Shown here: piece by piece, positions 1 through 64,000 of the stretch | How the letters are laid out: each line of letters starts with the position of its first letter | Position numbering within the stretch: the first letter of the stretch is position 1 | DNA from: Micropterix aruncella | Lineage: Eukaryota > Arthropoda > Insecta > Lepidoptera > Micropterigidae | Assembly: GCA_944548615.1 (NCBI GenBank) | Contig: OX155962.1 | Location: forward strand, 3,159,809 to 3,223,808 | DNA: 64,000 bases | Reading direction: 5' to 3' | Position numbers and translations under genes: made by a program | Notes under the pieces: generated by a model | The model's input: only the letters and a program-made list of their open reading frames with translations | Told to the model about the DNA's origin: nothing | Database searches by the model: none

Positions 1-356
1 TGTTTAAAAATAATATTGGCGATAGCTGTTTTTACAATGCTCAACAGATGTTAGGTTAAAAATATTAGGGGGCCATAGAAAAACTTTTATTCTTAAAGTA
101 GGCAGTGAGCGAAATAAGTTTGATAACCAGTTATTTGCATTGATCAAACTGCAGCGACACACCAGATAGAACGTCCGTGCCTGCTGGCGCCTGGCAAATG
201 GTGCAAAACGAGCCATTTTATTTTTTTTGTAAAATTCAGGAGCTATATTTACCCTGTATTTAATTTTCTCAATGACAGGTTTCTATATTGTTATAGCGTT
301 AAAAATAGTGTTATCCGTAAAATATGGAGCATCTGGCAACCCCATTTGAAACTTAC
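1..356. other. Intron/unassigned sequence left of the clip exons
   Basis: AT-rich sequence downstream of the last visible exon of the minus-strand gene. Short open frames exist, but none carries a clip cysteine pattern or credible splice sites. It is probably the start of a further intron. Confidence 0.4.
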
Positions 357-575
357 CGGTGTTGTCGGCCGCTGTGTAGTCGTTGTATGCGGCCTAGAAG
401 GCTCGTTGCTGACGGTGTTGGTGACACAACATGTTGTATCTGACGGACATTCGGCGCTGCTATCTACGTCATCGCAGAACAGCGCGAACAAACCGCTCAC
501 ACACTCCCCGGAGCACTCTCGCAGCGGCCGCTGTGACTGGTGTTTCGTCTTAGGTGGGGGCGACAGCGTTGTGAT
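357..575 (-). CDS. mas: Masquerade-like clip-domain protein, internal exon (third clip seen)
   Basis: Minus-strand exon of 219 nt (73 codons). It is bounded by an acceptor reading TGAACAG at its right end and a GTAAGT donor at its left end; both junctions are phase 0. It encodes a Pro/Lys/Gln linker and then a clip-type cysteine module (CSGECVSG ... FCDD ... ECPSDTTCCV), followed by a Thr/Pro-rich spacer. Clip modules are disulfide-knotted regions at the N-terminus of secreted arthropod serine proteases and homologues. Several in a row before a non-catalytic protease domain is the masquerade arrangement. No protease domain is visible here; it would lie beyond position 1. The family call rests on three such modules in neighbouring exons. 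Another multi-clip serine protease homologue is possible. Confidence 0.75.
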
Positions 576-944
576 CTGTTCACAAAAATAAAATAAGTTA
601 GTAGTAAAAACGCATTTTTAAAAACAAGCTTTTAAATGCTCTTTCCCGAGCCAACCCCGGGTGCAGCAGCCACATCGTAGGGGAATTTAGAACGGGCTAT
701 CATAATTAAATGCTATAAGTACAGAAATTCGTGTTTGTGTTGTTGACTGTTAAGAAGTCCCCTCGTTGTAAGCCAATTTCTAACAGATTTAGCATTAATA
801 TGATCGAATTTAATAGCGCTTTTTTTCTGACAAATAGACGAGGTACCAATATTTAAAATGATTCGCAAGTGGCTTGATAACGGTGATAAGCTCCCAGCAC
901 CCCCAAAATAAACCAATATAGTACTGAACTTGATTCAAACTTAC

Positions 945-1159
945 TGAATTAGTGATGGTGAACGTTTGGTCATTTTTCGTATTGTTATTAGGATATTTCC
1001 CTCCTTTATTGGGTATTACGAGATCCGGCGTCTTGTCTTCGTAGTTATCCCGAGCGACACAGCACTTGTAGCCATTTTTACAAAGATCGGCCGTCGATAA
1101 ATACGCTTCGCAATATTCCGCAATTCTGTCCGCCACACACACGCCATGGCAGTTCTTAC
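945..1159 (-). CDS. mas: Masquerade-like clip-domain protein, internal exon (second clip seen)
   Basis: Minus-strand exon of 215 nt. The acceptor is AATTTCAG and the donor GTAAGT. The first two bases complete a glycine codon begun in the exon at 1402-1560, and the exon ends in phase 0. The frame is set by the clip motif NCHGVCVADRIAEYC, then LCKNGYKCCV, followed by an Asn/Lys-rich spacer. Its six cysteines follow the same spacing as the neighbouring clip exons. The phase match to both neighbours supports the splice sites. It is part of a secreted multi-clip protein, and its symbol is inferred from family resemblance only. Confidence 0.78.
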
Positions 1160-1401
1160 CTGAAATTCACAATTGTAAAATTAAAACAAAGCATTATTTG
1201 CAGAATTCCGCAGAATTAAGCCGTTTTAAAGCGTTTTTGCTTGTAAATTTACGCGAGGAACTAATTCAAAATAAACGGCTGTCAGCTGTCACTTCTGTTA
1301 TCTGTCAGTCGGTGGTCCGTTAACGACTTTTTTGAAAATATTTTTTTTAATCGAAACGATTTCTATCATTCATGCGCATAAATTAAGTACCTAATAATTA
1401 C

Positions 1402-1560
1402 CACTATCTTTATCTTTGTGTTTATTCGCATGTTTGTGCTTTTCAGATGTTGATTTCGTCGGATATGTCGTCACTTCCGGTGCATCGTCGTCGTCGTCAT
1501 CATCATCTTCTTCCGTTGTCGTTTTGATTGGCGGCCTCCTCGACGATGTTTCGTTTGCCG
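1402..1560 (-). CDS. mas: Masquerade-like protein, acidic/basic linker exon
   Basis: Minus-strand exon of 159 nt, phase 1 at both ends, with acceptor AAATTCAG and donor GTAATT. It encodes a low-complexity inter-clip linker: an Arg/Pro/Thr stretch, a run of acidic residues including eight aspartates in a row, then a Lys/His-rich tail (KHKHANKHKDKD). No cysteine is present, as expected for a spacer between clip modules. It joins in frame to the clip exons on either side, which is the main evidence for it. Linker composition is poorly conserved, so the exact boundaries are less certain than those of the clip exons. Confidence 0.7.
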
Positions 1561-1630
1561 CTGAATTTAAAATTAATATTATTAGTAATTAAATTGAAAT
1601 TTAAAAACGCTGAATTTTTAGATTATCTAC

Positions 1631-1780
1631 CTGGTGTTCCATCTATACAGCATTTCATGTTGGCTTTCGGACATTGGACGTCTTCGAGAACATCGTAGCA
1701 TATCAATGTCGCTAACGTATGGACGCATATTCCAGGGCAATCTTTTGAGTCTGCCGTAGAATCTAATGTGTCTAACAATC
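1631..1780 (-). CDS. mas: Masquerade-like clip-domain protein, internal exon (first clip seen)
   Basis: Minus-strand exon of 150 nt, phase 1 at both ends. A TTTTTTAG acceptor and a GTAGAT donor bound it. It encodes the clip module CPGICVHTLATLICYDVL ... CPKANMKCCID, the best-conserved-looking peptide of the gene. The symmetrical phase means the module can be duplicated or shuffled without breaking the frame, in keeping with tandem clip domains. The signal-peptide exon and promoter are not recognised; they must lie further right on the minus strand, past the repeats that start at about 1850. A MITE sits in the upstream intron only 72 bp from this exon. Confidence 0.78.
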
Positions 1781-1851
1781 CTAAAAAACAACAACAATTT
1801 GCTAATTTCCTGTATTTCAAAAAACAAAAAGCGGCGTGTGAAACGATTCTT

Positions 1852-2027
1852 CATGCTGCATCCATGCGCTTGCCACAAGCTTCCTTCGATTTTGGGCACA
1901 AACACCGATTTGATCGGATCGGCGGCAAGCGCTTGCAAGCCTACACAAGCCAGGCCAAACGCACGGTCCACACGTTTTGAATTTGTAAAGGTTTGTCAAG
2001 GCTTGGCAAGCGTGTGGATGTAGCATG
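1852..2027. mobile_element. Small MITE with about 24-bp terminal inverted repeats
   Basis: The left end reads CATGCTGCATCCATGCGCTT and the right end is its near-complement, ending GTGTGGATGTAGCATG. Inside are repeated GGCAAGC/GCTTGCC motifs. It is non-coding and lies in the intron upstream of the clip exon. No target duplication was resolved. Confidence 0.6.
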
Positions 2028-2111
2028 AAAATTTTTGCGTGCCAATTTATTTTTGATTTACATGGGCCATAGACAAATTTAGCATGCAATATTATTAAGT
2101 AAAGGGCCACC

Positions 2112-3218
2112 TAAATAAGGGGCTATACTTTTACGGCAATATGTGGCCACAATATTGTCAACGCTCTCATGCCCGCCGGCTATCATTACAATATTTTTTT
2201 TAATGCAGGATATGACTGGAAAACATATATCTCGACAATATTTCTGCAAAAGTAAGGCCGATAAATTTGTCTCGTACACTGGCTACATAATCAGGCAACA
2301 ATGACCGACGAAATCATATATGTCGCAGCGGTTATATTGTTTTTTTTTAAAAAATAAAACGAAAGAAAATACGACAATGTAGATTCGACGCAAGTTCAAT
2401 AGGCGTGACACTTTAGATATATAAACCTGGATGTTTTTGATGACGTGAATACAAATTCAAAAATCTTCTCCGTATGAATTCAATATTAATAATAAATTCA
2501 CAATACAAATTAATGATGTATATTAAGAACAGGCTATACCCTAGTTAGGCGACATTGAAATGGAATATCTGGCAACAGTTTCTGGCATATCAGGTTTCAG
2601 TTTTTTGCTACTGGTTATTTTGTCTATTACATTGTACCTACATGTCCATGAACTGTAAATGTTTTTAAATTACGTAATTAAATAAAAAATAAAAAAAATA
2701 AAAAATATTTCAGTACACTAATAAATTATATTTTTTTTTGCGGAATTGTATATGACGGCATATCAGAATAGATAATAATATTTTATAGATCAAAAAAATC
2801 ATTAGATGGTTTGAATAGAAATTAAAGATCTACGGGCCATATTTTCGCTGCAATATGTGGCTGCAACACAGTTGCCGGTTACATTACTAGCAATCCCAGG
2901 TATTTCATGCAATACACGGCAGTATGTTTAATATCTCACGGCCATATAGCTACACATCTTTAGTACGGCCTAAGCAGTTTCATAAAACTGATCTGCGTTG
3001 CCGCTGCGATACGTATGATTTCGTCGGTCATTGTTGCCCGATGGAGTAGCCCGTATACAAAACAAATTAGGTATGGGTCATATTTTTGCAAAAATATTGC
3101 CGAGAATGGCCGAGATATATATTTTCCAGCCATAAGCTGCATTAAAGTTTGCAGTGATAGCCGGGCTATAGTTGAGAATATTGCAGCCACATATTACCGT
3201 AAAAGTATACCCCGTTTA
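2112..3218. repeat. Foldback element with about 210-bp inverted arms
   Basis: The left arm (about 2112-2336) and right arm (about 2990-3218) are diverged inverted copies. GGGGCTATACTTTTACGG on the left matches CCGTAAAAGTATACCCCG on the right, and CAATGACCGACGAAATCATA on the left matches TATGATTTCGTCGGTCATTG, with a one-base difference, on the right. A partial further copy of the arm is at about 2830-2950. The loop is AT-rich with no coding signal. Confidence 0.7.
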
Positions 3219-3270
3219 GTAGCATCATTAGAATAATACTAGACAATACTTTAAAGGGGGTTATTCCTGG

Positions 3271-3455
3271 GGGGCAATTTAGAATGCCAAGTTTATCTAT
3301 GGTCCACTTGATTTACATGAGCGATAGACAAATTTAGCATGCGAAAATTTTCAAGAAAAACCCCCTGGATAAAAATAAAATGCTGAAATTGTCTATGCTC
3401 CGTTTGATTTCCATAGGCCGTAGTCAAACTTAGCATGCCAATTTTTTCAAGAATA
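3271..3455. repeat. Palindromic repeat family P (two units)
   Basis: Two degraded units built on TCTATGGTCCAYTTGATTTACATG ending in TTTAGCATGC and TTTTCAAGAA. Each unit is nearly self-complementary. The same family recurs at 3992, 4653, 39030, 39744, 53863 and 53973. Confidence 0.6.
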
Positions 3456-3479
3456 GGTTCACTGAGACAAGAGAAATGA

Positions 3480-3800
3480 CGTCCCTTACGGCTGTCAAAT
3501 TATCAAATCGTGAACGCTCGCGCGCGTTGTTATACGCAAACGGTCTCGTTCGTGGAAGGCGCGAGCGAGGCGCCTAGAATCAACTAGAAAGTAAACCGTT
3601 ATCGAGATGTTATAACGGCGAGGGGAAACAAGTTTGCCCGCCCGCCGCGCCAGACGCTCTATTAGAGAAATGAAGAGACAACAGGGTCGTTTATTATCGC
3701 ACCGAATCACTCTCGGCGCGCGCTCCGATTGAGATTTCGTAGTTGACCCACTTTGGCGGCAAAGAGGCAAGGCACGCGCGAATTTGAAATCCGAACGCGA
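3480..3800. other. CpG-rich unassigned block
   Basis: GC-rich and CpG-dense (GCTCGCGCGCG, CCCGCCCGCCGCGCC) inside AT-rich surroundings. It could be a promoter or 5' exon of the minus-strand clip gene, which lies downstream on that strand. No TATA box or start codon was tied to a spliceable exon. It may equally be an old GC-rich repeat. Confidence 0.25.
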
Positions 3801-3991
3801 CCATTACGGTAAGCGGGGGTGAGTTTGACATTCAGCGAATATTATATTAAGAGATTTTAAAAAGATACGTGGTTTTAATTTTGCGACATAATCGCAGAAA
3901 GGAGTTTCAGACAATTATGTTGCTTAAGGGCAGCGCCACCCTTGCCCCACGTACGCAACGTATGCAACGCATTGTGACACCGGGGGGACAA

Positions 3992-4150
3992 ATTCTTGAA
4001 AAATTTATCATGCTAAATTTGTCTATGGGCCATGTAAATCAAATGGACCATAGACGAATTTGGCATGATAAATTTTTCATGTTAAATTTGTCTAGGGCCC
4101 ATGTAAATCAAATGGACCATAGAAAATTTGGCGTGCTAAATATGTCATGA
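3992..4150. repeat. Palindromic repeat family P (two tandem units)
   Basis: Two consecutive near-palindromic units, each with AAATTTGTCTATGGGCCATG and its inverse CAAATGGACCATAGACAAATT with small changes. TTCTTGAAAAATTT is at the left end and a decayed inverse at the right. Confidence 0.65.
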
Positions 4151-5335
4151 ATTTCCACCCTGTACCCCTAAGTTTGCATGAAAACAGATGACCTAGAGAC
4201 ACTTAGGGGTCCAGACACACTTTTCCTACTTAACGTTGCATGGGATAAGTGTGGCTGCTTCCATCTAAATTCAAGGGCCAGCTGTCATCATGGGTTGCGT
4301 ACGTTACGTACGTCGGACCCCTTATTCCACCCAAAGTTGCGTGCAAATTCCAGGGTCCAGACGTCATAATGCGTTGCTTATGTTACGTACGTAAAACAAG
4401 TGTGGAGCTGCCCTTATTCATTATTATTCTAAACTAAAGGCCTGGACGTATTATTCTAAACAGGGGGTGATTTTTGAAAACAATACAAACACACATCCTA
4501 CGCAACAAAGTTATCTGTTTTCATACATATTCAAGAGTCCAGACGTCATAATGCGTTGCGTACGTTGAGTACGTGGGACAAGTGTGGCGCTGCCCTTATT
4601 CATTATTATTCTAAACTAAAGGCCTGGACATATTATCCTAAACTGGAGGATGATTCTTGAAAAACATAGCATGCCATATTTTTCTATGGTCCATTTAATT
4701 AACATGTGTCATAATAGGCAAATTTAGCATGCTAAATTATTATACAATAGGCCCTCTGAAAACATTCTAAAGGTATTAGGGCAGCGCCACACTTACGTAA
4801 TGTACGCCACACTTAGGCCACGTATGTACCTAATGTACGCAACCATTATGACATCTTGACCCTTGAGTTTGCATGAAAACGGCAGACACACTCTTAACCA
4901 CGCAACGTTCATTGGGATAAGCCATCCGGCACACTGTACTACGTACGCAACCCATTGATGATATCTGACCCTTGAATTTCCGTGAAAGCAGACACATCCC
5001 ACGTAACGTTGCGTGAGATAGGTAAGTGTGACTGATTTCATGCAAATTAAGGGGCCAGACGCCATAACGCGTTGCGTACGAATAACAAGTGTGGCAATGG
5101 CTTAAGTGTGTAAGTCGTCTGATTTCATGGAAATTCAAGGGTATAGAGCGACATAAGGGGTGCGTACGCAACGTATGCAATGCATGAATTTAGATTGAAG
5201 CAGACAACACATCCCACGCAACGTTGCGTAGGGTAAGTGGGTCTGCTTTCATTTAAACACAAGCGCCATTGTCATAATCCTTTGCGTACGTTGCGTACGT
5301 CGAACCAGTGTGTCGCTACCCTTATTCTAAACTAA
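4150..5335. repeat. Degenerate array of GCGTACG-containing repeats
   Basis: A block of about 1.2 kb with many copies, in both orientations, of TGCGTTGCGTACGTTGCGTA-like sequence. They alternate with GCATGAAAACAGA, CCACGCAACGTTGCGT and AGTGTGGCGCTGCCCTTATT. The units are 90-130 bp and diverged. A family P unit interrupts it at about 4653-4745. Nothing coding was seen. Confidence 0.6.
4653..4745. repeat. Palindromic repeat family P (single unit)
   Basis: TGATTCTTGAAAAACATAGC at the left, then TCTATGGTCCATTTAATTAACATG, then AAATTTAGCATGCTAAATTA at the right. The unit is decayed at its centre. Confidence 0.5.
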
Positions 5336-6050
5336 ACGATCAGTGTATTAATTTTTCTTTATTATTATGCTGAAAATAGCAAGAAGCATTGCAGTACCAG
5401 CTCGGCACAGGACATTTTACTGTTTTTTTTTGTCAAGGCAAATGATTTTTCAGAACCCATGCCTAAGTTTTGCCTAAAAAACTAACAACAATTAAAGTAG
5501 GAACGATATGGAATTTTGGTATTTATGCATTTTAGCAAACTCTTCTACATTGAAGATGTTTTAGAAAAGCATTTTTTTTATTATTGAAAGCTTTGTAGCT
5601 AAACCATGACCTCTTTTTTATCCCATGACAATTTATAACCATTTTCACATCAACATTACATTTTTCACATAAAGTTTTAATTCATTGTATTCGTATTTAT
5701 GCAGTAAAACTTAAACATTGAAGATGATTTAATGTTACCTCACTATATTCATCGCACTGATTACGATTCTGTAACATATCTTTTTGCTGTATCTCTATAA
5801 ATAAGCGAGATATAGGCATTTAAAGAAGCGTCAAACACCTGAATTTCGGTAGGTTAAAATAGTTATTTTTTTTAAAACAATTCATAATAACCTTATAATA
5901 TAGCGGTAAGTAAAGTTATTTTTTTTAAGCGATTCATAAACACCTATTTGGCAGTAACACGTTAGTTTTTTAAAAATATTTTTAGAGTTAGCTAGGCATA
6001 TATATATATATGGTTTTTCTTGATAATTGTGCCGGATTTAGACTTGATAG
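5336..6050. other. AT-rich sequence, no gene seen
   Basis: Holds short pieces repeated elsewhere in the window: TTTAGCAAACTCTTCTACAT also near 39870 and inverted near 6400, and a CTCTATAAATAAGCGAGATATAGGC-type piece also near 41340. A short (TA)n run is at about 6000. No coding or RNA signal. Confidence 0.4.
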
Positions 6051-6249
6051 GGTCCATCAGCTCCCATTAACGGGAGCTACCTTGCTGAGTTGGCCACGAA
6101 TTCCATTCTGTTCAGGGTTGGTCACACTCACGGGTCAATACCTATCCGGCGGCCTCCACGCATGAAGTGCGAGCCCGGGCAGGACTCTGGCCTTAGGGCT
6201 AGTTTCTTTATAGCAGTCGGGGGTCTGGAAACAGTACTCGTTGTAATCC
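6051..6249 (+). mobile_element. Family G retroposon, 5' fragment
   Basis: GC-rich segment matching the first part of the family G copy at 16633. The shared order is GAGTTGGCCACGA, then CAGGGTYGGTCACACTCACG, then GGCGGCCTCCACGCA, then a GTCGGGGGTCTGGAAACAGT-like block. It lacks the 3' part with the TTCG hairpin. Non-coding. Confidence 0.6.
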
Positions 6250-6559
6250 ATAGTTTTATTCACATAATAGTTTATTCAATAATAGTTTAACACAGAACAC
6301 AATCTCATGTAGGTAGGTAATCCACACTCCAAATCCCCTACCCTCCTGACCAAGGTAAGGACCTGATAATAGCGTTTTCTAGCGGTTCCTAAAATGCATA
6401 TACTCCAAAACATCTTCAATGTAGAATAGTTTGCTAAGCTGCATGGATAGCATTTTTCTTAAAAAAATAACGGCGAGTAAATTAAGAAAGGTGTATGTTT
6501 TTTTCATGTTAGATTGAAAACATACCAGATAAAAAGCTGCCCGCGAAGGAATCGTCTTG

Positions 6560-6760
6560 ACATTCGACTGTCGCAAGGAATCCCGCCACAAGCACCGTCA
6601 CCTGCCACGCGCGCATTTTAAAATCAAAACAGTTTTAAAGATCAAATACACGCACGAACGAATATCCGTTTCCGTGTCGCACAGCACCGCCCTATATATT
6701 CAACGCACACGACATTGTTTTCACTTGATCCTCGTCATCGTCGTGTGAGTCGGTCCGGGT
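6560..6760 (+). promoter_or_regulatory. Possible promoter with TATA box
   Basis: A more GC-rich stretch holds CCCTATATATTCAACGCA. The TATA-like core is at about 6692-6700, and a possible GTGAGT donor follows at about 6743. No downstream exon was recognised, so this is only a candidate core promoter. Confidence 0.2.
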
Positions 6761-6834
6761 GTATGATTGGTGGCTAATGGCTTTACAAGCATAATATCGC
6801 GCGCGTCGCTGGAAGAACTGTTATACGACAGACA

Positions 6835-7025
6835 TTGGATCGCGGCCGCGGTTGAACAGTATCTGCATCGCACTGACCGGGTATGTGAGGCCGAGGCGTC
6901 AACCTGGCTGCGTCTGCTCAGTGCTCCCCTCTCGGCGGACTGAATTATAAAAGACGTCCATAAACCGATGTGTACGATTCTACTTTACAAGTGGAAGCAA
7001 TTGAAATCACAATGACGTTGAAAGA
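6835..7025. repeat. Unnamed repeat, copy 1
   Basis: GTTGAACAGTATCTGCATCG through CCGATGTGTACGATTCTACT and ACAAGTGGAAGCAATT. The same order recurs at 8440-8604 and 9135-9190, where a family G copy splits it. This copy is the uninterrupted version. Confidence 0.6.
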
Positions 7026-7236
7026 AGTTGGAAAAGGTTGAAATATTACATATATTTCAATGCTCAGTGATGATATACCTACACTAGAATTAGTGATTCC
7101 CAGCATGGGGGAGTAGCCCCCAAAGGGGTAGAATGGGATTTTCTGAGAGGTAAAGATAAAAACAAGGATTGGATCATCGTTAAGTCACAAAACAAAATCA
7201 AGTTTTCAAGATCTGAGGACCTACCTAATCACTAAT

Positions 7237-7655
7237 GGAATCAGTAGAAGAACGAATATATCCAGATACTGAAGTTGAAGCCATAGCACAATTACTTGGA
7301 CTTCGAGAAGACAACACACCGAAAATAGTTTCGAAAACACACAACTAGCAATACAACATTTAGCAACTAGCATCACTTGTGGAATCAGTAGATGAAGGAA
7401 TATATCCAGATACTGAAATTGAAGCCAAATGAAAGCACAATTACTTGGACTTCGCGAAGACAACACACCGAAAACAGTTTCGAAAACACAACTAGCAACA
7501 TTTAGCAACTAGCATCACTTGTGGAATCAGTAGATGAAGGAATATATCCAGATGCTGAAATTGAAGCCAAAGCACAATTACTTGGACTTCGCGGAGGTAA
7601 CACACCGTAAATAGTATCGAAAACATACAACTAGTAGCAACATTTTGGCGAAAGA
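7237..7655 (+). repeat. Three tandem units of about 143 bp with protein-like reading frame
   Basis: Units start at 7237, 7381 and 7523 with GGAATCAGTAGA. Each can be read on the plus strand as a peptide of the form ESVDEGIYPDTEIEAKAQLL followed by GLREDNTP. Frameshifting indels and stops separate the units, so no long ORF results. The source protein is not recognised. It may be a triplicated exon or a transposase remnant. Confidence 0.55.
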
Positions 7656-7959
7656 TTGGTGGGCGATTACCTATCCATTATTATCGAAAAAAAGCTTTAA
7701 AATACTGATCCCATTTGCCACAATTTTCAGGCGTGAAAGTGGATCTTCGACGATGGTGACAATGAAAACAAAAAGCAAGGACCTGAAGAAAAAATGCAAT
7801 AGCTCATTTGTTTTTTAACTAAACTTTTTTGGGGTTTATGCTAATATCTGCAATAACCCGCTTTATGGGTTAATAGACTCACAACGTTTGGGAGCCGCTG
7901 CACTAGATCTACCGCACCTCTGATGTATTATTATTCCATCACTGGTGATGTGCTTGCTG

Positions 7960-8265
7960 TAGAGTTGCGAAGGTAAAGCATCTAGGAGTTTTCTTTGATT
8001 CTCAGTTTACTTTCAAGGAGCAAATCACTGGTTTGTCCAAGTCCTCTTTTAAGTTACTAGCTTTCGCTATTCGTAACCTGAAGCATTTTCACAATGTTCT
8101 GGTTATGCATACATTGTATAATTCAATTGTGAGGAGTAGATTGGAAAAGAATGCAGTTATATGGAATTCGAATGAAGATCTTCCAAATTCTTTCTTACGT
8201 GTCGCATATTTTGAACAATACGGATACTATCCTTACTGTACTAGGCATGGTGGTAGGCTATAATT
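7960..8265 (+). pseudogene. LINE reverse-transcriptase 3' fragment
   Basis: The plus-strand frame reads KHLGVFFDSQFTFKEQI, then LLAFAIRNLKHF, then LYNSIVRSRLEKNAVIWN. This is the typical region after the RT palm of CR1/Jockey-type non-LTR elements (the HLGV.FDS and RSRLEY..VVW motifs). It is truncated at both ends and has no catalytic motifs. An old fossil. Confidence 0.65.
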
Positions 8266-8604
8266 CTTTTAAATTGCACAAAAAATGCTCACCATGGCCT
8301 ACACGTTGAAGCTGATCGGGACAGAGTTGATAATCCTAGCATGCTAGCGAAGGATAATTATAAATGAGCTCGGAAACATACTCTGTCCGTCCGCGCCATC
8401 CTGTCTATTTTCGAACAGCTCTATAGTATATGTATCGCGCTTTGAGTTGAACAGTACCTGCATCGCACTGACCAAACAGGTGAGGCCGAGGCTTCAACCT
8501 GGCCGCGTCTGCTGGGGAGCAGACGCAGCCAGTGAGATGAGAGGAGTCTCAGCGGATTGGATTTTATAAGACGTACATAAACCGATGTGTACGATTTTAC
8601 TTTT

Positions 8605-9134
8605 CAGGGTCGAACATACTCACGGGTCAACACCCATTTGGCGGCCCTCACGCAGAAGGAGATACAGGGTAGGACGCTGGCCTGCGGCCCAGTCTCCCCT
8701 AGGAGTCAACATTCGGACGCTCGGGGTTGTTAACCTTACGGCAACTGCCCTTGAAACGACCATTCGGCCACCCGATCCCGGGCGAATAAGCCGGGTAAAG
8801 GATGCCGTGGTCCGCGATTGATTCGGTTGACACCGAATCACCGCTTCATAACGGAGAGGACCGCGCAAGCGACCTCAGACCCGTAACCAGCCGGGAGACT
8901 GGAGTAATCTAGTTGTAACTGGAAATAAGGGCGCGAGTATCGGCCCGCTGGGTGACTTACCTGGATATCTCGCGGTAAGGCGTTGGCTTCTCGCGGGCAT
9001 GTGGCGGAACTTGACGGTGGACTGTTTTTGTCCTAAGTCTTCTGCGCTCACCTCACGGGAGACAGAACGAACAATATCGTTAAAACATCCTGAGGTGACG
9101 GGTTCACCCGTTGTAGTCGACAGCTCTATCTAGT
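8605..9134 (+). mobile_element. Family G retroposon with target-site duplication
   Basis: A 530-bp GC-rich insert starting CAGGGTCGAACATACTCACG and ending with ACGGGTTCACCCGTTGTAGT-CGAC and a short tail. It splits the repeat described at 6835. TGTACGATTTTACTTT lies just left (8588-8604) and TGTACGATTCTACTTT just right (9135-9150), a duplication of about 16 bp that fits target-primed insertion. It is 5'-truncated relative to the copy at 16633. No ORF of note. Confidence 0.75.
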
Positions 9135-9319
9135 TGTACGATTCTACTTTACATGTGGAAACAATTCAAATTACAATGGCAGCAGGTGAAGTTAAAAGGA
9201 GGTATATACAAGTTATAAACAAATTGATATATACTCAGATGCATGCATAAAACAATCGAAAACTATTTTCTCAACTGACTAAGAAATGCCACATGGCACA
9301 GGATTGAAAGGTTTTACTT

Positions 9320-9600
9320 ATGGCCTAAGAAAGTATGACCATATTACGAAGTACAGAAGGAGACTTCACTGGCTGGCGACCGAAGAAAGGAGAGATACGA
9401 GAGTCCTGTTTGCTCTAAAGATTTTTTGAGAGGGCCGCTCCAGACTATCTCATAAAAGGGATCCGAACTACGTCGGAATTATATGCTACAATAAGCTACC
9501 CTCTAGTATCAAAAAAATATGTCGCGAAGGAAAAATGCTCCATTTTTTAAAATAAACTCAAATTATATCTCATTGAAAGAGAATTGTACGACATTAACGA
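9320..9600 (+). pseudogene. LINE ORF2 C-terminal fragment
   Basis: Broken plus-strand frame: YGLRKYDHITKYRRRLHWLA, then a TGA-interrupted segment, then NYVGIICYNKLPSSIKK. This is the tail of CR1/Jockey-like LINE proteins. An AT-rich 3' UTR-like stretch follows to about 9800. Confidence 0.5.
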
Positions 9601-9829
9601 TCTCTAAAAACAGTATGCATCTCGACTATAATCTCTTTCTGTAATAGGTTTTTAATCGATTTTCAATTTGACTTAAATGTATTGACTATTTTTATTATTA
9701 AGTAGACATTTTTTTTGTTATTTTTGACATTACATTTATTAATTTTATACTAATAAAACTTATTTTAATCGGCATTTTAAAGAATTAATTACTCTGTGTT
9801 TTTTATCTGGTAAACTAAATGGTGAGACT

Positions 9830-10540
9830 CGATTTAATTCTACAATAATACCTTCTTTATTCTTACGAGTAACCTTTTATGTTTTAATTATTAGTAGAAT
9901 ATTTATTTATTTCTTTATTGATTGGTCCACAAAAAAAATTACACCGTTGGCACTTAACCTAGATTGTGTTGCTCCTAACTAGGCAAAGCCTGTTCTAACA
10001 CCAATACAAATGATTATAAACTACATAGTTCCAAAATAAAATAAAAAATTTGAATCAAATCAAGTTAAAGTGAAATTCTTACTACACCAAATAATATTAG
10101 AACTATAAACAAGTAATATATTAGAACTAAATAATAATGTATAATAATAATAATAATAATAATATATAATAGCAATAATAAATAATCATTTATAATAATA
10201 ACTAATAATATATAACAATTAGTAAAAATACGTATATAAAATATATAGAAAATAAATATATTTATTTATTTTAAAATTGTGATGAATGTTTTCTCCGTCT
10301 CTCTCCTACCAAGGTTTATTAACCATAATGTAAGGTGATATTTTTGTTGGGTGCTGCTAATTCCAATATGTTCTCTTTACTCATGATATTGACCATTCTT
10401 GGAGCAAGAAAGCTGAAAGATAATTTGATCATTAATGAAGAATTCAATCATATCACGGCCAAATGTAAATGTAATACAACTGTCTATACAACTATGTATT
10501 AGTTTTTAGGACAATAAATTATTTGATTTGATTTGATTCA
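9830..10540. mobile_element. LINE 3' UTR split by a second LINE 3' end (nested)
   Basis: TTACGAGTAACCTTTTATGT at 9865 and GATCATTAATGAAGAATTCA at 10428 are contiguous in the related copy at 56344-56526. Here about 525 bp (about 9898-10424) is inserted between them. The insert starts ATTTATTTATTTC, an A-rich tail read in reverse, and holds CTAACTAGGCAAAGCC. It is therefore a minus-oriented LINE 3' end. A TAATAA microsatellite is at 10140-10165. Confidence 0.6.
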
Positions 10541-11439
10541 TAAACAGGTTCAACGCTCTATCAGCTCACGGGCGGGCTGGGATCTGAAGACAACCAGTCC
10601 GGATCTACGATTTTTCCAAACCTTGACATTGGCGCTCTCACCTCCAGCGATAGATCAATGATTTTTAAAAAAAACTCAAACAAATATACTGGGTGGGATC
10701 TATTTTGTGACCGGAATCTTCTTCTCCGTCGTTCCCTCATTACTGAGGATCGTGGCCACTAGACAACAGTTTGCCTACGAGGCTCCTCCACCTCGACCTG
10801 TATTTTGCATGGTTATACCATATGTCTATATTGTTATACCAGCCTGGGGTGACGGGTTCGCCCGTTGTAGTCGACACCGCCATCCCGTCTTTTGCATGGC
10901 GGGTCGCAGATTGTATAGACCCTTTTGTTACTTCTTTTATGAGGTCGTTCCATCTGGAATAGGAACCCTTATAAAATGAAGTTCTTTTATTAGTTCTTTA
11001 TTAGTTCTTTTATTAGTTCGTTTTTTTAGGAATTAATGAGCGATCGAAATGAATGAATGAAAAAAAAAATAAGTCACTATGTCTTAAATACTATCACCCC
11101 AGAACAGATATACAATCTAGTGGGGTGTTAAAATCCACGCAAATGTAATCTTATCTGCTTCGCTAAAAAAAATGTAAAAATATTATTATTTACCTATACT
11201 TTTTTTTTTTTGCCAAAATCAATTTTATTGTATTGCATAATTTTATAAAATAAAAATAAAAAACTCAACGAATTGGTCCTGTAATGTTGATTTGTGCATA
11301 AAATGAAAATAAATAAATAAATCACGCAGTGAAACTCCAAGCATAGCTCTCTCCATGGCTCGTTGCGCGACTTTGAGCTTTGAGCTTATGCGTTAAGATG
11401 AATATTTGAATAAATGTGATATATAACTAAGTTTAGTAT
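10541..11439. other. Mixed AT-rich sequence with a family G 3' fragment at 10842-10885
   Basis: The only recognisable item is about 45 bp ending GGTGACGGGTTCGCCCGTTG and TAGTCGACACCGCC, the 3' hairpin end of family G. The short open frame covering it (10707-10979) has no family resemblance. The remainder is AT-rich with simple repeats. Confidence 0.5.
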
Positions 11440-11890
11440 TGATTAATAAGCCCATCGAATCAGCTTCCATGCGCGCGCACATTTCACTGCGCGTCGCGAA
11501 AGCCGCCGCCGTCGGCTGTGGTGTACCGTATTAGAAGTCTGAATAAAATTATGGAGTTGCGTCGCATTCCAGTTACTCTGCGTTATGGTTAACGGTGCCT
11601 TTTCGGCTCTGAATAGTCGAAGCCGCCGCCGCAAATACACAGCAATGTCGATGTATTCATTTATTGGCGGATAATCTTTGGTAAATAATTGTTAGTGCGT
11701 GCTGCTGCACGGAGAGAAGAACGATCGGCGATGGCGGACGTCGCTTCACCGTTATCGTGGAGCAGTCGTTTGCGTTGCATATTTTTTACGTCATTGCTCC
11801 CGGTAGTCGGATCGTAGGCTGGGGGATATCGCCAGAGATTGTCTGCTTTTAGAAAATCCCTTATTATCATTCAAATATTATCCTTACAAG
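11440..11890. other. GC-rich unassigned block
   Basis: CpG-containing sequence (GCGCGCGCACATTTCACTGC, AAGCCGCCGCCG). Part of it, GTAGGCTGGGGGATATCGCC with following bases, is repeated in diverged form near 12746. No supported exon. Confidence 0.3.
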
Positions 11891-11892
11891 AG

Positions 11893-12345
11893 AGCGATGG
11901 CAAGGACGTATCCAGGGGGGGGGGGGGGGGGCACAGGAGACGTTTGTTTGTTTGTTTGAAAAGCTTTATTGCACACACATAAGAGTACAGTGTGGTGGGC
12001 CTATTGCCAAGTGGCAATATCTTACGGCTATACCGCCAGGGTTATTGTGACTAAAGGTTTATGTGGGTAAATTGATTCACAAGTAATAAATGAATACACT
12101 CATAGTCATCATAGGATAAAATATAAAACAGTGATTAGTAACGTATGTCAACTCGATATTAAAGGGAGGAGTGGAATATAAGGACAAGCAAAGGAGACGG
12201 AAGGGGAAGGGGGTATTCATGAGTTGAGTAAATGTCTCTTTAACGATTTTTTTAAACCCGCTCAGGTTTTCAAGTTGTCTTATCGGTAAAGGCACGGAAT
12301 TCCGAGTCGAGCCGCATGCACTGTGAAAGACCTAGACATGAAAGT
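11893..12345 (-). mobile_element. MITE end plus CR1/Zenon-type LINE 3' end
   Basis: 11898-11932 holds GGCAAGGACGTATCCAGGGG followed by a G run, matching one end of small elements near 57995. From about 11940 the minus strand carries a LINE 3' UTR, seen on the plus strand as CTATTGCCAAGTGGCAATAT plus TTACGGCTATACC. Upstream of that UTR is a decayed ORF2 tail (LENLSGFKKIVKETFTQLMN). Confidence 0.5.
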
Positions 12346-13225
12346 TGATGAATACTACGAGGTTTACATCATAATATAGCTACTACTATAAGGTTTACGC
12401 CATAATATAGATACTACTACAGCGTACTACAAGGTTTACAACATAATATAGCTAGTAAAACATTAAATAATCACTAAAGTAGAAAGTAAAACGTTAAATA
12501 ATCAAATAAAAGCTATTTCATACTCGTATATTTAAAAACTAAAAGTCAAAATATTAGATCAGATAAAATAACCAGACACTTTGGCTCTGCTTTTGTGGGT
12601 ATTTTTGAGAAATCGTGCGTCTCAAATTCCTATAGATTATAGAACAGATCGCTAATATATAATCATCCCTTAATTATCATTGTCAATTAAATGGTTTGAA
12701 AAGTATTTGAAAGTTTAAAAGTGATTAGTGGGCTGTTTTAGTATCGTAGGCTGAGGGGAAATCACCAGAGAATGCCTACTTTCGGGCAACGCTGATACAA
12801 TTATCATTCTGACAGAGAGTGTTGGAGTGGACTGTTGGCTAACTATCTTGGTGAAGTTGCCAATGACAGGAACGTAGCTCTAATTTATTTATTTATTTCA
12901 AATAATATTCAGTAACCAGATGTAGCCTACTGTATTGTATGAAAATTGCTTTAAATGTCAATCGCGTGTCAGCAGAGATACGTGCCTAGGAGATCTATAT
13001 CGTCTGGACAACACAATTATCAATAACTTGCTTTGAGATTAATGAATATTTTAGGAAAACATTTCATTATTTCAGGACTAACAAGGATGATTTATTAACA
13101 GAGCCTCATTCAGTTGTTAATTAGTAAAGGAAGCACGGAAACTGAATGTATCCTCATGACATTTTGAAAATAGCAACGCATTTATTCACCATTGGTTACA
13201 CACCCTTACATCTCTGGCAATATAA
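12346..13225. other. AT-rich sequence, no gene seen
   Basis: Contains short direct repeats (AAGGTTTAC plus ATAATATAGCTAC, three times at 12360-12450) and a second copy of the block near 11815. Nothing coding or structured was recognised. Confidence 0.4.
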
Positions 13226-14138
13226 ATCTATCCTAATATTATAAAGAGGTAAAGTTTGTCAGGTTGTAGGAAGTAATCTCTGGATCTACTGAACTGATTT
13301 TGACAATTCTTTTACCAATATAAAGCTACGTTATTTGTGAGTGTCATAGGCTTTATATTAATCCGAAAAATAAAAAGACTTTTTCGTGGCAGTCGGATTT
13401 GCAAAGTAAGTCGGAGAAAAAACGGTCGAACGAAAATGTTTCTAACTAACGCTGTCTTAACGATGAGAGATATAATGATTTTAAGTTCTAGAGAAAAGTT
13501 GTGAGCTTTAATGCCTACAAAAAAAGTCAGCGACAGCTTATGTCTGACTTTTATATTTAAGTCACAAAAAGTAGTCAAAAAAATTTTATTTAAATCGTTA
13601 GGTCATGTTTATTGGTCATATTATCAACAATTATGAATTCCTATCAAAATAACTAAATGTATCGTCTCAAGTGTTTAAAACAAAAGACTTTTCCCTTTTA
13701 CTGCATAAATGGTTAAAAGATAATACGACATAGGTATGGAACCGCGACCGTGTCGTAATCTATCTATACTAATATTATAAACAGATAAAGTTTGTGATGC
13801 TGTAGGAAGTAATTATCAACAATTATGAATTCATATCAAAATAAGTAAATTTATTGTCTCAAGTGTTTAAAACAAAAGACTTTTCTTTTTTACTGCATAA
13901 ATGGTTAGAGATAAGACGCTCACAAATAAGACACTCACAAGAAGACACTTACAAATAAAGGTATATAGCCAAATTGGCATGCAAATACATACCTACATAT
14001 ATATGCAGTAAAATTATAACCCTTCTTTTGGCAGTCAGAAAATAAATCATAGCACTCAGTACTAACCGAACCACTCTCATAATTTCATCACAAGTAAAAA
14101 GTTTTACCGCCCAACGAAGTGGGCACGGGTCAGCTAGT
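13226..14138 (+). mobile_element. Helitron-like element(s), partly duplicated
   Basis: A clear terminus TCTATACTAATATTATAAAC is at 13763 and a hairpin-plus-CTAGT end at 14105-14138 (CCGCCCAACGAAGTGGGCACGG then GTCAGCTAGT). It sits between an A and a T, as Helitrons do. An older diverged start (TCTATCCTAATATTATAAAG) is at 13226. A segment of about 100 bp at 13625 recurs at 13818. No Rep/helicase coding, so it is non-autonomous. Confidence 0.7.
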
Positions 14139-14179
14139 TACTTATAAATATGAATATGTACCAGTCCACTCACTGTTTA

Positions 14180-14812
14180 CATTGTAGGAGTAATCGGGCC
14201 TGAATGTTTTCGAAACCAGATTAAAGCCTGCAATGTTGAATTCCCTGGGTGAAAAGAACAGGGTAATTTTAAGATGGGTTCCCGGCCATGCAGGAATCGA
14301 GGGAAATGAAAAATCTGACGTACTTGCTAAGACAGGGGCAAAGGGAACGTTATACGGCCCTGAACCTTGTTGTGGCGTGCCAAAACACATGTTCAACCTC
14401 AAGCTCCGAGACACAAAAATGTGCAGGTTCTGCCAAGGGGCAGAGAAACTCCCCTGCACCTCATGTGCCCGCTGATGCGTAAAAGATACGCCCACTTGGG
14501 TGGTCATTAGGTACCTCCAACCTGAGGAGGTAAAACAATCTGGCGCCAAAAGCCTGTTGTGGTTCTTAAATGACACAAGGCTTAGCGCAGAACTATACCT
14601 AGTAGGTGGCGAACACAATATATCAACAATGGTCGCAGTGTTACAAGGTTTATAAAACCTTAGAAAAGACCCACACAACAAATAAAATAAAAAGCCTGAA
14701 TGTCCAAGGCAATGAGCATTTTTTTTTGAGTCTAAATTGTAATTGGTTTCTTATCTAGGGATTCCATTAGAAACTTTTTTAAATTAGTAGCTATATTTAA
14801 AAAAAAAAAAAA
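14180..14812 (+). pseudogene. RNase H-bearing LINE fragment with poly(A)
   Basis: The frame from 14233 reads VILRWVPGHAGIEGNEKSDV then LAKTGAKGTLYGPEP, the C-terminal RNase H signature of I/R1/Jockey-type LINEs. It then passes through an internal deletion into a Cys-rich piece (CRFCQGAEKLPC) and stops. A decayed tail and 3' UTR follow, ending in an A19-20 run at 14793-14812. It is 5'-truncated and internally deleted. Confidence 0.65.
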
Positions 14813-14987
14813 AAAAAAGGCCATACACGGCCATACACGGACTGCGCGAGCAGTTAGACATTGAACGACATACCCGAACCGCTCGAGCAGTCGTTGTCAT
14901 TGTCAACTGCTCGAGCGATCACTGCCAACTGCTCGAGCAGTCGCACTCAACCGTTCGAGCAGTTGACAATTCAGCTGCAATCACGAT

Positions 14988-15050
14988 ATGGATTTTGATG
15001 AAGATGCACTACTGGCGCTGCTTTTGCTCAGGCGCAGACGACGGAGTTGA
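14988..15050 (+). pseudogene. Harbinger transposase, N-terminal exon remnant
   Basis: ATG followed by DFDEDALLALLLLRRRRRS and a stop. The acidic start, leucine run and arginine run resemble the first residues of many PIF/Harbinger nucleases. It is short and immediately terminated, so non-functional. Confidence 0.5.
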
Positions 15051-15161
15051 AAGCTAAAAAATCTGAATTCCTCTAATTTTGGAATTGAGACAACATGGAC
15101 AATTTCATCACTTGTTTATGGAACTGAGAAGTGATGATGATTTTTAAAAATTTTATTTTAG

Positions 15162-15278
15162 AATGTCTTCATCTTTGTTCGACGAATTAAACAATATACT
15201 GAAGGATAAAATTAAACGTCAAGACACCATTATGAGGAGAAGTATCCCACTAGAAGGAAGACTAGCTGTAACATTGAG
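15162..15278 (+). pseudogene. Harbinger transposase, second exon remnant
   Basis: Preceded by an acceptor (TTTTATTTTAG) and followed by GTAGTA. It encodes SSLFDELNNILKDKIKRQDT and IMRRSIPLEGRLAVTLR. This is the helix-turn-helix-like block just before the catalytic part of PIF/Harbinger nucleases (family pattern QDT.MR..IP.E.RLAVTLR). The catalytic DDE exons are absent, leaving a non-autonomous derivative. Confidence 0.7.
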
Positions 15279-15601
15279 GTAGTAAAAAAATCATAATCTT
15301 ATATTAGTAAATTTTGACTGCTCGAAATATTAGAGATAACATCATCGGGTTCGCAGACGGTGGCAGACGCGACGCCGGGCGGAGAGGTGAAGGTCGCAGG
15401 GGATAACTGCGCTAGAGCAGTCGACCGCTCGAGCAGTCCTTGTATGTCTGGCAACTGCTCGACTGCACGATAACATTTCATCATGCCGCCGACCGCTCGA
15501 AGCGGCGCGACTGCTCGAGCAGCCCGTGTATGTCGATCAATAGTAGATTGTAGTTCACTATGCAGTCGCAGCTTGAAGCAGTCGGTCCCGACTGCTTCAA
15601 T

Positions 15602-16615
15602 CGCGGTACCGCCGGGGCGAGCCGGTAGTCCTTCATGGCCTATCGATCGACCCGGTGGCGCACCGAGCTGGGGAGTTTGCCCGCCTGATTCGGGTGGAGT
15701 CCTTGCGTGTCTGGCAGGCTAGATGGGATGCCGGGGGTACGGGCCGCCTCACCCATTGCTTCTTCCCGTCTGTTGCAGTGCGGATGGCAAATTCGTTTCT
15801 GCGGTTCGACCACCATACCACGCAGCTGGTTGGGGGCCACGGAGAGTTCAGAGCCAAACTATTTGACTTTGGACTTGCCGATGACCCCCGGTGCGCCTGT
15901 GGGTATGGTCGCCAAACTGCGGAACACGTAATTTGGTCTTGCCCAATTCTAGCGGCTGCACGGGAGAAATTGATGGATGCAGTGGGCGCGTGCGTTGGGC
16001 GTTCTCCGATTTGGTACCCGGATTTGGTCAGTTGTAGGAGCTGCTTCCAGTCGTTTGGCGAGTTTGTGGGGCTCTGGGTGGCTTCTTGGGAAAGCATGAG
16101 GCTTCGGGATACCCCCCAGGGGGTACCCTCTTCCTTGGTGGCGTGATTCGGCGGCTACTTCCAGCCCGAAGTGCCCGTCTTTGTGTCCGTCTCTTTACCG
16201 CCCCGAGGGGCGTTTCGTTCTTTGCAGGATCCAGGGATTCCTCCCCCCCGTGGCTGCTCCGAGACCTGCCCACGGACAGCGCGCCTTCACGTTCATTGTT
16301 CTGGAGCGTCCTCTACCCCGCTTACCGGCTCCTAAATTTATGATATTGTTATTTCTTTTCTCGTTATATTATGTGTAATATTTTGTAAAATTTTAATTTT
16401 TTTTTGTAAATAAGTTTTATTTTTGAATAAATGGGTTCTCGGGGCGGTACGGGGGGGGTGGTTTACCCTATTTCACCCCCTGCGCGTTTTACCCTTCTGG
16501 TACGCGCAGGGTTGTCGTAGCACGACATCCCGGGCAGACAAGACGACCCTCGTCGTTATAACTGCCCGGGCGGTGGGCGGGGTTTGCTGCCCTCACCTAT
16601 CGCCTTGAAACTCTT
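15602..16615 (+). mobile_element. R1-clade-like LINE, 5'-truncated, with ORF2 tail
   Basis: Inserted in Harbinger sequence. ACTGCTTCAATC is at both borders (about 15590-15601 and 16616-16627), a 12-bp target duplication. The open frame 15655-16146 encodes the ORF2 C-terminus: a WQARWDAG.GRLTH motif, then a zinc knuckle CACGYGRQTAEHVIWSCP (C-x-C-x7-H-x4-C) and a Phe/Leu-rich end. This layout is typical of R1-clade ORF2 tails. RT and endonuclease are missing. A GC-rich 3' UTR of about 470 bp follows. Confidence 0.7.
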
Positions 16616-16632
16616 AACTGCTTCAATCACTC

Positions 16633-17977
16633 GGGAGCTAACGGGCCCATGATGAGGTGGCCACGATGACCCATGTGTTCAGGGTCGGTCACACTCACGG
16701 GTCAACACCCATCCGACGGCCTCCACGCACGGGGTGCGAACCTGGGTAGGACACTGGGTCAACCAGTCTCCCCTGGGAATCAAACCTCTGGCGCTCCTGG
16801 ACGGTCTGCGCACCGAGCGGCGCAAGCCAATCGATTGTGCTCTCCGACTAACAGTCGGGGGAGTCTGGGAACTGTATTGTTTCCTATAGAGCGGGGGTGG
16901 TTGCCTACCTTACGGCGACTGCTCTTGAATTGACCATTGGCCATCCGATCCTGTGTGAACAGCCGGGCAAAGGACGCCTTGGTCCGCGATAGATTCGGTA
17001 TACTCCGTTTCACCGGGAACTAATGGGCCCTTGCTGAGTTGGCCACGAAGACCCATTCTGTTTCCGGGTCGGTCATACTCACGGGTCAACACCCATCCGA
17101 TGGCCTCCACGCATGGGGTGCGAGCCTGGGTTGGACACTGGGTCAACCAGTCTCCCCTGGGAATCAATCCTCTGGCGCTCCTGGACGGTGTGCGCACCGA
17201 GCGGCGCAAGCCAATCGATTGTGCTCTCCGACTAACAATCGGGGGAGTCTGGGAACTGTATTGTTTCCTATAGAGCGGGGGTGGTTGTCTACCTTACGGC
17301 GACTGCTCTTGAAATGACCATTGGCCATCCGATCCCGGTTCAGAGTCGGGCAAAGGACGCCTTGGTCCGCGATAGATTCGGTATACTCCGTTTCACCGCT
17401 TCGTAAGGGAGAGGACCGTAGCGACCTCGAACTCGGAACCAATCGAGAGACCGGAGAAATCTGGTCACAATTGGTAGTTAGGGCGCGAGTGCCGCCCGTC
17501 AGGTTAACATACCTGGCTACTCGCGGTAAGGCGTTGGTCTCTAACGGGTTGTGGCGTAGCTAGACGTCGGATTCGTTATGTCCAAAGTCTTCTACGCTCA
17601 CTGCACGGTCGATAGAACGATGAATCGTTAAAACGTCCTGCGGTGACGGGTTCGCCCGTTGTGGTTGACATCTCAATATACTCCGTTTCACCGCTTGGTA
17701 AGGGAGAGGACCGCGCAAGCGACCTCGAACTCGGAACCAATCGAGAGACCGGAGAAATCTGGTCACAATTGGAAGTGAGGGCGCGAGTATCTCGAGCCCG
17801 CCGGGTTTATTCCTGGCTAACTCGCGGTAAGGCGTTGGACTCTCACGGGTTGTGACGTAGCTAGACGTTGGATTGTATTGTCCAAAGTCTTCTACGCTCA
17901 CTGCAGGGCGATAGAACGAATAATCTTTAAAACGTCCTGTGGTGACGGGTTCGCCCGTTGTAGTCGACACCGCAAGA
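16633..17977 (+). mobile_element. Family G retroposon, longest copy, with internal tandem duplications
   Basis: A 1345-bp GC-rich element with a 14-bp target duplication TGCTTCAATCACTC (16619-16632 and 17978-17991). A 5' module of about 380 bp occurs twice (from 16655 and 17035), and a 3' module of about 300 bp occurs twice (from about 17385 and 17690). Each 3' module ends in GGTGACGGGTTCGCCCGTTG plus TRGTYGACA. The last of these is the element end. Open frames through it differ between copies and have no recognised family, so it looks non-coding. No A-rich tail was seen. Confidence 0.75.
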
Positions 17978-17991
17978 TGCTTCAATCACTC

Positions 17992-18142
17992 AGGACCCGA
18001 CTGCTTCAAGCTGCGACTACATAGTGAACTATATCGTCTATTGATCGGTATACACGGACTGCTCGAGCAGTCGCGAACGCTTCGAGCGGTCGGCAAATTA
18101 AGGCAGTCGGTCCTGACTGCTTCAAGCAGTCCGTGTATGGCC
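17992..18142 (+). mobile_element. PIF/Harbinger-derived element, right end
   Basis: Contains CGACTGCTTCAAGCTGCGAC (inverse of 15567-15590), a TACACGGACTGCTCGAGCAG motif at 18052, and finishes with CAGTCCGTGTATGGCC, complementary to the left end at 14819. No clear 3-bp target duplication. Confidence 0.6.
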
Positions 18143-18214
18143 GACCATTATCTTGTTATCTTGGGTTATTATATATTATATATATCTTGGGTTATTATAC
18201 CCACTCGTTATCTT

Positions 18215-18925
18215 GGATCGGCTCGACTCACGTTTCAACTCATATCTGGTAGCTTCCTCGAAGAAGGTCAAACCTGGACTGGACTCATTTTTTCCTGCCA
18301 TGGCAGGTGGATCGGTTCCTCTGGGAGATGTCCTTCGGGCGCTACTGGGATGTTTGCACGTTATGCGGCGTCAGCCAATCGACTGTGCACTCCGGCGAAT
18401 AAACAGAGGGGTCTGGTAACAATCTTAGGTATACATTTCCTGAGCAGCGAGGGTGGATGTTGTTAGAGATCACCCACTCTTGAAACGACCCGTTTGCCAT
18501 GCGATACTGCCTAAAAGACAGGCAACGGACGCCACTTCCGCGATAAATTCGAACTGAATTACTGCTAGCATCGAGTAGAGGCCGCTCGAGCGACTTCGAA
18601 CCTGTGCCAGACGGGAGGACGGAGAAATCCGTCAAATGGTAGTCAGGGCGCGAGACTGCCCGCTGCGTTCACTTCCCAATGCCTCGCGGTAACAGCCCGT
18701 TTACGCGATGCGGTTTACCGAAACGTTTTTCTGGTGCGGTTTACAGTGGCGAATGCAAACTAATTCGTGTGTTCTCGCTACACGGTAAAACCAAATGCGG
18801 TAAAAAAATCGATTCGTTTATTTTTTAAATAATGATTATACAACGTTGAAATAATAATTATACCTACCTATATCGTTATACCTTCCAGGGTTGGCGGGTT
18901 CGCCCGTTGTAGTCGACACCGCCCA
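18215..18925 (+). mobile_element. Diverged family G copy
   Basis: Keeps the same block order as the 16633 copy. CGGCTCGACTCACGTTTCAA is followed by CAGCCAATCGACTGTGCACT, AACGACCCGTTTGCCATGCG, GAGGCCGCTCGAGCGACTTC and CAGGGCGCGAG. About 160 bp of unrelated AT-rich sequence precedes the terminal GGCGGGTTCGCCCGTTGTAG. An old member of the family. Confidence 0.6.
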
Positions 18926-19044
18926 ACTGGCCTACTTAAAATAATATGTGTACGATGGTATGGTATATTAAGCAATAGATGCGATCTCTTTGCTATGTTA
19001 TTTACCGGTGCGTACAATCGAAACTTACATAGTATATACCTATA

Positions 19045-19795
19045 CTGCCGTCGTAAATGAAAACACAGTAATTTCATTTACTGTGTTTATACAAGTTTGG
19101 CTCTTTAAAATCACGAGTTGGAGTGCTATAAGGCAATTTTTTTGGTTTGTCTGTCGATGGATAGTGACCGAGATACCTTACATAAAAACACAGTGTTTTT
19201 TTTTTAAATCTGAATATTTTTAATAAAAAACACAGTATGTATAATTTTTTAGGGTAAAATACAGTAACCTATTATTTACTGTGATCTTTTTAAATACTTA
19301 TAAGCATTTAAGAAATATTGGTTACAACACGGCTTCTTCAGATACTGTGGTTTAGGTAAAATTTTGTTAAAAGTTAATTTATTAATACACGAATTAATCA
19401 CAGTACTCAATTACTGTGTTTAAGGTGGCTGCAGTTTTTTATTTATTTTAAAAAATATATATTTATTTTACTTGGTTAGAACACAGTAATGGGTAAAATT
19501 TACCCATAACACAGTAACCACTCAGTTACGGTGTTATAGCTTAAGAATATAAAATTTATCAAATTATTTTCCTAATTTAAAACACATTATCTAATTTAAA
19601 TAATTAATCAATTATAATTTAATATATATTTGTATGCAGAATTGAAGTTTAAACTATTTTTAACATTAAAGATTAAAATACATAATCTATATTGATTACT
19701 TTGTTCATGAAAACAAATATTTAACAACTGAACTTTGACCGCGTTTTTTCAAAACGTCTTTTTTCCAGTTACTGTGTTTTCATTTACGACGGCAG
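19045..19795. mobile_element. MITE with 27-bp perfect terminal inverted repeats and ACACAGTAA subrepeats
   Basis: Left end CTGCCGTCGTAAATGAAAAC then ACAGTAA; the right end is its exact complement over 27 bp. Inside are about ten copies of ACACAGTA or TACTGTGTT in both orientations. No ORF. The target duplication is unclear (flanks CCTATA and CATATT). Confidence 0.75.
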
Positions 19796-21189
19796 CATAT
19801 TTACCTACAGCTCCAGTAGTACGTAGTCATGCAAGTCATGAATCTGCGGTCTGTTTGTACTATATAATAATATTACGTTCGCGATAATGACGCTATTAAC
19901 TTGAAAGGCCTCCTTACGAAAAAGCCTAAATTGTATGTGAATTTTGCGCGAGCACACATGAACCGTTAATATGTTACTTGTGATAACGTTTGATTGCGTG
20001 CGTGTGCGTGAAATATCCGGTTCGAGAAAGCAGGCTTCGCAGCGTGACCGAGGTTCTCAATCTGTAGTCTCTTCAAAATAATTGAGAGAGGGCTTGATAA
20101 TAAATATTTCGCTCCTACTTTTCCCTTCGGCTACGTAACGACCAAATTTGGTTGCACATCAGAACACAGTTGACTACGTAACGACCAATATTGGCGGCTT
20201 GCTCCCGGAGCGCACAGTAATAATAATTTCTAATTCGAACGCATCCTAAAATCTATACCAAATATCCTATTATTACCATAGATACATAGACGGCCGCTAG
20301 AATAATTTCGCGCGTCATTTCGCGTATATTTCTTGTAAAATTCCATTGTCAAACATAATCATTTTTTTTATTCGAGAAATCATCAAAATTTTTATTTGTT
20401 TTTTCGAGTTTGTTTATTTTTCCGAGTTGGTTTTTACGATTTGGGTTTATTGGTTTAAATATTAATCTAAATATTTTTGTATGTAAATAAGCAAAACGAA
20501 ATATTACATTTTATAGAGAATCTAATAAAGATCATGATAGTATTTACAATTTTTAAGTAGGGTTCCGTATTTTTCCGTAAGATAAGAACAAGTTAGAAAT
20601 GCCGAGTTTTTTTTTCACTTTTTCGACATTCTCATATTTATTCAAAATTATTTAATTGTTTTACAAAATGAGATTTCAATATTATATATAGGAAATTTCA
20701 ATGCGATCATTCCACAGTTATTCTTTTTATGATTTCTATAGTAATTCCATAGTTATAGTACTTTTTGTCGAGCGCGGCGATATTGCAAGAAATTCCAATG
20801 AAGTGCCTTGGTCTGCCATGGAAATAAGCCTCTACTCGAAGGGTTTAAATCCAAGTATTTCATGAATATTTAATAAATAAGAGAATTCTTGAAGCGACAA
20901 TTATCCTTTAAAAATGTACACAAGCTGATGACACATTTATCTACTAGGCAACTCCAGATATTGAGGTTTCTAGGTCACGGATGTTTGAACTACTTGAACT
21001 AAAAAAAAGGAATGGGACGTCGAATTTTTTTTATCTCGTTGGTTGCTTTGTTAACAACTACTCTTTCAAAATTAGTTTATGTGGTACTTAGTAGATTCTT
21101 TCGCGGAAAGGAAAGCTCGATGTGTAAAGATGTAGCTATATTAGATAGTAAAATTTTCTGATGCTTGAAGTAGTATGTACAGTATGGCT
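19796..21189. other. AT-rich sequence, no gene seen
   Basis: One short direct repeat (ACTACGTAACGACCAA/GCTACGTAACGACCAA at 20131-20190). Otherwise nothing recognisable. Confidence 0.4.
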
Positions 21190-21385
21190 TGTATTTCAGT
21201 ATTCAGTATTCAATTTATTCATTCAGAATATACAATAAAAGCATGAATTATCAGTTAAATCTAATTATCGCATATTAGAATTCGTCAGTTGCTAGTAATA
21301 TATTAATATATGTAGAGGGTCTAACGCCAGCAGAAATATTTTTTTGACAATAGCGTTGACGAAAGTCGGCTTTACACGGCAGACA
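21190..21385. repeat. Unnamed short repeat, target of the BEL insertion
   Basis: TTCAATTTATTCATTCAGAA through AGTCGGCTTTACACGGCAGA. A second copy is at 52815-52990 without the BEL element after it. Confidence 0.65.
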
Positions 21386-21390
21386 AATAA

Positions 21391-21966
21391 TGTTCACGCC
21401 AGTGAGGTTTGTGTGAGAATTAGCGTAATTTTCCGCCTCCTAATCACTTGTCTAATCCAATCCCTTTTATAAATTCTTCCGCTCCAATCAATATTGTCGG
21501 TACCCATTTAAACATGTCGCGACCCGCGCCGATCTGAGCCGCCCAGCGCTACGGATCGCCCCGTCGGAACGACGGGTAGGACAGTACATTTGTTGACTTG
21601 GCGAGGCGCGTCGTCGAATGTATTCGCTCCGCAACAACAGACGAGATTATCGTTTTTTCTCGTCGCAAACCGCCGCATCGCATCACACAAACCTTTGTGT
21701 TGATTAGCCCGCATCGCAATTCGTGTGAAACCTCAGTGAGTGACAGATAAACGAGAAGCAGTGCAGTCCAGCAGCACATACGGAACAAACAAAACCGTAA
21801 GTACCGACATCCTGTCTTTCCACTTTAAATATCCGCTCCTGGGTACTAAGGTACACCAGGTGGTCCTTCAAGCTAGCAAACTCACACGGATCTCACGCAA
21901 AATCATAAACCGCCTAGAGTGCTCTTCTGAGTAACGAGACCAGACCTCTAGGTACCCGCATCATCA
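21391..21966 (+). repeat. 5' LTR of BEL/Pao element
   Basis: Starts TGTTCACGCC and ends GCATCATCA (TG...CA). It has the same length as the 3' LTR, and short open frames within it are identical in both copies. Confidence 0.93.
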
Positions 21967-21971
21967 TAAGT

Positions 21972-21987
21972 TGGTCACTTCGGCCGG
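21972..21987 (+). other. Putative primer-binding site
   Basis: TGGTCACTTCGGCCGG lies 5 nt after the LTR. Its complement ends in CCA preceded by a plausible tRNA acceptor and T-arm sequence. The next bases (ATTTGAA) match a tRNA T-loop. The tRNA species was not identified. Confidence 0.6.
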
Positions 21988-22273
21988 ATTTGAATCATTC
22001 AAAGTAAATTTTAATAAACCATGTTTGGGCTCACTTTGGCCCGGATGTGAATCATTCAAATTAAATTTAAATATATCGTATTTTAGGTCTCTTTGGCCTT
22101 TTTTTCGCATAGTTTTTTCGCATATATTTTTTTCGCATTTCATTAATCTATTCGCATATTTTCGCCAGTTCACCCTGTTGTGTGTTAATTAATTACTTAC
22201 ATTACGTAAAATAATAAACAAAAGAAAAATAATATAACAATAATTAAATTTATTTCATTTAATTATAATCAAA

Positions 22274-22639
22274 ATGCCTCCGAAAATAGAAAATCAGTTG
22301 AAATTATTAGAGTCTAAACGTCAATCCTACTTCTCACGTTTGCAAAGAGTATACGATAAATCGAAAAATATTACAGATGATATTTCGCAAGAATCGTTTT
22401 TAGCGGATGTAACGACGTTGCCAGAGCTACATTATAAATTCGACACATTGATAGAAAATATAAATTCTTTAAAATTGGATTTAAATCCAGAGTTTGAGCC
22501 CAATTTTGAACCATGCATTGCGTTCGAAGAGCTATACGGTATCATTCAACGTAAAACAGAAATAATAAATAAAAAAAACCACACACATGCAAAATTACAA
22601 TATTTCAAAATTACCACGCTTGGAGCTGCCGTCATTTAA
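22274..22639 (+). pseudogene. BEL gag, N-terminal piece
   Basis: Begins at an ATG in good context about 300 bp after the LTR. It encodes an N-terminal segment rich in charged residues (KLLESKRQSYFSRLQRVYDK), typical of the start of BEL Gag. The frame runs out of family-like sequence just after an A-rich stretch (22571-22578). The family-like sequence continues in the next frame from about 22587, so a one-base-type change near the A run is inferred. Confidence 0.8.
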
Positions 22640-23996
22640 CGGTAACTTTCAGAACTGGCCTGTATTTTATGAGGTTTTCCGTTCGTCTATCCACGAAAAT
22701 TCGGAATTGTCAGATTCTCAGAAAATTCAGTACTTAGTAGGAAAATTAACTGACAAAGCGCAAACAGTCTTTGCCGGCATTACGCCCGCAGCAGAGAATT
22801 ACTCCATAATTTGGAATACATTGGTTACTAAATACCAAGATGTACGTGGTACTGGAACAGCATATTGCGATATGCTTCTGGATTTAAAGCCTATAACCCA
22901 ATCAACTTCAAATAATCTTGAGTCATTTATTGATCAATTTTCAAGTTGTATTTCCGCATTAAAACAACTCAAAATACCGGATTTAACCGAGTTTCTGTTA
23001 ATTCATATTGGCATGAAAAAACTCGACCGGGAAACCGCACAGGAATTCGAAATGTCTATAAGAAAGACAGATATTCCTAAATATGACGAGTTTGTCACAT
23101 TCATACGTGAAAAAGCAAAAATTCTGCAGCGAACTACTATCAACAGGGTGTCAAATTTGCGCCCTATAGGCAATCAAAATAAACCGAACAATAGTGGGTA
23201 CAAACGTTCAGGTCAGTCATCCCATGCATTTGTTGGTATTGAACAAAATCCAAACATATGCTCATTCTGTCAAAAAAATGACCACGACGTCCTTTATAAG
23301 TGCGCCGATTTCTTAAAAGAAACGCCCGAAAATCGTTTTAATTTTGTGAAAAAACATAAATGTTGTGTTAATTGCCTGAGTGCAAAACATGCTACGCACG
23401 CATGTAAATCCGATAGTAGGTGTCGTCGGTGTAACCTTAAACACCACACACTGCTGCATTTCCAAAATACACCATCCGCGAAAAATTATGAAACTTCAGC
23501 TTCACCAACGGACGTTGCACTGTGCACATTGTCTTCTGTTGGGCCAAGGTGCCATATCTCAAACATAAATCAAGTTATTCTTTTGGGCACTGCTCGTCTT
23601 AACACCATAACCGCAAAGAACCAGATATATTCTGTCAGGGCTTTAATCGACAGTGCTAGCCAAAATAACTTTATAACCCATGCATGCTGTAAACGGTTAG
23701 GTCTAAATCCTCTGCCAAATCGCAATCATGCATTTGTGAAAGGGATAGGGGGGAAGACACATCCGGTAAACGGGATTACATGTGTTACTTTAAGTTCCCG
23801 TCATAATAATGACGTAAAATTCACCATTCAACCGCTGATCGTTGACCGAATTACGGACGAGCTGCCTAGTGCGGTAATTGATGTTTCGTCATTCAGTTAC
23901 TTGCAGAATTTGCCGCTGGCTGATGACAACTTTGGCACGCCTGAACCCATTGATATGATACTCGGAGTTCAGATATTTACGGAGATCCTATTGTAG
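22587..23996 (+). pseudogene. BEL gag core, zinc knuckles and protease
   Basis: Encodes the Gag core (LPSFNGNFQNWPVFYEVFRS, the DUF1759-type region) and then Cys/His knuckles (CSFCQKNDHDVLYKC; CVNCLSAKHATHAC; CRRCNLKHHTLLHF). A retroviral-type aspartic protease follows, with its active site read as ALIDSAS near 23643, and the ILGVQIF motif leads towards RT. A TAG at 23994-23996 interrupts. The same frame resumes directly and continues into RT, so the stop looks like a point mutation; readthrough cannot be excluded. Confidence 0.85.
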
Positions 23997-24059
23997 GGAA
24001 AGATACTCGGCTCAGTAGGTCAACCACACGCACTTGAAACAAAACTGGGATATATTATC

Positions 24060-25616
24060 ATGGGGACTGCCCCAATATCCAATTCCAGCTGTTCATTAAA
24101 CAATTACGCTTTCTGTTCAGTCAATAATATATCCATGGAGAGTCTCATGGCAAAGTTCTGGGAGCTAGAAGAAATCCCTACATTACAACTTCTATCACAG
24201 GCAGATCGCAAATGTGAAGAAATATACTCAAACACAACGACACGTGACACATCAGGGAGATATACCGTCGCTTTACCATTTAAGGACGATGTTGCTACAC
24301 TCGGAGACTCTATACAAACCGCAACCCGACGATTCTTATCCCTCGAAAGAAAATTAGCCTCGTCGCCATCGTTGCGTCAGACATACGACGGAGCAATTCG
24401 GGAATACTTAGATAAGAGTTACCTCTCCGAGGTCCTGGAAGGCCTAGGAAACTGCGGCTATTATATCCCGCATCACGCAATTATTCGCGAAGATAAAACC
24501 ACTACAAAATTGCGGATAGTAATGGACGCTAGCGCCAAAACTTCCAGCACAGTATCGCTAAATGATATTTTATATGCAGGAGAAAATCTCCAACTCAATT
24601 TGTTCAACATTCTCCTGAATTTCCGCTTATTTCCTATCGCAATTAATGCAGATGTTCGACAGATGTACTTGCAGGTTGGTATTCTGCCAGAACATAGCAA
24701 ATTTCAACGCATCCTGTATAGATTTAATCCAAATGAACCTCTTACTACCTACGAGTTTACCCGCGTATGTTTCGGCTTAAAATGCAGCCCCTTTCTTGCA
24801 CTTCGCACTGTACGGCGCCTAGCCTCAGACGAATGCAACCGCTTTCCTCTAGCGTCGGAAGTAGTGACACGAGACATATACATGGATGATGTAGTCACAA
24901 GTGTCATGACACCATCAGACGCAATCGAGTTGTCAACTCAGCTGATTAAATTATTCAAGGCCGGGGGATTTGACCTTGTAAAATTTTCCAGCAATTCGCA
25001 TGAACTTCTAAAGAGAATCCCCGAGGAACACTGCCTTTCTCAAGCAGTGGATTTTAAGGAAGAAAATTCTATAAACATTCTGGGTCTTCGTTGGCTACCT
25101 TCGTCTGATGTATTTACTCTCGTCGTTAATCCTGAAATAACTAAATGCACAAAGCGCAACATTTTATCTTGCGTAGCCAAGCTTTGGGACGTCATGGGTT
25201 TTGTTGCACCAGTTATATTATACGCAAAGCTGCTAATCAAAACTTTATGGCTTCTAAAATTGGACTGGGACGATATGCCTCCTCAAAACATCATTTCTGC
25301 ATGGTCACAATTCCAAGCAGAATTACCAGAGTTGGAACGCCTGGAAATACCTCGACACTTAGGAGTCACATCAAACGTCACCCTAACTTTAATTGGATTT
25401 GGAAATGCAAGTGAAAAGGCCTATGGAGGCGTGGTTTATTTACATGTTTCCTACGCAGATCACAGGCCAAACAAGCTCACTATAGTCTGTGCAAAGTCTA
25501 AAATCGCTCCACTAAAGGTTGTATCTCTTGCACGCCTGGAGTTATGCGCAGCTCTCTTACTTTCAAAATTGTTAAAAGGTAGTTGTCGATACGTACAATC
25601 CGCGTTATCGACTTGA
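24060..25616 (+). pseudogene. BEL reverse transcriptase and start of RNase H
   Basis: Same frame as the preceding piece. RT motifs: TKLRIVMDASAKTSS, ADVRQMYLQVGI, FGLKCSPFLALRTV and YMDDVVTSV (the catalytic Asp pair at about 24885). The start of the connection/RNase H region follows (PLKVVSLARLELCAA). The frame is lost around 25580; RNase H sequence continues one frame over. Confidence 0.88.
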
Positions 25617-27423
25617 AAATATATTCGCTTTCTCTGACTCTACCGTCGCTCTAAGTTGGATTCATTCATCCCCGCATCGGTGGCACACCTTCGTGTCAAA
25701 CCGAGTCGCAAAAATTCATGATAACCTCCCCGCATCCACATTTTACCATATATCAGGTAATGAAAACCCTAGCGATTGTTTGAGCAGGGGCTTATTACCT
25801 TCTCAACTAATTGATCACCCGCTCTGGCTACATGGGCCTCCATGGCTCCAATCAGATTCAAGTGTTTGGCCTATCCAACCATTTACTCACGACAAGCAGG
25901 TAGCAGTTCCTGAGGAAAAAACAGTGGTGTTAAGTACAATATCAGCTGAAGAACCATTAATGTACACATTAGCCAAACGGGTTTCTTCGTGGTCTAGACT
26001 ACTCCATATAGTTGTCTATGTACTTCGCTTTACAAAGAAGTTACCAAGATCGGCCAAAATGACAGTTTCTGATTTAGATGCTGCAGAGTCTCGCATTTTA
26101 ATGGCAGTTCAAACGGTACATTTTTCGGAAGATATTAAAACCATACAAAGAAACCAACCAGCGTCAAGCGCTCTACGCAAGCTCAACCCTCACTTAAAGG
26201 ATGGTCTACTTCGAGTAGGCGGTAGACTGGCGAACGCTGAACTGAGTGAGGAAAGTAAGCATCCAGTTTTACTTCCTAAGCGCGATCATGTAGTCAATCT
26301 AATTATAGATTACTACCACAGTCGGTACATGCACACTGGTCCCCATTTATTGATGTCGTTACTGCGGCAACAATTTTGGATTCTGTCTGCACGAAACATT
26401 GTAAGGAAACGCATTCAAATGTGCAACACATGTTTCAAAACGAACCCTAAAGTGGTATTTCCGATAATGGCCGATCTGCCAGCATGTCGCGTACGTCAAG
26501 CAAACCCATTTTGCCACACGGGAGTTGATTATGCCGGTCCTTTCACATTAGTACTCAATCGTTATCGCGGGTGTCGCACACAAAAGGCATATTTATGCCT
26601 CTTCGTATGTCTAGTAACCCGCGCTCTTCATCTCGAACTTGTCTCTGATTTAAGCACAGAAACATTTCTAAATGCATTCAAACGCTTCTTATCCCGGCGA
26701 GGTCCATGTAGTACCATGTACTCAGACTGTGGGACTAACTTCATAGGAGCAAAGTCCCACCTAGACTCTTTGTATTCATTTCTCGCTTCGGACGAATATA
26801 ATGGTGTTATAAATAAACACCTCACGTCTTCCAAGATTGAATGGAAATTGAATCCACCACGTGCCCCACATTTTGGTGGTATATGGGAGGCAAATGTCCG
26901 TTCTGTAAAAACTCATCTCCACCGAGTAATTGGTACGCAAATTTTAACATATGAAGAGTTATACACCGTCCTCGCTCAAATAGAAGCCCTCTTAAATTCA
27001 CGTCCACTTTCATTATTAAGTGGTGATCCATCAGAGCCACTCGCACTAACGCCCGCCCATTTCCTAACCTTAACACCACTAACCTCGCTACCAGCTGCCT
27101 CTGTATCAGAACAACCACTTTCTACGATCAAACGCAAATTTATGCTGGACCATATGGTGCAAAATTATTGGTCTCGTTGGAGTCTGGAATATCTACATAC
27201 CTTGCAAGTACGGCAGAAGTGGAATACCCCGTCTCATCCCATTGTCAAAGGGATGGTCGTTCTTGTGAGGGAGGATAACTCTCCGCCTCTTCATTGGCCT
27301 TTAGGAATAATAGAAGAAATTTATCCTGGCACAGATGCCGTAACTCGAGTGGTTCTTGTCCGGACCAAGTCTGGGGTTTACAAGCGACCGGTGGTAAAGA
27401 TCTGCCCTTTACCAACTCAATAA
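25617..27423 (+). pseudogene. BEL RNase H remainder and integrase
   Basis: The frame in use here carries the RNase H end (FAFSDSTVALSWIHSS, GNENPSDCLSRGL). It continues into an H2C2 integrase finger (HSRYMHTGPH ... CNTCFK, about 26315-26435) and the integrase core, with Asp at about 26527, Asp at about 26725 and Glu at about 26887. The C-terminal module of BEL elements follows (NYWSRWSLEYLHTLQVRQKW). It ends in TAA at 27421-27423. The integrase part itself looks intact. Confidence 0.88.
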
Positions 27424-27695
27424 ACTTTCAATTAGAATTACCGCATCCCGCACAAATCAATAAAACCGCAAATGTTTAATTACTTATAATTTTACCAACC
27501 GCATTTTTTAGTGTTAAGTTATATTCTTTAGCCATTTAGATCAGCTGACATAATAACCGCTTTATAATAAATTCATCACATCGCTTCATTGAGAACACAC
27601 ACAGGGTCGATTGGTGCATTCAAGTTAATAGATTGGGTATTAATTCTCACATGACATAAAGGTTTATACCTTTCATTTGAAAGGGGTCCTTTCAA

Positions 27696-27706
27696 GGCCG
27701 GGGGAA
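27696..27706 (+). other. Polypurine tract
   Basis: GGCCGGGGGAA immediately before the 3' LTR TGTT, the expected plus-strand primer site. Confidence 0.6.
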
Positions 27707-28282
27707 TGTTCACGCCAGTGAGGTTTGTGTGAGAATTAGCGTAATTTTCCGCCTCCTAATCACTTGTCTAATCCAATCCCTTTTATAAATTCTTCCGCTC
27801 CAATCAATATTGTCGGTACCCATTTAAACATGTCGCGACCCGCGCCGATCTGAGCCGCCCAGCGCTACGGATCGCCCCGTCGGAACGACGGGTAGGACAG
27901 TACATTTGTTGACTTGGCGAGGCGCGTCGTCGAATGTATTCGCTCCGCAACAACAGACGAGATTATCGTTTTTTCTCGTCGCAAACCGCCGCATCGCATC
28001 ACACAAACCTTTGTGTTGATTAGCCCGCATCGCAATTCGTGTGAAACCTCAGTGAGTGACAGATAAACGAGAAGCAGTGCAGTCCAGCAGCACATACGGA
28101 ACAAACAAAACCGTAAGTACCGACATCCTGTCTTTCCACTTTAAATATCCGCTCCTGGGTACTAAGGTACACCAGGTGGTCCTTCAAGCTAGCAAACTCA
28201 CACGGATCTCACGCAAAATCATAAACCGCCTAGAGTGCTCTTCTGAGTAACGAGACCAGACCTCTAGGTACCCGCATCATCA
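27707..28282 (+). repeat. 3' LTR of BEL/Pao element
   Basis: 576 bp; by eye the same sequence as 21391-21966. Followed by the AATAA target duplicate. Confidence 0.93.
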
Positions 28283-28459
28283 AATAAAATTGAAAAAAAT
28301 GACTTGAATCGATGTACATGAGTATACATATAAAATAGATTATTATTATAAGAATATTAATAGTCATCTTAGGCACTCTACACAAAAAATAATCACACAA
28401 TAGAAAGTATCAAAACAAAATTGAAAAAAATGTGTTTTGTCTATACTGGTTGTATGTCT

Positions 28460-29575
28460 TATTATTTATTTATTTATTTATTTATTTAAGAATTATTTAC
28501 TATAAGACATTGATTAGCTTACACAAATAACAGGAACCGAATGGCAAAACCTTAACCTTTTGCTTATTTGTTTCTGTCACCCAACTGGGACAAGCCCGTT
28601 CTAGGGTGGACAGGACTCTAATATTACAATCAAGTTTGCTTAATTGCTCGATTGCTTACAAATGTACAAGTTTTAGTAAAAAGCTAATAACACTAAACCG
28701 CCCTAAAATGTGGTCTTCAGAATAAAAAAAAGAAATAAAAAATAATAATAAAAAATAATAAAAGGTAATATAATAAAAAAACGCAATTCCATTATATGAT
28801 CAGCAATAAATATAATATAAAATTCGATGAAATAATATAAATAAAGTTATATGTGAGAAAAGAAAGAAACAGTCATTAATATTTAATATATGTTAAGTAA
28901 TATAGGATTTAATATAAATTAGTAGTAGTAGTAGATGGAGTGGGGGGCATGTTTCCAGCCCTTGATGTCACCTAGATCTGTAAGGTCTTTTGTAACTACC
29001 CACTGTGTGGTTAGGTCAATTGTCAGCTAGTAGCCCGGTACTTCTTACCAGACTAAGTAGGTCACTGACCTTCAAGTTGGGCAGATCGCTGGGTTCGAGA
29101 AAGGCTCGTCCCAGTAAACTGTGTCTTTTGGCGGCGAGCCCTGGACAGCGGCCAACAATGTGTATGCTGTCTTCAGGTTCCTCGCCACATATTCGGCAAT
29201 CCTTGCTCTCAGTCAAGCCAAGGTTGAATAGATGAGCTCTAAGGGTCGTGTGTCCGGTGAGGAGACCGATAGTGGTTCTAAGGTTCTTCTTGCTCATGTC
29301 AAGTAGGGCCTTGGTTTTCTTCTGTAGTGGTTGCTCCATCATGGCTTTTGCCTGGCGACATCCCTGACTCTGTTTCCAGGAAGCCCGATGTTCCTGCTCC
29401 AAGCAGTCCCTGATGATTTTCTTACCTGTAGCGAAGGGGACCCCTACAGCTGGCTCCACTGGGCAATCCAGTGTGCCCAGTTTTGCCAGTCTATCGGCCT
29501 CTTCGTTTCCGGGTATGCCTTGGTGACCCGGTATCCATATTAGGGTGATTTTGTTGGATTTTCTCAATTTAATAT
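28460..29575 (-). pseudogene. I-type LINE 3' part with RNase H
   Basis: The minus-strand open frame (29618-29016; the family-like part starts at about 29572) encodes RNase H (KITLIWIPGHQGIPGNEEAD then RLAKLG). It then gives the C-terminal zinc knuckle CRICGEEPEDSIHIVGRC and a leucine-rich end, and stops at 29016. A 3' UTR of about 550 bp follows with CAACTGGGACAAGCCCGTTC on the plus strand, finishing in an (ATTT)n tail at 28463-28488. It is 5'-truncated: no RT or endonuclease. A shorter copy is at 61800-62516. Confidence 0.75.
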
Positions 29576-31890
29576 AAAGATACCTAGTCAAAAAAGTACA
29601 AGTCATTGTCAAAGTCAAATAATTTTTGGTAGTTAGTTGAATGTTAATATATACTCAACATACATGTTTAAAAATATGTTAATAATTTGTGCACCTAAGT
29701 TTTATTAGACTAGAATAATGACCCACAAAGGAAAAAATTATTAGCAAATTGGTAATAAAGAGTGCAACTTTATTTAACCCCACAAATGACTGGCGATTAG
29801 CTCGGGTTTGCCTACGGCAAAATGTATATAAATTTATATTTACATTTACATTTACATTTACATAGAGCGGGGTTTACTATAGAGCTACAGCATTACTATA
29901 GAGCGGATTACTATAAAGCGGCGCACATTTACTTTTATATTTACATTTATATACATTTTGTATACATTTTGCCAAGGCATCCATTATTGGACGCCTCACA
30001 TTTGAGGGGTGGTTCTTATTCCCCGGTCAAAAAAATCTGTATTGCATCAGCTAGGTTGAAGCTACGTTCCCTCGTTACGGCGAGATTCCTTCGAAAACAT
30101 TTTAGAAGCGCTGGCATAAAAATATATTAATGGCATGGGTGTACGGTATAGGTTGTTTAAAATGGGGTCCACCCCGCCATACGACCTTCCACGGACCAAG
30201 GTAAAGTTCAAGGACTTCATCTCTGGGACTGGTTTCGAGGCGGTGATCGATTATGACCCACTCTTTGGGCTCCGCCGCTCCCACTTCTGAGACGCGGCGG
30301 GGGCCGTCGCGATGTCCAGTTATTTCTTGGGCAAACAATTTACAGTACGTAGATAGCTGGCTAATTAATTACCTACCTGCATACGTATGCCTTTTTATTT
30401 CGCTGGGTATGCAGCTGGCTATTAAAAATACACTGTCAGCATTCTAACGTCCCTACAATATTAACGATAATATACGAATCGACCCAGGTTGATCAAAATT
30501 ATTAACTTATCTCAAACAAACCGCAGAAATACATAAAATGATCATATTAGGTAAAGGCGCGAAGTAAACGACGACCCACAATGTACATGACTATCCTCAG
30601 CGCATACCTAACTATGCTGAATAATATCTGGGCATACGAAGTATTGTCTGACTTGTGTGGAGAAGCATATTTGACGTGGTACGTATGACATAACTGAGGA
30701 CAATTCTCATTATATGCAAGTATTAATATCCTCGGTATTTAAAGCTAAATAATTATTGAAATTGTTATTCGATAAAGAAAATTTAAGGCCAAAAACTTTG
30801 TTTGAAAAATATATATTATTTAATTAATTTTAATATTGGCATATTGATCCATGCAGATTTCTCATTTTAATTGGAGTTGTTTAATTCCTCTGCTGTAAAA
30901 CTCTTATGGACAGGAACCAATGAATGCTTTGAAGGCGTTTTTCACCGACTCTTCAAAGTTGTCTTGTTTCGTTGTATTGTAAAAAGATATCAAAATTCAA
31001 AAAAAAAAATAAATTCTATTGAAGCAAGGGTCTGGCAAGTACGGTGGGCAAAGAGTCTCAAGCCGCAACTCCTGAACTTTGCAACTGTTTAAAGTAAAAT
31101 ATGTGGTTATACGTTGTCATGCAGAAGCAGTGGCGATGAGCGATTGACCAGGCTCGGTTATTTAATCACGAGCTTCTCCATCGTTGTTTGCAGTTCTTTA
31201 CAGTACACATTTACGGTAACTGTATAGCTGCAGACTGCAAGAAGCTGTAATAGAAAACACCGGCACGCGATCTCATATCAGCAACTTTTCAACTTTACAA
31301 TATTTGAGCAAAAACAAACGACGGAAAGGCAAATAAACAGCTGATTCCTAAAAAAGAATAACGTAGCCTTGAATTAAAATTTATTTGAATTTGAAATTCC
31401 AACTCAAGCCCAAGTTATCTAAGTTCAAAGTGGTCAGTGTGATAAAACAGCAGTTACATATGTAGGTCAGAACCCAATATTATACTATATTACGTAGTAT
31501 AATAGTAAATGTATGCAGGTATATCATTTTTTAAGAGATAGTCTGCAGAACTTTGTTCTCCGTCTTTGAACGACTTAATATGTCGAACCATGAGCCCATT
31601 TTTTATTCAATAAGACGGAACTTTCTAATTTTAGGTGATTGTCTTTAGGAAAATAAAAAAATAGCTTGGGGAACGGCATTAATAGTCTTACCCATCTAAC
31701 TGTGTGCACGTAATTTTGACAGCTCTTGTAAACAACTGTATATTAATATATAATAGCCAGTGACATTTCTTCGTCGACTTACCAAATTCGATATAAACTT
31801 GTGGAGGACAACACTGTGAAAAATTTTCAAAATTGGTTGAGGGATTGGTGAGATATTTTGATTCAAAAAATTCAGAAACTGCTAATTCAA
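29576..31890. other. AT-rich region with one GC-rich block
   Basis: 29840-29960 has (TTTACA)n and an ACTATAGAGCGG repeat. 30138-30345 is GC-rich and reads on the minus strand as PKEWVIIDHRLETSPRDEVL and ELYLGPWKVVWRGG, a protein-like frame of about 70 codons without recognised family. It may be a retroelement UTR. Nothing else is recognised up to the LINE. Confidence 0.35.
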
Positions 31891-31914
31891 TTATTCATTT
31901 ACGCATATCCACAA

Positions 31915-32111
31915 AAACGGTCACTCCCGACCGCTACCGACGAACGATCAGCAGCGGCCACTGTCAGCGGTCATTTGATTGGATGACGCAAATCGGCCGT
32001 ATCACTGACAGCTAGGGTTGTTCACTGTACGATTATCTAAGAAGCGCCATCGATAAATAAACAAACTATCGTATCTGCCATCCTTCATACTTAATAAAGG
32101 GTAATTTTAAA
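31915..32111 (+). promoter_or_regulatory. LINE 5' UTR (internal promoter expected)
   Basis: GC-richer leader (CGGTCACTCCCGACCGCTAC) before ORF1. LINEs of this type use an internal promoter at their 5' end. No specific core element was identified. Confidence 0.35.
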
Positions 32112-33122
32112 ATGGCGATCTTCTGTAAGGCCTGCAATGAGGAGCTAGACAGAGAGGAAGCATTAATATGCTCATCTTGCAAAAAAGAATATCACTACGC
32201 TTGTGCTGGGAAAAGCCATGAAAATTTCAAAAAAATGGCATCTGAAACTAAACTATCCTGGAAATGTTGTAAAGCCAAGAAGAACTCGTCGTCTTCGTCT
32301 TCAACGGATGATCAAATTATGGCTCTGGACCAACTCCGAAAGGATCTATGCACACAGTTTCAGAAGTCGCATAATGACGTTATGCAAAAACTGGACGCCC
32401 TTGTAAATAAGGTCAATCAGGTAAATAACGACCACGAAGAAATCATGAAAAGCATTAAATTTCTAAATGAAAACTATGATGACATGAGGACTAGAATCAA
32501 GGTGTGTGAATCGTTAACACCCAAGATAGGAATCCTGGAAAAACAAAATGCCGATCTACGTCATAAACTGGAATTCCTCGAATACAAGATGGATGAGAAA
32601 GACCAGAAGATAAATGAAACAAAAGTGGAAATTAGAGGAATACCTGCTCTTCAACAACACAATCATCGTTTGATCGTAACGCAAATTGCGTCAAAAATCG
32701 GATTAGAAATACAAGAAGACGATTTAATTTCGACATCACTGCTGGAGGCCCGTGGATCGGGAATAGAGAGTGGCACTAATAGCGGCGCACATTCAACAAA
32801 TCAAACGTTAATCGCTTCATTCAAGTCATCCCGTATAAGAAATGATTTTTTAGATGCATCTAAGAAATATAACAAGGCGAAACGATCAAATGATCAAAAA
32901 ATAAACACCCACGATATTGGTATGTCCGTTAAGCATCCTATATACATTCAAGAAGCTCTTACTCCTCTACGGCGCTATTTACATCTACAGGCGAGGAAAT
33001 TAAGTAGAAATAAAAATTACAAATATATTTGGCTAAAGAATGGAATCACTATGGTAAAGAAAGACGAAGATAGCCGCGTACTGATGATCAAATATTTAAC
33101 TTCTCTTGAAAATATTTTGTGA
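32112..33122 (+). CDS. LINE ORF1 protein (zinc finger, coiled coil, FP-like domain)
   Basis: A 336-residue product starting at an ATG in strong context (TTTTAAAATGGC). Residues 5-53 form a PHD-like finger: C5-x2-C8, C20-x2-C23, H28-x2-C31, then WKCC. The last cysteine pair is incomplete. About 70-175 is a charged, heptad-like coiled coil. About 180-336 resembles the RNA-binding C-terminal domain shared by many insect LINE ORF1 proteins and the baculovirus FP25K protein (VEIRGIPALQQHNHRLIVTQ, then YKYIWLKNGITMVKK, then a final DSRVLMIKYL). ORF1p binds element RNA and acts as a chaperone in the ribonucleoprotein. The stop is TGA at 33120. The same frame then remains open for 343 codons, which is unusual. 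Confidence 0.85.
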   Translation: MAIFCKACNEELDREEALICSSCKKEYHYACAGKSHENFKKMASETKLSWKCCKAKKNSSSSSSTDDQIMALDQLRKDLCTQFQKSHNDVMQKLDALVNKVNQVNNDHEEIMKSIKFLNENYDDMRTRIKVCESLTPKIGILEKQNADLRHKLEFLEYKMDEKDQKINETKVEIRGIPALQQHNHRLIVTQIASKIGLEIQEDDLISTSLLEARGSGIESGTNSGAHSTNQTLIASFKSSRIRNDFLDASKKYNKAKRSNDQKINTHDIGMSVKHPIYIQEALTPLRRYLHLQARKLSRNKNYKYIWLKNGITMVKKDEDSRVLMIKYLTSLENIL

Positions 33123-34154
33123 AGGGGGTATGCCCGTACTACAGGTAGTTTTAGTTCTTTATTTTTAGCTACTATTGATACACTTATATTATGTCTATGG
33201 CGTTCACTAATTTTATTTTTATTTTTATTATTAATTAGTAACTTCCTATACTGCAACCAAGTAATTTTAACGATCAATTATTTTAATATCATATTTTTGT
33301 ATATTTGCTATTACTTCACCAAGAAAATCAACTCCATTTGTATCGCTAGCTTATATTACAATTATAAAATATTTATATTATTTCATCTCTCTGTAATTGT
33401 CACCATTAATTTGGCTACATTATTATGCTGTTTAACTGTGATAAGTTTAATTATAACTACACACTACCTTTATATATATATATTTATTATAATGTCGGAC
33501 GTTTTCACATTTTTATTTATATTGGGATATTTTACAAACTTTTTAATATTGAATTATTATAAAACTATTTATTTAAACGCGATTTGCGATAATTCCGGTA
33601 GTATTTACATCTGCTTAATTTGTAATAACATATCATACTTTTACGACAATTATAAAATAAGTTATGGTATTTTAACTATATTCATAATCATTATGTCTGT
33701 ATATTTATTACTTTTAATTTTTTTAATTTTGAATATGATTTGCCAATATTATAACCTACCTGTATGTTTATTATATTTATTAATTTTAATGTTTACTAAT
33801 TTTTGCCCTTATGGCAAACTATGTGTATGTTTATTATTCTTAGTATATTTAGTAAACATAATGTTGACGATTATCTGCCGAAATGGCGACTTCGTTGTAT
33901 TCTTATTGTGTTTATCCTATTCAGGAACTTTAATGCTGACTATTATTTGCAATTATTATAACCTCTATGTATGTTTATTATTTTTAGTAATAGTGACTAT
34001 TATTTTCCAGTACTGTACTCTGTTTATTTTCAAATCCGATAATTTTACAATGATATACGCTACCAATATTGCGGATAAAGTCTTGCAAAGTCTCACAAGA
34101 CAGACAAAACTCGCTCTAACTAACAACGCTTATTGCTGCTACAGGCGCGGCTAA
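33123..34154 (+). CDS. In-frame hydrophobic multi-pass extension of LINE ORF1
   Basis: This is the direct continuation of the ORF1 frame after its TGA: 343 sense codons to TAA at 34152. The first ATG in frame is at 33492 (220 codons). The sequence is dominated by Leu/Ile/Phe/Tyr/Cys with about nine to ten hydrophobic segments by eye, such as LILFLFLLLISNFLY, GILTIFIIIMSVYLLLLIFL and LCVCLLFLVYLVNIMLTIIC. Short polar loops separate them, and a hydrophilic tail of about 40 residues ends YCCYRRG. The other plus frames are full of TAA and TAG, so the openness is not a simple composition effect, although T-rich DNA favours hydrophobic codons. The product is not recognised. It could be a readthrough extension, a separately initiated membrane protein, or part of a longer ORF1 cut by a mutation to TGA. 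Confidence 0.6.
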   Translation, partial: RGYARTTGSFSSLFLATIDTLILCLWRSLILFLFLLLISNFLYCNQVILTINYFNIIFLYICYYFTKKINSICIASLYYNYKIFILFHLSVIVTINLATLLCCLTVISLIITTHYLYIYIFIIMSDVFTFLFILGYFTNFLILNYYKTIYLNAICDNSGSIYICLICNNISYFYDNYKISYGILTIFIIIMSVYLLLLIFLILNMICQYYNLPVCLLYLLILMFTNFCPYGKLCVCLLFLVYLVNIMLTIICRNGDFVVFLLCLSYSGTLMLTIICNYYNLYVCLLFLVIVTIIFQYCTLFIFKSDNFTMIYATNIADKVLQSLTRQTKLALTNNAYCCYRRG

Positions 34155-37113
34155 CCTCGATGAATACCTAATACCTTACTCCCCGGCGACGCTGCAGTTA
34201 CCCACCTGGGAATGCCAAAAGGTGTTGCAAGACCAAGGTATTAAAATACTTAACCTTAATATTAGAAGTATCAACAAAAATTTTGATAAACTAATCATAC
34301 TACTAACTTTGCTTGATACCGAGTTTGATTTAATCATCCTGACAGAATGCTGGATAAAGAAAAATATTCCCACTCAACAACTTGATAATTATGATATGCA
34401 TTACACTCTACATAATCAAAATCAAAACGATGGCGTCGTCATTTTTTCGAATAAGAAAAACAATGTTAAAATTGAAGAAATAAAAATAACCACAGCAAAT
34501 TGTCTGAAGGCTACTTTAAATGATAAAAATACAGTATTTGCCATTTATAGATCCCCTACAAATCCTATAAAACCATTTATTGCGTCCCTTGCGGATGCTC
34601 TAGAAACCTACAAAGGCCTTGAATATATTCTTGGAGGAGATATAAATATTAATATTCTCGATCAAAATAATCTAGTCAATGAATATCTCTGTATGCTTGC
34701 AGAATTTGGAATGATATCCTTAATTAACATGCCTACACGACAGCGGTCATGTCTCGACCACTTTTTTACTTCGATTAAAAATAATACATTAGGCATAATA
34801 TGTCTCAGTGAGCTAACTGACCACTTTCCAACTATTTTGTTAACTAAAACAGATCTTCAAAGTCAAAACATAATTAATAGTCGGATTTTAGTTACAAATT
34901 ATGACAGTTTATACGCAGATATTACAGACATTGACTGGAATCCTTTATTTAGAATATCTGATTCAAATGAAGCAACTGAATTTTTCGTAAATACAATAAA
35001 AAAATTGGTCAACAAAAATACAAAAGAAAAACTCGTGCCCCATTGTCAGAGAAAACTTAAACCATGGATTACCCCAGGACTCCTAAGAAGTATTAAACGC
35101 AGAGACAAACTTCATAACAAAGTCAAATTAAATCTCGGCAATAGCATATTGAAGCATGAATATCTGAAATATAGAAATCTTTGCAAAAACATAATAAATA
35201 GAACTAAAGAAATGTACTACAAAAAGGAATTTGAGGAAAATGCTGGTAACTCAAAAAAAACATGGCAGTTAATAAATGATTTGACTTATAGGAAAAAGTC
35301 CAAACCATCAGAGCTGCAAGAAGTCAATATTAATGGACAGAAAGTGACAATAAATAAGCATAACAAAAAACATATTGCGGATTACTTTAATGATTATTTC
35401 TCCAATATAGGACCGAAAATGGCAGAAAAAACTCTAGAATTGTTAAATACGACTGAAATTAAACTTTCTCTTGAAGCATGTGTTGCAAATACGCCAACAG
35501 AAACCCTTTTTCTAAAACCAACGGACCCCGAAGAAATAAAAAGTATAATAAAAAACCTAAAAGATAAAAAATCAACCGGCAATGACGGAATTTCTTCTAA
35601 AATTTTCAAAGAGTGCAGCGAGACTTTATTGTTACCTCTAACTTTTATTACAAATCTAAGTATATCTACTGGGGTTTTTCCTCAGTGTCTAAAGAAAGCG
35701 GTGGTTAACCCTATCTTTAAAGGTGGGGAGATTAATGAAGTAAATTGTTATAGACCAATTAGTTTGCTAAATACACTATCAAAAATACTCGAACTTACGA
35801 TCAAATCCCGTTTAATGAGCTTCTTAAACAAGCACAACTTATTAGCTTCCACTCAATATGGTTTCCGGTCGGGTAAATCCACCCAAGACGCCATTGCTTT
35901 TCTGACCCAGAATATAGTGAAGACTCTTGATGAGGGAGATAAATGTCTTGTCGTTTTTCTAGACCTTTGTAAAGCATTTGACACGGTATCGCATGCTATA
36001 TTACTAAAAAAGTTACAAAAATGTGGGGTCTGTGGTATTGCCCTGAAATGGTTTACAGACTACCTTTGTGAAAGAACGCAAGTTACAAAGCTTAACGGGA
36101 TTGTTAGCGATGACAGGATTATCAGATATGGGGTACCTCAAGGGAGTGTCCTAGGCCCAATTTTATTTATAATCTATATTAACGATCTAACAAATGTGGC
36201 ATTAGATGGAGGGAAAGCAATCTTGTATGCTGATGATACCGCATTAATCTTCCAGAATAACACATGGCCAAGTGTATATAAAAATGCTGAAAAGGGTCTC
36301 GCAAATATAAATCTTTGGCTAAAGAACAATCTTCTAACACTAAATAGTGATAAAACAAATTATATGACCTTTACGATCACTGACAAAAAGGATTTCGCAC
36401 ACACAGGAATCAAGAGTCATATATGCAAATCATTTCAGAACACTCCTTTAACAAGCACACGCTGTAACTGCCAAATTATTAAACACAAATACCAGGTGAA
36501 ATACCTAGGCATAACCTTTGACAATAACCTAAAGTGGGATCCTCACGTACTTATTACTGCGGGTAAAATCAGGAAGCTGATTTTTGCTTTTAAGGCCCTT
36601 AGAAATGTTCTACCGTTAAGAAGCCTCATTAAAGTCTACTACGCGCTAGCCCATAGCACGATTACATATGGAATATTAGGATGGGGGGGTTCTACAGATT
36701 CGGCGTTAGATCCGCTTGTTAAAGCGCAAAAAGCTCTCCTGAGGGTCATGTCCAGAAAGCCACATCGATATCCAACAAACGAACTACTAAAAGAGCTGAG
36801 ACTTTTGGACGTTAGACAGATTTATGCAAAAGTAACCCTACTTTATTATCTCAACAATCCGCACACACACAACATTACTGACCACAAGATTCTAACTAGA
36901 GGTTGCGCGTCAGAAAAACATTTAATTAAAAAAACCAAAACTAAATTTGCGCAAAGGCACTTTAGTTGTGTAGCTCCTAAACTCCACAATTACTTTCAGG
37001 ATAAGTTAAAACAATGCAAAAGCTTACATATGAAAAAGGGAAAACTTACTTTGTGGCTGTTTGAGACCGGCAGGGAAAAGGTAGCTGAAATTATTACACA
37101 TATCCTCGTTTAA
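34120..37113 (+). CDS. LINE ORF2: endonuclease and reverse transcriptase
   Basis: The frame opens at 34120, just after a TAA, and runs uninterrupted to 37113. No ATG occurs until 34396, which would remove the first endonuclease motif. A GTG at 34222 is the first alternative start. Endonuclease motifs: LNLNIRSINKN, LTECW (Glu), AIYRSPT, GGDINI (Asp/Asn) and LTDHFP (His). RT: RPISLLNTLSKILE, QYGFRSGKSTQ, FLDLCKAFDTVSH, GVPQGSVLGP and YADD at about 36227. A C-terminal YGILGWGG ... QKALLRVM region follows. Function: nicks target DNA and primes reverse transcription of the element RNA. Numbering from 34222 gives 963 residues, about normal for the superfamily. It overlaps the upstream frame by 35 nt in a +1 relation. 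Confidence 0.88.
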   Translation, partial: LTTLIAATGAANLDEYLIPYSPATLQLPTWECQKVLQDQGIKILNLNIRSINKNFDKLIILLTLLDTEFDLIILTECWIKKNIPTQQLDNYDMHYTLHNQNQNDGVVIFSNKKNNVKIEEIKITTANCLKATLNDKNTVFAIYRSPTNPIKPFIASLADALETYKGLEYILGGDININILDQNNLVNEYLCMLAEFGMISLINMPTRQRSCLDHFFTSIKNNTLGIICLSELTDHFPTILLTKTDLQSQNIINSRILVTNYDSLYADITDIDWNPLFRISDSNEATEFFVNTIKKLVNKNTKEKLVPHCQRKLKPWITPGLLRSIKRRDKLHNKVKLNLGNSILKHEYLKYRNLCKNIINRTKEMYYKKEFEENAGNSKKTWQLINDLTYRKKSKPSELQEVNINGQKVTINKHNKKHIADYFNDYFSNIGPKMAEKTLELLNTTEIKLSLEACVANTPTETLFLKPTDPEEIKSIIKNLKDKKSTGNDGISSKIFKECSETLLLPLTFITNLSISTGVFPQCLKKAVVNPIFKGGEINEVNCYRPISLLNTLSKILELTIKSRLMSFLNKHNLLASTQYGFRSGKSTQDAIAFLTQNIVKTLDEGDKCLVVFLDLCKAFDTVSHAILLKKLQKCGVCGIALKWFTDYLCERTQVTKLNGIVSDDRIIRYGVPQGSVLGPILFIIYINDLTNVALDGGKAILYADDTALIFQNNTWPSVYKNAEKGLANINLWLKNNLLTLNSDKTNYMTFTITDKKDFAHTGIKSHICKSFQNTPLTSTRCNCQIIKHKYQVKYLGITFDNNLKWDPHVLITAGKIRKLIFAFKALRNVLPLRSLIKVYYALAHSTITYGILGWGGSTDSALDPLVKAQKALLRVMSRKPHRYPTNELLKELRLLDVRQIYAKVTLLYYLNNPHTHNITDHKILTRGCASEKHLIKKTKTKFAQRHFSCVAPKLHNYFQDKLKQCKSLHMKKGKLTLWLFETGREKVAEIITHILV

Positions 37114-37416
37114 AACGACGTTATCAATTTAATTTAATATTACAATTATATATTACTAATAAATACGTGTATATAAATGAAAATGTATGTAAATAATAAT
37201 AGTATGTAAATAATACAAGTAGGTAAATGTATATATTTATATATAAATAAGAATAATATATGTATAATGTTTAATATTATATAAACATGTAAATATCACC
37301 ATAGTTCTAAATTACGTGCGCATCTTAATTTAAAAGAAAAGAATCTACCCTAGTACGGGCATTAACCTAGTTGGGTAGTTTTTAAGAAATAATTTTTGTA
37401 CTACTTTCAAAATCTT

Positions 37417-37423
<7 letters not shown>

Positions 37424-37455
<32 letters not shown>
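37424..37455 (+). other. LINE poly(A) tail
   Basis: An uninterrupted A run of about 32 right after the 3' UTR (ends AATCTTAAAATTT), the expected end of a LINE copy. Confidence 0.8.
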
Positions 37456-37457
<2 letters not shown>

Positions 37458-39020
37458 ATTCAGGCCTGCAGACGCTCTTGTCGTTATAAATAATATGTTG
37501 CTGGCTTCGCCTAACACCATATATTCGCATAACCTATAGGGAAAACATACCTAGGAAAAGTTGGACTCAAAGGAGAATGCCCATTCATAGTGCACTCAAA
37601 AGAAAGATTGTATCTTTAAAAAATATTAATGCATTAAAGCTAAAATAAAAACATAATTTCTCAACAACTTTCATGACTATTTGTTTCGGGGGTATTTTTT
37701 AATATTAGTACTTTTAAACTTCCGGCTAATGTAATAAGACTTTTTTTACTTGTCAATAATTGTCACGTGGGAAGCTACTGAAAAGAGATGCCTTTTATTT
37801 CTAATGCGTGCTATTTACATTACTGATTACTTAGGTCTACGATATCGATCCCCGGCATCAATCCTTTTTATTCGATGACAAATCCTTATTCACTCGTAAT
37901 AAACTAAAAGTTCTGCTACGAACGTGAATTATACATAATCAAGAACTTTTGAAAATAAACTTGAATTCAGCTATCTTTATATTCACTGTATTTAAGTTTA
38001 TAATATACAAAAGTCGAAGAAAAATAGATAAAAGTAAAATCCATTTATTATTATTATTAGTCTGGTCAAATTTTCTGCAAATCGAACTTTTAGAAGCCAT
38101 TCATGTAACTTTTGGGCAACCGTTATTTTCTCCCTATTTCAACCATGCTAAATCCGAAAATGCCGGTTGCCAAAGCGAAATACCGACCGGAAGTGAGATA
38201 TCCAAGATGGCGGTCAATACGGCGTCGAAACCTGAATTCGGTGCTGTAAAGCTGTCTCCCTTTGACATAGGAACGCGTCAAAATGTCTAGATGTACGGTT
38301 TTGTCTAGATGTACGCGTCCAAAATGTCTAGATGTACGTTTGGGCAATATGGTGGTTTTTGCCAGCACCATATTGCCCTGCCCTATTTTGTCGTACAAAT
38401 GAGCGTGACGAGTCTCGATATATGTTTTTAAACATACGGGTTTCAAAAAATAACTTTTAAACATAGTTCAGCTAAACTTTGATTCAAATCTTTTCAAAAA
38501 TGGAACAAACAAGCGACTTTTTGGTAACAAGAACTTACAGAAACTAAAAAAGATTGCTGTGTGTCTCCAGAATTAAGACAGGTGCGTTTGCAGGGAGTAG
38601 GTACACAGTTTTATGCAAGGGACGTTTTCTTTTCTGCAACTGCAGTTCTGCGATTTACAAAACTCTTTACAGTGGCAAACAACTTCTGTGACGGATTAGG
38701 AATAAGATTTAGCGTCATGAAACCTGGAAAAGCTTGCTCTCCGTCAATGCTCCAGTCGCAGTCTAAAGCGATGGAAGAGATGGCTTAGGAAAGTGGGCAT
38801 TTTCCCAAACACATACCTGTCAAATAAAAAGAAGATTAAAGAACATTTTGACAGTCTTTTGTGTTTTTATTGTGACGAATTCCATGCCAACTTACTTGGT
38901 AGTGGCACCTTTTAATGTGAAGCGCATCCGTTGTAGGTGGATTAAAGAGAGTGATAATGATGATATTGCAATTTGCTGGTAATACAAATAATTTGTATAT
39001 GAAATTCGGTACCAGGAGCA
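37456..39020. other. Unassigned sequence
   Basis: Mostly AT-rich. 38290-38335 repeats GTCTAGATGTACG three times. 38561-38788 is a 75-codon plus-strand open frame (AVLRFTKLFTVANNFCDGLG) that could be a decayed exon, but no family was recognised. No splice-linked exons were found. Confidence 0.3.
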
Positions 39021-39029
39021 TATTATTTA

Positions 39030-39085
39030 AAAAAATTGCATGCTAATTATGTCTATTTAGCATGTAATTTAAATAGACTATAGAC
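39030..39085. repeat. Palindromic repeat family P, fragment
   Basis: TTGCATGCTAATTATGTCTA followed by an inverse around GACTATAGACATTTA. A related half-unit is at 39744-39776 (AATTTTGGCATGCTAAATTT plus TTCAAGAAC). Confidence 0.45.
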
Positions 39086-39479
39086 ATTTACATTTAAATT
39101 TTCGTCGTGTCCAATTGACGGCTAAAGACCGCTCTTGGACGTGTCAAAATAATTGGGTTATGTAGTAAGTTTCGTTACTACTCTTTACTGAACACACATA
39201 GGTAGTCAAGAATTAACTACTAGATTGTCAAACTATAAATATAAATAATCAAAATAGATGCCTAATATTTGAAGTAGTTAGTAATTCGAAGAGATACGCA
39301 GTAAAATTATTTATCGTAATATTCAAATTGTCAGTAAAATGTTAAATAATCAAATTAAATCTACGTTATGCATTTTAAACTATAAGTACAGATATAAGAC
39401 CATACAAAATAATCAGACAATAAGGGTCTACTTTTTTAAGTAATTTAAATGGGCACAATATTTGAAAAATCATGGCCCT

Positions 39480-39743
39480 CAAAATCGGCCAGTTTATAGA
39501 AAGGGCGGCCTATCAGCATCTCCTTGATGTTTTTTTTTGTATTTTATGTCCTCCAGCTGTTTAAATTTTGTAGGAAGTAGATTATAGAATTTAATGCTAA
39601 GGTACAAGTAGCTTTTCTGTAGTTTTGCCAGTCGTATTCGGGGTACGCATAAAAGGAAGCTACCGCGGATATGATGCCAGTGAATGTCTGCATTAATTGG
39701 TGTTTCTGCTAGGTGCTGTCTAACATACAATAAACACTGGTAT
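39480..39743 (-). pseudogene. LINE ORF2 C-terminal fragment
   Basis: The minus-strand frame reads RGSFLLCVPRIRLAKLQKSY and LSIKFYNLLPTKFKQL, the conserved tail of CR1-type ORF2 (the FYN.LP motif). It is truncated and has no catalytic part. Confidence 0.6.
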
Positions 39744-39789
39744 TAGACAATTTTGGCATGCTAAATTTTTCAAGAACCTTTCCAGATAG

Positions 39790-40740
39790 GATTTTACACT
39801 TCAGAATCAAATATGATTATTTTTGGCAATGAAGTTATTCTGAGCTTTCAAATTTGGAAATAATGTAGTTTAGCAAACTCTTCTACATTGCTGATGTTTT
39901 ACTGTAACCATTGACTATAAAATCAATGCTGTAACCCAACTATGTTCATCACGCTGATTCCGAATCTGTAAAAAGCTTTGCTCTATCTCTATAATACTAA
40001 GCTTACGTGGGCTTAGTACCTACTTGTCATAATAGGTAGTACTTGTCGCTAACTTGCTTACTGATCGTGAGAAGTAACCGTTTACACGTTGGTATTAGCA
40101 AAAATGTACTAGCGTCCGTTAGAAATAGAAAATCCCCGCAGCATTATTTTTCATTGGATTTAAATGTCTGGTTAAATGTTACAGTTGTTTCGGAATTCCA
40201 CCGTTCTGCCGCCATGATCACCAAAAAACTTGGCAAAGATCACGTAAACAGAGATAAACGTGTGTTCCTTGCCATTTCAATGTGTCGCTAAACACTTGCC
40301 GCGGCTCTTTACACGCGAGAAGTGCTTAGTAATTTATGGTGAGGGCATTGATTTTAATTACACTATAAAATCAATGGTGAGGGTAGTCGCTTGTCACTTT
40401 ACTAAGTCAGTGCAAGTGAAAAGAAACCGATCCTATTTACTAATAGAATCAACTTCTTTTCATTCGCGCTGACAGTTTCACTAATACTAAGCACTAGCAT
40501 GCTGAATCAGCATGTTTACACGTAAGGTGCAAATGACAAGTACTAAGAATTAGCTACTAAGACCGTGTAAACTTAGCATAATGCAGTTTAGCTAAATCTG
40601 CCATATAAAAAAAAATACGTTACTTACCGCCGAATAGGTTTTTATGATGGTTTAAAAAAAACTAACTTGAATGGTTTTTTTTAACTTACAACCTGCATCC
40701 CTTTTGTGCTCCTCTAGCGTGATCCTGGCCTCCTGGCAAC
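39790..40740. other. Sequence upstream of the FoP-like gene, no gene seen
   Basis: Contains a TTTAGCAAACTCTTCTACAT repeat copy (39870) and a CTCTATAATACTAAGC piece also related to 5790. Short open frames have no family support. Confidence 0.35.
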
Positions 40741-40744
40741 ACCA

Positions 40745-40901
40745 AAGATAATATAATGGCAGCACTTCGTGGTCGGGCGTTAGCGCGCATTTCGTTTGCC
40801 CTACCATGCCCTACTGTCAAAATCGGAACGTTTCTGGCGTTTCTAGGTTATGTTTTGTATGATCTGGCTTTTGAGGAAACGTTGTTTTTTGGTTCGTCAA
40901 A
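40745..40901 (+). promoter_or_regulatory. Promoter/5' UTR region of the FoP/CHTOP-like gene
   Basis: GC-richer than its flanks, directly before the proposed ATG (GTTCGTCAAAATGGAAGA, a good start context). No TATA box, as is common for housekeeping genes. The transcription start was not located. Confidence 0.35.
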
Positions 40902-41063
40902 ATGGAAGACCTGGCAGTCGAGAATGTTTACTTCGGCAGCGCGACGGATCAAACGATGGATGGGCGATTCAGCTATTTGATGAAAAAACCGCTCAAATAC
41001 GTCATTGTCCCAATTCATCTCCTCGGCTACAACAATTTTAATCCCCGCACCGGCGTTTTATAT
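40902..41063 (+). CDS. FoP/CHTOP-like mRNA export protein, proposed exon 1
   Basis: ATG in good context. 54 codons (MEDLAVENVYFGSATDQTMD ... FNPRTGVLY) end in phase 0 before GTTAGT. The next exon begins in phase 0, so the join is in frame. The peptide contains DGRFSYLMKK, loosely like the SLNERF segment at the start of CHTOP proteins. The donor GTTAGT is weaker than consensus. Start and end are therefore less certain than the later exons. Alternative in-frame GT sites exist at GGC-GTTTTA and TAC-GTCATT. Confidence 0.5.
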
Positions 41064-41487
41064 GTTAGTACTAGCTAAATTGTTGCATTTTTAAGGCATT
41101 TGTTTTGAATATCGTGGGTTTTTCGTCGTACTGCGATCTGGCGATTCGGAATGTATTAGTTATTGCTACTTCGCGTGTTTTTAATATACAAAAAACGCAC
41201 TACTATATTCGATCATTTGCTAAATCTAACAAGAAATCGTGTCGGTTTTTCTTTTTTTTAAATTAATTAGTTTTTGGGAGGTTTTTAAAAAAACTAACCT
41301 AACCTACTGACAATCTACCGAAATATAGGCGTTTGACACTTCTTTAAATGCCTATATCTCTTATTTATTGAGTCCGACAAAAGATTATTGCAATTTCGGA
41401 ATCACCGTGGTGAATATAGTCGGGTGATGTGAAAAAATCTGGGTGACTTTCGGCTTTTCCTCTACTGAAATCTCACATTTATTTCAG
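41064..41487 (+). other. Intron 1
   Basis: AT-rich intron ending in CACATTTATTTCAG. Part of it (TGCCTATATCTCTTATTTAT) belongs to a short repeat also seen near 5800. Confidence 0.45.
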
Positions 41488-41570
41488 GGATCGAAGAAGA
41501 CGAAGGGGATTATACGCGGACAATATTTTCCAGATCCTGGATTTAAAAAGTACAACAATCGGCAATTTGG
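41488..41570 (+). CDS. FoP/CHTOP-like mRNA export protein, exon 2
   Basis: An 83-nt exon between an ATTTATTTCAG acceptor and a GTGAGAG donor. It encodes GSKKTKGIIRGQYFPDPGFK and KYNNRQFG, a basic, Asn/Gly-rich segment. It ends with two bases of a glycine codon that are completed by the first base of the exon at 44121. That three-way fit of splice sites and phase is strong support. The composition suits the RNA-binding, arginine/glycine-type middle region of the family. Confidence 0.7.
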
Positions 41571-42039
41571 GTGAGAGGGATTTTTTAAATTACCTAAATT
41601 TCGTGAATCAGACTGAGAGCAAAAAAATCGCACACCTATGAATTTTCAACACAGAACTATGTAAATATCTCGAAAAATACAAAGTTTGGCAATTTTCTTT
41701 TTGGATGCAGATCAAAAGTCTTGTTTCAATGCCTATCCAGTGGTACCTTTTTTAAAGTTTTTTGTACATGAATTGTGCCAACAAAATGTATATGTATAAA
41801 TATAATAGAATAGAATAACTTTAATGTGCTATAAAAACATAACTTAATGAATATTACACTGGTTTTATAAAAAAGACAATTTATGCACAAATGGCGGACT
41901 TATCGCTACAGCGATATCTTACAGTCAACCATTTTTGACCGTAAGATTCAACCGAAGTGCGTTTTTGTGGATTTGGCAAATTACAAATTATTGATAAAAA
42001 TTTAATCAACCCGAATGACACATTTGATTTTTCACTATT

Positions 42040-42960
42040 TTAACAGCAGTTTTCACAAAATCTTGAGGTATCGCCTCCCATTCCTCTACGATCACCTATT
42101 GCAACTCCTGGAAAGTCGTTAGAGCAGCATCTCGGGCTCGAACTCCTTTTCAGCTTGTCACATAAATGTTCGATGGGATTGAGGCCCAGTCTTCGAGCTG
42201 GCGACTAACGGGCACATCCACCTCTTGAATGTAATGGTATACTGTACGCCATATGTTCCGTATGTTCTATTCTGCATGAACAGGAAGTTATCGTCAATAA
42301 ACCCCGGAAAAGGTATGACGTGGCTCTTGAGTACTTCCTCAATGTAGCGTCGAAAAGTAAATCCTCTCGATAGACTGCCAGGTGAAGAACACAATTTCAG
42401 TCTTCGATTCAGTGACATGCCTCCCCAGAGTATGCAAGTATGTAGATGTTCTGCAATGGAACATCGGGTAAATCACTCTCATGATCCTTTGTATACTCTT
42501 CCACGTCCATTGCTGCGATAACAATACATCATACACTCGTCAGAGAACAGGACTCTTTTCCATTGTTCTTTGGTCCAACCCAAATCCTTCTGAGTGAACT
42601 AAAGGCAGGTTTTTGATCTGTGTGCAGTCAGACGACCTTCCCAAAGCCCCCTTTCTGACCATTCACCAACTGATTTCGACCTAACTAGCTTCTTGTAGTC
42701 GCTGTCCCAGTTGAACTGCATTCAATCGACAATTTCGTAACGAAGTCGTTACAAGAAAGCGGTCATCACGCTTTGTTGTAGCACAAAGACTGCTAGATCC
42801 TTATCGCGGTTTGTAGCCGCCCGTCTCCTGACACCTTTGGTGTACATATGCGAGTTTGAGTATAGAGCGGTTTGCACGGGAGAAGTTGTGGCAGAGGGCC
42901 TTATCTCCAGCTTCCTTGGATTCATGTAGCTGGCGACAAAATAGCCGCTTTTGCCTACGG
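42040..42960 (-). pseudogene. Tc1-type transposase, heavily mutated
   Basis: The minus-strand frames in order recall Tc1 transposase. There is an N-terminal HTH-like end (QRCQETGGYKPR), then EQWKRVLFSDE, then RRYIEEVLKSHVIPFPGFID, NFLFMQN and LNPIEHLCDKLK. Many frameshifts and stops divide them. It lies antisense in the FoP-like gene intron. Terminal inverted repeats were not located. Confidence 0.75.
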
Positions 42961-43546
42961 AGCTTTGTCTTGAATGCGTTTTCTTTTTTCTCTTCCTGCG
43001 GGCAGTATCTAGGTGTACCTAGGTTCGATAAACAAGTCGATAGTTTTAACACAATAATCTAACGCATAATCTATCTATAAAGTAAACAACTCCACACGAT
43101 TGCCCAAAGAGGTGATGTTTGTTAGCATACTAGTAGCTTGTTTAAACACTGGGTTCGACTGCATTTCTTCGAATACTAAAATCGGAAATTAGTTCATGTT
43201 ACGAGACAGGGCAATATGTTAGAGCGGTATAGGAAATGATCAGTTGTCATTAACTACCCACCGAACTGCATTTAACTACCCATCGAACCACATTAAAACT
43301 ACCCACCGAAGAGCAAGCAGCTGAATCTAAGGTGAGGTTCAGGCAGGGGCGACGTAAAGCAGGCGCGGACGTGGAGCAGACGACGCGACGTGACCAAAGT
43401 ATACAGAAGAGGCATTCAGTCGCTCAGGCATCGCGAAACTGCAAAATGGATGCGTTCTTATGCAATAACCTATCTCTATACATTTTAAGTCATATATTGC
43501 GATTGAAGTCATTTAATGATAGATATTTCTCGACAAGTATATAAAT

Positions 43547-43766
43547 AAATACAAACGGAGCTGCCATGGAATTCACCGACCGGAGTCGGGCCCATCATAA
43601 TACATTTTTTTTTTTTACACTTCTGGGGGGTGAGCAGTGGATTCCGGACTTACGAACCGGCTGTGGTAGGTTTAGGACAGCTGTCTTGCCACATGTGAGC
43701 ATGCACCTTACCACCCATTCACTCCCCCTTCGAAGCCATAGAATTTGAGATGCGCAAGTCGCAGTC
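43547..43766 (-). mobile_element. RLE-type LINE (Hero-like), 3' end only
   Basis: About 220 bp, the same as the 3' end of the larger copy at 46560. It starts AAATACAAACGGAGCTGCCA on the plus strand and reaches AATTTGAGATGCGCAA. A T14 run differs from the other copies. It is a severely 5'-truncated insertion. Confidence 0.75.
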
Positions 43767-44120
43767 GCAAAATCAATGTTGAATTCCGTATCGATATGCG
43801 TTTTCGTTCGATGTCCGACGCCACTCGCCGCTTCGGCGCGTCGCTTGCGACCGCCAAGCGAAAAAGACGCATAATGGCTCGTAAGTTACCATGTCCGCGC
43901 CCGATGCCCGCGCCATGTTGCCTCTGTCTGAACCCCTCCTAAGACTACACAAAATGCATTCAAGATTATTAGGACAGTTATAACCCCCCCGAGACGATTA
44001 AGACCATTTACATTCTGAAGTCTGTCTGTCTGTCTGTGTGTGTAGCTCTAATGTATTTTTTCACCTTTAGCAGTCATTAGGTTCTTAGCGAAATAATATA
44101 CATTTTTTTTACATTTTCAG

Positions 44121-44242
44121 ACATAGAAATAACCAAACCTGGAACAACAACGGTGGCATTAACAAAAGAAAAAACAACTTCAAAAACCGACTAAACTTCA
44201 ACAAGAAATTTAACAAAAACAACAGGAGAGGATATAACAAAG
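44121..44242 (+). CDS. FoP/CHTOP-like mRNA export protein, exon 3
   Basis: A 122-nt exon between TTTTCAG and GTGAAT. It encodes HRNNQTWNNNGGINKRKNNF, KNRLNFNKKFNKNNRRGYNK and one base of the next codon. This Asn/Lys/Arg-rich stretch takes the place of the arginine-glycine region of CHTOP/FoP proteins, which bind RNA and are methylated in vertebrates. It joins in frame to both neighbouring exons. Other frames of this segment hit a stop within 25-40 codons. Confidence 0.75.
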
Positions 44243-44479
44243 GTGAATATTTTAATACATATTCAGGAGAGATTAATCAATGTTGTTTATATCGTCTTTT
44301 CGGAATGTCGTCCCCTAAATTACAAGACCATAAAGTAATTCATCTTCCCAAGCGTTTTTCACATTTCACCGCATTATCTCATTTTACATACTTTCCCGGC
44401 AGAGGGAAAGTATTGTGAACGTGCATTTTATTTTAGGATGATGGATATATACATTTTGACCCCCCCCCCCCTCCCCGAG

Positions 44480-44755
44480 ACGATTTAGACCATTTACATA
44501 CTGAAGTCTGTCTGTGTGTGTTTGTATAAGTATCACTTCACGATGCTTCATCCGATTAAGCTGAAATTCGGCATGCAGGCATCATTTGGTCATGGCAAGA
44601 GTTGAAAACATTATGGTTGAAATTGGTCCACCAGAGGGTGCGCTAGTCACACTTCAATCCCGAAATATTGCAGTTAATGATTTGAAATTCGGTACACGGA
44701 TGCCGTGTTGGATCAAAATCACATTGTGATTTCGGTTGTAATTTCGTAAGTAATT
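44480..44755. repeat. Lepidopteran-type interspersed repeat, copy 1
   Basis: TTAAGCTGAAATTCGGCATG, GGTCCACCAGAGGGYGCGCT and TTGAAATTCGGTACACGGAT in order. Repeated at 52625-53160, where another repeat has inserted in it. Confidence 0.6.
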
Positions 44756-44764
44756 TTCCAAAAC

Positions 44765-46225
44765 ATTATTCACAAAGTCTGCCTAACTAGGCCGAAGCCC
44801 GTACCAAGTTAGACTCGACTAGGTCACTTGTAAGTTTTATATTGTTATTTTATTTTATATTATTAAAGTATATTACTGAAAAAAAGGAAAAAGAAAAAAA
44901 AATAAATTAAATAAATCTAATAACTAATAAATATGTAGTCTATGGCGTATGGCGTTCTAAACATGCCTATACCATATCCCACCTCAAAATAAAACATTTA
45001 ATATCTTATTTCATTCAATCTTATTATTTCAATATTATTTACATGAGGATGTCAATTTTCATAATAATTAGGCGTTTTAATGTTCAAGTAGGCTTATTAT
45101 TATTAGTCCTTAGATACGCTAGCAGCTTAAAGCTGATGCGCGCACATCGAAGTTTGGAGTGGTGGTGCACTTTGAATTTTTTTTTTGTTTTTGTGAAGGT
45201 GTCGTCTGTTTTTAAAACTGTTCACGGAAGCTGCACCAATAACGTCCTCTGGGAGTCTGTTCCATGTGTCGACTACACGGTTGGATATAAAGTGTTTCCG
45301 TGGGTTTGATTTGCTTGAGGTTATTATTATTATTATTATATTATACACTAGCAGCTTAAGGCTGATGCGTGTATATCACATGCACTTGTTTTTAAACTTG
45401 TGACTGTTTTGCACTAAGAAAATTGTCCAGTTTATTTTTAAAGCTATTGACAGAGATAGCACTGATCACATCCACTGGCAACGCATTCCAAGCATCCACT
45501 ACACGATTTGTCAAAAAATATTTCCTGGGGTTCGATGCTGCAATTGTCTTATTTAGCTTCAACGAGTGTCCACGCAGTTGCTTATTGGTGTTCAGGGTAT
45601 ACATGCTCTCGAGGTTGGGCACACTGTAATAACCGTGAAGCATTTTGTAGCTTTCTATTAAGTCTCCTAGCTGCCTACGTTCCTCTAATGTTGTCAGGCG
45701 AAGTTCTTTCAGTCGCACTTCGTATGGTTTGTTCCTCAGCGATAGCACCAACTTTGTTGCTCTTCTCTGAACTCTTTCCAGGTGCTCTATATCCTTCCGA
45801 AAGTAAGGATTCCATACCTGGTAGGAGTATTCGAGGAGCGGGCGAATGTAGGTTTTATAGAGCTTGAGGAAAAGTTCACTGGTGATAGTGGAAAAAGCTT
45901 TTCTTATTAAATATAGAAGTGAGTTTGCTCTCTTAACTATTTCGATTATGTGGGCTTCCCATTTGAGGTCCAAGGAGATAGTGATGCCGAGGTCTTTCTG
46001 GGTCATAACTGACTGTACTGTTTTCCCCTCAATCGTATATGCTAGGTTCTGTTTAGTTTTAAGGAGTGTCCACGCAAATGATCGTTTGTGTTCATTGTAT
46101 ACATCAATTTGAGATCTGCTACGTCATATTGTCCTGATAGGATTTCATAGGTCTCTATCAGATCACCTCTGAGTCTTCGTTCCTCCAGTTTTGTAAGGCC
46201 CAGGGTCTCTAAGCGGTTCTCGTAG
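44765..46225 (-). pseudogene. Three abutting CR1-like LINE ORF2 tails
   Basis: Minus strand, right to left. A fragment at 46225-46046 reads LTKLEERRLRGDLIETYEIL. A longer one at 46048-45392 reads KDLGITISLDLKWEAHI, YIRPLLEYSYQVWNPYF, LEERRQLGDLIESYK and VVDAWNALP. A third at 45348-44765 reads RVVDTWNRLPEDV plus a 3' UTR with CTAACTAGGC. All belong to the same protein region, so these are separate 5'-truncated copies lying end to end. The middle copy has an open frame of 204 codons but no RT motifs. Confidence 0.75.
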
Positions 46226-46559
46226 CGTTATAGATGGCATTCTAATGTCTGTATTATTTCTGTGTTACAAATACGATTGATGACAATAATAATGTAATGT
46301 TATTATTGTTATCATTGGTTAAATAATGGGTATCTATAATCAATCTATCATATATAAAAAAACATTCATTATAATGTATTATATGAATATCATATCATAT
46401 TGATAATTATAAATGTTATTATAGATCGCCAAATAAATTGCTATTAGTTTGGCAGTAAATGCTATCAGCGTCACCTGCATTTTGCCATTTCAAAAGGGTT
46501 GCCAAATCGGACTTTGGATTTTAGCAAAGTTTGATTATACTGTTTTGAGAAATAAATAA

Positions 46560-47975
46560 TAAATAAATACAAACGGAGCTGCCATGGAATTCACCGACCG
46601 GAGTCGGGCCCATCATAATACTATTTTTTTTTACACTTCTGGGGGGTGAGCAGTGGATTCCGGACTTACGAACCGGCTGTGGTAGGTTTAGGACAGCTGT
46701 CTTGCCACATGTGAGCGTTCACCTTGCCACCCATTCACTCCCCCTTCGAAGCCATAGAATTTGAGATGCGCAAATCGCAGTTTTAGATAATTTTTCTAAG
46801 AAAGAGTTGATTATTTTTCTGGAAAGGCCAAGATCTTTAAAGAGGTGAAATAGAGATTTAGCTGGCAGGCCACGAGCGCCAACTTCCACCGCGTGAAGGT
46901 GAACAGTGAAGCCGTTCCGGGTTACGGCATTTGCAAGATCATGGTATTTATTTAATTTGTACTCGTGGTCTTTTGGGATATTTGATTCCCATGGAACAGT
47001 TAATTCTACAATAAGAGCCACCTTCCGAGATAGAGAGTAAAGAGTTATATCTGGACGGAGGGCTGTGCATCCGAGACTTTCAGGGAATTTATACTGCTTA
47101 GAGACCGAATCAACCTCCAGAATCCAATCTGTAGCTTTCTCGATTATTGAGAAAGGTTTTGTAGTTAAATGTTTTTTGCCTTTAGAGCCATCCCGCACAA
47201 ACTGTATTGGGGGTTTGGAGGATACTGTCAAACCCTTGTTGGCACGAGCCACTGAGAGACTAATTACCTCGCGAATAACAGCGAGAACTTTGTCATGGCG
47301 GTAAGTGTACCGTCCTTGATCTAAGGCCACCTTGCAGCCAGCTAGAATGTGTCTAGCTGTGCAAGGGGTATTGCTACAGAGGGGACAAGAACTATCCTCG
47401 GCAAAGCTCCAACGAGCGAGGTTACTGGGGTCTGGAAGTGTATGCTGAAAGGCATTCAAATAAAATTTCAGCATCTCTGGCGTCCAGTCATAGAGCATTA
47501 CCTTCCAGTGCATTGGAGGCGGAATGCAAAAGTCACCAATTGTTGTCCAATCATTCTGGCATTGAAGGCCAATAGCATGAGCCATACTCTTGCTGTCGTA
47601 ATCTCCCCGCAAAAGAGACTTCTTCAAGTCCACGTCGCTCGTGGTTGTACTGCCATACCCCAGACCAGTGCCATTCTGGCTGATTCCAGTAAGGAACCTT
47701 TTGTGGAAGTCTACGCGGGCTTGTAGTTCATTTGAATCACTACAGCCACTTATTACGTGCTTCGATATTGCCGGATCTTTGGAATTGCACAGAATCGAAT
47801 TTTTGGTTATTCTGGAGTTGGCGTAGAGCAGAGAGGGCAGTTTAAGCGCTAGCCCAAAATTTTGTTTGGACCTGAAGAGAGTCGAGGGGTCAGCTGGTTT
47901 GGCTAAGGACAGCCAGGATTTTAAACTAGCTGTCACCAGTGCATCTAGACGGGACAGTTGGGTTTTAGAAATTAA
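46560..47975 (-). pseudogene. RLE-type LINE (Hero-like) ORF C-terminal half
   Basis: A minus-strand open frame of 405 codons (47936-46719), open further upstream to about 47975. It carries a zinc knuckle (CPLCSNTPCTARHILAGC) and a restriction-like endonuclease of PD-(D/E)XK type (RPDITLY at about 47050 and ALIVELTVPWE at about 46990). This is the C-terminal layout of RLE-bearing non-LTR elements such as the Hero and R2 groups, in which the endonuclease nicks the target. RT is missing (5' truncation). The frame here is intact to its stop. The 3' UTR ends near 46560 in an AAATAAATAC tract. Confidence 0.78.
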
Positions 47976-48036
47976 GACGTAATTTTTATAGCTCGAGTGA
48001 CCTCTTCTTTAACCGATTTTTTATTTTGACTTACAG

Positions 48037-48245
48037 GTGCTTTGCCATTGAAGGAGAAGTTGGACGAGGAATTAGATAAATATATGGCGACTTCCACTAA
48101 AGCCCTAGACAAAGATATAGACGATTACATGAAGCAATCATTAGTGAATCCGAAGATGGAGGTGGAGAATGCTCCGATGCAAGTGGATGCTCCGTCTGAA
48201 GCTCCAGCCCAAATCACAACTACTGTTGATGATGATGATTGGTGA
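48037..48245 (+). CDS. FoP/CHTOP-like mRNA export protein, last exon
   Basis: Starts after CTTACAG. Its first two bases complete a glycine codon from exon 3. It encodes the C-terminal FoP duplication: PLKEKLDEELDKYMATSTKA then LDKDIDDYMKQS. Two LD.ELD.YM repeats are the signature of CHTOP/Friend-of-PRMT1 proteins and related TREX-linked export adaptors. An acidic Met/Pro-rich tail ends in DDDDW and TGA. In vertebrates this motif region helps contact the export helicase UAP56; for this protein that role is inferred. This is the most secure exon of the gene. It is flanked by RLE-LINE copies in opposite orientation. Confidence 0.85.
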
Positions 48246-48516
48246 AAAGTAAAAATATCTGAGAGAATATAGATGGGAGTATTGATCGCTCGTTACCTTG
48301 ATATTTTAAGTCTGATTGTGTAAATATTAGGTATATCATTGCAGTAACACTATTCTAAATATTATAAATTAGTCAAAAACGGAGTTTACGATAGATTCGG
48401 TGATGTTGCAACCGCCGTTGTTCAGGGTGGATTAAAGTGCTGTCAACTATTGTCCGCTGTTCTGCGGATAGGCGGCACATTGCTGCTGACTACACAGTTG
48501 CACTTGGCGATTTGCT
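48246..48516 (+). other. Probable 3' UTR of the FoP-like gene
   Basis: AT-rich sequence after the stop. No clear AATAAA; ATTATAAATTAG at about 48361 is the nearest variant. A MITE starts at 48517. Confidence 0.35.
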
Positions 48517-48785
48517 TTAACCCCTCAGGCCCCGATTGGCCGATATCGGCCACAATACAATTCAGCGTGATGGCCCCGTTTTAATTTAATTTTAATTTAA
48601 TTTGTTTGATTTTATTATGTTTTATTATATAATATGTTTCATTTTAATTATGGGTACAGTGGTTTGGCAGTAATTAATGTTTTGGTGAGACAGTGTTGTA
48701 ATTCAATTTTTTTACTAATTATTACAAAATTTTTTTGGGATAGCAACTTGTCGATCGGCTGAGGGGCCGAGGCCTGAAGGGTTAA
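48517..48785. mobile_element. TTAA-flanked MITE (piggyBac-like), copy 1
   Basis: TTAA-CCCCTCAGGCCCCGATTG at the left and GAGGGGCCGAGGCCTGAAGGG-TTAA at the right. TTAA at both ends and CCC-starting inverted ends suggest piggyBac mobilisation. Non-coding. Confidence 0.75.
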
Positions 48786-49080
48786 GAAAATTTTAAGAAG
48801 AGAGTTCCACCATTGATTATATAGTGTATTAGATTTCTCCGACTTGCTACGATATGGAAACCAGTATTTTAGTACAAAACGCAACGTGTAGATGGCACTC
48901 CTAGTTCCTAAAATTGATTATTATATTCAATATGGTATGTCTTTATGAAGGCGCACTGTAGATTGCATAAATACCGAGATCGGCGACTCACGAATTGTCA
49001 CAACAGATAAACCACCGATCGGTGGTATTAGCATTCTAGCGGTTAACTAGCGATAACAATAATATTCAATTATTACGGCA
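48786..49080. other. AT-rich spacer, no gene seen
   Basis: No recognised feature. A short ACCGATCGGTGGT palindrome is at about 49014. Confidence 0.35.
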
Positions 49081-49084
49081 CAGG

Positions 49085-50012
49085 ATGCGGCACATAATGC
49101 ACTGGAAAGTAATGTTGTATGACTGGACGACAGAGATGCTGAAATTTTATTTAAATGCCTTTCAGCATACGCTTCCAGACCCCAGTAACCTCGCTCGTTG
49201 GAGCTTTGCCGAGGATAGTTCATGCCCCCTTTATAGCAATACCTCTTGCACAGCCAGGCATATTCTAGCTGGCTGCAAGGTGGCCTTATATCAAGGACGG
49301 TACACTTACCACCACGACAAAGTCCTTGCAGTTATTCGCCTCTCAGTGGCTCGTGCCAACAAGGGTTTGACAATACCCTCCAAAACCCCAATACAGTTTG
49401 TGCGGCATGGCGCTAAAGGCAAAAAACATTCCACTACAAAACCTTTCTCAATAATCGAGAAAGCTTCAGATTGGATTCTGGAGGTCGATTTTGTCTCTAA
49501 GCAGTATAAATTCCCTGAAAGTCTCGGATGCACAGCCCTGCGTCCAGATATAACTCTTTACTCTCTATCTGGGAAGATGGCCCTTATCGTAGAATTAACT
49601 GTTCCATGGGAATCAAATATCCCAAAAGACCACGAGTACAAATTAAATAAATACCATGATCTCGCAAATGCCGTCACCCGGAACGGCTTCACGCGGTGGA
49701 AGTTGGCACTCGTGGCCTGCCAGCTAAATCTCTGTTTCACCTTTTTAAAGATCTTGGTCTCTCCAGGAAAATAATCAACTCCTTAGAAAAAATATCTAAA
49801 ACTGCGATTTCCGCATCTCGAATTCTATGGCTTCGAAGGGGGAGTGAATGGGTGGTATAGTGAACGCTCAGATGTGGCAAGACAGCTGTCCTAAACCAAT
49901 CACAGCCGGTCGTTAATCCGGAATCCACCGCTCACCCCCCAGAAGTGTAATAACACTATATGATGGGACCGACTTCGGTCGGTGAATTCCATGGCAGCTC
50001 CGTTTGTATTTT
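49085..50012 (+). pseudogene. RLE-type LINE (Hero-like), inverted second copy
   Basis: Plus-strand counterpart of the 46560 copy: HWKVMLYDWTTEMLKFYLNA, CPLYSNTSCTARHILAGC (one knuckle Cys changed to Tyr), RPDITLYS and ALIVELTVPWE. A 13-bp deletion between TTCAC repeats near 49690 shifts the frame, and the ORF ends at 49774. The 3' end AGCTCCGTTTGTATTTTATT is at about 50012. Confidence 0.78.
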
Positions 50013-50240
50013 ATTTATTTATCGAGTTTAGAAATGTATCCAAGGTTTTCAAATGGCGAAACGCGGTTGAATTATCAAAATACAATCTCCCAGCAATCTC
50101 ATCAGATGTATTACTTCGATTTTCTTCCACTATGGAATAAACAACTTCATCATCAATACTAGAAGGTCGTCCAGAGCGAGGATAATCTTCCAAGTTGAAA
50201 TCACCATGTTGGAATCTGCAAGTTTTGGCAAATGTATTTG
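50011..50240 (-). pseudogene. mariner transposase N-terminal fragment
   Basis: The minus-strand frame reads EDYPRSGRPSSIDDEVVYSI, VEENRSNTSDEIAGRL and STAFRHLKTL. This is the second helix-turn-helix region of mariner transposases, including the linker GRPS motif. There is no catalytic domain. The RLE LINE copy ends right beside it. Confidence 0.7.
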
Positions 50241-50480
50241 CGGCATGTAATGCTATACGAATTTAGGAAAGGCAAGCAGTGTTAGGACTGCGAAAAATCA
50301 TTGAGTGTTTATTAGGAGCATGCTCCTGCTCTATGGATCATTAAAAAGTGGTTACTTATTAATAGTCCGGATAGCAGGAGCATGATACAAATAAACAAAT
50401 GGTGAGTTTAGTCGATTTTCTCTGTTGTGAATACTGCTGGACAAGAGAAAATAAACTATTGTAAATAGTTATTTTTTTTG
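50241..50480. other. Short spacer, no gene seen
   Basis: AT-rich. It contains a direct repeat AGGAGCATG (50317, 50374) and nothing coding. Confidence 0.3.
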
Positions 50481-50750
50481 TTAACCCCTCAGGCCTCGAT
50501 TGGCCGATATCGGCCAAAACACGATTCAGTGTGACGGCCCCGTTTTAATTTTATTTTAATTTAATTTGTTTTATTTTATTAGGTTTTATTATGTTATTAT
50601 GTTTTATTTTAATTATGGGTACAGTGGTTTGGCAGTAATTAATGTTTTGGTGAGGCAGTGTCACTATTCAATTTTTTTACTAATTTTTACTAATTTTTTT
50701 TGGGACATCAACTTGTCAATCGGCTGAGGGGCCGAGGCCTGAAGGGTTAA
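50481..50750. mobile_element. TTAA-flanked MITE (piggyBac-like), copy 2
   Basis: Same family and orientation as 48517-48785: TTAA-CCCCTCAGGCCTCGATTG at the left and GCCGAGGCCTGAAGGG-TTAA at the right. A solo right end GGCTTGAAGGGTTAA is at 52622. Confidence 0.75.
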
Positions 50751-50884
50751 GAGTTACTGTAAGTTCTAGTTATATAAAGTTTATTTTTGTGAAAAAATGC
50801 TGACGAAATAAAGTTAAATTTTCTATTTTGAGCCCTTTTTATTGCAAATATCTATGAATCCTAACGATAGAAATTATCCTATTG

Positions 50885-51742
50885 CAGTGCCGGATTAACC
50901 CATGTAGAGGCCCTTAGGTCATCAACATCTCGGGGGCCCCATCTGTCGATAATTTATAACAATTATGCTATTTTTTACAATTATACTGTGAGGGACCACC
51001 CCTCACTAGACTCCAATTGCTCGTGAGTGAGGGTGTGGTGTCATCAGGGGTTTTCTCCGTAGTAAAAGTCGTCTTGTTGAAGTTGAAGTAGTTTATTGCA
51101 GAAGGTGTTTGATGCTTGCCAGTTGTAACGCTTCGAATGCTAAGTCGCGGTGTGTGTAGATAGAGTGAAGTGACTGCTTGATGATGATGATAGCGAGGTA
51201 TAAGCGCGGCGGTTGTCGACTTGAAGATGATGAAGAGCGCGTCTACTTGTGGCTGACAGGCCAGAGGATGATGTAGAGCGAGGTATAGACGCGATGAGTG
51301 CTCACTAGAGGATGATAAATAATCGATCGAATGTATGGGTTTATATAGCGCATTAAATGATGCAATGCCGTAGGCGTTGGGGAAGTGAGTATGTCCGATT
51401 GAATCGATCAGGAGAAATGATATTAGTCATCGGCTGTGTCTACATTAATTGCCGAAATTATATGGAATTCAATGTCGGTTGGCGCGTGTATAATTAAGTG
51501 TGTTTGCGGTTATGGATTTCTAGAATCTAATTCTTTTGTTGACCCGATATGTTGGGCGAAGTACCAACAATACGATCAAAGAGTTTATTAAACATGTTCT
51601 ACTCTAGAATTTCAATGCAATGATTTTTTTCCATAAACAACTTCATAAATTATGGTGGTAATGATTACTTGTTCGGGGGCCCCCTAAACGGCTAGGGCCC
51701 ATAGGCCAGGGCCTACTTGGCCTTATGGCTAATCCGGCACTG
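50885..51742. mobile_element. hAT-type non-autonomous transposon with intact 8-bp target duplication
   Basis: An 858-bp element. Ends CAGTGCCGGATTA and TAATCCGGCACTG are perfect 13-bp inverted repeats, flanked by TCCTATTG on both sides (50877-50884 and 51743-51750). An 8-bp duplication with CAG-starting ends defines hAT. GGGGCCCC-containing subterminal parts pair in inverse. The interior (51120-51310) has GATGATG/GAGCGAGGTATA repeats and no transposase frame. Confidence 0.85.
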
Positions 51743-51750
51743 TCCTATTG

Positions 51751-51985
51751 TCGTTTGTAGTCTAGCCATTAAGAGGTAGACATTAATTTGACATATATTT
51801 ATAAATGTGGACGAATTTTGGTCGTTTTGGTTCAGTTCATGAAATTGCATTCATTATGTCATAAATTTACATTATTCATATTCTTTTGCGTTAAAAATGA
51901 ACAAAACTATTCGAAGCGGAGCTAGAGAGGCCGTTTTCAGTGTCTCAATATTTACTTCTAGATACAAGTTGCTGATACCTACCTG
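51751..51985. other. Spacer, no gene seen
   Basis: AT-rich; no recognised feature. Confidence 0.3.
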
Positions 51986-51989
51986 TCTT

Positions 51990-52500
51990 AATCGTAGTCT
52001 AAGTTGGGGAAAATTTAGTCGACTAACGATTGTCGGTTGAATACGTTAATCGCGATTGACGACTAACAAAAAATTGGGTTAATCGTCAATCGGCGACTAA
52101 CGATTGATTAGTTTCAATCGTTAGTGACGGTTGACGATTAAAAGTTTGCGATTGATAGTCTCGGCAGCGGTCAACTTCAGTTTTGCGTTTTTCGTCGGTC
52201 GGTCGGAGGTTCATTTCGTTGGTCGGTCGGATCTTTAGTCAGTCGGTCGGCCCATCGTTTGGTCGGCCTGTCAGTCGGTCGGCTAGTCGGTTGGTCGGTC
52301 ATTGGCTGGCCGGTCGACCGGTTCGACCGACCGACTAAACCAACGATTGACCGTCCGACCGACCGACGAGAATGAATTGTCGGAGGTGGTATCTAAAGAG
52401 CAAGTTAGTCGCGATTGACGATTAACGACCAACTGATTTAGTCGCGATTACTTCAATCGTATTAACGTTAGTGGACAATAAATGACTAAAATGACTTCGA
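51990..52500. repeat. Low-complexity element of ACTAACGATTG and TCGGTCGG units
   Basis: Outer parts are rich in GATTGACGACTAAC and its inverse CGATTAACG. The centre (52180-52370) is a degenerate CGGT/TCGG repeat in both orientations. The overall arrangement is a loose inverted repeat. Non-coding. Confidence 0.55.
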
Positions 52501-52624
52501 TATCGAAGTCAACTGAACGCGTCCAGGAAAAGTGATTTGATTGGGTTTTTCGTGTCATTCCGTATGTAGTTTTATTTTATTTAAATGCACGATGATAGTG
52601 CATAGATATCGAAGTCGCGGGGCT

Positions 52625-53160
52625 TGAAGGGTTAAGACCATTTCCAGACTGAAGTCTGCCTGTGTGTATATGTGTCTCTGTATTCCTCTATGATAGCGCC
52701 TAAACGCTTCCTCCAATTAAGCTGAAATTTGGCATGCAGGCATCATTCCGTCATGGCAAGAGTTGAAAAGATTGTATTTGAAATCGGTCCACCAGAGGGC
52801 GCGCTAGTATTTAGTAATTCAGTATTCAATTTATTCATTCAGAATATACAATAAAAGCATGAATTATGAATTAAGCTAATTATCGCATATTAGAATTCGT
52901 CAGTTTATATGTAGATACAAAATTATTAAAGCATAAATATTAATTCGACAATAGCGTTGACTAAAGTCGGCTTTACACGGCAGACAAATAAAATAAATAA
53001 ATAGAGCTGAATTCTGCCTAAAGTACGCAGATAATGCACATAGTGGAGTCAATATAGTGATACTTTAATATTGAAATATTGCAGTCAGAGACTTGAAATT
53101 CGGTACACAGATGCCTTGTTGGACCGAAATCACGTTGTGAAATTTTGGTTAGAATATCTC
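52625..53160. repeat. Lepidopteran-type interspersed repeat, copy 2, with nested repeat
   Basis: Matches 44480-44755 on either side of an insert at about 52808-53055. The insert is a copy of the repeat at 21190-21385 (TTCAATTTATTCATTCAGAA ... TTTACACGGCAGACAAATAA). Confidence 0.6.
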
Positions 53161-53860
53161 TTATACAAGCGATGCAATTTTTTTAAAAGTAGTAAAAAAG
53201 GATTTAAGAGAATATATAGTTTTTGAAAATATACCATTTTAATACTACGGAATACTAAAAAAGACTACATTTGCTATCATAGTCCCTTGATACAATCACT
53301 ATCGGGTGAGGAGGGGGCTGTCGGAGAAGAGGGGGTTGTTTGCTTGCCGGGTAAGTACGAGTATTAAGGTGACACAATCAAATTTTTTTATTTATTATGT
53401 TTGGGCAACTAAACAACGAGCATGTATTTTAATACCAGGGTTGTATTCCCTCACCATTTGCGTCTACAGGTTATAAAATGTGCGATTGCATTTATATTGA
53501 GCATATCTAGAATGTTCGCAAAACAGTGATAACCTTGCATCCCGCGGTCGCACAAGATTCAATGTAAAACCAGAAAATAGTTCAGTTATTACCCAGTGAA
53601 TTTACTAAATGTAGATTTTACGCAACGTAGACAGAGAAAGAATAAATATTGGAAAATAATGTATGCAATAGGTTATTTAAAAGATGGCTTCGCGGGAGTT
53701 TTGAAAAGAGAAATCACGAATGTGTTTGTAATCGGAACATAGGAATTCCCGTAAAAAAAAACGAATAGAAATTCCCTGCTTTTAACTATACAACAAAAAT
53801 TCACAGACCGTAGAGATCATCTTTATTGGCTGATCCGCTTGGCTTTCGCGACCATCGGGC
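53161..53860. other. AT-rich sequence, no gene seen
   Basis: No ORF or repeat of note. Confidence 0.35.
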
Positions 53861-53862
53861 CT

Positions 53863-54065
53863 ATTCTCGAAAAATATAGCATGCTAAATTTGTCTATGGC
53901 CCGTGTAAATCGAATGGACCATAGACAAATTTGGCATGCTTAATGTTTCAAGAATCATGCCCCAAGGGGGCGATTCTTGTAAAATTTAGCATGCCAAATT
54001 TGTCTATGATCCATTTGATTTACATGGGCTATAGACAAATTTAGCATGCAAAATTTTTCAAGAAC
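53863..54065. repeat. Palindromic repeat family P, two best-preserved units
   Basis: Units 53863-53955 and 53973-54065. Each reads TTCTTG.AAAATTTAGCATGC, AAATTTGTCTATGG, a short centre, and then the inverse back to TTTCAAGAA. A single strand could fold into a long hairpin. There are no coding features. Confidence 0.7.
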
Positions 54066-54416
54066 TGGCCCAAGAAGGGGACAGTAACGTAAAAACTTAT
54101 CCGGTGAGTATTATCTGTCACCCCTCAGCCCTATTGATCAGATAATGTATGTATACCACAGCATACTAGAATTGACCACACGAACTGCTCGATTAAACGA
54201 TAGAGGAATAGAAAGAGAAAGCTGCATATGGGCCCCCTCTATGCTTGTTTAGTCGCGCATGAGTCGGACACACGTATACTTAGTGCAACTCTTCAACGCC
54301 ATAATGTCTTTCCATTTAAAGTTTTATATAAAATAATTCATAATTAAATAATTCCAAATTATTATACTCAATTGAATACTCAATTGAAGCTTTAAGTCTA
54401 AATATTGTCTCAACTG

Positions 54417-55008
54417 GAGAACCAATGTACTGGCCTACCGACAGGAAAAAAACATCGACTTCGGTGTAACAAAGGGCATAGTTAATACTCACCTGAAGTG
54501 TGAATATAGCCTAGAATTATCGTCCGACCACTCACCGGTTATTGTAACTTTAACTAACCACATTCTGCCTGCTGCTAGACCTTGTAAGCTCCACACTCAT
54601 AAAACCGACTGGAATCTCCTCCAGGACCTTGTAGCTTCTTCGCTTAATGACGAAAGTTCCCCTGAGAACTGAAGAGAACATTACAGAAGCAATTGAGCAC
54701 TTCAACAACTGTATACAACAATCAACATGGAGTTCTACGCCGACAAAGACGAACACTACCGAACAAAATTGCCCTGTAATGGTAAGGGAGCTTCTAACCA
54801 AAAAACGCCAGGCAAGGAAACGCTTGCAGCAAACGAGATCTCCCGTCGATAAGACGTTCCTTAATGCGATATCTGCGCAGCTCAAAAAACTATACTAGGT
54901 GAACTCCGAAATGAAGGGTTTGAAAAGTTCGTCAGAAACCTGGATACGTCAGCCGCAACAAATTACCCCCTTTGGAAGGCAACAAAAAGTATTAAAAGAC
55001 CTATACTG
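54417..55008 (+). pseudogene. Jockey-type LINE endonuclease/linker fragment
   Basis: The plus-strand frames read TNVLAYRQEKNIDFGVTKGI and LSSDHSPVIVTL (the SDH endonuclease motif), then a linker (WSSTPTKTNTTEQNCPVMVR, KKRQARKRLQQTRS), then LWKATKSIKRP. At least one frameshift lies near 54655. RT is absent: the piece stops where an opposite-strand LINE begins at about 55010. Confidence 0.7.
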
Positions 55009-56340
55009 TCGCCACTAGTCTCCGACACTGCCAAAAAGTTAGGCAGGCCCTCTTTATTTTGGCATCGATATGACTCGCCCAGTTTAATTTACTGTCAAGG
55101 ATGACTCCCAGATATTTCACCTGTGTTGATAGCGAGAGTTTGGTGTTGAATAATTTTGGTACTTGTAGTTCTGGTAACTTCTTCTTGTTGGTGAAGAGGA
55201 TGAGTTCTGTCTTTTTCGGATTTACTGACAATTTATGTTCGTCATACCATTTTTCTACTATCTGCAAAGCTGAGCGCATGACTTTACATAGCATATTTTC
55301 TGCGTTTCCATTTATCATTATTGTTAGGTCGTCGGCATAACCAATAGTAGTGTAACCCCTTTCATTTAGTGTTTTTATGAGGCTGTCCACTACTATGTTC
55401 CATAGAAGTGGTGATAGGACCCCCCATTGGGGGCATCCTTTAACTACCTTTGCTCTTGTGGTAGTATTCATCACTATCTGGACCGTCCTTTTGCTAACCA
55501 GCTCCGTGATCCATTTTATGGTAACTGGTTCCACTTAAGTTCCTGTAGGGCGTGGTTTATGCTGTTGTGCATGGTTTTGTCAAAAGCGCCTTCTATGTCT
55601 ATAAAGGCGGCGAGTGTTGACAGCTTATTTGTTAGAGCCGATTCTATTTTGTGCACCACCATGTGTAGTGCCGACTCTGTTGATTTGCCTTTTGTGTAGG
55701 CGTGTTGTTGTGGGTGTACCTAGTTGTTTATTTCTTAGTGCCCCATCCCTTAGGTGACGGTCCATCAGTCTTTCTAACGTCTTTAGTAAGAAAGACGTTA
55801 GGCTGATGGGTCTGAAGGATTTGGCGTGTGAGTAGTCCTCCTTTCCTGGTTTTGGTAGGAAGACTACTTTTGCCTCTCTTCATGCCTTTGGAATGTATTT
55901 GAAGGCTATGCAGGCCCTATAGATTGGTAGTAGGTATTTTGTTGCATGGTTCGGTTGCCATCGTAGTAATGCTGGGAAAATGCCATCCAGTCCTGCGGAT
56001 TTGAAAGGTTTAAAGCTTTTCAGGGCCCATTTTATTTTGTCCGCAGTTACTATCATGTTCGCGACTTCCCATTCTTGGGTTATTGGTGCGCTGTAGTTTT
56101 CGTCTGGCCACTCAGGATCTTCTGTGATTTGGCATTCAGGAAAGTGTGTTTCCAGGAGTACTGAGCTGGTTTCTACATCTGTGTTTGTGTAAGTGCCATC
56201 TTCCTTTTTTTGAGAGCCTAGGAGGTTGGGCTCACCTTTAGCTAGGATTTTCTTTATTCTTCCGGCTTGGTTCGTTGAGTTTATGCTACTACAGAAGTTG
56301 TGCCAGGATTCTGTTCTCAGAGGTGGTCCATATTCAGCTA
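55001..56340 (-). pseudogene. I-type LINE reverse-transcriptase fragment
   Basis: Minus strand. RT start KSFRPISLTSFLLKTLERLM (about 55750-55830), then a frameshifted middle. An open frame at 55534-55001 follows with PLLWNIVVDSLI, GYADDLTIMI (the YADD box), VNPKKTELILF and VKYLGVILDSKLNWASHI. Upstream of it is a linker with WHNFCSSINS. A TGA interrupts near 55880. It lacks the C-terminal RNase H; truncated at about 55010. Confidence 0.78.
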
Positions 56341-56343
56341 TCT

Positions 56344-56526
56344 CTTTTTATTCCGCTATCACATTCACTCCTTCTTTATTTTTACGAGTAACCTTTTATG
56401 TTTTGATTATTAATAGAAGAATTTGATCATTAATGAAGAATTCAATGATATCACAGCCAAATGTAAATGTAATACAACTGTCTATACAACTATGTATTAC
56501 TTTTTAGGACAATAAATTATTTGATT
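56344..56526 (+). mobile_element. Solo LINE 3' UTR
   Basis: TTACGAGTAACCTTTTATGT through GATCATTAATGAAGAATTCA to GGACAATAAATTATTTGATTTG. This is the uninterrupted version of the nested copy at 9830-10540. Confidence 0.6.
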
Positions 56527-56725
56527 TGGCTCAGTCTACCTTCGTCACACCTTCGTACTCCCGCGGTCTATTTTAGTATCTTTGATGTAAAGTACTCAGC
56601 CCTAGCATCATCCCCTGTCGGCCGCTACCCTTTACCACTTGGTAGTTCATGATAATGGCGCCATATTCAAATCACAAATGCTTCGATTTTTGTACAAATT
56701 CTTTGTGGACTCAATGCATCACGCC
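56527..56725. other. Spacer, no gene seen
   Basis: No recognised feature; it ends where the duplicated segment starts. Confidence 0.3.
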
Positions 56726-58286
56726 AAAATTAAATGTGTACATATCGATGTTTGCACATGGTGAGACCTTTTTTTAAAAAGTCAGATAATTTCCCATAAA
56801 ATCAAAACTGGAGCGTGTAAAATGACATTTGGAAGAGTATCTGAGAGTAGCTAAAAGCAGTAACCGCTGGCAAAAACTATCCATATACCTATGCATATAA
56901 TATGCCAGTGCCTATGCAGTTAAATTCGGTGGTTTGCAGCACATGCTTGCCAGTTATTATACGTTTGTATCAATGCGTCACGTTTCTTTGGCGACGGTTT
57001 CGTTTGATCAATATCACTAAAATAGTTTTCCCTACCGTAGTATTGCTTATTAAAGCGTATTATTGAATATGTAGTCTGTCGATGAGAAGTCAGAATGGCC
57101 GACTTCCGGCTCCCGCGCAAAATCGGATCCAAAACATCCGTAGTCGGTATGTGCGTTCAGCGAACTGGCAGCCAGCGTCTAGGTGGGAGCGCAGCGTTAC
57201 AAAAAAGGAAGCCGCTCTTGTGTGTATTTTCGCCTTTCCGCTGAACGTACTTCCAAATAAATAAAGAAATATTATTATCATGCAAGCGAATAGCGATGTG
57301 CGACTCAGCTATGAAACCGATAACTTAAAAGCGTCTCGAGTTTTCAAAATAAAAAATCTGTTTCTTTAATTTGATAAAATTCAATAAATCAAAGCAAGGA
57401 CTTCGCATTAGTGCTCGAGATCGTCTTTGTTTATATATCATCCACATGGTAACTATTTGTATAGTAGGCGAATGCGGGGAAAACCCTGATTTCGAAAGGC
57501 GGAAAGGCTTTGAAAAATATGTATTCGATGTTTGAAACTAAACAATATGAAGATAAATCGAATAGTGACGTGACTTATAACGGCTCGGTAGCATAGTTGC
57601 CTGATATGTTGTATGGTTGCAGGTAGATTTCGGTTGGTCACCATTTGCCGTTGGGATAAAATTAATGCTGTCGATCGAACGTAATAAACTACACGTATGC
57701 CCATTATGTGACATTACTCAGGCACGTATCCAGACTTCACTTTCGGGGGGGGGGGGGGGGCATTAATCGAAACACAATGAAACGTACAAAGTTGCCCTAC
57801 AATGAAACGAAAATACGCCAGATTTTGGGGGTTAAATCCTAACTACCCCCCCCCCCCCATCTGGAAACGTGCCTGATAAGGTACATAAGTCGTGGATTTT
57901 CCATGATTCTCAATTTTTCTCGTCTTTATTATTTACTCAAAAAAAAACAGGGGTGGGGACGCGTCCCCTGAGTCCCCCGTCCCCCCCTGATACGTCCTTG
58001 CCATTACCATCGATTATAATGTATAATCAATGCCATTACCTATGTCTCTCTCGCTCTTTCCCATACATTTTTCATATGTTTCAGTCGTGAGCACTCGCTT
58101 CTACTTAGTGATGAGGCCCATCATTGGCCAACGTGTAGAGCGGGCATACATACGTATTATATAACAAATCACAATAGGACTTTAATAGGTTGTAAGAGAT
58201 TGTCGCATGCTAATAAAACCGCTCATTTTGAAATTTCACAATAAAGAGTAGAAACAAACAAACAAACTTATTTCGAGCTGGCGTCT
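56726..58286 (+). repeat. Duplicated segment, copy 1
   Basis: From GCCAAAATTAAATGTGTACA to at least CTTATTTCGAGCTGGCGT, near-identical to 62517-64000 in the same orientation. The duplicate runs off the right edge, so its full extent is unknown. Open frames in it (for example 57082-57264) have no family support. It includes a small MITE at 57718. Confidence 0.85.
57718..57876. mobile_element. MITE with G-run and C-run inside inverted ends, copy 1
   Basis: TCAGGCACGTATCCAG at the left and CTGGAAACGTGCCTGA at the right. A G16 run lies near the left and a C13 run near the right. The second copy is at 63430-63592 with runs of 18 and 14. A related end, GGCAAGGACGTATCCAGGGG, is at 11898, and its inverse is near 57988. 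Superfamily unresolved. Confidence 0.65.
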
Positions 58287-58820
58287 GCGGTGCCCGGAAT
58301 TGGAACGACTCACCGCAAAGCGGCGCCAAATATCAGATATGTTTTCCGTTTTAACATTTCGGCGCCATTTTGTTATTACTGTTTTGACTAATCATTTTCT
58401 AACACGCTTTTTATATTTTTAACACGCTTTTTTGCTTCACCTATAACACTAATGAATCGAATATTACAACTCTTCTTTCACTCACGTCTAATTCTCGTGT
58501 CGATTTGAAACTTAGCTCAGTTATACATTTCTGGCTACGTTACAATATTTATAGTTTAATATGTCTCGATAGTTTTGTCCAAACTCGTGCGTTTTCGACT
58601 TGAACATACGTCGTCACTTTCAATTTTATCTTGGGTCTAGTGGACGCATGCAGCTATATCGTCAATCACTGATACTATCCTGGTGGAGATTACGATGGAC
58701 GAGTGTGAACTTGTAGCAATCAGTGTGGCATATATAGTGTTACGAAGTGCAAGAAAATAATGCGAAGTCTGGCGACAAAAGCGGCGATCAATCTGGATGT
58801 AAGCTTATTTGAGAAAAGTT
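58287..58820. other. Unassigned sequence
   Basis: No recognised gene. A TTTTTAACACGCTTTTT direct repeat is at about 58405-58435. Confidence 0.3.
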
Positions 58821-58823
58821 TTA

Positions 58824-59382
58824 AGCTATTGCATAGCTTTTATCGCGGGCCTAGGCCAGCGCGGCGACCGAATGAAGAAATTTCTTAACGAAAATTAATG
58901 ATTTTAAACTGATAATTACGTCTAAAAGAGTACTGCTTACGATTCGAAAAAAATATATGTTAAACAAGAACATTTTCCTAATATTCTTAGCTTTGAATAT
59001 TTTAGATTTTGTTTATATTACATAGTGTAATTAATTTGTGAAATTAGGTCTAACCGAACACAAAAACGACTACTACGCAAATACTATCTGGCGTATTATT
59101 ATGAAACCTGCACGATTTTAAAGATAATTTAATTATCTATCTTTTTATCTACGATTTTTTTCGAATAATTCGGTTTTTTTGCTTTATTGAATAAAAAATT
59201 CGTGCGCGGCGCTCTATCGAAAGACGTTTAAATTATTCCGAATCATTTGCTTCCGCAGCCGCAAATGATTCGGAATAATTTCAACGTTTTCCGATAGAGC
59301 GCAGTTATCTGATATCAGAAAAAATAAAATAAATAAATAATTATAATTGCATAAGTTGTTAAAAAAATGCTATGCAATAGCT
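58824..59382. mobile_element. Putative MITE with AGCTATTGCATAGC ends
   Basis: A perfect 14-bp inverted repeat, AGCTATTGCATAGC (58824-58837) and GCTATGCAATAGCT (59369-59382). AT-rich interior, with a strong hairpin at 59209-59302. No transposase. Confidence 0.5.
59209..59302. repeat. Long hairpin: 42-bp inverted arms, 10-nt loop
   Basis: Arms 59209-59250 and 59261-59302 match at 39 of 42 positions. The core AAATTATTCCGAATCATTTG-C is perfect and the loop is TTCCGCAGCC. Transcribed from either strand, it would form a long stem. Confidence 0.7.
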
Positions 59383-61799
59383 TTACCGTGGCAGTCCCCG
59401 AGTGCCACACGTATTTTTTTTTAAATATTGATAGATCTGAAGCTAAACCATGACATACTTTTCCAAAACATCACACGAATGTCGAAAGCATATTTTCACC
59501 ATTTTCAAATTAAAATTGTAGTTTTGGTCCAGAGCCGTGAAAGCGTCGTTTCTTTTTGTTTTATAATTGTAATCTATATGATTCTGTTCCCACAATGCAT
59601 GAAAATTTCGACAATATTCTATAAATTGTAATGTTTTCTCTTTATCTGCTGCCATTGTGTCTCGTAAAATGCACGGAGTGACGCACGCGGATGCATGCGC
59701 TGTCATTAATTATGACGCATGCACTATCGCAAGAGCTATGCTATTACACGCATGCGCAGAGGAAACCGCAACTCGAAATAAAAAGCGCAAACGGGGTCGA
59801 CAGTTTTTTGGTTACATATTGTGACCAGTATATAAACTCGTGTTTTTTAAAGTTTTTAAGCTATTAATCACGTATGTGCTAGGTATACATACGTCCACAT
59901 GAATATTGTCATTGTTTTTAATTACGTGCTAAAATACATTTTATATTTCGAAGCAGACTTGTATAAATACAATATTTGGTCACATCTTGGAATTACAGAT
60001 ACCTGCTTAACTTGAATTGAGTATAGCGATCTGATTTTTTTGTTGTCATGAATAATTTGTTTAACATATTGAATTATTTAATATGTATAAATGGTTATTT
60101 TGAAGGTAGAATAAATAATCTCGCCTTAAATGAAAATGAGCAATGCAAAAACCTGTAAAAAATTACGATTTTCGAATTATGATAGTAGCTATTAAAGCAT
60201 AAAAAAAACATTTTTTTTGGGATTTTAACAACCAAAACGAGCTGGTATACAAATGGGTATTATCGTACCCACTTCCAAATATAAAACACGTTGCCACATA
60301 TACCAATGGAAAGTTTGTAAAAGATGGGACGTTTCAGTCTGTAGCAGTTACGCTGAAGGTACATTTCAAATTGCAAAATGTTTTATTTAATAAAAACACA
60401 TTTTTTAATAAAATGCCTTACTTACCTCGTTTTATTTCGGCAATACAGTTGTTTTTATTATTTATATACAAGGTATATACATACAATATATAGGAAGTAT
60501 CACAAACTATAAACCTATATCAATATCAACTATTAATAGCAAAAATAACTGTATAGTACAGAGTGGGTACTTTTATATTATCCCCAAAGCTAAAGCGGAA
60601 AATAAGTTTATGGGTGGAAGAGAAACGGCCAATAAGTAAGATATAGATGAATGATCAGTGTGCGGGTGTCAGGTAAGATTTTGTGCCAGGGCCATCGGCA
60701 TTCTTTTGTTTTACGTTGAGGTTGTCTTAATACGTTTATGGATGAAAGACACAGTGTTTCAGATTTCATGTGAATTCCTTTTTTCTTTCTGGCTGTGATA
60801 CTGGACTTATTTGGTTTTTGCTTTACGATTGAATGCACTTATTACTCCCACATAGTTGTAAACACTCGAATGATTGGCCGAAATGTTATAAAGAAATATT
60901 GCGCAGCTGTATAACAGGCAGAAGGACTATAGGAACCTGCACTGTACCTACACACATTATGAGCATAATATGGCACTTGGGGTTCGGCAGGGACATACAC
61001 TTTACACTAGATTACTTAGACTACCCTGACCTACAACTAGATGAAATTATTGTAGACGACGGAATATTTTCAAAAACAAAAAAAAATATTTCTTTAAAGA
61101 AAAACTAGTTTTTCATTCAAAATCCCATGTTATATTAATTATCATAAGCCCACGAGAGAATGTATGCGATTAACCTCCTGGGTACAAACCCGATTTTCCA
61201 GTGCATGTTTTTTTTTAAACTATTTTTCTCATAATACGAGTAAGTCATTATTATTGAGTGTACTGTAAGTTTCAAAAAGATATTCCAATGAAAGGGTATC
61301 TGGAACTGGAACTGGAACAAGAGGTTAAAGGGCTTTTCATAATTTAGCTAGTTCTACACATTGACTCCTATGTAACAATATTCAGAAACTAGTATATTCC
61401 ACAAAATCATCCAGATATACAATTAAACTTCTTATGTATTTATCTTTCATTTTGTCTGAGTTTTAGTATTATTCAACTAATTTGAAAAAAGAAATTATTT
61501 GTTACATTTATATATTGGTCAGTGTGTTTTAAACAATTAGGATTACGACATACCCAACTGTTTTTGAAATTTTGTATGAATAAAATTAAATAACTATTGA
61601 ATATCGCCTATTGTGTATAATTCCAATACGACATGGATTAATAAGATGAACTTTGATTTAATACTTTTTTATAAAAGCGTCATTAATTAAGTCCATACTT
61701 GTTACATTCTGGGTACAAAAATGCCCATTCTCATTTGCCGCTGCGAAAACTGTAATTTTAATGCCCGCTTCACAGGCTGTCCAATGTTGGCCAATATTT
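59383..61799. other. AT-rich region with two orphan protein-like frames
   Basis: 60203-60355 (plus) reads NNQNELVYKWVLSYPLPNIK then HVATYTNGKFVKDGTFQSVA and VTLK before a GTACAT. 60833-61108 (plus) includes GTCTVPTHIMSIIWHLGFGR and LDYPDLQLDEIIVDDGIF. Both look like real protein pieces, but neither was identified and their phases do not join. They may be exons of one lost gene or of a mobile element. The rest is AT-rich, with nothing recognised. Confidence 0.3.
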
Positions 61800-62516
61800 A
61801 TATTTTTATTTATTTAAGAATTAATTACTATAAAACATTGATTTGCTTACAAAAATAACAAGAAACGAATGAAAAAACTTTAACCTTTTGCTTATTTGAT
61901 TCTGTCACCCAACTGGGACTAGCCCGTTCTAGGGTGGACAGGACTCTAATATTAAAATTAAGTTTGCTTGATTGCTTGACTGCTTACAAATGTACAAGTT
62001 TTAGTAAAAGCTTATAACACTAATAAAACCTAAAATGTGGTCTTCAAAAAATAATAAAAATAAATATTAATAATTTAATAAAATAATGATAAAAAGTATT
62101 AAAAGATAATATAAAAATAAAATGCAATTCCATTATATAATCGGCAATAAATATAATATAAAATTTGATTAAAGAATATAAATAAAGTTATTATGTGAAA
62201 AAAGAAAGAAAGAGTTAGTAGTAGTAGTAGATGGAGTGGGGGGCTTGTTTCCAGCCCTTGATGTCACCTAGATCTGTAAGGTCTTTTGTAACTACCCACT
62301 GTGTGGTTAGGTCAAAGGTCAGCTAGTAGCCCGGTACTTCTTACCAGACCAAGTAGGTCACTGACCTTCAAGTTGGGCAGATCGCTGGGTTCGAGAAAGG
62401 CTCGTCCCAGTAAACTGTGTCTTTTGGCGGCGAGCCCTGGACAGCGGCCAACAATGTGTATGCTGTCTTCAGGTTCCTCGCCACATATTCGGCAATCCTT
62501 GCTCTCAGTCAAGCCA
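61800..62516 (-). pseudogene. I-type LINE 3' end, second copy
   Basis: Same family as 28460-29575, starting at the left with a TTTATTTATTTAAGAATTA tail. The minus-strand coding part is cut just upstream of CRICGEEPEDSIHIVGRC. The 5' truncation point (GCCAA) coincides with the start of the second duplicated segment. Confidence 0.75.
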
Positions 62517-64000
62517 AAATTAAATGTGTACATATCGATGTTTGCACATGGTGAGACCTTTTTTTAAAAAGTCAGATAATTTCCCATAAAATCAAAACTG
62601 GAGCGTGTAAAATGACATTTGGAAGAGTATCTGAGAGTAGCTAAAAGCAGTAACCGCTGGCAAAAACTATCCATATACCTATGCATATAATATGCCAGTG
62701 CCTATGCAGTTAAATTCGGTGGTTTGCAGCACATGCTTGCCAGTTATTATACGTTTGTATCAATGCGTCACGTTTCTTTGGCGACGGTTTCGTTTGATCA
62801 ATATCACTAAAATAGTTTTCCCTACCGTAGTATTGCTTATTAAAGCGTATTATTGAATATGTAGTCTGTCGATGAGAAGTCAGAATGGCCGACTTCCGGC
62901 TCCCGCGCAAAATCGGATCCAAAACATCCGTAGTCGGTATGTGCGTTCAGCGAACTGGCAGCCAGCGTCTAGGTGGGAGCGCAGCGTTACAAAAAAGGAA
63001 GCCGCTCTTGTGTGTATTTTCGCCTTTCCGCTGAACGTACTTCCAAATAAATAAAGAAATATTATTATCATGCAAGCGAATAGCGATGTGCGACTCAGCT
63101 ATGAAACCGATAACTTAAAAGCGTCTCGAGTTTTCAAAATAAAAAATCTGTTTCTTTAATTTGATAAAATTCAATAAATCAAAGCAAGGACTTCGCATTA
63201 GTGCTCGAGATCGTCTTTGTTTATATATCATCCACATGGTAACTATTTGTATAGTAGGCGAATGCGGGGAAAACCCTGATTTCGAAAGGCGGAAAGGCTT
63301 TGAAAAATATGTATTCGATGTTTGAAACTAAACAATATGAAGATAAATCGAATAGTGACGTGACTTATAACGGCTCGGTAGCATAGTTGCCTGATATGTT
63401 GTATGGTTGCAGGTAGATTTCGGTTGGTCTCAGGCACGTATCCAGACTTCACTTTGGGGGGGGGGGGGGGGGGAGCATTAATCGAAACACAATGAAACGT
63501 ACAAAGTTGCCCTACAATGAAACGAAAATACGCCAGATTTTGGGGGTTAAATCCTAACTACCCCCCCCCCCCCCATCTGGAAACGTGCCTGACAAGGTAC
63601 ATAAGTCGTGGATTTTCCATGATTCTCAATTTTTCTCGTCTTTATTATTTACTCAAAAAAAAACAGGGGTGGGGACGCGTCCCCTGAGTCCCCCGTCCCC
63701 CCCTGATACGTCCTTGCCATTACCATCGATTATAATGTATAATCAATGCCATTACCTATGTCTCTCTCGCTCTTTCCCATACATTTTTCATATGTTTCAG
63801 TCGTGAGCACTCGCTTCTACTTAGTGATGAGGCCCATCATTGGCCAACGTGTAGAGCGGGCATACATACGTATTATATAACAAATCACAATAGGACTTTA
63901 ATAGGTTGTAAGAGATTGTCGCATGCTAATAAAACCGCTCATTTTGAAATTTCACAATAAAGAGTAGAAACAAACAAACAAACTTATTTCGAGCTGGCGT
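62517..64000 (+). repeat. Duplicated segment, copy 2 (runs off the window)
   Basis: Near-identical to 56726 onward. Offset 5790 bp up to position 63429, then a 78-bp deletion relative to copy 1 (57640-57717 is missing), then small length changes in the G and C runs. Short open frames repeat exactly. Confidence 0.88.
63430..63592. mobile_element. MITE with G-run and C-run, copy 2
   Basis: Same as 57718-57876, with a G18 run and a C14 run. Its left end directly abuts the 78-bp deletion. Confidence 0.65.

Follow-up and report, generated by a model that had tools for sequence, protein, structure and literature searches.

The general view of LINEs is that they produce two proteins, through ordinary translation or through re-initiation. 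The element considered here raises the question of a further product: its first reading frame ends in TGA, and the same frame then runs on towards the second. Is this continuation an accident of composition and, if not, how could ribosomes reach it? The original prediction had offered three routes to an extended ORF1 product, namely readthrough of the TGA, a restart at ATG 33492, or a TGA that arose by recent mutation. We examined these in the 64,000 nt of Micropterix aruncella DNA that hold the element (the window) and in its relatives in the host genome.

The element and its open frame

The window element is a near-complete non-LTR retrotransposon, as judged from a reverse transcriptase domain in ORF2, a terminal A-run and dispersed near-identical copies (Table 1). 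ORF2 matched RVT_1 with an E value of 9e-36, and its endonuclease match was weak (E 0.004, below the cut-off). In ORF1 the match to PF25298 was above the cut-off (E 4e-13), a PHD match fell below it (E 6e-4), and a Pygopus PHD match reached 5e-5. No long terminal direct repeat was listed in 31500-37600 by a repeat scan giving the 20 largest families. Three of the 120 ORF2 relatives listed carried a species name, and all were moths (Arctia plantaginis twice, Mythimna separata once). Other reverse transcriptase fragments, about 24% identical to ORF2, lie on the minus strand of the window at 45695-46087 and 55013-56041.

Table 1. Coordinates of the LINE and its features in the window
Feature	Position	Strand	Details
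LINE element	31678..37456	+	5' end approximate; 8 near-identical genomic copies align from 31678-31796 on
ORF1	32112..33122	+	336 aa; PHD-like zinc finger, coiled coil, Baculo_FP_2nd domain; terminates in TGA
TGA stop codon, proposed readthrough site	33120..33122	+	TGA in lineages A-F
Proximal (5') pairing element	33123..33161	+	core ATGCCCGTACTA = 33130-33141, +8 to +19 past the TGA
In-frame extension	33123..34154	+	343 open codons, hydrophobic, fast-evolving; TAA at 34152-34154
ORF2 (endonuclease-reverse transcriptase)	34120..37113	+	open from 34120; without ATG near its start
GGCGCG	34144-34149	+	within the extension/ORF2 overlap
3'UTR pairing region	37333..37378	+	hairpin 37344-37378; loop TAGTACGGGCAT (37351-37362) = distal element core
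LINE 3' end (A-run)	37424-37455	+	read in sequence

The extension frame has no stop in 33123-34151, and the other two plus frames of the same stretch have 38 and 21. Markov simulation gave a mean of 22.0 expected stops in this frame at order 1 and 19.8 at order 2, with a minimum of 9 among 1000 runs per order, and the longest simulated open run in any of the three frames was 168 codons (order 1) or 176 codons (order 2). Because no simulation fell below 9 stops or opened more than 176 codons, we conclude that the open frame of the window element and its close copies (family A) is not due to chance. The original description of ORF1, its TGA and 343 open codons in phase is thus confirmed, at a length that simulated sequence never attained. 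Four diverged in-frame repeats, spaced 63-72 nt apart, are visible within the family A extension at 33702-33989.

Lineages that share the layout, and selection on the extension

The host genome (1.08 Gb), from which all lineages were drawn, holds 117 matches to the extension. ORF1, TGA, an open frame and ORF2 follow one another in seven LINE lineages, A, B, C, D, D', E and F. The extension belongs to the LINE, as had been proposed. The A and B copies were chosen by extension match, those of C, D, D', E, E2 and I by ORF1 match, and that of F by its 5' element; D', F and I are represented by one copy each, and B, C, D and E by one copy each on their 3'UTR side. Each frame was followed to its first stop (except in loci L055 and L065), so that the position of this stop is what counts. 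One locus whose ORF1 tail is replaced by other sequence (L062) and four without an ORF1 junction (L039, L046-L048) were left out of the counts.

The stop itself is nearly invariant. Genome-wide matches to the letters flanking it read TGA in 68 of 69 cases and TAA in one; among 37 A/B-type rows, window included, 36 have TGA and one has AGA (L044); and TGA recurs in C, D, D', E and F. The idea of a recent mutation to TGA therefore fails. Of the 37 A/B rows, 27 keep the frame open over its full length and the other 10 lack it, a proportion biased towards openness by the choice of copies through the extension itself.

Family A comprises many near-identical copies. Family B shares its ORF1 (91-92% identity over the full length) and, at about 78%, the first half of its extension; the second half differs, and the N-terminal part of ORF2 is only about 45% identical. 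The family B extension is again open, for 333-338 codons. With ORF1 at about 90% and the N-terminal part of ORF2 at about 45% identity, the two families look chimeric, with the switch inside the extension (L029-L043 against the window). Downstream of one family B copy, a single frame is open over all 3.8 kb (L049:1-3800).

The deeper relatives found by an ORF1 search share 54-65%, about 41% or about 30% identity. TGA also closes ORF1 in lineages C, D, D' and E, and the frame of ORF1 continues open towards ORF2. Six of seven C loci are open to the ORF2 start region, the seventh (L055) having one stop; in one open C locus (L052) the frame ends about 20 nt before the ORF2 start, and in the others it overlaps ORF2. 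Two of three D loci are open to the same region (L059 stops at codon 288 of 342), as is the single D' locus. In the lineage E copy that was fetched, 138 open codons precede a single stop; a 395-codon stop-free frame was found in 15 of 115 E match rows, fragments and decayed copies included, and for 12 of these 15 the TGA element lies exactly 395 codons upstream (coordinates among the first 100 places listed). Lineage F has 153 open codons past its TGA, overlapping an ORF2-like frame that was read without alignment. The hexamer GGCGCG is kept in the extension/ORF2 overlap of A, B, C, D and D', preceded at the homologous place by ATG in family B and by ACG, ACA or GCA in C, D and D' (L029, L052-L061).

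A spliced spacer might also look like an insertion between two frames. Family A does carry good donor-like (CAG/GTAGTT at 33143) and acceptor-like (CTACAG/G at 34144) sequences, and AG/G acceptor-like ends occur in D, D' and two C loci. By eye, however, no comparable donor is present in C, D, D', E or F, the acceptor AG is absent from B and from five of seven C loci, and an intron would not stay stop-free, which makes an intron highly improbable.

Residue-level constraint on the extension is weak. Over all pairs tried, dN/dS ranged from 0.39 to 2.1 and lay mostly at 0.65-1.1; it was 0.66-0.84 between A and B over the first 170 codons, 0.47-0.59 over the rest, where substitution is near saturation, and 0.69-0.72 for C1-C2. 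When the observed substitutions were relocated, about 16 stops were expected over five comparisons and none was seen; as open copies had been selected, stops private to single copies are screened out, and the test bears on changes between lineages. In these simulations amino-acid changes were below expectation in C1-C2 and B-B2 (0 of 2000 simulations as low) and marginally so in A-B (P 0.05), with no deficit in A1-A2 or D. Hydropathy change was below chance in B-B2 only, and ORF1 was strongly constrained in the same test. What is kept is therefore chiefly an open, T-rich frame, with weak constraint on residues. By the simulations, the open frames of several lineages and the pattern of substitution, the in-frame extension has been kept stop-free past the ORF1 stop, as in programmed readthrough.

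The original prediction had warned that T-rich composition favours hydrophobic codons, and the warning was apt. The family A extension has 9 membrane-length segments against 5.8 +/- 1.6 in simulated sequence free of stops and matched in dinucleotide composition, and a mean hydropathy of 1.20 against 0.94 +/- 0.17. In lineage C hydrophobicity lies about 1-2 sd under the composition expectation, and several lineages are near or below it. On the family A figures, T-rich composition accounts for most, though perhaps not all, of the membrane look of the extension. There was no Pfam, protein-search or PDB-sequence match to this extension (7991 candidates scored, none at E <= 0.001 in the protein search). 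A membrane role for the tail is a plausible hypothesis. That the open frame, too, is a mere side effect of composition would fit the unremarkable hydropathy of several lineages, but has next to no probability: it is refuted for family A by the simulated minimum of 9 stops, and it conflicts with the result of substitution relocation and with the 8-20 stops expected in each lineage over the lengths actually open up to ORF2.

Pairing between the TGA region and the 3'UTR

The main feature of these elements lay beyond the view of the original prediction: a covarying long-range pairing of the TGA region with the 3'UTR. In both A and B, the 12-base core just past the TGA and the loop of a hairpin in the 3'UTR are exactly complementary. 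This loop, TAGTACGGGCATTA, occurs 949 times in the genome, compared with 3 occurrences of a reversed control. A general hairpin pattern has 11,449 genome matches against 0 for its control; as written it does not match the A-type hairpin of the window (0), so that these are the hairpins of other lineages. Among the first 100 places matched there are about ten classes of loop, and some copies may, as a guess, be SINEs that borrow a LINE tail.

Other lineages have different letters past the TGA, each with a matching complement in its own 3'UTR loop region. With flanks, the predicted duplexes comprise 23-33 pairs at -32 to -45 kcal/mol, involving about 30-40 nt past the TGA and a partner about 4 kb away; in the window the 3' bases taken are 37333 to 37368. 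When the 3' hairpin was scanned against 1.1-5.2 kb of each element, the TGA was the best site in all seven TGA lineages, with the next-best site 8-22 kcal/mol weaker. The short loop alone placed the TGA first in five of six lineages; D fails, and needs the longer segment. Conversely, for the TGA element against its own fetched 3' stretch, the hairpin was the best partner in 6/6, and none of 100 shuffles each was as good.

Each lineage also tends to favour its own partner. The assignment of each 5' element to its own 3' partner was the best of the 120 possible for five lineages, B being omitted as its loop equals that of A. Row by row, the own 3' partner was best in five of six cases; the family A 5' element pairs better with the 3' segment of B (-33.3) than with its own (-27.4). 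In a 14-bp core, whose register we chose manually on the basis of the predicted duplexes, 88.8% of cells were paired over seven lineages (86.9% with six lineages alone), and slid registers gave 31-43%. Eight of the 14 pairs had changed on both sides, against 3.8 in shuffles. On four of five measures none of 500 shuffles was as good; the fifth, the number of pair types, was reached in 56 of 500.

Lineage F provided a prediction. Its loop, TTRGAACAGGCGGCAG, had been predicted from the 5' element while the 3' end of that copy was still to be fetched, and is a class already met among the genome-wide hairpins. The 3' end holds TTGGAACAGGCGGCAG, which pairs with GCCGCCTGTTCTGA, including two G-U pairs. 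F alone was confirmed of three candidates fetched together (F, G and H), and no 3' hairpin was found for G (two windows) or H (one window). Candidate G was rejected as a 5' element: the copy concerned (L078) reads as an antisense B-type 3' hairpin, and among the first 100 of 131 places the exact antisense string was present at four and a near-identical one at one. We conclude that pairing of a stop-proximal element with the 3'UTR is supported by covariation.

The strongest core pairing begins 7-10 nt past the stop, near the place at which structures usually stimulate readthrough. Local folding is unremarkable at both ends: neither the 101 nt around the TGA (z 0.69) nor the 3' hairpin region (z -0.24) is unusually stable. 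Of the 3' bases in the duplex, 11-20 are also paired in the predicted local hairpin.

The pairing bears on two further explanations. Separate translation of the tail from an internal start, at ATG 33492 or a non-ATG codon, could draw on that in-frame ATG in A and on an ATG 3 nt past the TGA in three D copies. No start, however, is common to the lineages, and independent initiation needs neither the ORF1 frame nor a duplex at the TGA, which leaves an internal start, and with it the restart proposed originally, very unlikely. Decoding of the TGA as selenocysteine would suit a conserved TGA and an RNA structure in the 3'UTR. We give it almost no chance, as 32000-37480 has no Rfam match up to E 1, and hence no SECIS at that sensitivity, the 3'UTR structure pairs with the stop region, and other lineages have a frameshift site instead. 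Readthrough was the best of the three routes first offered.

Recoding as the probable function

Two lineages lack the TGA. Frameshift sites of the -1 type follow the heptamer rule X XXY YYZ. Lineage E2 (L064; L074 has the same end) closes ORF1 with TAG and has its hydrophobic frame at -1. Its ORF1 codons run AGC ACT TTT TTA GAT, which puts T TTT TTA in the phase that a -1 shift requires (L064:201-221). In the one copy of lineage I, GAT TTT TTA GCC stands ahead of a TAA, with a -1 frame that remains open for about 215 codons (L076:117-139). Neither slippery site has a significant local fold in about 95 nt. From these motifs, -1 frameshifting at U UUU UUA is the probable route of E2 and I to the ORF1-tail fusion. 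E2 retains the 3' hairpin, for which loop and longer-segment scans found no partner near the ORF1 stop; in lineage I no hairpin was found in the one 3' window (L079). Because E2 has neither the 5' element nor the TGA and yet keeps the hairpin, the pairing would seem to serve recoding, a strong argument drawn from one lineage. For the same reason, the hairpin must have another role too.

Such a role enters a competing account, in which the duplex acts in re-initiation or passes ribosomes on to ORF2, or else has a part in circularising, packaging or reverse-transcribing the RNA, and the tail, whether translated or not, is a by-product. ORF2 of family A, without an ATG near its start, must indeed start unconventionally, and the 3' hairpin is very common and persists in E2 without a 5' partner. 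But this account leaves unexplained why seven lineages keep an open frame in phase past the stop, and why that stop is TGA in each, nor does it account for a slippery heptamer and a -1 tail in the pairing-less E2. We regard it as unlikely.

We judge it highly probable that a long-range RNA-RNA interaction drives UGA readthrough, which would add the tail to ORF1, and that -1 frameshifting is used elsewhere in the clade. The element would then make two ORF1 products. Most ribosomes would stop at TGA 33120 and release the RNA-binding ORF1 protein; a minority would decode the TGA as sense, adding a hydrophobic tail of 343 residues. We infer such passage of ribosomes through the TGA from the conserved stop, the open frame and the duplex. 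The stimulator would be the duplex of +1 to about +39 (core +8 to +19) with the 3'UTR hairpin loop and its 5' flank, about 4.2 kb downstream. Duplex and hairpin are probably mutually exclusive, because the duplex takes bases that the hairpin would pair, and a 3' switch like that of tombusviruses is thus possible. Through it, readthrough may be linked both with the integrity of the 3' end and with freeing of the RNA for reverse transcription. In E2 and I the same fusion would arise by frameshifting.

A wider proposal is that a whole LINE clade has a third, hydrophobic domain fused to ORF1 by recoding, through a 4-kb UGA-readthrough switch or a -1 frameshift, yielding a minor membrane-anchored class of ORF1 protein tied to an intact 3' end; the considerations for and against it appear to us evenly balanced. 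Membrane anchorage of the particle through this tail is a hypothesis. The evidence points to virus-like recoding in LINEs, with a fraction of the ORF1 protein carrying a hydrophobic tail. If so, a LINE could check that its RNA is full length via an interaction that also involves the 3' end, from which reverse transcription begins; its life cycle might include a membrane step; and readthrough and -1 frameshifting would replace each other within one transposon group.

In searches of the open full-text papers of PMC, neither readthrough of a stop nor a long-range recoding element came up for a non-LTR retrotransposon, and searches of viral contigs by ORF1, ORF2 or the 3' hairpin pattern gave no relatives. 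The closest parallels are viral. In the tombusvirus PRTE-DRTE system, an element next to the stop pairs with the 3'UTR over a distance of about 3.5 kb, and switching is brought about by structures at the 3' end (PMC3234231; PMC5893793). The LINE resembles Tombusviridae in having a stop between two ORFs of one frame, an element just 3' of the stop that pairs with the 3'UTR (here about 4.2 kb away) and mutually exclusive 3' structures (here predicted); some Tombusviridae members, moreover, use -1 frameshifting instead. It differs as a transposon with UGA and a hydrophobic tail, in place of a virus with UAG and a polymerase product. The proximal element of Tombusviridae sits in a bulge of a large stem-loop and forms a short pairing, whereas here a duplex of 23-33 pairs is predicted and there is no significant local stem-loop.

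Among retroelements, Moloney MLV likewise extends Gag by readthrough with a 3' RNA structure, giving Gag-Pol; unlike in the LINE of the window, the structure is a local pseudoknot, the stop is UAG and the tail is Pol (PMC5009743). For HeT-A and TART, telomeric LINEs and so non-LTR elements too, there are reports or discussions of recoding at or after gag; the passage of the same paper that treats them concerns frameshifting or bypassing, not readthrough, and leaves long-range pairing unmentioned (PMC5009743). Like two-ORF LINEs at large, the elements described here have an ORF1 with domains of RNA-binding type, an endonuclease-reverse transcriptase ORF2 and an A-rich tail; unlike them, they carry a further, hydrophobic frame between the two ORFs, to which recoding apparently gives access.
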